Under the pieces are notes generated by a model, which saw only the letters and a program-made list of their open reading frames with translations, did not search any database and was not told the DNA's origin. The position numbers and the translations under genes are program-made. A stretch of 32,269 bases of DNA from a bacterium. GTDB taxonomy: Bacteria > Armatimonadota > HRBIN16. Within the stretch, counting starts at the first letter, position 1. Each line of letters opens with the position of its first letter. The stretch is taken from the NCBI GenBank assembly GCA_025057335.1, contig JANWXG010000004.1, forward strand, positions 1 to 32,269, written 5' to 3'. This document shows positions 1 through 32,269 of the stretch, one piece after another.

Positions 1-561
1 CGGGTGGATGACAATCTCCTCTTCCTGGTTGGTGGACGCTGCCCAGTAGCGAACGCGCACCTTGCGCCGCAGGGCGAAAGCGTTTTGCAGTGTGAGCATG
101 ATGGTCTGAAAGGCGAAGTAGTTGGCGTAGGTGTCGGTGTCGATGCTCACGTGCTGCTTCAGCCGCTCCACTTCGCGCTGGGTGGCTGCGTCCAGCATGG
201 AGCGAATCTTGTTCATCGCGTTCTGCAGGTCCCTGGCGAAGATGCTGCCCTGCATGATCGCGGGGTTGGACGCAGCGATTTCGAGCGCGAGTGCCTCCTG
301 CGGGGTGAAACGAATCGGCTCGAGGGAGGTCTGGGGCTCCAGTACGTACTGCCGCTGCCTGCGGCTGTAGCGCTTCGCCAGCAGGTCGTTGTTCTCCAGC
401 AGTCTCAGGTAGCGGTACACCGTGCGCTCAGACACTCCCAGCTTCTCCGACAGCCGCTTAGGCGTCAGGTCCTCCTGCCGATGAATCTCCTTCATCAGCG
501 CTAGAAGACGCTCCGTCTTCGGGCGTCTGGCTTGGAAACCGTACACGTTGGCCTCGGGCAT
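1..561 (-). CDS. HTH/WYL-domain transcriptional regulator (YafY-like), truncated by window edge
   Basis: This gene is absent from the ORF track because its stop lies outside the window; I read it on the reverse strand from an ATG at 561. The visible 187 residues start MPEANVYGF. A helix-turn-helix lies at about residues 30-60 (LTPKRLSEKLGVSERTVYRY), the layout of DeoR/YafY-type regulators. A middle region follows, and the start of what looks like a WYL domain (RRKVRVRYW) begins near residue 170. WYL domains are known to bind ligands or nucleic acid and to control promoters, sometimes of repair or defence genes. A GGAGG sits 8 bases before the ATG, and a strong promoter lies about 80 bp upstream. 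What it regulates cannot be read here; the palindromes in its own promoter suggest autoregulation. Family confidence is good; the C-terminal part is unseen. Confidence 0.85.
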   Translation of the reverse strand, partial: MPEANVYGFQARRPKTERLLALMKEIHRQEDLTPKRLSEKLGVSERTVYRYLRLLENNDLLAKRYSRRQRQYVLEPQTSLEPIRFTPQEALALEIAASNPAIMQGSIFARDLQNAMNKIRSMLDAATQREVERLKQHVSIDTDTYANYFAFQTIMLTLQNAFALRRKVRVRYWAASTNQEEEIVIHP

Positions 562-639
562 GTCGCAATCCTCCGTGCTTATTTTTTTACCGTCGTCGCT
601 ACTCCTAATGGTTTGGCGCTTAACCCTGTCACTTTCTAT

Positions 640-667
640 CTTATAGTATACTACATGTACATGTCAA
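640..667 (-). promoter_or_regulatory. Sigma70-type promoter of the WYL regulator with overlapping palindromes
   Basis: On the reverse strand TTGACA (662-667) is followed after 16 bp by TATAAG (640-645). The spacer holds the perfect 12-bp palindrome ACATGTACATGT (653-664), which overlaps the -35, and the perfect 10-bp palindrome TAGTATACTA (644-653), which overlaps the -10. Operators in these positions would block polymerase, so repression, probably by the adjacent regulator, is inferred. Confidence 0.75.
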
Positions 668-864
668 GTATTTGATTCAGCAAACTGAATGTCTTTGCAA
701 AAACTACTGTTTGCAGTTAACCACATCTATCCACCCATGCGAATTCGCCAGAGGAAGACGCATCGCAGCTCGCACTCTGAACACAGCAAGGGAACTGGCG
801 TTTTATCATCGCCGTTGAGTGACTGTCGCTCCATGAAGATATGACTTCTGGCTGGAAGAGCGCG

Positions 865-949
865 CTCCCTGCCATGTTGTCATCCTGAGCGAGGCAGGGA
901 GTCACGCTCCCCTGTCGACCGACCCCCCTTCGCCGATGCTCAGCGTGAC
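865..949. repeat. Dispersed stem-loop repeat, GTCATCCTGAGCG family, copy 1
   Basis: The core starts with GTCATCCTGAGCG at 879 and closes with GCTCAGCGTGAC at 938-949, an imperfect terminal inverted repeat. Overlapping it is a perfect 9-bp stem, CTCCCTGCC (865-873) with GGCAGGGAG (893-901), and a competing shorter stem GGGAG-TCACG-CTCCC (897-911). Related copies occur near 4801 and 15527. Confidence 0.6.
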
Positions 950-1045
950 AAGGAGAGGGTACCTCCAGAGACTTTCTGCCCGTTGCCCGCGACTCACAGT
1001 TGGCGAGCGTTCGCTCTTCAACGGATAGTGCTACGCAGTGGCGGA

Positions 1046-1906
1046 CTACCCGCTGTCTAGCAGCTCTTTCAGGCGTCGCAGGTTTTCGGGATGCATCTCT
1101 TCCGCGTCTGGTGTTTCGAGAATCGCCGGCAGGTGCCGCAATCGAGGCTCCTGTAATAGAATACGGAAGGTTTCCCTGCCAAGTTCCCCGTCGCCGATGT
1201 GTTCATGCCTGTCTACACGACTGCCAAGTGGTTTTTTGGCATCGTTGACGTGAATCACTTTCAGCCTGTCCAGCCCGATGACCCTGTCGAACTCGTCCAG
1301 CGTGGCGGAAAGCGCTTCCTGCGTGCGAATATCGTAGCCTGCCACGAAGACATGGCAGGTATCGAAACAGACTCCTACCCGCTCAGAGCCGCCCGCCGCC
1401 TCGATGATACGCGCGAGATGCTCGAAGCGGTAGCCCAGATTCGATCCCTGACCTGCGGTAGTCTCCAGGGCAATGCCCACGCGCATCCCCTCGGTCTGTT
1501 GCAGCAAGAGGCGTACACTCTCGCCCAGCACGCGCAGCCCATCCTCCTCCGACGAGTCCAGGTAGGCTCCCATGTGCGTCACAACCCAGGGGATGTCCAG
1601 CGCCTCTGCACGTTGCAGCTCCTCCAGGAAGGTTTCGCGGCTGCGTTGCAGGATGTCCGCGTTGGGGGCAGCAAGGTTAATCAGGTACGAGTCGTGCGAG
1701 ATGATGGTGTCGATGCCCGTGTCGCGGCGTGCCCGGTCAAAGGCGCGGATCTCCTCTTCCGACAGGGGGCGCACTCGCCACTGTCGTGGGCTGGCAGTAA
1801 ATAGCTGTATGGCGGTACATCCGATTTCATGCCCCGACGTAATCGCCCTGTGCAGCCCTCCTGTGGTGGGCATGTGTGCGCCCAGCAAGCGAGTATGATG
1901 TGACAT
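1046..1906 (-). CDS. nfo: Deoxyribonuclease IV (endonuclease IV, AP endonuclease)
   Basis: A 286-residue protein of the endonuclease IV family, which nicks DNA 5' to abasic sites in base excision repair using a three-metal (zinc) centre in a TIM barrel. Family ligands are visible: H71 (ISHDSYLINLA), H111 (VVTHMGAYL), E148 (ALETTAGQG), D182 and H185 (CFDTCHVF), then HVNDAK and the DRHEHIGDG box. The track ORF begins at 2002, but its first 32 codons lie inside mrp and do not look like family sequence. I chose the ATG at 1906, which has AGAGG a few bases upstream inside the mrp 3' end. Only 7 bp separate the mrp stop from this ATG, so the two genes are probably co-transcribed. Length is normal for the family. 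Confidence 0.95.
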   Translation of the reverse strand: MSHHTRLLGAHMPTTGGLHRAITSGHEIGCTAIQLFTASPRQWRVRPLSEEEIRAFDRARRDTGIDTIISHDSYLINLAAPNADILQRSRETFLEELQRAEALDIPWVVTHMGAYLDSSEEDGLRVLGESVRLLLQQTEGMRVGIALETTAGQGSNLGYRFEHLARIIEAAGGSERVGVCFDTCHVFVAGYDIRTQEALSATLDEFDRVIGLDRLKVIHVNDAKKPLGSRVDRHEHIGDGELGRETFRILLQEPRLRHLPAILETPDAEEMHPENLRRLKELLDSG

Positions 1907-1913
1907 GGGGTTG

Positions 1914-3026
1914 TCAACCTCTCCGAATGACTGGGATCTGTCGTAGCAGCGTATGGTCTGCCATGCTCTGGATGCTGCACTGCGCAGCAACTGCCTGCGC
2001 AATCTTGCGAAACGCCTGTGCCTGTGCCGATTCGGGATGCGCTACGATGGCGGGCACCCCTTCGTCTCCGCTGAGCGAGATGTTCGGGTCGAGAGGGATA
2101 GAGCCGAGGAAGGGCACTCCCAGCTTCTCCGCCGCGTACTGACCGCCCTTTCCTGCGAAGATGGGGGTTACCTGTCCGCAGTGTGGGCAGGCAAAGCCCG
2201 ACATGTTCTCGATGATACCCAGGATGGGTATCGGTCTGCTCAGTCCTTCCTCCAGTTTACGAAACATGGCGACCGCCTTGCCCGCGATAGTAAACGCCAC
2301 ATCCTGCGGCGTCATCACAATCACCACTCCCGTGATGGGCACCGATTGCGAGAGCGTCATGGGCGCGTCGCCCGTGCCCGGAGGTAGGTCCACCACCAGG
2401 TAGTCCTGTGCTCCCCAGCGCACGTCGGTGAGCAGCTGTCGCACGGTGCCCGCCACCATCGGACCGCGCCACACCACTGCCTGGTCGTCGGGCAGGAGGA
2501 AGCCTAACGACATCATGCGCACTCCGTAGCGCTCAATAGGCACGATTTTCTCGTCGATGACTCTGGGGGTCTCGTGCGTGCCCATGAGCAGGGGGATGGA
2601 AGGACCGTACACATCGGCGTCCAGCAATCCTACCTTCGCGCCCAGCTGTGCCAGCGCCACCGCCAGGTTGACGGAAACTGTGCTCTTGCCGACACCTCCC
2701 TTGCCGCTGGCGACCGCAACTACGTGCTTGACCTCGGGTAGGATATCCTCTGCCCCTACCTGTCTTGAACGCACTTGCGCAGTCATCTCCACGTTGACCG
2801 ACTTCACACCGGGAATGCGCAGAACTGCCTCCGTGGCTTGCGACTTCATCAGGTCTTTGACGGGACAGGCGGGCGTAGTGAGCTCTATCTTGAAGGCGAC
2901 GTTGCCGTCGCAAATCTTCACGTCCTTCACGAAGCCCAGGCTGACGATGTCACGATGCAGGTCTGGGTCTACGACGCTACGCAGAGCGTCCAGCACTTGC
3001 TGTTCTGTCACAGTGTGGTCACTCAT
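1914..3026 (-). CDS. mrp: Mrp/NBP35-family Fe-S cluster carrier ATPase with N-terminal MIP18 (DUF59) domain
   Basis: A 370-residue P-loop ATPase of the Mrp/ApbC family, known to bind and transfer Fe-S clusters in the cytoplasm. Residues about 5-85 form the DUF59/MIP18 domain (VVDPDLHRDIVSLGFV, TTPACPVKDLM). The ATPase domain carries the deviant Walker A GKGGVGKST near residue 110, DADVYGPS, and DLPPGTGDAPMTLSQ. The C-terminal CPHCG supplies the CxxC expected to hold a bridging cluster between two subunits. The start ATG at 3026 is preceded by AAGGGGG, and nfo follows 7 bp downstream. A promoter and a structured leader lie upstream on the same strand. Confidence 0.95.
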   Translation of the reverse strand: MSDHTVTEQQVLDALRSVVDPDLHRDIVSLGFVKDVKICDGNVAFKIELTTPACPVKDLMKSQATEAVLRIPGVKSVNVEMTAQVRSRQVGAEDILPEVKHVVAVASGKGGVGKSTVSVNLAVALAQLGAKVGLLDADVYGPSIPLLMGTHETPRVIDEKIVPIERYGVRMMSLGFLLPDDQAVVWRGPMVAGTVRQLLTDVRWGAQDYLVVDLPPGTGDAPMTLSQSVPITGVVIVMTPQDVAFTIAGKAVAMFRKLEEGLSRPIPILGIIENMSGFACPHCGQVTPIFAGKGGQYAAEKLGVPFLGSIPLDPNISLSGDEGVPAIVAHPESAQAQAFRKIAQAVAAQCSIQSMADHTLLRQIPVIRRG

Positions 3027-3114
3027 CTTCTTGCCCCCTTCTGGTCATGTTCACACGCTCGCTAGCAGATATCACATAGCGGCAAGCCTCGCCCTCCGCA
3101 AGGGAGGTTTGGCA

Positions 3115-3142
3115 GGTAACTAGTCTTTCAAGGACTGTTACC
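3115..3142 (-). promoter_or_regulatory. Hairpin at the predicted 5' end of the mrp mRNA
   Basis: GGTAAC(t)AGTC at 3115-3125 pairs with GACTGTTACC at 3133-3142: a 10-bp stem with one bulged base and a 7-nt loop. It begins at about the expected transcription start of the mrp promoter, so it would cap the roughly 110-nt leader. A second, G/C-rich foldable segment lies at about 3080-3113. Function unknown; mRNA stabilisation or leader control are inferences. Confidence 0.45.
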
Positions 3143-3145
3143 AGC

Positions 3146-3174
3146 ATTGTACCCCGAAGGAAACAGGAAGACAA
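3146..3174 (-). promoter_or_regulatory. Predicted sigma70 promoter of mrp-nfo
   Basis: On the reverse strand TTGTCT (3169-3174), a 17-bp spacer, then TACAAT (3146-3151). The -10 matches five of six consensus bases; the -35 is moderate. Its position fits an mrp leader of about 110 nt. Confidence 0.55.
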
Positions 3175-3244
3175 GCGGGTTTTGCCAGCAGGAAAAAGGC
3201 GGTTCCTGACGAAGCATAAGGTAGCAAAACTTGGGGAGAGGAGG

Positions 3245-4714
3245 ATGATTAGGGTGGTACAGCTTTCTCCCGTCAAACTTGGACTTATCGCCGCGAACCG
3301 GGGCTTTTTCAGCGATGAGCTTGCCGCGAAGATGCGGGCAGAGACCATCGCTGCTATGCGTGAGGTGGGCATCGAGGTGGTCGTGCCCGATGAGAGCATG
3401 ACCAAGCTGGGCTGCGTGGAGACGCTCAAAGAAGCTCTCGTCGCAGGCAAGCTGTTCCGCGAGAAGGGAGTAGACGGCATCGTAGTGGCGGCGGTCAACT
3501 TCGGCGACGAGCAGGGCGTGGCGGCAGCCGTCAAGACTGCTGACCTGAACGTGCCCGTTTACATCTTCGGCTGTCAGGAAGAAGAGGTATTGACGCCCAG
3601 CACGCCGCGCCGAGACTCCTTCTGCGGGCTGCTCTCCATCGGTGAGGCGCTGCGCCAGATCGGAGTGGAGTACACGGTGGGGCGAGTACCTATCCTGTTC
3701 CCACGGGAAGAGGTGTTCAAGCAGGATATCCAGCGCTTCGCGGCGATATGTCGCGTGGTAAACGGCATTCGTCGGGCGCGCTACGGGCAGATTGGCGCTC
3801 GTCCAGACGCCTTCTGGACCTGCCGCTACGACGAGAAGATGTTGCAGCGGCTCGGGCCGACCGTCGTGACACTCGACCTCTCAGAGGCGATTGCGGGCGT
3901 GATGCGCATCCCAGCGGATAGCCCGGAGGTGCAGCAGAGGATGGAGCAGGTCGCTCAGTACGCCGACGCGAAGGGCGTGCCTGCTGACGTGCTCAACAAG
4001 ATCGCTCGCTTCGAGCTGTTTGTGGAGCGCTTCATTGAGGAGAAGGGGCTGGACGCACTAGCAATCCAGTGCTGGACTTCTATCCAGATGAATCTGGGCA
4101 TCTGCACCTGCACGACGATGAGCCGTCTGGGCGACCGGGGCATCCCGTGCGCCTGCGAGTCGGACATCATGGGCACGCTTTCCATGCATGCGGCGTTGTT
4201 GGCGTCGGGGCAGCCCGCAACCCTCGCCGACTGGAACAATGTGCATAACGAAGACCCCGAACTGGTGAACCTGTGGCACTGCGGCGTCTATCCGGGCAGC
4301 TTTGCCAAGACGCCGCGACGCATCGGCGTACAAGAAATTATCGCCTCCACGACAGGGCGTGAAAACGCCATCGGCGTGGTGGAATTCGAAATGAAGGAAG
4401 GTCCCGTGACCCTCTGTCGCATCACGCAGAGCGCAGACGGCGAGTGGAAGGCAGCGCTGGCGCAGGGCACCATTGAGGAAAACCGCGCAAAGACCTTCGG
4501 CGCGTATGGCTGGTGCCGCATTCCGGGGTTGCAACGGTTCTACCGCGACGTACTGTGCCGACACTTCCCGCACCATGTGGCGATGACGCTGGGCTCGGTG
4601 GGCGACGTACTGTGGGAGGCGTTGGGCAACTACTTCGGCATGGATGTGTACGCTCCAGAAGCGACCTCTGGCTACTGGACGCCCGAACCACCGTTCTGGA
4701 ACGGCGCGCGGTGA
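3245..4714 (+). CDS. L-fucose/L-arabinose isomerase-family protein
   Basis: A protein of about 489 residues resembling the large, loosely characterised L-fucose isomerase-like family (FucI/AraA superfamily), metal-dependent aldose-ketose isomerases. Visible features are an N-terminal Rossmann-like half (KLGLIAANRGFF, DGIVVAAVNFGDEQG) and a C-terminal half with conserved Cys/Glu-rich segments (CWTSIQ, CTCTTMSRLGDRG, CACESDIMG) and late His residues. The substrate cannot be assigned, and no sugar kinase or transporter lies alongside. The track start at 3182 is unlikely. AGGAGG ends immediately before the ATG at 3245, which is too close, and 9 bases before a GTG at 3254. The true start is therefore 3245 (using GGGGAG a little further up) or 3254. 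It is monocistronic and divergent from mrp. Confidence 0.8.
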   Translation: MIRVVQLSPVKLGLIAANRGFFSDELAAKMRAETIAAMREVGIEVVVPDESMTKLGCVETLKEALVAGKLFREKGVDGIVVAAVNFGDEQGVAAAVKTADLNVPVYIFGCQEEEVLTPSTPRRDSFCGLLSIGEALRQIGVEYTVGRVPILFPREEVFKQDIQRFAAICRVVNGIRRARYGQIGARPDAFWTCRYDEKMLQRLGPTVVTLDLSEAIAGVMRIPADSPEVQQRMEQVAQYADAKGVPADVLNKIARFELFVERFIEEKGLDALAIQCWTSIQMNLGICTCTTMSRLGDRGIPCACESDIMGTLSMHAALLASGQPATLADWNNVHNEDPELVNLWHCGVYPGSFAKTPRRIGVQEIIASTTGRENAIGVVEFEMKEGPVTLCRITQSADGEWKAALAQGTIEENRAKTFGAYGWCRIPGLQRFYRDVLCRHFPHHVAMTLGSVGDVLWEALGNYFGMDVYAPEATSGYWTPEPPFWNGAR

Positions 4715-4794
4715 TGCCTAGGAGCGCTACCAGTTGAGGCATGGCTGTGTAAAGTGGTGGAAGAGGGGTGGCACTCAAGCCGCCTTGCCTCATC

Positions 4795-4882
4795 GTCACC
4801 CTGAGCGAAGCGAAGGGTCTCGAAAGAGGTTCTGCTCGGTTCAGCCTCACAGGGAAGAGAGACCCTTCGCTGAGGCTTAGTA
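4795..4882. repeat. Dispersed stem-loop repeat, CCTGAGCGAAGCG family, copy 2
   Basis: A perfect 13-bp inverted repeat, AGCGAAGGGTCTC (4809-4821) with GAGACCCTTCGCT (4859-4871), encloses a 37-nt loop, and partly complementary flanks extend the stem. The start matches the CCTGAGCG head of the copies near 879 and 15527. It lies between the isomerase-like gene and the sbcDC operon. No U-tract follows, so it is not a canonical terminator. The rest of the 265-bp gap (4715-4979) shows nothing else. Confidence 0.65.
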
Positions 4883-4979
4883 TAACAGAGGTTGTCGATG
4901 CGTCTGGCTGTCCGGCGCAGCGAATGCAGCCCGAACAGGCTACCCAGCGTCCTACTCTCGCGAAAAGGGGTAAAATAGC

Positions 4980-5903
4980 ATGAGCCGAGCGATGATTGAC
5001 TTGGCACGCATCAAGACCTATCCTATCAGCCAGAGGCATAATCTGGTCAAACGCTCCGACTTCATCGCCGACACGAGCGACTTTCCCATCTGGCAGAATC
5101 GGCAGTTTCTGCAGCTAGCGAAACGCGTTATTCGGGCGGTGAAGGGGAGAAAACAGGTCATCTTCATGATGGGCGGACATGTGGTCAAAAGTGGGCTCTC
5201 CTTACTCATTATTGACCTCGTGAAGCGCGGCGCAGTCACACACCTAGCGATGAACGGAGCCGTGTCGATACACGACTTCGAGATGGCACTCATCGGCGAG
5301 ACCAGTGAGTATGTGCCGCGCAGTATCGAGGACGGTACGTTCGGTATGGCAGAGGAGACGGGACGTTACATGAACGAAGCCATCAACCGCTACGCCGAGG
5401 AAGGGATGGGCTACGCCATCGGGCGATGGATTGTGGAGCACGACCTGCCGTATCAGGAATACAGCATTCTCGCCGCAGCCTACAAGCTAGGCGTGCCTGC
5501 CACAGTGCACGTCGCCATCGGTACGGATATCATCCATCAGCATCCGACCTGCGATGGTGCAAGAACTGGCACAGCAACCTATACAGATTTTAAGATATTC
5601 TGCCACAGCGTCGCGCAGATGAAGGAGGGGTGCTATCTCAACTTCGGCTCGGCGGTGATTGGACCTGAAGTGTTCCTCAAGGCGTTGAGCATCGCCCGCA
5701 ACCTGGGTTACGAGGTACATCCGATTACCACAGCCAACTTTGATATTCGGCGCGGCCTGAGCGACTACTTCTACCGTCCTTCCAAAAACATCGTGCAGCG
5801 ACCAACCTCGCTAGGCGGAAGGGGGTTCAACTTGAGGGTAGACCACAGGGTGAGCATCCCCTCGCTACATCGGCTAATCGTGGAAGCACTGGAGGCGAAG
5901 TAG
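4980..5903 (+). CDS. Deoxyhypusine-synthase-like protein, function unknown
   Basis: A 307-residue protein with the look of the deoxyhypusine synthase fold. The segment with VKSGLSLLIIDLVKRG, followed by VTHLAMNGAVSIHDFE, lines up with the NAD-binding region of the eukaryotic and archaeal enzymes, where SSGI..., V.V.TTAGG and an acidic residue occur. Further conserved-looking boxes are HQHPTCDGARTG, NFGSAVIGPEV and RPSKNIV (K269). I remember similar uncharacterised proteins from Planctomycetes and other bacteria. The SGARPDEAVSWGK box carrying the catalytic lysine of true deoxyhypusine synthases is not visible, so modification of an eIF5A-like substrate is doubtful; an NAD-dependent role on a polyamine-like or other substrate is a guess. 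AGGGG lies about 10 bases before the ATG. sbcD starts 1 nt after its stop. Confidence 0.7.
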   Translation: MSRAMIDLARIKTYPISQRHNLVKRSDFIADTSDFPIWQNRQFLQLAKRVIRAVKGRKQVIFMMGGHVVKSGLSLLIIDLVKRGAVTHLAMNGAVSIHDFEMALIGETSEYVPRSIEDGTFGMAEETGRYMNEAINRYAEEGMGYAIGRWIVEHDLPYQEYSILAAAYKLGVPATVHVAIGTDIIHQHPTCDGARTGTATYTDFKIFCHSVAQMKEGCYLNFGSAVIGPEVFLKALSIARNLGYEVHPITTANFDIRRGLSDYFYRPSKNIVQRPTSLGGRGFNLRVDHRVSIPSLHRLIVEALEAK

Positions 5904-5904
5904 C

Positions 5905-7080
5905 ATGGCGGAACGTCTGACAGTAGCACACATCAGTGATACCCACCTGGGGTATCGTTCCCTCTCCAAAGAAGACCCCAAAACGGGGGTTAACCAGCGT
6001 GAGGTAGACGTGTATCAGGCGTTTGCCCATGCCATGCGTGCCATTGCAGAGGCGTCTCCTGACCTAGTGCTCATCACGGGCGACCTTTTCGACAAGAAGG
6101 TGCCCAGCATCTGGTCGCTACGTCGGGCTTTTCGGGTGCTGCGCACGGTGCAGGAAGCGCGTCGTGGCAAGCCGCTCCTCTTGCTGGGAGGTAATCACGA
6201 TACCCCTCGGATGCGCGAAAGCAGCGCGGTCTTCCCGCTGTTCGAGGAGATACCTGGCGTGAAGGCAGTGTATGGACTACCCGAACGGGTGTATCTGCCT
6301 GAGCTGGACGCAGCAGTGATGTGCGTGCCCGCAGCGAGCATCTCCCAGCTGGCGGAGGAGAGGCTGCAACTCGATCCAGACCCGCAGGTGGGGTTCAACC
6401 TCCTGGCAGTGCATGGCGTGCTGCAGGGGATGTTCACTGCGGAGTACACCCCGTTCTTTCTGCCTAGGTCGCGTGTACTAGACGACCGTTGGAACTACAT
6501 CGCCCTGGGAGACTATCACGACTTCCGCCAACTGAGCCCGAACGCTGCCTACGCGGGCGCAACGGAGTTCACTACCACAAACATCTGGAGCGAGAGCCGC
6601 AAGAAGGGCTGGGTGTGGGTAGAGCTGCAACAGGGGCAAGCTCCTGTCCTCCGTCATCGCCCTGTTCCCACGCGCCCCGTAATCAGCCTGCCTGATGTGG
6701 ATACCTTGCAATATGGTTCCTCCGACAAGGCGGTCGAGCACGTGCTGGAGGAGGCACAGCGAGAGCAGATTGCTCAGGCGCTGGTACGAGTGCGCCTGTT
6801 TAACGTTCCCTACGGGGAGCGCGCTAGGGTGCAGCGTGCCATTGTAGAGGGGATGGCGAACGCTTTTCATGTACAGGTGGATTTCCGTACAACGCTTCGT
6901 TCCCCTCTCTCTGCGGGGGAACAGCAAACAGAGACCACAGTGACGCAGCCGGTCGAGGAGCGCTGGCGTCAGTTCGTCGAAGCGCATCGAGAGAAGCTGC
7001 CTGCGGGAATCACGGCGGAGGAGGTACTCCAGCGTGGCTTGGCAGCGCTGAGCGCGGTTGGGGAGGAGATGTCCCGATGA
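5905..7080 (+). CDS. sbcD: SbcD/Mre11-type DNA exonuclease subunit
   Basis: A 391-residue calcineurin-like phosphoesterase of the SbcD/Mre11 family, the nuclease partner of SbcC/Rad50 that trims DNA ends, hairpins and protein-blocked ends. The metal motifs are in order: D12 and H14 (ISDTHLG), GDLFD (59-63), GGNHD with N97-H98-D99, AVHGVLQG, then GDYHD where many relatives have GH.H. The C-terminal part (after about 270) is diverged and would hold the capping and SbcC-binding regions. Translation is coupled on both sides: 1 nt after the upstream stop, and its TGA overlaps the sbcC ATG by 4 bp. Confidence 0.92.
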   Translation: MAERLTVAHISDTHLGYRSLSKEDPKTGVNQREVDVYQAFAHAMRAIAEASPDLVLITGDLFDKKVPSIWSLRRAFRVLRTVQEARRGKPLLLLGGNHDTPRMRESSAVFPLFEEIPGVKAVYGLPERVYLPELDAAVMCVPAASISQLAEERLQLDPDPQVGFNLLAVHGVLQGMFTAEYTPFFLPRSRVLDDRWNYIALGDYHDFRQLSPNAAYAGATEFTTTNIWSESRKKGWVWVELQQGQAPVLRHRPVPTRPVISLPDVDTLQYGSSDKAVEHVLEEAQREQIAQALVRVRLFNVPYGERARVQRAIVEGMANAFHVQVDFRTTLRSPLSAGEQQTETTVTQPVEERWRQFVEAHREKLPAGITAEEVLQRGLAALSAVGEEMSR

Positions 7081-10055
7081 GGCTACATCGTCTGCGTCTG
7101 ACGAATTTTCGGCAGTATCTGGAGTTAGACCTCACTTTTGACGATGGCATCACTGCCATCATCGGGGCGAACGGCTCGGGCAAGAGCACCCTGCTGGAAG
7201 CCATCTGCTGGGCGCTGTATGGAGCGGACGCACTGCGTAGCAACGTGGCAGAGGTGCGTCCCCTCTTCTTGAGCCTGCTCGACGGCGCTACAGGGAGAGC
7301 ACAAGGCACGAACCCTCGGGCAGTGCTAACCTTCTCGCTCAGCGGCACAGTATATGAGGTCGAGCGCACGCCTCAGGGGGCGCGACTGTATCGTCTGCAA
7401 CCGGAGCGCGAAGCGATTGCGGACGGCACGAAAGCGGTCAACCTGAGCGTACAGCGTCTACTGGGAGGCATGACCTACCGCCAGTTCCTCACCTCCTTCT
7501 TCGCACAGCAAGGCGAGTTGGAGTTCCTCAACTTCGACAAGGCGCGCCGACGCGAAGAGGTGCTGCGGATGCTGGGTTTGGAGCGCGTTACCCGCAGCGT
7601 GAAGTGGATGGAAGAGGAGCTCGCGAGACAGCGCGCCGAGCTGCGTGGCAAGCAGTCCGCGCTGCCCGACCCCGATATGGTGAAGGCGCAGCTGGAGCAG
7701 GCGCAAGCGGAACTGGACGCCGCACGCGACCAACTGCAGACGGCAGAACGCACCTTTGCCAACGCAAGAGCAGAATGGGAGCGGTGGAAGCCCGCTTTTG
7801 AGCAATGGAGCGCGAGAAAGACCGCCTACGATAGCCTACGCATGCAAGCGCGACTGCTGGAGCAGAATGCGCAGACACAGGAGGGCGAACTGCAGCATCT
7901 TGCCAGAGAGCTCGAGGAGGCGCAGGCGGCACGAGAGCGCATTGAGCAACTGCGGCCTCAAGGCGAACGCTACAAACAGGTGCGTGAGCAGCTGCGCCAG
8001 ATGGAGGACCTGCAGCGCTACGCACAGCGCCGAGCGGAACTGCAGGTGCAGCTGGAAAACTGGTTCCGTCAGGCGCAGGAACGAGAGCAACAGGTCCAGC
8101 AAGTCGAAGCGGACCTCAACCGCCTGCTTAGTGAGAAGAAGCAGCTGGACGCGCAGGAGCAGCATCTCCGCGAGCTACAGGAGCAGGCGACACAGGCGCA
8201 ACAGTTGCAGAAAAGATTGGAAGAGTTAGACAAATTGTCGGTCGACGTGCAGAAACAGGTTGCCGCGCTAAAGGCGAAGAAGACCGCTCTAAAAGAACAG
8301 CAAAAGCAGCTTTTGGAGCAGATTGCCTTGCTGGAGGAAACAGAGAGAGAGGAAGAGCGCCTTGCTGCACTCGTACAAGAGGCAACGGGTAGAGTGCACG
8401 AGCTGGAAACGGAGCTGAGCCGCCTAGAGCGCCAGCGTGCCAGCGCCATTGCCAGCGCCGCAGCGGAAGCGGAGAACGTTCGACGTCAGATGCGCGAGCT
8501 GGAGGAACGCCGGCAGAAGGTAGAGGCATTAGGTCCCGAAGGCGAATGCCCTGTGTGCACGCGCCGTTTGGGCGAAGAGTATGCCAGTGTCGTGAGCCAT
8601 TTCGAGCAGGAACTACGGGAGGCGGAAAGACGACTGCAGGCGGCGCTCAGCCGCCAAGCAGAGGCGGAACGGGACACCGAAGCCATCGAGCAGTGTCGCG
8701 CGAACTTGCAGGAGGCACGTGATGACCTGCAACGATATCAACAGCAATTGGCACGCCTGCGGGAGCGGCTGCGCCAGCGGGAGAGCTGGATTCGAGAGGA
8801 GCAGAACCTGCAACAGCAGATACAGGCAGTGCAAAAGCAACAGGAGCAGATTTCCGCGTCGTACAGCGCGGAGGAACACGAGAAGGTTCGACGGCAGGTG
8901 GAGCAACTCCAGCCCATCGTGCAGCAGGCGCTAACGGAGCAACAGGTCTGGCGCGAACGCTACAACGTTTGGCTGCGCGATATGCAGAAGGTGCAGAACC
9001 AGCTGAGAGAGCTCAGCGACGCACTGGAGCAATCGAGACGTGCTATCCAGAGCGCTGAAGTAGAACTACAGCAGCTGCCGACGGGCTACGATGCGCTCTT
9101 GCACGAACAGCTACGTCAGGAACGGGACGAGCTACAGCCAGCATGGGACGAGGCGATTGCGTTGCACCCTGTTGCCAAACGCCTGCCTGAACTACAAGCG
9201 CGTTTTCAGGAGGCGCAAACCGCCTTAAAGGCGACACAGGAACAGCTTCAGCAGACCCATCAACAGCTGCAGTCGCTCGCCTACGACGAAAAGGAGTACT
9301 TGCAAGTCACAGAGCGGTTCGCGGAGTGCGAGCGAGCCCTACGCGAGGCAGAAACCCAGGTGCAGGTGTTACGGGAGCGGGTGACGCAGAAGGAGGCGCA
9401 GCTGGCATCAGCACAAGAGCAGTGGCAGCGTGTGCAGCAGCAACTGCACGAGCTGCGCCAGCTGCAACACGCGGTGTTGTGTGATGAGACCACGCGCGAC
9501 TGGCTGCGAGAGTTCGCTGACCTACTAAACGGCGAAATCGCACCCGAGCTGCAGGAGCGGGCAGGGGAACTGCTCAACCTGCTGACAGACGGGCGTTACA
9601 TGCAGTTGCAGATGAGTGAGGACTTCGAGTTCACCCTACTGGACGAGGGACGCCCCAAGCCTATCATCTCGGGAGGCGAGGAAGACATCGTGAACCTCAG
9701 CCTACGCTTGGCGATGGCGGAGATGATCTGCGAGCGCAGTGGTCAGCCGCTGGGGTTGCTGGTGCTGGATGAGGTATTCGGTTCACTGGATGCCGACCGA
9801 CGCGAGAACACCCTGCAGCTACTGCGCCGCCTGCGCGAGCGATTCGCCCAGATTATCCTCATCTCGCACATCGAGGAGATACAGGCTGGCGCTGACCGTT
9901 GTCTGAGGGTGGACTATGACCCCAGTCGGCATCGCAGCACGGTGCGTGAGGTCAGCTCGTTCACTGCAGAGGAGCTGCTGACAGACGAAGAGCCTGCTGA
10001 GATGGTCGCGGCGCAACCTGCGCCGCAGCAATGGGGAGGCTTGTTTGATAGCTGA
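7077..10055 (+). CDS. sbcC: SbcC/Rad50-type SMC-like ATPase
   Basis: A 992-residue ATPase that works with SbcD on DNA ends. The N-terminal ABC half has Walker A GANGSGKST (residues 30-38) and a Q-loop region near 141-155. Two long coiled-coil arms rich in Gln, Glu, Arg and Leu run from about 170 to 480 and 505 to 790. They are joined by a zinc hook, CPVC (C491-C494), which dimerises through a shared zinc. The C-terminal half has the signature SGGEE (865-869) and Walker B LLVLDEVFGSLD (D898, E899). Length and layout are typical and intact. It starts at an ATGA overlap with sbcD; its TGA shares one base with the next ATG. Confidence 0.95.
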   Translation: MRLHRLRLTNFRQYLELDLTFDDGITAIIGANGSGKSTLLEAICWALYGADALRSNVAEVRPLFLSLLDGATGRAQGTNPRAVLTFSLSGTVYEVERTPQGARLYRLQPEREAIADGTKAVNLSVQRLLGGMTYRQFLTSFFAQQGELEFLNFDKARRREEVLRMLGLERVTRSVKWMEEELARQRAELRGKQSALPDPDMVKAQLEQAQAELDAARDQLQTAERTFANARAEWERWKPAFEQWSARKTAYDSLRMQARLLEQNAQTQEGELQHLARELEEAQAARERIEQLRPQGERYKQVREQLRQMEDLQRYAQRRAELQVQLENWFRQAQEREQQVQQVEADLNRLLSEKKQLDAQEQHLRELQEQATQAQQLQKRLEELDKLSVDVQKQVAALKAKKTALKEQQKQLLEQIALLEETEREEERLAALVQEATGRVHELETELSRLERQRASAIASAAAEAENVRRQMRELEERRQKVEALGPEGECPVCTRRLGEEYASVVSHFEQELREAERRLQAALSRQAEAERDTEAIEQCRANLQEARDDLQRYQQQLARLRERLRQRESWIREEQNLQQQIQAVQKQQEQISASYSAEEHEKVRRQVEQLQPIVQQALTEQQVWRERYNVWLRDMQKVQNQLRELSDALEQSRRAIQSAEVELQQLPTGYDALLHEQLRQERDELQPAWDEAIALHPVAKRLPELQARFQEAQTALKATQEQLQQTHQQLQSLAYDEKEYLQVTERFAECERALREAETQVQVLRERVTQKEAQLASAQEQWQRVQQQLHELRQLQHAVLCDETTRDWLREFADLLNGEIAPELQERAGELLNLLTDGRYMQLQMSEDFEFTLLDEGRPKPIISGGEEDIVNLSLRLAMAEMICERSGQPLGLLVLDEVFGSLDADRRENTLQLLRRLRERFAQIILISHIEEIQAGADRCLRVDYDPSRHRSTVREVSSFTAEELLTDEEPAEMVAAQPAPQQWGGLFDS

Positions 10056-10687
10056 TGGACGAGCAGAGCAAGCGGCGCAAATGGCGGCGCTGGCTGGCGC
10101 TGGTAACCTCAGAGTGGCAGCACCTGCAGGAAGAGCGTCAGCTGTATGCGGAACTACGGGAGCATATCGCTGGCAAGTCAGAGTGGGTAGTATGGATAGA
10201 TACCCTATACCTGATAGGGGTATCTCTGGCTATCCGCCGATTGGCGGATGCCAACCCCCGCCATCGCACCGTCTCCCTAGTGAAGCTACTGCGGGAGATG
10301 GAGATGCATCCGAATTGCCTTTCACGGCGCAGCGCGCTGCAGCAGGCAAAACCTACCCAGCGCGCCAAGGTACATCTCCTCTTTGACCAGCTGGCGGGGG
10401 AAGGGGCTACCTCCGTTTCGCCTGTGACGATTCGTCGTATGAGAGAAGAGTTCGAACAGCTAACTGCCCCGTTCCGTGCCTGGGTGGACCACTGCGTCGC
10501 TCATCACGACCTCGCCGTCAGTCTTCCCGCCCCTGACAGGACACAGGTAGAAGAGGCGCTGGTGAAACTCCAGAGGATACTGGAGACACTGTGGATGCTG
10601 CTGTGCGGAGGTGACGTTCCTGAACAGTGCTGCGCACCGCAGCAGCATGGCAGTAAAAAAACCCTCCTCAATAGTCGAGGAGGGTGA
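10055..10687 (+). CDS. HEPN/AbiU2-like protein encoded directly after sbcC
   Basis: A 210-residue, mostly helical protein. The pattern WIDTLYLIGVSLAIRRLAD (47-65), SLVKLLREM (74-82) and a late VAHHD (148-152) is what I know from the HEPN AbiU2-like family, linked to abortive infection and toxin-antitoxin systems. HEPN RNases usually carry R-x4-6-H. Here the residue five before H150 is Val; R141 with H146 gives an R-x4-H in a shifted register. Whether it is an active RNase is therefore unclear. Its ATG overlaps the sbcC stop (TGATG), so it should be made with SbcCD. The last codons lie inside a terminator hairpin of the opposite strand. The family call rests on pattern recognition only and could be wrong. 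Confidence 0.6.
   Translation: MDEQSKRRKWRRWLALVTSEWQHLQEERQLYAELREHIAGKSEWVVWIDTLYLIGVSLAIRRLADANPRHRTVSLVKLLREMEMHPNCLSRRSALQQAKPTQRAKVHLLFDQLAGEGATSVSPVTIRRMREEFEQLTAPFRAWVDHCVAHHDLAVSLPAPDRTQVEEALVKLQRILETLWMLLCGGDVPEQCCAPQQHGSKKTLLNSRGG
10655..10685 (-). terminator. Rho-independent terminator for the dnaE/LigB-like transcript
   Basis: ACCCTCCTC (10661-10669) and GAGGAGGGT (10677-10685) form a perfect 9-bp stem with a 7-nt loop. Seven A residues at 10655-10661 read as a T-tract on the reverse strand, so termination is of minus-strand transcription, 19 bp after the stop at 10704. It lies entirely within the end of the convergent HEPN-like coding sequence. Confidence 0.9.
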
Positions 10688-10703
10688 GGGGGAATCACGT
10701 TCG

Positions 10704-11522
10704 TTATACACACCGCACTACCGCATTCCCTGTGCCGATGATGCCTTGGTAGCTGAGCACCTGCACTTCGCGCGCCTGCTGTGCAAACCCGGACAACACT
10801 GCCAGATGGTGCATTCCACCGACGGGTTGTGCTCGCGCGGCAAGGAGAGGGTCCAAGTTCAGCAGCTCGCTCCAGGCGCGCTGTTCCAGCACTCGCAGCA
10901 CCTGCTCGTCGTGCTGCTTGCCTTCAGGCGACACCGCCGTAATCTCCCGATGGTCCAGTTTGCCAGACAGGCCTCCCACTGCCAGTAGGGCAACGCGCAT
11001 GCCCCACGCGCTCGCTGTCTCCGCAATAGCCCGACCCCATCGGTAGCTGTCCCGCAGCGACAGCGGGTAGATGCTTAGGGGCACTATCTGCATCTCGGGG
11101 GAGATTTGCAAGGCGTGTAGTGCCACCACGGTACTAGCATCCAACTGGCAGGGGTCGGCAACCAGTCTCACAGGTAGTGAGGCATCAGCCCCGTACTCCA
11201 CCAGCCGTTGTGCCAGCAGGGGAGCGCCGCTGTAGCAGTAGGAGATTGTGCCTATCAGGCTCTCCTCCAACACTCCTGCGTACTGCGCACACGCTCCCAC
11301 GCAGAAGGCATCCGCAGTGACCCATCCCGCTGAGACCACTAGCAACACCTGCGTGGCGCTCTGTTGCAGCTCTTCCGAGACGCGGCGCAGGGCGCTGTGC
11401 AGCGAGAGGAAGCGCGGTGCGAGTTCTTCGTCCAGCAGTAGTGACTGTGCGGGGATAACGTAGCTGCGCAGCGTAGTCGCTTCGCTAGAGACACTCTGTA
11501 CCGATGCGGAAAGTGGACCCAT
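10704..11522 (-). CDS. LigB/MEMO-like (class III extradiol dioxygenase-type) protein with lost metal ligands
   Basis: A 272-residue protein of the LigB/MEMO superfamily. The C-terminal half follows the AmmeMemoRadiSam B pattern: PLSIYPLSLRD, an acidic helix, LLNLDPLLAARA, LAVLSGF, then VLSYQGIIGTGNAVV. The metal-binding histidines expected in this superfamily seem absent: the N-terminal PHP-type motif is missing, the usual S-P-H-W position reads SAGW (64-67), and the usual GDLSH reads GGLSG. It may be a non-catalytic scaffold, as proposed for MEMO. The track start at 11543 is less likely than the ATG at 11522, which has AAGGAAGGGG at good spacing. It follows dnaE by 33 bp and ends at a strong terminator. 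Confidence 0.7.
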   Translation of the reverse strand: MGPLSASVQSVSSEATTLRSYVIPAQSLLLDEELAPRFLSLHSALRRVSEELQQSATQVLLVVSAGWVTADAFCVGACAQYAGVLEESLIGTISYCYSGAPLLAQRLVEYGADASLPVRLVADPCQLDASTVVALHALQISPEMQIVPLSIYPLSLRDSYRWGRAIAETASAWGMRVALLAVGGLSGKLDHREITAVSPEGKQHDEQVLRVLEQRAWSELLNLDPLLAARAQPVGGMHHLAVLSGFAQQAREVQVLSYQGIIGTGNAVVRCV

Positions 11523-11555
11523 CTTTACCCCTTCCTTACACATTGAGAATATGCT

Positions 11556-14500
11556 TCACTGTAACCACACACTGTCGCGACCGACGATGCGTACGAGGTC
11601 TTGCTGGATGTGGTCGCTTGCGTCCACGTTCAGGTGTGACACGACACGGTAGTGTTGCTTGCCAGAATGCACATGCAGTATTAACCGGGCATCCCCTGGG
11701 TGTCTGGTAAGTATCTCCCTTAGCACGCGCAGGGCAGGGCGGTGTGCAGGGGTGAGGCGGATGTGCAGAGTACGGGGCGTGGAGGCGCCGTTGCCGTTGG
11801 GAAGCGGGGCGCCGTTAGACAGAGGCTGCACCTTCTCGCACACCAGCTCGACCTGCACCTGGGTCTCCCCGCTCTCATGGTCGTCGCCGCGCAGGCGGTC
11901 ACGATGCTTCACCCTGCCTTCCACCACAACGAGATTGTCCTTGAGCAACAGCGACTGATGCTCTTCGTACACTTTGGGGAAGGCGGTTGCGGACACAGTG
12001 CCCGACAGGTCTTCCAGTACGAAAGCGACCATGCGGTCGCCCCGTTTGGTGCGCAAGGAGCGAACGCTGGTAACCACTCCCGCCACACGCACCTGCACGC
12101 CGTCTGCCATCTCTCTGAGCTGTTGGCACGGCACCACTGCCAGCTGCCTCAAGCGTGTTTGCAGTGACCGCAGCGGATGGTCAGCAAGATAGACACCTAG
12201 CAGCTCTTTCTCGAAGGCGAGTATCTGGTCGTGAGGCAGTTCGGGCACGTTGGGCAGAGGTGGTTCCTCCACTGCCTCCATCTGTCCGTTACCAAACAGC
12301 GACTCCTGTCCAACACGTCGGTTGCGTACGGCGCGCTGCGCAGCTGCCCAGGTGTCGTCCAAAGCTGACAACAGTTGATTGCGGTTGGGCACGATAGAGC
12401 GAAATGCTCCCGCTTGGATAAGGGTCTCCACTGTGCTCTTGCTGAAATTGCCCTGCTGTTCCAGCGTGCGCACGCAGAAGTCGAACAGGCTAGTGAACGG
12501 TTTGTCGCCTCGCGCGTGCAGGATGACTTCCACTGCAGCCTTGCCGACGTTCTTGACCGCGCCCAGCCCAAAGCGGATAGCGTTGCCCTCAACGGTAAAG
12601 TCTACCTCGCTGCAGTTGACGTCAGGGGGAAGAATGGGGATATTGCGCCGTCGGCACTCTTCCACATACTGCACGATTTTATCCTGATTGTCCAGATAGG
12701 CTGCCATGGAGGCGGCGAAGTACTCTACAGGATAGTTCGCCTTGAGGTAGGCAGTCTGGTAGGCGACCATTGCGTAACACACGGCGTGCGCCTTGTTGAA
12801 GGCGTAGCCTGCGAACGGCTCGATCATGTTGAACAGCTCTTCCGCCCGTTTGGCGTCGATACCGTTGCGCACCGCCCCTTCGATGAACTTCGAGCGCATC
12901 CGCTCCATGTCTTCCGCTTTCTTTTTGCCCATCGCGCGCCGCAGGATGTCCGCCTGCCCCAACGTGAACCCAGCAAGTGCCTGCACAATCTGCAGCACCT
13001 GGTCTTGATACACGATGACGCCGTAGGTTTCTTTCAGAATCGGCTCCAGTGAGGGGTGGGGATACACAATCGGCTCCAGCCCCAGCTTGCAGCGAATGTA
13101 TTGCGGGATGTAGTTCATCGGTCCGGGGCGGTAGAGTGCGACCATCGCCGCCAGTTCGCGGACGTCGCTCGGCTTCAGTTCAGAGATATTACGGCGCATT
13201 CCCTGCGACTCCAGCTGAAAAACGCCCGTCGTGTCACCCTGTCCGAGCATCTCGAAGGTCTTGCGGTCGTCTAGGGGGATGCTGCGCAGGTCGATATACT
13301 CGCCGCGCGTCTGGACGATGTTTTTCAGCGTCTTGGCGAGGATGGTCAGGTTCGTCAAGCCGAGGAAATCCATTTTGAGCAGACCGATTTTTTCCAGTGA
13401 GCCCATGTCGTATTGGGTGACGGGAGGACCGTCGCCTACGCGCGCCAGCGGTACGTGTTCCGCCAGAGGGTCACGGCTGATAACCACTCCCGCCGCATGG
13501 GTGCTCATATGGCGGGCGACACCTTCCAGACGTTTGGCAATCTCGATGAGCTCTTGCAGGCGCGGGTCTTTCTCAATCAGCTCCTGCAGCTCGGGGTTTT
13601 CCTTGAGTGCACTGTCGATAGTCACTTTCGGACCAACGGGGATGAGGCGGGCGATGCGGTCCACCGTCTGAGCAGGGATGCCCAGCGCCTTGCCGACATC
13701 GCGCACTGCCTGCTTAGCGCCCAGCGTCCCGAAAGTGCCGATTTGTGCCACTCGCTCTTCGCCGTACTTCTCCGTAACGTAACGAATCACCTCATCGCGA
13801 CGGGTGTCCTCGAAGTCCATGTCGATATCAGGCATCTGCACACGCTCGGGGTTCAGAAACCGCTCGAAGGTCAGCCCGTAGTGGATGGGATCGATGTCGG
13901 TGATGCCGATGCAGTAGGAGACCATGCTGCCCGCTGCAGAGCCGCGCACCCCGAAGAAGATGCCCCGGTCACGAGCGAATTGGGCGAAATCGCGCACGAT
14001 GAGGAAGTAGGGAGCGAAGCCCGTTTTGTCAATGACTTCCAGCTCGTACGCCAGCCGATTCTCCACTTCAGGGGTGATAGAGTGGTACCTTTGCTTCATT
14101 CCCTCTCGCGCCAGGTAGGTAAGGTAGCTGATAGCGGAGTGGCCGGGAGGCAAGTCAGGTTCAGGGAGATGCACGCGCCCGAACTCTAAGCGCAGGTCTA
14201 CCATCTCCGCCACGCGCAGCGTGTTCTCCAATGCCTCTGGTAGGTCGGGAAAGAGCTGCGCCATCTGCTCAGCGGTTTTCAGGTAGAATTCGTTCGAGCC
14301 GTAGCGCAAGCGGTCTTCGTCATGCACGGTCTTGCCCGTCTGCACGCAAAGCAGCACGTCGTGGGCGCGGGCGTCGTCAGCGTTGAGGTAATGTACGTCG
14401 TTGGTGCAGATAATGGGCACGTCCAGGTCTCGCGCCAGCTGCAGCAACCCGTCGCGAATGACACGTTGTTCGCTGAGACCGTGGTCTTGCAGTTCGATGA

Positions 14501-15020
14501 AATAGTTCTCCTTGCCGAAGAGGTCGCGGTAGAAGCTGGCGATGCGCAGCGCCCGGTCGTAGTCGCGATTGAGCAGCGCTACGCACACCTCACTGCTTAG
14601 GCAGCCACTAGTCGCAATGAGCCCCTCGCTGTATTGCTGCAGTACCTCGTGGTCGACGCGCGGCTTGTAGTAAAACCCCTCCAGCGAGGCGATGGTGCTC
14701 AGGCGGATGAGGTTCTTATAGCCAGCAAGGTTCTTCGCTAGCAGCAGCAGATGGAAAGGCGAACCGTCTCGGCGCGGGTCACGGTCGGTGCGCTTGCGCG
14801 GCGCAACGTACACCTCACAACCGATAATGGGCTTTATACCAGCGTCCAGACACGCCTGATAGAACTCGATCGCACCGCTCATCACCCCGTGGTCGGTGAT
14901 CGCTAGGGCAGGCATCCCCAAGCTGGCTACCTTCTGCACCAGCGGTACGATGCGGTTGGCGCCGTCCAGCAAGCTATACTCCGTATGTGTGTGCAGATGC
15001 ACGAATTGCGGTTTTCCCAT
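11556..15020 (-). CDS. dnaE: DNA polymerase III alpha subunit
   Basis: The replicative polymerase of the C family, DnaE1 type, 1154 residues. The N-terminal PHP domain has HLHTHTEYSLLDG (8-20), ITDHG, CEVYV, SGCLSSEV and NDVHYL, so the metal ligands lost in E. coli appear kept, which fits a proofreading-type PHP as described in Thermus. The palm has GVRGSAAGSMV and PDIDMDFED (D398, D400), then KMDFLGL. A fingers region, helix-hairpin-helix, the beta-clamp motif QESLF (905-909), an OB fold (about 985-1070) and a C-terminal domain follow. The track start at 15131 adds 37 non-family residues; I use the ATG at 15020, whose upstream GA-rich stretch is only a weak ribosome-binding site. The LigB-like gene follows 33 bp downstream. 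Confidence 0.96.
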   Translation of the reverse strand: MGKPQFVHLHTHTEYSLLDGANRIVPLVQKVASLGMPALAITDHGVMSGAIEFYQACLDAGIKPIIGCEVYVAPRKRTDRDPRRDGSPFHLLLLAKNLAGYKNLIRLSTIASLEGFYYKPRVDHEVLQQYSEGLIATSGCLSSEVCVALLNRDYDRALRIASFYRDLFGKENYFIELQDHGLSEQRVIRDGLLQLARDLDVPIICTNDVHYLNADDARAHDVLLCVQTGKTVHDEDRLRYGSNEFYLKTAEQMAQLFPDLPEALENTLRVAEMVDLRLEFGRVHLPEPDLPPGHSAISYLTYLAREGMKQRYHSITPEVENRLAYELEVIDKTGFAPYFLIVRDFAQFARDRGIFFGVRGSAAGSMVSYCIGITDIDPIHYGLTFERFLNPERVQMPDIDMDFEDTRRDEVIRYVTEKYGEERVAQIGTFGTLGAKQAVRDVGKALGIPAQTVDRIARLIPVGPKVTIDSALKENPELQELIEKDPRLQELIEIAKRLEGVARHMSTHAAGVVISRDPLAEHVPLARVGDGPPVTQYDMGSLEKIGLLKMDFLGLTNLTILAKTLKNIVQTRGEYIDLRSIPLDDRKTFEMLGQGDTTGVFQLESQGMRRNISELKPSDVRELAAMVALYRPGPMNYIPQYIRCKLGLEPIVYPHPSLEPILKETYGVIVYQDQVLQIVQALAGFTLGQADILRRAMGKKKAEDMERMRSKFIEGAVRNGIDAKRAEELFNMIEPFAGYAFNKAHAVCYAMVAYQTAYLKANYPVEYFAASMAAYLDNQDKIVQYVEECRRRNIPILPPDVNCSEVDFTVEGNAIRFGLGAVKNVGKAAVEVILHARGDKPFTSLFDFCVRTLEQQGNFSKSTVETLIQAGAFRSIVPNRNQLLSALDDTWAAAQRAVRNRRVGQESLFGNGQMEAVEEPPLPNVPELPHDQILAFEKELLGVYLADHPLRSLQTRLRQLAVVPCQQLREMADGVQVRVAGVVTSVRSLRTKRGDRMVAFVLEDLSGTVSATAFPKVYEEHQSLLLKDNLVVVEGRVKHRDRLRGDDHESGETQVQVELVCEKVQPLSNGAPLPNGNGASTPRTLHIRLTPAHRPALRVLREILTRHPGDARLILHVHSGKQHYRVVSHLNVDASDHIQQDLVRIVGRDSVWLQ

Positions 15021-15125
15021 TCTCTCGTGCCCCCGGCTCGCGTGTCTGCGAGGTTGCGCTCTGTGCATCAGGAAAGGTAGAGAAAAGTCAGCACAAACAA
15101 CATGTAGTAAATTGTATCGCTGCTC

Positions 15126-15141
15126 ACACAATATATTGTGT
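15126..15141. promoter_or_regulatory. 16-bp perfect palindrome upstream of dnaE
   Basis: ACACAATATATTGTGT is a perfect dyad about 105 bp upstream of the dnaE start and is AT-rich against a GC-rich background. It has the form of a dimeric regulator site. No clear -10/-35 pair could be assigned around it. Confidence 0.4.
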
Positions 15142-15403
15142 TCCCTGAGCCGTGCGCTGATATTCTACAAAATCGAGGGCAGGCTTGTAAAGGGGGATTC
15201 GGGGCGTCCTGAAAAAAATTTTCTTTATCTGAATCAGGAAGCTCACGGCGAGCAACGTTGTTGCCCGACGTGCGGTCTTAGGAACCTACGCGGGTTATTA
15301 CTCCCCCCACTGGCTGGATTCCTGCCCTCCGAAGACTCCGACGTGTTCCAGAGGCTGGTTGAGATGCTTCGCTCACGCTCAGCATGACATCAAGCGTCCT
15401 CCT

Positions 15404-15461
15404 GAAGTCCCCGTTGTTTGTCCAGGGGAAGCACTGACGTGCTTCACTACCAGCTGAAGAG
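15404..15461 (-). repeat. 58-bp dispersed repeat, inverted copy of 29807-29864
   Basis: The reverse complement of this segment matches 29807-29864 at 53 of 58 positions by my count. It contains one GTAGT stem-loop and a flank containing GACAAACAAC. The surrounding sequence does not match. Confidence 0.75.
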
Positions 15462-15661
15462 TGCGTTGTGTGCGCTCGGGTGCAAGGGCGCGCCATGCTG
15501 GTAGTGGCGCACTGACGTGCGCCGCTGTCATCCTGAGCGGAGCGGAGAATCTCGTGCTCCTTTCGCGGTCGCTCGGCATGACACACATCTGTCACGCGCC
15601 CCCAGCAGGCTGGGAGCCTGCACTACAGGCGGGAACGCTCGTAGTGCGCACTTCAGTGCGC
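15428..15661. repeat. Four REP-like stem-loops with a GTAGT foot, alternating orientation
   Basis: The copies are: GAAGCAC-TGAC-GTGCTTC then ACTAC (15428-15450, minus); GTAGT then GGCGCAC-TGAC-GTGCGCC (15501-15523, plus); GCAGGCT-GGG-AGCCTGC then ACTAC (15605-15626, minus); GTAGT then GCGCACT-TC-AGTGCGC (15641-15661, plus). Every unit has a 7-bp perfect stem with a different sequence, and the GTAGT foot is always on the 5' side of the stem on its own strand. REP elements are known for a 5' GTAG/GGAG foot beside a palindrome. Confidence 0.7.
15527..15582. repeat. Dispersed stem-loop repeat, GTCATCCTGAGCG family, copy 3
   Basis: The unit starts GTCATCCTGAGCG and ends CGCTCGGCATGAC, an imperfect inverted repeat around a short purine-rich loop. 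It starts 3 bp after a GTAGT stem-loop. Confidence 0.65.
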
Positions 15662-15723
15662 CGTTGCATCTCGGCGAGAGCCTCGTCTGTCAGTCTGTGT
15701 CGTGAAATCCTTTCCTCTCCTAT

Positions 15724-15746
15724 CCCCTCTCCTGTTGAGAGAGGGG
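15724..15746. repeat. CCCCTCTC hairpin repeat
   Basis: CCCCTCTC (15724-15731) and GAGAGGGG (15739-15746) form an 8-bp perfect stem with a 7-nt CTGTTGA loop. A diverged relative with CTCCTGTTAGGAG lies at about 29741-29762. There is no T-tract. Confidence 0.6.
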
Positions 15747-15884
15747 AGGGGGGTAGGGCCAGGATGACAAACAGGCTCGGTGGAAGCCTCGCCCTTCAAA
15801 CTGGTGGTTTTTCCCGAAAGGCGAACCTCTCGGTTGAGCCGCAAACAGCCTCACTTTTTTCTCATGGAACAGGGCGGTAGCGGT

Positions 15885-16445
15885 TTACCGACGCGCGAGA
15901 TGCTGCATCCACCATAGGGCAATCAGGTCATACAGCGTGTGCGCCACACAACTACCCCATAAGTTGCCAGTGAAGGCGTACAAGCTGCCTAGCAGTAGTC
16001 CGAAGGGAAGATAGAACAGCATCATCTTGATGCCGTCGCTATCCCAGCGCAGCACATGCACCACTGCAAACAGCAGCGAAGCCAACCAGATGCCCGACAC
16101 AGGCTGTAGCACACCGCGAAACAACACTTCCTCCCCAAACCCCGCCACGACCGCTAGCAGAACCATCTCCCGCAGGCGGATGGTCGCAAATAGCGGCGCG
16201 ATCTGCAACATCCATCTTTTCAGAAACGCCCATGCAGCCCAGCGTTCGGAGGCGAACGCCCCAGCCAAAGCAAGAGCTAACATCAGCAACGCAAGCAGCG
16301 CTCCCAGCGCAGTGTCGCGCCAGGTGGGATAGAGGTATTCTGACCAGCTCTCCTTCTGTATGTACGCACGCACTGCCAGCAAGCCGAAGCCTGTCGCTGC
16401 TAGCGCGCTCTCCAGCCAGAAGAGCGTGAAGACAAGACGTCGCAT
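15885..16445 (-). CDS. CPBP-family intramembrane metalloprotease
   Basis: A 186-residue membrane protein of the CPBP (CAAX protease/bacteriocin-processing, ABI) family. It has the conserved motif sequence: EE..R (E105, E106, R110 in GEEVLFRG), FAVVH, and a last CVAHTLYDL carrying the second His. These residues form the glutamate/histidine active site in a bundle of about five to six hydrophobic helices. GAGGGGGG lies about 9 bases before the ATG, and a clear promoter lies 25-55 bp upstream. It is transcribed divergently from an operon that ends in a second CPBP protein. Substrate unknown. Confidence 0.88.
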   Translation of the reverse strand: MRRLVFTLFWLESALAATGFGLLAVRAYIQKESWSEYLYPTWRDTALGALLALLMLALALAGAFASERWAAWAFLKRWMLQIAPLFATIRLREMVLLAVVAGFGEEVLFRGVLQPVSGIWLASLLFAVVHVLRWDSDGIKMMLFYLPFGLLLGSLYAFTGNLWGSCVAHTLYDLIALWWMQHLARR

Positions 16446-16469
16446 CCACTGCCCCCCTCATCCGTACGC

Positions 16470-16499
16470 AGTATAACCCAAAGTGAAATCGAAGGTCAA
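16470..16499 (-). promoter_or_regulatory. Sigma70 promoter of the CPBP gene
   Basis: On the reverse strand TTGACC (16494-16499), an 18-bp spacer, then TATACT (16470-16475). It is back to back with the plus-strand promoter; the two -35 boxes are 6 bp apart. Confidence 0.75.
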
Positions 16500-16505
16500 A
16501 CCGCG

Positions 16506-16535
16506 TTGATTTTTGCCCACAATTCCCCGTATACT
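16506..16535 (+). promoter_or_regulatory. Sigma70 promoter of the TPR-yggT-divIVA-CPBP operon
   Basis: TTGATT (16506-16511), an 18-bp spacer, then TATACT (16530-16535), about 60 bp upstream of the chosen start at 16597. Confidence 0.75.
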
Positions 16536-16596
16536 ACTAGCAGGTGGCGCAGCTGCCGACAATAGGAACAAAGACACTGTAGAAAGGATGTCGCGA

Positions 16597-17211
16597 ATGA
16601 ATAGATGGCTGTGGGTTCTTGGCATCGGATGCGTGCTGGTGGCATCGGCACAGGCGCAGCCCTTGCCACCAGAGGTGCAACGGCGCGTAGACACCATCTT
16701 CAGCAAGATGGTAGACCGCTGGATTGTGCAGATAGATCGCTGGTGGCATGATGGGCAACATGAGCACCTGATTAACATGACCTATTTCCTCATCTCCGTA
16801 GACCCCCATCACATCGAGGCGTACGAGAACGCTGGGTGGCTGCTGTGGAGCTCTAATCGGGACGATGAGGCAGTGGCGCTATACGAGCGCGGCATACGCA
16901 ATAACCCCGATGCCTACGACATGTACTACGAGCTGGGGCAGTACTACTACCTGCGCAAGAAGGACTACGCGAAAGCAAGGGAGTATCTGGAACGAGCAAT
17001 ACAGTATCCTTGCCAGTGGTTCGTGTGGAACACGTTGGGGCATGTGTATGCACGTCTGGGTGAGCGACAGAAAGCCATAGAGACGTGGCAGGAGCTGCTG
17101 CGTCGCTTCCCGATGATGCCCCTCAACCAGATGGAAGCGGTGCGCAAGAACCTACGTGACCTGATGACTCGTGAGGAGACGCCAGCGACGGGGGAGAGCG
17201 GGCAGCCATGA
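16597..17211 (+). CDS. Exported tetratricopeptide-repeat protein
   Basis: A 204-residue protein with an N-terminal signal peptide (about 1-21, ending SAQA before QPLPP). About three to four TPR-like helix pairs run from residue 55 to 175 (EAYENAGWLLWSSNRDDEAV, YDMYYELGQYYYLRKKDYAK, WNTLGHVYARLGERQKAI). TPRs mediate protein-protein contacts; the partner is unknown. The track start at 16513 lies in the promoter region. I prefer the ATG at 16597, which directly precedes the signal peptide and has AGAAAGG 9 bases upstream; an ATG at 16588 is in frame but too close to it. Its stop overlaps the yggT ATG by 4 bp (ATGA). Confidence 0.85.
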   Translation: MNRWLWVLGIGCVLVASAQAQPLPPEVQRRVDTIFSKMVDRWIVQIDRWWHDGQHEHLINMTYFLISVDPHHIEAYENAGWLLWSSNRDDEAVALYERGIRNNPDAYDMYYELGQYYYLRKKDYAKAREYLERAIQYPCQWFVWNTLGHVYARLGERQKAIETWQELLRRFPMMPLNQMEAVRKNLRDLMTREETPATGESGQP

Positions 17212-17468
17212 TTGGCATCGTGGACCTGCTGTTACAACTGCTCACGTGGGCGATTCTGGCGGACGTTATCCTGTCGTGGCTGATGTACGCCAATGTGGTG
17301 AAGTGGAGCCCCTGGCACCCAGTGCCGCGCACGTTGAACCGCATCACTTCGCCGATACTGGACCCGATTCGCAAGCTGATGCCCCCGTGGCGATATGGGT
17401 TGGATTTCAGCCCGTTTGTGGCGCTGGTGGTCATCCAGATTGTCCGTCAGGTGTTATGGCGGTTATAG
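17208..17468 (+). CDS. yggT: YggT-family membrane protein
   Basis: An 86-residue protein with two hydrophobic helices (about 4-26 and 66-84). Between them lies the family segment containing NRITSPILDPIRK and the C-terminal LDFSPFVALVVIQIVRQ. YggT/YlmG proteins sit in the inner membrane, usually next to cell-division genes, with roles proposed in septum formation or envelope maintenance. It overlaps the TPR gene by 4 bp and is followed by a DivIVA-like gene, which is the common order for this family. Confidence 0.92.
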   Translation: MIGIVDLLLQLLTWAILADVILSWLMYANVVKWSPWHPVPRTLNRITSPILDPIRKLMPPWRYGLDFSPFVALVVIQIVRQVLWRL

Positions 17469-17470
17469 CA

Positions 17471-18001
17471 ATGGGCACACCGGTTCGGTTGACGCCGATA
17501 GACATCACCAACAAGCGCTTCCGTCGCGCCCTACGTGGCTACCGTCCCAGTGAAGTGGATGAGTTTCTGGCGGAGGTCGGAGCCGACTACGAAGCGGTGG
17601 TGGTGGAGAACGCTCATCTTCGTGAGCAGTTGGCGCAAGCGCAACAGGAGCTGGAGCGGTATCGTGCCATCGAGACGACGTTGAAGGAAGCGTTGGTGCT
17701 GGCGCAGCGCACTGCTGATGAATTGCGCGCCAGTGCGCACCGTGAAGTGGAAGCGATGCGTGTCCAGGCGGAGCTGCAGGTTCGACAGCAGATGGAGCAG
17801 TACCAGAAGGCGATCGAGGACCTGCGTTTGGCGCGACAGCGCTTCGCCATAGAGCTGCGAACCACTCTGCGCGGGATGCTGGAGTTCGTAGAGCAACATC
17901 TTGCCACTGTTCCTGCGGAGAACGCCCCACCGCAGGAACCGACGCAGAGCGACTCGGAGCCATCAGAGCCGGAGAGTCCGCATGTGGAACAACCCGCCTG
18001 A
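17471..18001 (+). CDS. DivIVA-like cell-division/polarity protein
   Basis: A 176-residue protein. The N-terminal lipid-binding DivIVA signature is present (LTPIDITNKRFRRALRGYRP, then SEVDEFLAEVG), followed by a coiled coil from about 35 to 145 and an acidic, Pro/Glu/Ser-rich tail. DivIVA proteins bind curved membrane at the septum or poles and recruit partners. The track ORF from 17171 runs out of frame through yggT. The real start is the ATG at 17471, 2 bp after the yggT stop, or an in-frame ATG at 17456 inside yggT; neither has a strong Shine-Dalgarno, which suggests translational coupling. Its last 20 bp overlap the next gene. Confidence 0.88.
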   Translation: MGTPVRLTPIDITNKRFRRALRGYRPSEVDEFLAEVGADYEAVVVENAHLREQLAQAQQELERYRAIETTLKEALVLAQRTADELRASAHREVEAMRVQAELQVRQQMEQYQKAIEDLRLARQRFAIELRTTLRGMLEFVEQHLATVPAENAPPQEPTQSDSEPSEPESPHVEQPA

Positions 18002-19427
18002 AGTGACGGAACAGCCGTCGCGATCTGGCAACGCGGCGCTGGGAGCGGCTTTGCTGCTGTTTGTAATAATTGTGCTGTCCAACCTGCTGATGCTGCGCCC
18101 CCGTCTGAGTGACCGCCTCGACGCCTGGTCTACCCGCGTGATGCAGGCAGAGTATGTGGCACGCATGTTGTATGGCACCGTCTTGCCCTTTGGGGAGGCG
18201 GATGCAACCGCCTGGGAAGACACGGTCAAGTTGCTATCGACTAAAGATGCCCCGCTTGGCGCACTGGTGCGTGCCGTCATTCTGTTGGAGGAACGCTCTA
18301 CTATGCTGGGGCAGCCTCCTACACGCGGGCGGTTGGAGGTGCTGCTGAAACGGATGCCTGCCGCGCCCACACAATGGAGCCCCGACCAGAAGCAGGCGGT
18401 ATTGCTCTGGTGTCAGGCGGTATACGGCGAGCGCCGACGTCTCTCGCCAGAGGAGCAGGAGCGGTTTCGCCGTACGATTGAGGAGCTTCCTCTTGGCTGG
18501 ATGCGCTGGCTAGCGCTGAAGCATCTGGCGACTGCAGCAGGCGACACTGCCGCTGCCCGTCGATGGGAGGCGCGCGCCCGCGAGGGGGCGAACCGCCTCC
18601 AGCGTACCTTGCTCATCGCTTTTGGTGTGGTCGCGGTGCTGATGCTGACAGGGGTCTCCACCTGGGTCACTTATGCGGTATGGAAGAGCACAGTGCGCAC
18701 TGTCCAACCTATTGCCCCCGCGTTGCCCGCTCATCATATCGGAACTGTCACCTGGGGGCTGGTGGTGTACCTCGCCGCCATGTATTTAGGCGGAACAGTG
18801 GCAGGGCTCTTCGCGCATGGGTTGCCAGCTGGCTCGCCTCTGCTCATCGTGCTAGTATGGCTGGTGCAGCTGGTCACGGGCGGGGTGGCTATCGGATGGT
18901 TGCACTGGCAGATGAAGCGGGCGGGTATCAGCTGGCGTGAAGTAGGCTGGAACTGGACCCCCTTGGCACAGCATCTCGCCTGGGGCACGGCAGCTTACGT
19001 CGCAATGATTCCTGTGCTCCTGCTGACGGTAGTGCTCGTGCAGGTGCTCCTGCCCGAGATTCCAAGCCCAGCGCATCCGATTGCAGGGGTAGCGTTGTCG
19101 GACAATCCGCCCTGGGTGACCCTGCTGCTGTTCCTGATGGCAGCGGTGTTTGCGCCGCTCTTCGAGGAGGTTTTCTTTCGCGGGGTGCTGCTGAGTGCCT
19201 TGTGGAGGCAGACGGGCAACCGATGGGTGGGCATCATCGGCTCTGCGCTCTTCTTCTCCGTGCTACACCCGCAGATGTACTTCGGGTGGATTGTTATCTT
19301 TGTGGTGGGCGTGATGTTGGGAGCGCTGTTTGTGGAGCGAGGAAGCCTGCTGCCCTGCATCTGGATGCACGCGCTGAACAACGCCGCCGCGCTATTGGTA
19401 GTGCAGTTGTTGAGGGGGCTAGGGTAG
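17982..19427 (+). CDS. CPBP-family intramembrane metalloprotease with N-terminal extension
   Basis: A 481-residue polytopic protein. A first membrane helix (about 18-38) precedes a soluble region of about 165 residues that I do not recognise. Multiple helices start near 210. The C-terminal CPBP core has FEEVFFRG (E395, E396, R400), FSVLHPQMYF and MHALNNA with the expected His and Asn. It may process a membrane or lipoprotein substrate. The track start at 17901 is inside divIVA; the ATG at 17982 has GGAGAG 6 bases upstream and overlaps the divIVA end by 20 bp. It is unrelated in length to the divergent 186-residue CPBP protein, so these are probably separate family members rather than a recent duplication. 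Confidence 0.88.
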   Translation: MWNNPPEVTEQPSRSGNAALGAALLLFVIIVLSNLLMLRPRLSDRLDAWSTRVMQAEYVARMLYGTVLPFGEADATAWEDTVKLLSTKDAPLGALVRAVILLEERSTMLGQPPTRGRLEVLLKRMPAAPTQWSPDQKQAVLLWCQAVYGERRRLSPEEQERFRRTIEELPLGWMRWLALKHLATAAGDTAAARRWEARAREGANRLQRTLLIAFGVVAVLMLTGVSTWVTYAVWKSTVRTVQPIAPALPAHHIGTVTWGLVVYLAAMYLGGTVAGLFAHGLPAGSPLLIVLVWLVQLVTGGVAIGWLHWQMKRAGISWREVGWNWTPLAQHLAWGTAAYVAMIPVLLLTVVLVQVLLPEIPSPAHPIAGVALSDNPPWVTLLLFLMAAVFAPLFEEVFFRGVLLSALWRQTGNRWVGIIGSALFFSVLHPQMYFGWIVIFVVGVMLGALFVERGSLLPCIWMHALNNAAALLVVQLLRGLG

Positions 19428-19472
19428 GTGCCGTGAAGCGTGGGGCGAGACTCTCCTCTCCTGCGTGAACTG

Positions 19473-19502
19473 TAGACGCTTGTTGCCTGAAGCTGCTATA
19501 AT
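19473..19502 (+). promoter_or_regulatory. Predicted promoter of the trp operon
   Basis: A perfect TATAAT (19497-19502) follows a weak TAGACG (19473-19478) at 18 bp. The transcription start would fall about 30 nt before trpE, leaving no room for a leader peptide or attenuator. Confidence 0.5.
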
Positions 19503-19540
19503 AACGCTACTATCCCTGAGCTGATTGGAGGCAAGCACGC

Positions 19541-21022
19541 ATGTACTCGCCCTCGCGAGAGGAGTTCCATCGGCTGGCACAGCAAAGCAATCTGGTACCT
19601 GTTTATCGCGAGATTCTGGCTGACATGGAAACGCCGGTGTCGGCGTTCCGTAAAGTCGCGCGAGGGAGGTACTCGTTTCTGCTGGAGAGCGTCGCGGGCG
19701 GCGAGCGCATCGCACGCTACTCCTTCTTGGGGACCGAACCTGCCCTTGTATTCCGCAGTAAGGGGCGCGAGATACGCCTGTTGCGTCAAGGCGAAGTGAC
19801 AAGGGAAACGCTTCCGCCCGGACAGGACCCGCTACATCGCCTCAAGAGTCTGCTCAGCCCCTACCGAATAGCATTGCCTGCGGAGCTGCCTCGCTTCGTC
19901 GGTGGTCTAGTGGGCTACATTGCCTACGACATGGTGCGCTTCTTCGAGCGGTTGCCCGAAGATACGGTAGATGACTTGCAGGTGGACGACAGTTGCTTTT
20001 TGCTCGCGGACTCCTTGCTGATTTTTGACCATGTGCGTCATCGTATTATCGCTTTGAGCAACGCGCACGTGCAGGGCGACGTGGACCGAGCGTACAACGA
20101 GGCATGCGCACGGGTGGAGGAGCTTATTGAAAGGTTACGCGCGCCATTACCTCCCGCGCCGAAACGCCCTGCACGGCAGACCCCTGTGGTGTTCACACCG
20201 AACCAGAGCCCAGAGCAATACCAACAGGCAGTAGTGCGCACGAAGGAGTACATTGCGGCGGGTGACGGCACGCAGATGGTGCTCTCCCAACGGTGGCAGG
20301 CTTCTATCCAAGCACACCCGTTCGACGTGTATCGCGCCCTGCGCTCGCTCAACCCGTCGCCGTATATGTTCTATCTGGAGCTGGACGATGTGGTGCTGGC
20401 AGGGGCGTCTCCCGAGATTCTGGTCACGGTGGAGAAGCGGATCGCCACTACGCGCCCCATTGCAGGCACACGCCCTCGCGGTAGGACGCCGGAAGAGGAC
20501 AGAAAGCTGGCACAGGAGCTGTTGGCGGATGAGAAGGAGCGCGCCGAACACGTGATGCTAGTGGACCTAGGACGCAACGACTTGGGACGTGTCTGCGCCT
20601 ACGGTACCGTGCACGTGGAGGAGCTCATGACCATCGAGCAGTATTCGCACGTCATCCATATCGTCTCGGACGTGAAGGGTAGGCTGGCGCCCGACAAAGA
20701 TGCCTTTGACGCCCTGCGTGCCTGTTTTCCTGCGGGCACGGTGTCGGGCGCGCCGAAGGTGCGGGCGATGGAGATTATCGAGGAGCTAGAGCCAACCCGA
20801 AGGGGCATCTATGCTGGCGCGGTCGGCTACTTCAGCTTCAGCGGGGACATGGACACCTGTATCGCTATCCGCACCATCGTGATGAAGGACGGCGTGGCTT
20901 ACATTCAGGCAGGCGCGGGTATCGTTGCGGACTCGGTGCCCGAACGGGAGCACCAGGAGTGTTTGAACAAAGCACGTGCGCTGATGCGCGCGGTCGAGAT
21001 GGCAGAAGCTGGTCTGGAGTGA
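19541..21022 (+). CDS. trpE: Anthranilate synthase component I
   Basis: A 493-residue chorismate-binding enzyme that, with TrpG, makes anthranilate from chorismate and glutamine, the first step of tryptophan synthesis. The N-terminal LLES (47-50) is the tryptophan feedback-site motif. The C-terminal catalytic domain has [46 protein letters not shown] and the final [14 protein letters not shown]. Length is normal. GGAGG lies 10 bases before the ATG. trpG follows after 8 bp. Confidence 0.96.
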
Positions 21023-21030
21023 GGTGGGCG

Positions 21031-21603
21031 ATGCTACTGATTATCGATAACTACGATAGCTTTACCTACAATCTGGTGCAGTATTTCGGCGAGCTGGGAG
21101 CAGACCTGCAGGTCTACCGCAACGACGCGATTACTCTGGAGGAGATCGAGCGGCTGCAACCTGAACGCATCGTGATTTCACCCGGTCCGTGCACCCCGAA
21201 GGAGGCGGGCATTTCAGTACCGCTGATTCAGCGCTTCGCGGGGCGGATACCCATTCTGGGCGTATGCTTGGGGCACCAGTGCATCGGTGCGGCGTTCGGA
21301 GGGGAGATTGTGCGGGCACGACAGCTGATGCACGGGAAGACCTCTGCTATTTACCATGATGGCCGTGGGGTGTTTCGCTCTCTGCCGAACCCCTTCGAAG
21401 CGACCCGATACCACTCGTTGGTGATTGCTCGCGAAAGCCTACCTGACTGCCTAGAAATCTCCGCCGAGACGTATGATGGGGAGATTATGGGGGTGCGTCA
21501 TCGGGAGTTCGCTATCGAGGGTGTCCAATTTCATCCCGAATCGATCTTAACGCAGCCGGGTAAAGACTTGCTGCGCAACTTCTTGCATCTGCGTGTCGCA
21601 TAG
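21031..21603 (+). CDS. trpG: Anthranilate synthase component II (glutamine amidotransferase)
   Basis: A 190-residue class I glutamine amidotransferase that feeds ammonia to TrpE. Visible are the N-terminal [18 protein letters not shown], the oxyanion-strand SPGPCTP, the nucleophile C79 in GVCLGHQ, and the catalytic H168 and E170 in VQFHPES. In some bacteria this subunit also serves PabB; no pab gene is in this window. The track start at 20959 lies inside trpE; the ATG at 21031 has GGAGTGAGG upstream. Confidence 0.95.
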
Positions 21604-21622
21604 GGGATGGGGGGGACAATAA

Positions 21623-22738
21623 ATGAATACAGATACCTTTCATCGTCGCCTGGCAATGATGCAACGGGCGATGCTGCATGAAGGGGTGGACTGCTTCGTC
21701 GCAGCGCCGTCAGTCAACATGCAGTATCTCACTGGTTTCGTCGAGCCAGCCCATGAACGCTTCATGGCGCTGCTGGTGCCCGCAGAAGGGGAGCCTGTAT
21801 TGATTGTGCCTGCACTCAGTGCAGAGAGCGCAAGGCAAGAGGCGTTCGGTGTAGGCGAGATACGGGTCTGGGAAGACCACGAAGGGGTAGACCCGATACT
21901 GCGCGAGGTCACACAAGAGATGGACCTGGCTACCGCCGTTATCGCTATTGACGAGGAACTGCCTGCACTGTTTCTGCTCAAGCTGCAACAAATTTTACCG
22001 ACCGCACTGTATCGCCCCGGTACCGAAATCTGGGCAGCGGCGCGCATTCGCAAAGACGAAGACGAGCTATGGCATATCACGCAGGCGTCGCGTTATGCGG
22101 ACAACGCGTTGGCAGCGGGACTAGCGGTGTGTGTGGCAGGCAATACGGAACGTGAGGTGGCGTGCGCCATCCAAACGGAAATAGAGGCGCAAGGAGCGGA
22201 AATGGCGTTTGGGTTGCCCATTGTCGCCGCGGGTAAGCACAGCGCCCAACCGCACTATCGCACCACCAACACTGTCATGCATCCGGGCGATGTGGTGGTC
22301 ATCGACTACGGCGCGCGCCTGAACGGCTACAACTCGGATATGACGCGCACAGTGTGCATCGGAGAAGCCACTCCCGAGGTGCAAAAGATATACAAAATTG
22401 TATACGATGCGCACTACGCCGCCCGCGCCGCTGTGAAGCCCGGGGTAACCGCCGAGTCAGTGGACGCGGCGGCACGTTCCGTCATTGAGAAGTCAGGCTA
22501 TGGTCAGTTCTTCGTGCATCGTACAGGACATGGCATTGGCTTGTCAGTGCACGAGCCACCCTACATCGTGCAGGGCAACAAGCAGGTGCTAGAAGAGGGG
22601 ATGTGTTTCAGCATCGAGCCGGGCATCTACTTGCCTGGGCAGTTCGGGGTGCGTATCGAGAACCTGGTGGTGGTAACCGCTGACGGTTGCAAGTCACTCA
22701 ACGCCGAACCTCCACCGCACATTCGCGAAATAGGATAG
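21623..22738 (+). CDS. M24-family metallopeptidase (Xaa-Pro peptidase-like) inside the trp operon
   Basis: A 371-residue protein with an N-terminal creatinase/prolidase-type domain (about 5-135) and a C-terminal pita-bread catalytic domain. All five metal ligands of the family are in place: D228 (VIDYGA), D239 (SDMTRT), H303 (GHGIGLSVHE), E332 (SIEPG) and E346 (RIEN). Such enzymes remove residues before proline or cleave X-Pro dipeptides in the cytoplasm. It lies between trpG and trpD (19 bp and 11 bp gaps), so it is likely co-transcribed. A link to tryptophan synthesis is not obvious. A second M24 gene follows aroQ at 28550. Confidence 0.93.
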   Translation: MNTDTFHRRLAMMQRAMLHEGVDCFVAAPSVNMQYLTGFVEPAHERFMALLVPAEGEPVLIVPALSAESARQEAFGVGEIRVWEDHEGVDPILREVTQEMDLATAVIAIDEELPALFLLKLQQILPTALYRPGTEIWAAARIRKDEDELWHITQASRYADNALAAGLAVCVAGNTEREVACAIQTEIEAQGAEMAFGLPIVAAGKHSAQPHYRTTNTVMHPGDVVVIDYGARLNGYNSDMTRTVCIGEATPEVQKIYKIVYDAHYAARAAVKPGVTAESVDAAARSVIEKSGYGQFFVHRTGHGIGLSVHEPPYIVQGNKQVLEEGMCFSIEPGIYLPGQFGVRIENLVVVTADGCKSLNAEPPPHIREIG

Positions 22739-22749
22739 GGAGGCAGGGT

Positions 22750-23778
22750 ATGACTGTTCAGCAAGCGATTGCGAAGCTGGTAGAGGGACAGAATCTGACG
22801 CGAGCGGAAGCTGCCTCTCTCATGGAAGCGACCATGAGCGGACAGGCAACGCCAGCACAGACCGCTGCTTGGCTGGTGGCGTTGCGCATGAAAGGGGAAA
22901 CTGCGGAGGAGATCGCCGGTTGCGCAGAGACCATGCGCCGCCACGCGGTAGCGGTGCGTCCCCAGCGCCAGGCGGAGCTCATCGATACCTGTGGCACAGG
23001 GGCAGATAAGATAAAGACCTTCAACATCTCCACAGCAGTAGCGTTCGTCGTGGCAGCGGCGGGAGTGCCCGTCGCCAAGCATGGCAACCGTGCCGTCACC
23101 AGCAAGTGTGGCAGCGCTGATGTGCTCGAGGCGCTAGGATGTCGTCTGGAGCTGTCGCCAGAGCGCATTGCACAAGCGATCGACGAAATCGGTATCGGCT
23201 TCCTGTTTGCCCGCGCACATCATCCCGCCATGAAGTACGCTGCGCCCGTGCGGCAGGAACTGGGCATCCGCACTGTGTTCAACGTACTTGGACCGCTGAC
23301 GAATCCCGCTGGTACCCGACGCCAGTTGCTCGGTGTATTCGCGCCCCAGCTCACGCGATTGCTGGCTGAGGTGCTGCGCGAAATGGGTGCAGAGCGCGCG
23401 ATGGTAGTGTACGGCGAGCCGGGGTTAGACGAGCTGTCCACTCTGGGGGAAACCCTCATCGTACACCTACAGGATGGACACCTGCGCGAGGAACGTGTGA
23501 CGCCAGAGCAGTTCGGTTTGCGCCGTGCCTCCTCCGAGGAGATTATCGCTCCACATTCTGCACAGGATTGCGCCCAAAAGTTATACAGCTTGCTGGCAGG
23601 CGAGCAAGGAGCGGCGCGCGACCTGCTCTTGTTGAACGCTGGGGCAGCGCTCGTTGTGGGTGGGAAGGCACAGCAGATCGCAGAGGGCATAGAGGTCGCT
23701 CGTGAGACCATCGACTCAGGTAGGGCACTGCACACCCTGCAACGCTACATCCAGTTCACGCAGGAGGCGGAAGCGTGA
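22750..23778 (+). CDS. trpD: Anthranilate phosphoribosyltransferase
   Basis: A 342-residue enzyme that joins anthranilate to PRPP in the second committed step of tryptophan synthesis. Motifs are DTCGTGADKIKTFNIST (PRPP-binding), KHGNRAVTSKCGSADVLEALG (anthranilate and metal site) and the HHPAMKYAAPVRQELGIRT and NVLGPLTNPA boxes. The track start at 22687 lies inside the M24 gene; the ATG at 22750 has GGGAGG 7 bases upstream. Its stop overlaps the trpC start by 4 bp. Confidence 0.96.
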   Translation: MTVQQAIAKLVEGQNLTRAEAASLMEATMSGQATPAQTAAWLVALRMKGETAEEIAGCAETMRRHAVAVRPQRQAELIDTCGTGADKIKTFNISTAVAFVVAAAGVPVAKHGNRAVTSKCGSADVLEALGCRLELSPERIAQAIDEIGIGFLFARAHHPAMKYAAPVRQELGIRTVFNVLGPLTNPAGTRRQLLGVFAPQLTRLLAEVLREMGAERAMVVYGEPGLDELSTLGETLIVHLQDGHLREERVTPEQFGLRRASSEEIIAPHSAQDCAQKLYSLLAGEQGAARDLLLLNAGAALVVGGKAQQIAEGIEVARETIDSGRALHTLQRYIQFTQEAEA

Positions 23779-24560
23779 ACATCCTGGAGACCATTCTCGC
23801 CCACAAGCGCCAAGAGGTGGCGCAGGCGGAAGCGAAAACGCCCCTCTCGGCACTGGAGGGACGGCTAGCGTCTGCACCGCCAGTGCGTTCTTTCCGTCAG
23901 GCGCTACAGCGGGGAGAGGGGCGCGTCGCGGTCATTGCAGAGGTCAAGAAAGCATCTCCCTCCAAAGGGATACTCCGTGAGAAATTTGACCCGCTGCAGA
24001 TAGCTCGTATTTACGCGCAACACGGCGCTAGCGCAATCAGCGTGCTCACCGACGAGCGATTCTTTCAGGGGCATCTGGACTACCTGCGAACCATACGAAA
24101 GGAGGTAGAGGTGCCTCTGCTTCGGAAGGATTTCGTGCTGAGCCGTTATCAGGTGGCGGAAGCGCGTGTAGCAGGAGCGGACGCGGTACTGCTCATTGTC
24201 GCAGCGCTCTCGGACGAGCAGCTGCAGGACCTCCTGCGGTATGCGCACACGCTGGGCATGGATGCGCTGGTGGAGGTGCATACGGAGGAGGAGATGCGTC
24301 GCGCCCTCGACGTCGGGGCGGTTCTGATTGGTGTTAACAACCGCGACCTGACCACTTTTCACACGACGTTGGAGGTGACCGAGAGGCTCGCTCCGCTATT
24401 ACCCCCAGGGGGTATACTTGTTAGCGAAAGCGGTATCGAAAGCGCGGAGGACGTCCGCCGTGTCGCCCGAGCGGGAGCACACGCAGTGCTGGTAGGGGAG
24501 TCGCTGATGCGAGCAGAGGACATCGGGGCGAAGCTCCGGGAACTGACGTCGGCTACCTGA
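23775..24560 (+). CDS. trpC: Indole-3-glycerol-phosphate synthase
   Basis: A 261-residue TIM-barrel enzyme that closes the indole ring from CdRP. Family boxes are VIAEVKKASPSKG, ISVLTDERFFQG, VPLLRKDF, ALVEVHTEEE, IGVNNRDL and LVSESGI. The start is GTG in a GTGA overlap with trpD, so translation is coupled. trpF, trpB and trpA do not follow; they must lie elsewhere. The last 8 bp overlap the tail of the convergent cca gene. Confidence 0.95.
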   Translation: MNILETILAHKRQEVAQAEAKTPLSALEGRLASAPPVRSFRQALQRGEGRVAVIAEVKKASPSKGILREKFDPLQIARIYAQHGASAISVLTDERFFQGHLDYLRTIRKEVEVPLLRKDFVLSRYQVAEARVAGADAVLLIVAALSDEQLQDLLRYAHTLGMDALVEVHTEEEMRRALDVGAVLIGVNNRDLTTFHTTLEVTERLAPLLPPGGILVSESGIESAEDVRRVARAGAHAVLVGESLMRAEDIGAKLRELTSAT

Positions 24561-25917
24561 ACCGCTCTTGGAGCAACCGCTTTGCCCCTTCTTTGTCGTC
24601 TGGTGCCAGTCTCCCCTCGATGACCTCATTGAGCAGGAACGCCTTACATTCGCCGACCTGCTTACCGGGCGGGATGTTCAGAAGCTGCATAATCTCGTGT
24701 CCGCTTAGGGGGCTGTCCAGTTGTTGCACGTTTTCCCGTGCGGTCAATGTGCGGATGCGCTGCTCCAGAGCGTCGATGTCCGCTTTTGGGTAGGCGGGGT
24801 TGCTTGCAGCGATATCTGCTCGTACCAGCGTGAGCAGTTCACTCAGCAAGTCTCCGGCATCGCGAATCAGTCGTCGCACCGCTGCGTCACTCCAAGTGTA
24901 ATCGTATTCTCCTGGTCGCATGTGCAGGCGCACGAGTTTGACCACTGCTTGGATGACGTCGTTGCTGTAGCGTAGGCGCCGTAGCAGCTCCTCAGCCATC
25001 TGCGCGCCGATGTTCTGGTGTCCGTAGAAGTGCACTCCGCGCTCGTCGACCGTGCGCGTAGCTGGCTTGCCCACATCATGTAGCAGCGCCGCTAGGCGGA
25101 GCACGAGGGAGGCGTTGGAGGGCAACGCCTCTAGTACCTTCAGCGTATGCTCCCAGACGTCGTATAGGTGATACTGATTCTGCTCTACACCATGCATTGC
25201 TGCCAGCTCAGGGGCGAAGTGCTCCAGCAGCCCCGTTTCCCGAAGCAGGCGCAAACCTTTCACTGCATGGGAAGCCTGCAGTATCTTGGTGAACTCGTCT
25301 CGGATGCGTTCCATGCTGATGACACGCAAGCGGTGGGCTGTGCGGCAAATCGCTTCGTAGGTCTTCGGCTCAATATCGAAGTCCAGCTGTGCGGCGAAGC
25401 GTACTGCCCGCATGGCGCGGAGGGGGTCTTCCGTGAAGGTGACCGTGGGGTCTACAGGGGTGCGCAGCAGCCCTGCTCGCAAGTCGTTCAGCCCCATTCC
25501 AGTGAGGTCAAGCAGCTCGCCCGTATGCAGGTTGCGCATCAGAGCATTCACGGTAAAATCGCGACGGAAGGCGTCTTCGCGCAAGGTGGCGGGCTGCACC
25601 TGCACCGGTTTACGGCTGTCAGCGGAGTAGCTCTCGCGCCGGGCGGTCACTATTTCAAACGGTACCCCCTCGATGTGCACCATCGCCGTGCCAAAGCGCG
25701 GGTAGGTGACTGGCAGGTGGTCAGCAGTACCCTGCGCGTGGAGCCAGTGGGCGAGCGCTAGAGCGTCCTCTTCAGTCACGATATCCACATCAGGAGGTAG
25801 GGGGCGCCCCAGCAGCTCGTCGCGCACGACACCACCCACTAGATACAGACGCCCCTCCCATGGGGTGCCGCGAGTGACCTGACGCAGCCTGTCTATAGCA
25901 TGCAGTAGAAGGCTCAC
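24553..25917 (-). CDS. cca: CCA tRNA nucleotidyltransferase with HD domain
   Basis: A 454-residue class II tRNA nucleotidyltransferase that adds or repairs the 3' CCA of tRNA. The head has VGGVVRDELLG, the acidic PPDVDIVTEE, a VTARRESY strand, REDAFRRDFTVNAL and EDPLRAMRAVRFAAQL. An HD phosphohydrolase domain follows (LRLAALLHDVGKP, GHQNIGA). Without biochemical data it could be a full CCA-adding or an A-adding enzyme. The start is GTG at 25917 with no clear Shine-Dalgarno; the gene starts 22 bp after the upstream glycosidase-like stop, so coupling is possible. Its stop codon lies inside trpC. Confidence 0.93.
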   Translation of the reverse strand: MSLLLHAIDRLRQVTRGTPWEGRLYLVGGVVRDELLGRPLPPDVDIVTEEDALALAHWLHAQGTADHLPVTYPRFGTAMVHIEGVPFEIVTARRESYSADSRKPVQVQPATLREDAFRRDFTVNALMRNLHTGELLDLTGMGLNDLRAGLLRTPVDPTVTFTEDPLRAMRAVRFAAQLDFDIEPKTYEAICRTAHRLRVISMERIRDEFTKILQASHAVKGLRLLRETGLLEHFAPELAAMHGVEQNQYHLYDVWEHTLKVLEALPSNASLVLRLAALLHDVGKPATRTVDERGVHFYGHQNIGAQMAEELLRRLRYSNDVIQAVVKLVRLHMRPGEYDYTWSDAAVRRLIRDAGDLLSELLTLVRADIAASNPAYPKADIDALEQRIRTLTARENVQQLDSPLSGHEIMQLLNIPPGKQVGECKAFLLNEVIEGRLAPDDKEGAKRLLQERFR

Positions 25918-25939
25918 AACATCGATATTTTACCACTTT

Positions 25940-27703
25940 TCACGGGGCGGAATTCGCGCGGGCCACCCGTATCAGATACCATTCCCTCAACACTGCCTCG
26001 GGTTTCGTTAATACGAAGCGTAGGTGAGTAACGTTATCAGAGAGCGCAATGGGTGGGCGTACTCCGTCTCGAGCTAGAGGCGAGAACGTGTTCCCATCGG
26101 AGGATACCCACAGCTCTACGCCCTCACCATCGTAATGCAGGTAGAGCCGTTCTGCTCCTTCGCGCCAGCCTGGCGCCACTTGCTGCATCTCGTACTGCAG
26201 CCAACCGGTCTGTTTTTGGGGTTGCCATGCGGCGCGATATCCCATCCCCCACAGGTCTGGTTGCCAGACGCGGTGTACCTCTTGCAACTGCGCGGGTGTA
26301 GACTGCACCGTCGCGCGCTCTTGGTAGATGGTTGTGACGCGCGCGGCATCAGCCGAGGAGATGTGCAGCAGAGCGCCACCCCCTGCGGGGAGGGTGAGTA
26401 TCAATTCGCGCTCGCCGGTCGCTGCTCGCTCTCGCGTAGTGAGCGTCTTGCCTGTGAGCAAATCCCGCACCTGTGATGCAGGAGCAACCAGTCGTACGAA
26501 GCCTTGCTGTTCGGTTTGCGTATCATCGTTGACGACTACGACGATGAGGCTACCGTCCTCTGGATCGCGCAGGGTGGACGCCCGCAGAGGAGCGCGTGCC
26601 GAAGCAAAGGCAAAAGCGGGTTCGCATCGCCACAGCAGCGCACGGTGAGGAGCGAGCGCCGCAAAGGTCTCCGCCACCGCAAGCATCTGCGGGGTAGGGG
26701 AACCATTGTTGTAGAGCATCCCACTGCCCGCACCTGTCGGTACCGAGCTGGTTACGCGAGGCCAATCAGCAGGGATGTCGGTACGGTCGCCCTCAGGCGC
26801 GTTGGGCGCTCTGTCGTTCGGCTCTGGGAACAACACGAAGAAAATGACACCCTTCGCCCCTACCATTAGGCTCTGCCAGATTTGCCAGCGGGTTTCTTCT
26901 ACGGTTGGCATGCGCCAGTGCCAATAGGCGCCAGGCTCAATCACCACGTTGCCCTTGCTATCGTAGTGCCACTTCCCCCAGATTTCTGCGAAGATCTGTG
27001 GCATCACCCATACCGCTTTGCCTGTCTCGGCGCCCAAGCGCGCCAGCCGCTCGGTGCAGGAGATGAAATAGGCACGAGACGATTCGGGGGTGTTCGGTCC
27101 GTTGGGCGAGCGAGCGGCGAAATAGGGGTAAATGTCACTGCACAACACGGGTATCCTGGTGTAGTGTGCTGCCGCCTCGATGTCGCGTGTCATGTTGACC
27201 ATGATTGCCGGACGAGACGGGTCGTGCTGTGCAAGAGCGGCGCGCACTTGCTCCATGTGTGTCATCTCCCAGGTTCGCGCTTCGTCTATTAGCACATATG
27301 CCCGCAGCGCCTTCAAGCCGCCTAGCGCTTCTACAGTGTGCTTTGCAGTGCGCTCTGCCCATTCCCGACCGCGCAGGCGACGCCAGTGGTAAATCCATTC
27401 GGGCGTGGCGAAAACCGCTATACCATGCTGCTGCGCTAGCTCGCATACCTTTCGTGTGTCCGCCGTGCTACTATTGATGAGCCAGATGGCGTCCATGGAG
27501 TAGCGCTGCCGCAGGTCACGTAACAGCCTGTCGACGAACTGCCAAGTATCCATCCCCGCTTGGCGTGCTACCCACGACACTCGCTCGAAGGGGAAATATA
27601 CTCCCCTCACGAAGGTCTGCAAATCACTAGGAAGGCTGTTCGCGCGAACGGAGGTGCCCCATAGCAGCAATCCTGTTGCCAAAATACCGCAGACAATGCC
27701 CAC
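25940..27703 (-). CDS. Exported glycoside-hydrolase-like protein, family not identified
   Basis: A 587-residue protein with a signal peptide (about 1-22, ending VRA before NSLPS). The N-terminal half reads like a TIM-barrel glycosidase: repeated beta-strand/helix pattern, IAVFATPEWIYHW, YVLIDEARTWEMTHMEQ with candidate acid residues, CSDIYPYF, then WQIWQSLMVGAKGVIFFVLF. The second half resembles beta-sandwich accessory domains (GSLIVVVVNDD, LLTGKTL, VELWVSSDGNTFSPL). I cannot name a CAZy family or substrate. It starts with GTG at 27703 behind AGCTGGAGGT with good spacing. It probably shares a transcript with cca, which is functionally unrelated. Confidence 0.7.
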   Translation of the reverse strand: MGIVCGILATGLLLWGTSVRANSLPSDLQTFVRGVYFPFERVSWVARQAGMDTWQFVDRLLRDLRQRYSMDAIWLINSSTADTRKVCELAQQHGIAVFATPEWIYHWRRLRGREWAERTAKHTVEALGGLKALRAYVLIDEARTWEMTHMEQVRAALAQHDPSRPAIMVNMTRDIEAAAHYTRIPVLCSDIYPYFAARSPNGPNTPESSRAYFISCTERLARLGAETGKAVWVMPQIFAEIWGKWHYDSKGNVVIEPGAYWHWRMPTVEETRWQIWQSLMVGAKGVIFFVLFPEPNDRAPNAPEGDRTDIPADWPRVTSSVPTGAGSGMLYNNGSPTPQMLAVAETFAALAPHRALLWRCEPAFAFASARAPLRASTLRDPEDGSLIVVVVNDDTQTEQQGFVRLVAPASQVRDLLTGKTLTTRERAATGERELILTLPAGGGALLHISSADAARVTTIYQERATVQSTPAQLQEVHRVWQPDLWGMGYRAAWQPQKQTGWLQYEMQQVAPGWREGAERLYLHYDGEGVELWVSSDGNTFSPLARDGVRPPIALSDNVTHLRFVLTKPEAVLREWYLIRVARANSAP

Positions 27704-27843
27704 TAGTGTTACCTCCAGCTAAAACGGTGTACCTTTTTCTTCGGCAGGATGGCGGGTATCTTCCTTCTGACGACAGCAGAAGACGGCTACTACATCACCG
27801 TCTCACACTGTGACGATTTTCCGCGCCCCTTTTTCAGAGGGAT

Positions 27844-27873
27844 TTGGGCAGGAGAGCACAAATGTGCTACAAT
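27844..27873 (+). promoter_or_regulatory. Possible promoter with dyad, upstream of the Trm112-like/aroQ genes
   Basis: TTGGGC (27844-27849), 18 bp, TACAAT (27868-27873). The spacer contains AGCACA-AA-TGTGCT (27855-27868), a dyad overlapping the -10. The -35 is weak. Confidence 0.4.
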
Positions 27874-27913
27874 AGCTAGAGAAAAGGAAACATGGAGCAG
27901 GAGGCGAGAGACG

Positions 27914-28096
27914 ATGCCCTTGAGCGAGGCGCTACTGCGCATCTTAGCCTGTCCAGTGTGCGACGAACACCCCCCTCTACGCCAGGAAAGCGAGGAGAGC
28001 CTGGTATGCGACCAGTGCCATCGCCGATATCCCATTCGTGATGGGATTATTGACCTGCTCGTAGAGGAAGAAGACGACCAACAACGACCATCTTGA
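27914..28096 (+). CDS. Trm112-like zinc-ribbon protein
   Basis: A 60-residue protein with the Trm112/YcaR pattern: LLRILACPVCDEH, then CDQCHRRYPIRDGIIDLL. Two Cys pairs (CPVC and CDQC) would bind zinc. In eukaryotes and archaea Trm112 activates methyltransferases; in bacteria the small proteins are often orphans. The track ORF starts at 27749, but the first 55 codons lack any family sequence and cross the promoter. I chose the ATG at 27914, which has AGGAGG 9 bases upstream. aroQ starts 10 bp after its stop. Confidence 0.82.
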   Translation: MPLSEALLRILACPVCDEHPPLRQESEESLVCDQCHRRYPIRDGIIDLLVEEEDDQQRPS

Positions 28097-28106
28097 GGAG
28101 GCAACT

Positions 28107-28553
28107 ATGCCAAGAGTGGCAGTTGTGCACGGACCGAACCTGAACATGTTGGGGATCCGAGAGACAGAGGTGTATGGTCACCTGAATCTAGACCAAATCA
28201 ATCAGCGCATTCTGGAAAGGGCGAAATCGCTTGGGATCGAGGTGCGCATCACGCAGTCCAACCACGAGGGCGAGATTATCGAGGCTATCCACGAGGCGTT
28301 GCAGTGGGCGGATGCGCTCATCATTAATCCCGGAGCCTACACGCACTACAGTATCGCCATTCGGGACGCGATTGCCGCAGTACGCCTACCAACAGTAGAA
28401 GTTCATCTCTCCAACATCTACGGACGAGAGGAGTTCCGACGCCATTCGGTTACTGCACCAGTGTCTCATGGTATCATCGCGGGCTTCGGCGTCATGAGCT
28501 ACCTGATGGCTTTGGATGCGGTTAAGTTTATTCTGGAGGAGAGTCGTCGATGA
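28107..28553 (+). CDS. aroQ: Type II 3-dehydroquinate dehydratase
   Basis: A 148-residue enzyme that converts 3-dehydroquinate to 3-dehydroshikimate in the shikimate pathway, normally a dodecamer. Classic motifs are GPNLNMLG with R18 and the catalytic Y23 (lid region), QSNHEGEIIEAIHEA, INPGAYTHYSIAIRDAI, EVHLSNIYGREEFRRHS and the final IAGFG. GAGGAGG lies before the ATG. Its stop overlaps the next ATG by 4 bp (ATGA). The aroQ-M24 peptidase pairing is also common in Firmicutes, where efp often follows; efp is absent here. Confidence 0.97.
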   Translation: MPRVAVVHGPNLNMLGIRETEVYGHLNLDQINQRILERAKSLGIEVRITQSNHEGEIIEAIHEALQWADALIINPGAYTHYSIAIRDAIAAVRLPTVEVHLSNIYGREEFRRHSVTAPVSHGIIAGFGVMSYLMALDAVKFILEESRR

Positions 28554-29644
28554 GTCTACGTTTTGCACAACGCCTCGCACGCTTGCGCGCTCGTCTAGAT
28601 GACCCTGCTGTGGAGGCTCTACTCATCACTACACGTCTCAATGTGCGCTACCTGAGCGGTTTTACTGGTAGCGCAGGTTCGCTGTTGATCGGCAGAGACT
28701 TTGCGGTACTGCTGACGGACAGGCGGTACACCTTGCGCGCGCAGCGGGAGGCGTCAGGTTTCGAGGTGGTCGTGCCAGACAATCCCGACGACGACATCCT
28801 CAAAACACAGCTGGAAACGCGCCACCTCCGCAGGGTGGGCTTCGAGGCGAACCACGTAACGGTCAAGACACTGGAGAGCTGGCAGGAAAAGTATCAGGAG
28901 CTCGGCGTCGAGTGGGTGGCAACCGACGGCGTGGTGGAGGAGCTGCGACAGGTGAAAGATGGCGAGGAGATTGCGGCGATTCGTGAGGCTTGTGGCATTG
29001 CGGACGCCGCCTTCCGACACATTCAGCTTTTCATGCAGCCCGAGACAGTGGAGCTGGATGTCGCCATGGAGCTGGATTTCTACATGCGCCGCCAGGGGGC
29101 GCGTCGTGCTGCTTTCGACATCATCGTCGCCTCAGGAGAGAACTCCGCCATGCCCCATGCAGAGACCTCCGAACGGCGCTTCCGCCCTGGCGACTTTGTT
29201 ATCCTGGACTATGGGGCAGAGGTGGACGGCTACTGTTCAGACATCACGCGCACCGTAGTCATCGGCAAAGCCAGCGAAGAGCAGCGACGGATGTACCATA
29301 CCGTGCTAGAGGCGCAACTGCGCGCCATCGAAGCCATCAAGCCCGGGGTCAAGGGCTGCGATGTGGATTCCGTAGCGCGGCAGGTGATTAGCGACGCGGG
29401 CTACGGTGACCACTTCACACATTCGCTGGGGCATAGCCTCGGTCTGAGTGTGCACGACGGCATCGGCTTCGCGCAGAAGTCGGAAGTGGTGCTCGAACCC
29501 GGAATGGTGTTCACTGTGGAGCCTGGTATCTATATCGAGGGCGTCGGGGGCGTGCGCATTGAGGATGACATTCTGGTCACTGAAGAGGGCTGCGAAGTGT
29601 TGACGCACGCTCCGAAGGAGCTGATGGAGTTCGAGGCTCGATAG
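28550..29644 (+). CDS. pepP: M24-family Xaa-Pro aminopeptidase
   Basis: A 364-residue creatinase-fold metallopeptidase. The N-terminal domain (about 1-130) has [19 protein letters not shown]. The catalytic domain keeps the five metal ligands D220 (ILDYGA), D231 (SDITRT), H295 (LGHSLGL), E324 (VEPG) and E338 (RIED). It releases an N-terminal residue preceding proline. Translation is coupled to aroQ. The gene symbol follows common usage for this neighbourhood; a prolidase (PepQ) activity cannot be excluded. Confidence 0.92.
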
Positions 29645-30013
29645 CGCGCTGTGCTAAGCCGAAAGCAAAGGGTGTAGCGTGATGAGGGGATCGTGCCGAG
29701 CGATGGCGAAGCATCGCTGTGGTCTAGCCCTCACCCCCGCCCCACTCCTGTTAGGAGAGGGGAGTAGACCCATCTCCCACTGGGAGAAGGGGATGGGGAA
29801 TGAGAGCTCTTCAGCTTGTAGTGAAGCACGTGAGTGCTTCTCCTAGACAAACAACAGGGACTTCAGATGACACAGACGCGCTGGCGTGCGCACGACGGAC
29901 AGGGGGCGGGAAGCGCCCTCTCTCATCCAAAACAGGAAGCCTTATCCGGGTGCGAGGAGAGAGGCGTTCTGTCGTCCCTCCACAATAGAGACTGTGCGGT
30001 AGGAGGAGGAAAG
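29645..30013. other. Intergenic region with several small hairpin repeats
   Basis: No gene seen. It holds AGCGATG-gcgaag-CATCGCT (29699-29718), which may help end the pepP transcript but has no T-tract. It also holds a CTCCTGTTAGGAG hairpin (about 29741-29762), a CTCCCACTGGGAG hairpin (29774-29786) and the 58-bp repeat at 29807-29864. The part after 29865 carries no recognisable promoter that I would defend. Confidence 0.6.
29807..29864 (+). repeat. 58-bp dispersed repeat containing a GTAGT stem-loop
   Basis: Matches the reverse complement of 15404-15461 with five differences in 58. Inside is GTAGT followed by GAAGCAC-GTGA-GTGCTTC (29818-29840). Confidence 0.75.
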
Positions 30014-31549
30014 GTGCGTTTCGCGATACGCTTTCTGTTCCTGATGACACTGGCTTGGTGGGGCATTCTTCCTCTCGTTGCCTCCGAAAACCCACCTCGC
30101 TACTGGAGATTAACCATCTTACACACTAACGACACGCATGGCAATCTCTTCCCGTTCCACTACCCCGATCCGCCCGACCCCAACACGCAGGAGGCGCAAC
30201 TGGCGCTACGGCGCGACATCGGTGGGGCGGCGCGCCGCGCGACGCTGGTCGGGAGACTGCGCCAGGCTTTCGGCACGACGTGGCTGGTGGACACGGGCGA
30301 CTTCCATGACGGCACTGCGTTCTCCATTGAGCACCGTGGTCAAGCAGACGTTGCTGTGATGAACGCCATAGGCTACACCATTGCCACGCATGGCAACCAC
30401 GAGTTCAACAACACACGCGCCCAGTGGCAGCAGCTGGTGCAGATGGCGCAGTTTCCCATAGTGTGTGCCAACGTGCTGGATGCCAGCACCAAACAGCCTC
30501 TGCTGAAACCGTATGAGATTCTGCGGGTGGAAGGCGCAAGAGTAGCTGTGTTTGGGTTGGTGACCGAAAGCACACGTGGCTACCCAGCTACGCGCGAAGG
30601 CATAGAGATTACCGACGCCCTCGAGACCGCCCGTCAGCTGGTGCCGCAGCTGCGAGAGCAAGCAGACCTTGTCGTGCTGCTGTCGCATCTCGGCTATGAG
30701 AACGACGTGCGGCTAGCGCGCGAGGTGCCGGGAATCGACGTCATCATCGGAGGGCACTCGCACACACGCCTCGCCAAACCGGAGTTCGTACCTGCAGGCG
30801 AGCTCACCAGCGCCTTCCGCAAAAACGGGACGGTGATTGCACAGGCGTTCCAGTGGGGAGGCGAGCTAGGTAAGCTGGAAGTGCTCCTGCGCCGCGACCC
30901 CAACACGGGCAGATGGACGCCGATGAGCTATCGTGGCGAGCTGATACTGGTGTCGCCAGAGATTCCCGAAGACCCCAACGTGAAGCAAGTGATCGAGCGC
31001 TACTGGAAGCCGCTGAAAGGGTACTACGGCGTGCTGCTAGGCGAGGCAGAAGACGACTTCACCCGCCGCGGCACCGATGATGCCGAATATCACTTCGTAG
31101 CGGACGCTCTACGCGAGATGCTGGGCACGGAGGCTGACCTGCAGAACATGGGCGGTGTGCGCGCGCCCCTGCTGCGAGGCAAGGTCACCCGCTACGACTT
31201 GGCAAAGATGATGCCCTTCGGCAACACTGCAGTGAAGTTCCGCGCAACGGGAGCACAGCTGCGCGAGATTCTGCGCCGCACCCGTCCCGCCGTCTCGGGC
31301 ATCCGCTATCGCTACGAACGCGGAGAGCTGGGGGAGGTGACTGTCAACGGTCAGCCGCTGCAGGATGACCGCGAGTACCTGATTTCCACCAACAGCTACT
31401 TCGCACAGCGGTTCCTGCAACCGATGGGAATTGCGTATGAAGATACGGGGCAGAAAGTGCTCGACCTGGTATCGGAATACGTTCGAAAACACGGACGTGT
31501 CCGTCCCGCCTACGACGGGCGGCGCGTGGTAGACCGTTCGGTGTATTAG
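30014..31549 (+). CDS. Exported 5'-nucleotidase / UshA-like metallophosphoesterase
   Basis: A 511-residue protein with a signal peptide (about 1-24) and two domains. The metallophosphoesterase domain has LHTNDTHGNL (D40, H42), VDTGDFHDGT, GNHEF (N128, H129), LLSHLGYENDV and GGHSHTRL (H248, H250). The C-terminal nucleotide-binding domain (about 335-500) has EAEDDFTRRGTDDAEYHFVADAL, NMGGVRAPL and the MMPFGNTAVKF box. Such enzymes dephosphorylate external nucleotides or hydrolyse UDP-sugars. The track start at 29834 reads through repeats; the GTG at 30014 directly precedes the signal peptide and has AGGAGGAGG at ideal spacing. Monocistronic; the repeat array follows 14 bp after the stop. Confidence 0.92.
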   Translation: MRFAIRFLFLMTLAWWGILPLVASENPPRYWRLTILHTNDTHGNLFPFHYPDPPDPNTQEAQLALRRDIGGAARRATLVGRLRQAFGTTWLVDTGDFHDGTAFSIEHRGQADVAVMNAIGYTIATHGNHEFNNTRAQWQQLVQMAQFPIVCANVLDASTKQPLLKPYEILRVEGARVAVFGLVTESTRGYPATREGIEITDALETARQLVPQLREQADLVVLLSHLGYENDVRLAREVPGIDVIIGGHSHTRLAKPEFVPAGELTSAFRKNGTVIAQAFQWGGELGKLEVLLRRDPNTGRWTPMSYRGELILVSPEIPEDPNVKQVIERYWKPLKGYYGVLLGEAEDDFTRRGTDDAEYHFVADALREMLGTEADLQNMGGVRAPLLRGKVTRYDLAKMMPFGNTAVKFRATGAQLREILRRTRPAVSGIRYRYERGELGEVTVNGQPLQDDREYLISTNSYFAQRFLQPMGIAYEDTGQKVLDLVSEYVRKHGRVRPAYDGRRVVDRSVY

Positions 31550-31794
31550 TGAATCTTCTGTGCGGACGCGACGGAGCGTATCCCTCCAAACGGTAACCTG
31601 ACGAATTATCTGGAGGGTCATGCTCCGTCATGACCTTTGTGGACACGACAGAGCGCGTCCCTCCAGTTTGGGCGAGTAGTGCTTTGGAGGGTCACGCTCC
31701 ATTGTGACCCTGTGTGTGGACGCGACGCAGCGCGTCCCTCCAATTTGGGCGAAAGTGGCACTGGAGGGTCACGCTCTGTCGTGACCTCCTGTTC

Positions 31795-31842
31795 GTAGTG
31801 CAGGCTTCAGCCTGCAAAGAAGCGCACTGAAGTGCGCACTAC
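31795..31842. repeat. Inverted pair of GTAGT stem-loops inside the array
   Basis: GTAGT then GCAGGCT-TC-AGCCTGC (31795-31815, plus), a short AAAGAA linker, then GCGCACT-GA-AGTGCGC and ACTAC (31822-31842, minus). The same family occurs at 15428-15661 and 29818-29840. Confidence 0.7.
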
Positions 31843-31965
31843 CAACACAGTTTTTGGAGGGTCACGCTCGGTCGTGACCCCACGCATGGACGCGACGGAG
31901 CGCGTCCCTCCAACGGGAAACATTGCGGGCAGATGCGGCAAAGCGCGTCCCTCCAATGGGCTGTG

Positions 31966-32039
31966 AGCCCACCATTGAAATGGTGGGCTATGAGGAGAGG
32001 AAAACCTGCCTGCGCAGGTTCTCATCCGCGCAAGCGGAT
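31966..32039. repeat. Three consecutive perfect stem-loops
   Basis: AGCCCACCAT-TGAA-ATGGTGGGCT (31966-31989), a 10-bp stem; AACCTGC-CTGC-GCAGGTT (32003-32020), 7 bp; ATCCGC-GCAA-GCGGAT (32024-32039), 6 bp with a GNRA-type loop. Two weaker copies of the GGTGGGC arm follow at about 32057-32106. No open frame or T-tract is associated. Confidence 0.65.
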
Positions 32040-32269
32040 TTCGGCTTCGCATACCTCCCGACTTCAGTTGGTGGGCGACACCCGCCGTCATGGAAGTGGT
32101 GGGCTGTGAAAAGAGCGTCGCCCCGAGACAATCTGTGCATGGACGCGACAGAGCGCGTCCCTCCAAATGCCCCTGATGGCGGAGGTGACGGAGCGTGTCA
32201 TTTTTGGCTATCCCCTCGCTTTTCTCACCCCCCCGTCGTGGTGGATGGCAGAGCGACTACGGCGCAGTG

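Follow-up and report, generated by a model that had tools for sequence, protein, structure and literature searches.

The window, meaning here the whole 32,269-nt stretch of DNA that was analyzed, contained seven short hairpins with a common build, each consisting of an unpaired GTAGT foot followed by a perfect stem of 6–7 bp and a loop of 3–4 nt (Table 1). Four of them were intergenic at 15.4–15.7 kb, between dnaE and the gene encoding a CAAX protease. One at 29.8 kb was also intergenic, between M24 peptidase and 5'-nucleotidase-like genes, and two at 31.8 kb were in intergenic DNA downstream of the 5'-nucleotidase-like gene. A long ORF with a GTG start at 29834, in the 29.8-kb unit, probably has its true start further downstream. 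The window also carried adjacent genes for an SbcD-like phosphoesterase (5905–7080) and an SbcC-like ATPase (7077–10055); SbcCD-type nucleases clear long perfect palindromes.

The initial annotation had placed GTAGT units at 15428–15661 (four), 29818–29840 and 31795–31842 (a pair), and all seven were recovered there. It had also described every stem as a perfect 7-bp helix; the perfect pairing was borne out, but the units at 15641, 31795, and 31822 fold with 6 bp and a 4-nt loop. Folded as ssDNA, each of the seven units gave a foot and a hairpin, with z-scores of -3.1 to -5.8. The feet-inside (TT) dimer at 15428–15523 folded as two hairpins flanking a stem built from both feet and the ends of the spacer. 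An Rfam search of the window returned no match.

Table 1. Repeat units and dimers in the window, with positions counted from its first nucleotide.
Feature	Position	Strand	Sequence or remark	Basis
REP unit, type A	15428–15450	-	GTAGT GAAGCAC gtca GTGCTTC	Read from sequence and fold
REP unit, type B	15501–15523	+	GTAGT GGCGCAC tgac GTGCGCC	Read from sequence and fold
TT dimer (feet inside)	15428–15450 with 15501–15523		Heterodimer, type A with type B; 50-nt spacer	
TT-dimer spacer	15451–15500		50 nt; mean identity 67% among six spacers of that length (shuffled 24%)	
REP unit, type C	15605–15626	-	GTAGT GCAGGCT ccc AGCCTGC	Read from sequence and fold
REP unit, type D	15641–15661	+	GTAGT GCGCAC ttca GTGCGC; feet-inside partner of 15605–15626	
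REP unit, type A	29818–29840	+	GTAGT GAAGCAC gtga GTGCTTC, then conserved outer flank TCCTAGACAAACAACAGGGACTTCAGATGACA	
REP unit, type C	31795–31815	+	GTAGT GCAGGC ttca GCCTGC	
REP unit, type D	31822–31842	-	GTAGT GCGCAC ttca GTGCGC	
HH dimer (feet outside)	31795–31815 with 31822–31842		Heterodimer; 6-nt spacer	
GGAG-foot REP unit	31611–31635	+	TGGAG, then GGTCATG ctccgt CATGACC	
GGAG-foot REP unit	31641–31665	-	GGACGCG class, one mismatch	
GGAG-foot REP unit	31685–31709	+	GGTCACG class, one mismatch	
GGAG-foot REP unit	31718–31742	-	GGACGCG class	
GGAG-foot REP unit	31762–31786	+	GGTCACG class	
GGAG-foot REP unit	31855–31879	+	GGTCACG class	
GGAG-foot REP unit	31888–31912	-	GGACGCG class	
GGAG-foot REP unit	32141–32165	-	GGACGCG class	
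Other repeat, often an inverted pair	15360–15389 and 15526–15585		TGTCAT(T/G)CTGAGCG...GAAGAATC	
Third palindrome type	31966–31989		AGCCCACCAT tgaa ATGGTGGGCT	

Eight further hairpins, between 31611 and 32165 (31.6–32.2 kb), had a GGAG foot, with TGGAG-GGTCACG units on the forward strand alternating with TGGAG-GGACGCG units on the reverse strand. They represent a second REP family, built like the GTAGT family, and the interleaving of the two families that had been noticed near 31.7–31.9 kb is real and extends over 31.6–31.9 kb. The GGTCACG form occurred in 217 copies in the window's own genome assembly (G000; 80% complete, 452 contigs), 199 in G007 and 110 in G003, and its stem changed from GGTCACG/CGTGACC to GGTCGCG/CGCGACC with pairing retained. 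Two repeats of other kinds were also present in the window. In a 717-kb sample of G000, TGTCAT(T/G)CTGAGCG had 76 exact matches and its reversed pattern 0, and CCCACCATT was found 13 times, against 2 times reversed.

Counted over the whole G000 assembly, the GTAGT family comprised about 290 copies dispersed over many contigs, with 119 matches to type A (GAAGCAC), 100 to type B (RGCGCAC), 42 to type C (GCAGGCT), and 29 to type D (GCGCACT), and 0 matches to the reversed pattern of each type. This is the genome-wide count that the initial annotation had suggested, and it shows that the units are not confined to the window. Statistics on pairs and positions were taken from the 717-kb sample, in which ten contigs (∼135 kb) were chosen for holding matches; these somewhat inflate the density in the sample but not the whole-genome counts. 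When every perfect 7-bp hairpin in the 717 kb was tallied without a preset motif, the most frequent 5' pentamers were TGGAG (91) and GTAGT (56–57). GTAGT stood directly before a perfect stem 47 times and directly after one 0 times in the same sample, so the foot is strictly one-sided at the 5' end and does not occur equally on both sides of the stem.

The expectation that the stems had changed while remaining paired was likewise confirmed. Among units picked by their left arm and inner three pairs, 165 of 192 outer stem pairs matched, compared to a shuffle maximum of 132. Since outer pairs still match in units picked without them, the AA/TT and GC/GC stems change together. The units were also largely extragenic, with only 3 of 110 clear units inside ORFs of at least 200 aa in a crude ORF-based gene set, although such ORFs made up 76% of the sequence.

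Alternating orientation, another feature of the initial annotation, went beyond chance, with 66 of 80 neighbors within 150 nt opposed in the 717-kb sample (p = 1.6e-9). The opposed pairs comprised 47 TT dimers and 19 HH (feet outside) dimers. Every one of the 66 combined a stem of class A/C (GAAGCAC, GCAGGC) with a stem of class B/D (GGCGCAC, GCGCAC), while the maximum after shuffling of types was 48 of 66; the classes were grouped post hoc, when the pairs had already been seen, but the absence of homotypic pairs (0 among 66) is independent of the grouping. The same rule held in 44 of 44 pairs when only strictly called units were used. Spacers fell into length classes of 14, 35, and 50 nt for TT dimers and 36 nt for HH dimers, with a mean identity of 55–79% as opposed to 24–29% for shuffled sequences. 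Tandem arrays were also observed. At L205:9546–9682 in G000, four type A units followed each other in one orientation at 38-nt steps, an exception to the alternation. At L213:8391–8615 in the sister species G006, five GTAGTGCGGACTTGAGTCCGC units lay in tandem in a single orientation at steps of exactly 51 nt, with alternating pairs elsewhere.

Comparison with sister species revealed about 26 GTAGT-type units in G007, about 20 in G006, and 0–5 in each of seven other species of the genus; outside the genus, there was one doubtful match to the patterns. These counts imply that the GTAGT family is common to the genus and was expanded in the species of the window. The gap between dnaE and the CAAX protease gene was ∼680 nt in the window, with four units and conserved flanks, and ∼90–220 nt in G001, G005, G006, and G007, with no units. 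Because the short sister gaps do not align, the insertion points at this site are unreadable; the dimers had conserved spacers and the 36-nt HH linker, and comparison of the dnaE locus revealed no base-precise empty site.

When the genus was searched for Y1 transposases, G006 proved to carry one intact RAYT gene, at L213:4844–5443 on the minus strand. Its product matched NCBIfam NF047646 (REP_Tyr_transpos) with 98.8 bits (cut-off 80), had the HUH motif NHYH and a tyrosine region, YIHYNPIKHG, in alignment, and had E. coli TnpA-REP (4ER8, E 6e-9) as its best solved relative. Within the locus L213:4701–5698, GTAGT hairpins flanked the gene on both sides: each flank carried a GCACGC(-)/GCAGGC(+) heterodimer, and one flank carried in addition two GCGCAC units identical to type D of the window. 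These flanking hairpins are thus of types C and D and a GCACGC type, and do not include types A and B, which dominate in G000. No RAYT was found in G000 with Pfam PF01797, the G006 protein as query, or NF047646, in an assembly that is 80% complete and in 452 contigs. The mobilizing RAYT of that genome may have been lost, may not have been assembled, contigs being broken at repeats, or may lie elsewhere.

Relatives of the G006 enzyme in the phylum adjoined similarly built hairpins that differed in stem and foot. The G001 gene (L215:4451–5421), whose product was 37% identical to the G006 enzyme, lay amid closely packed GGAGT/GGACT-GCGGAAGC hairpins, forming a REPtron with a different foot. Relatives of the G006 enzyme in G056 and G010 adjoined GGAGT-GCGGTAGC and GGAGT-GCCGCA hairpins, respectively, and the RAYT of G011 was between GTAGTG-TCGGCG hairpins. 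The RAYTs of G003 (L212) and G009 (L211) were rejected as obvious cognates, being without flanking GTAGT hairpins, save for one GTAGC hairpin beside L211. At L214:5223–5938 in G008, and also at L268, L269, and L271, RAYT genes were split by, or adjoined, hairpins of the GTAGGGGC type, as though REPs had entered the gene.

The GTAGT hairpins are a new family within a known kind of repeat, the REP palindromes. Copy number, the one-sided foot, covariation, extragenic position, dimers, and the RAYT of a sister species all support the REP-family reading of the initial annotation. The units in the window are very probably GTAG-tagged REP elements, mainly in REPIN/BIME-like opposed heterodimers of an A/C with a B/D stem, spread in trans by a RAYT, the spread being judged from homology. 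Cleavage of hairpins and strand transfer by RAYTs are known for enzymes of E. coli, Stenotrophomonas, and Marinomonas (PMC8266576). By homology, a RAYT, as an HUH/Y1 single-strand endonuclease acting in trans, would have recognized GTAGT hairpins in single-stranded DNA, made a cut next to them and transferred the strand, by which dimers would have spread into intergenic DNA. The family would then have expanded in the lineage of the window's species, and the cognate RAYT would since have been lost or be missing from the G000 assembly. The present copies in the window would be passive and non-coding, with at most a local influence on RNA ends.

That the units might resemble each other through a common function at gene ends, as intrinsic terminators or stabilizers of mRNA 3' ends, is suggested by their being extragenic hairpins that could be transcribed, and secondary roles of this sort are known for REPs elsewhere (PMC3733652). 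Intrinsic terminators were rejected, however, given that no T-run followed the stems, whose flank consensus was cCct.Gacaaacaac, and a search at the units gave no terminator-like site. The foot, loop, spacers, and outer flanks were also conserved in sequence, a constraint that a terminator would not impose, and gene ends were not clearly favored (31 unidirectional, 14 convergent, and 12 divergent contexts). A common function at gene ends is a very improbable source of the likeness. Chance can be discounted almost entirely: short hairpins are common at 60% G+C, and the window held 35 perfect ones, but the reversed-pattern controls gave 0 against 29–119 matches, and other arbitrary feet preceded 0–4 hairpins against 56–57 for GTAGT. 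GTAG and GGAG also preceded many but are REP feet, and the counts refute an origin as chance hairpins.

Since the dimers form inverted repeats whose spacers and flanks are conserved, they could also be taken for ordinary MITEs, left behind by a DDE insertion sequence bounded by terminal inverted repeats and unrelated to a RAYT. Yet single units exist, feet-inside and feet-outside arrangements both occur, and the spacers vary by class. Moreover, the GTAG foot is the guide motif of RAYTs, and the sole gene found between such hairpins was a RAYT. An origin as MITEs thus has little to recommend it and is slightly less credible still than a role at gene ends, while a GTAG-tagged REP family mobilized by a RAYT is the favored reading.

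Exclusive heterodimers exist in some REP families, for which an escape from SbcCD has been suggested, and the high frequency of heterodimers among REP dimers lacks an obvious explanation (Di Nocera and colleagues, PMC3733652). The SbcD/SbcC-like gene pair in the window may be linked to the heterodimer rule. A tentative proposal, held with rather low confidence, concerns the strict hetero-class rule of the GTAGT family, paralleled in the window by the alternating GGTCACG and GGACGCG stems of the GGAG family. The rule could reflect a RAYT for which the two ends of a mobile unit differ, or an SbcCD-type nuclease that clears perfect palindromes. As part of the same proposal, the RAYT clade of the phylum and its REPs might have changed jointly between GTAG and GGAG feet, in a natural change of guide sequence.

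Nothing relevant on REP or RAYT in Armatimonadetes was found in the open-access papers searched. TrpE and TrpD were closest to those of an Armatimonadetes MAG (62% and 53%, respectively), which is suggestive of that phylum; a TrpG tree did not resolve the placement. The present results extend REP/RAYT systems to a lineage that is probably Armatimonadota, and the REPtron of the sister species G006 names a candidate mobilizer. With its exceptionless hetero-class pairing, the family is well suited to studying why heterodimers are so common among REP dimers, and the GGAG-foot hairpins beside related RAYTs, as a natural switch of guide sequence, are useful for studying the choice of cleavage site.

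The GTAG-tagged REP superfamily comprises families GTAG-1 to GTAG-24 (Di Nocera, De Gregorio, Rocco 2013, PMC3733652), and the GTAGT units, compared by described build, resemble them in the unpaired GTAG at one end, stems of 6–9 bp, loops of 2–4 nt, complementary stem changes that define sub-families, and intergenic position. They also share the arrangement in TT (tag inside) or HH (tag outside) dimers with few tandem HT copies, and the occurrence of heterodimers. In contrast, the foot is extended here to GTAGT, the hetero-class pairing is without exception in 66 opposed pairs, and the lineage is outside those listed for the superfamily (Proteobacteria, Cyanobacteria, Chloroflexi, PVC). The G006 locus is similar to a REPtron (Nunvar 2010, PMC2817692) in having GTAGT hairpins on both sides of a RAYT with an HUH motif and a tyrosine region, but the RAYT belongs to a sister species, the searches of G000 having found none, and the feet beside relatives of the G006 enzyme elsewhere in the phylum are GGAG or GGAC, compared to the GT(A/G)G and GTAG variants of the REPtron papers. 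With the BIMEs of E. coli (Y and Z REPs), the family shares two related REP types, alternating orientation and conserved spacers, although the sequences are unrelated and the stems here are of 6–7 bp with no bulge, whereas those of E. coli are bulged.
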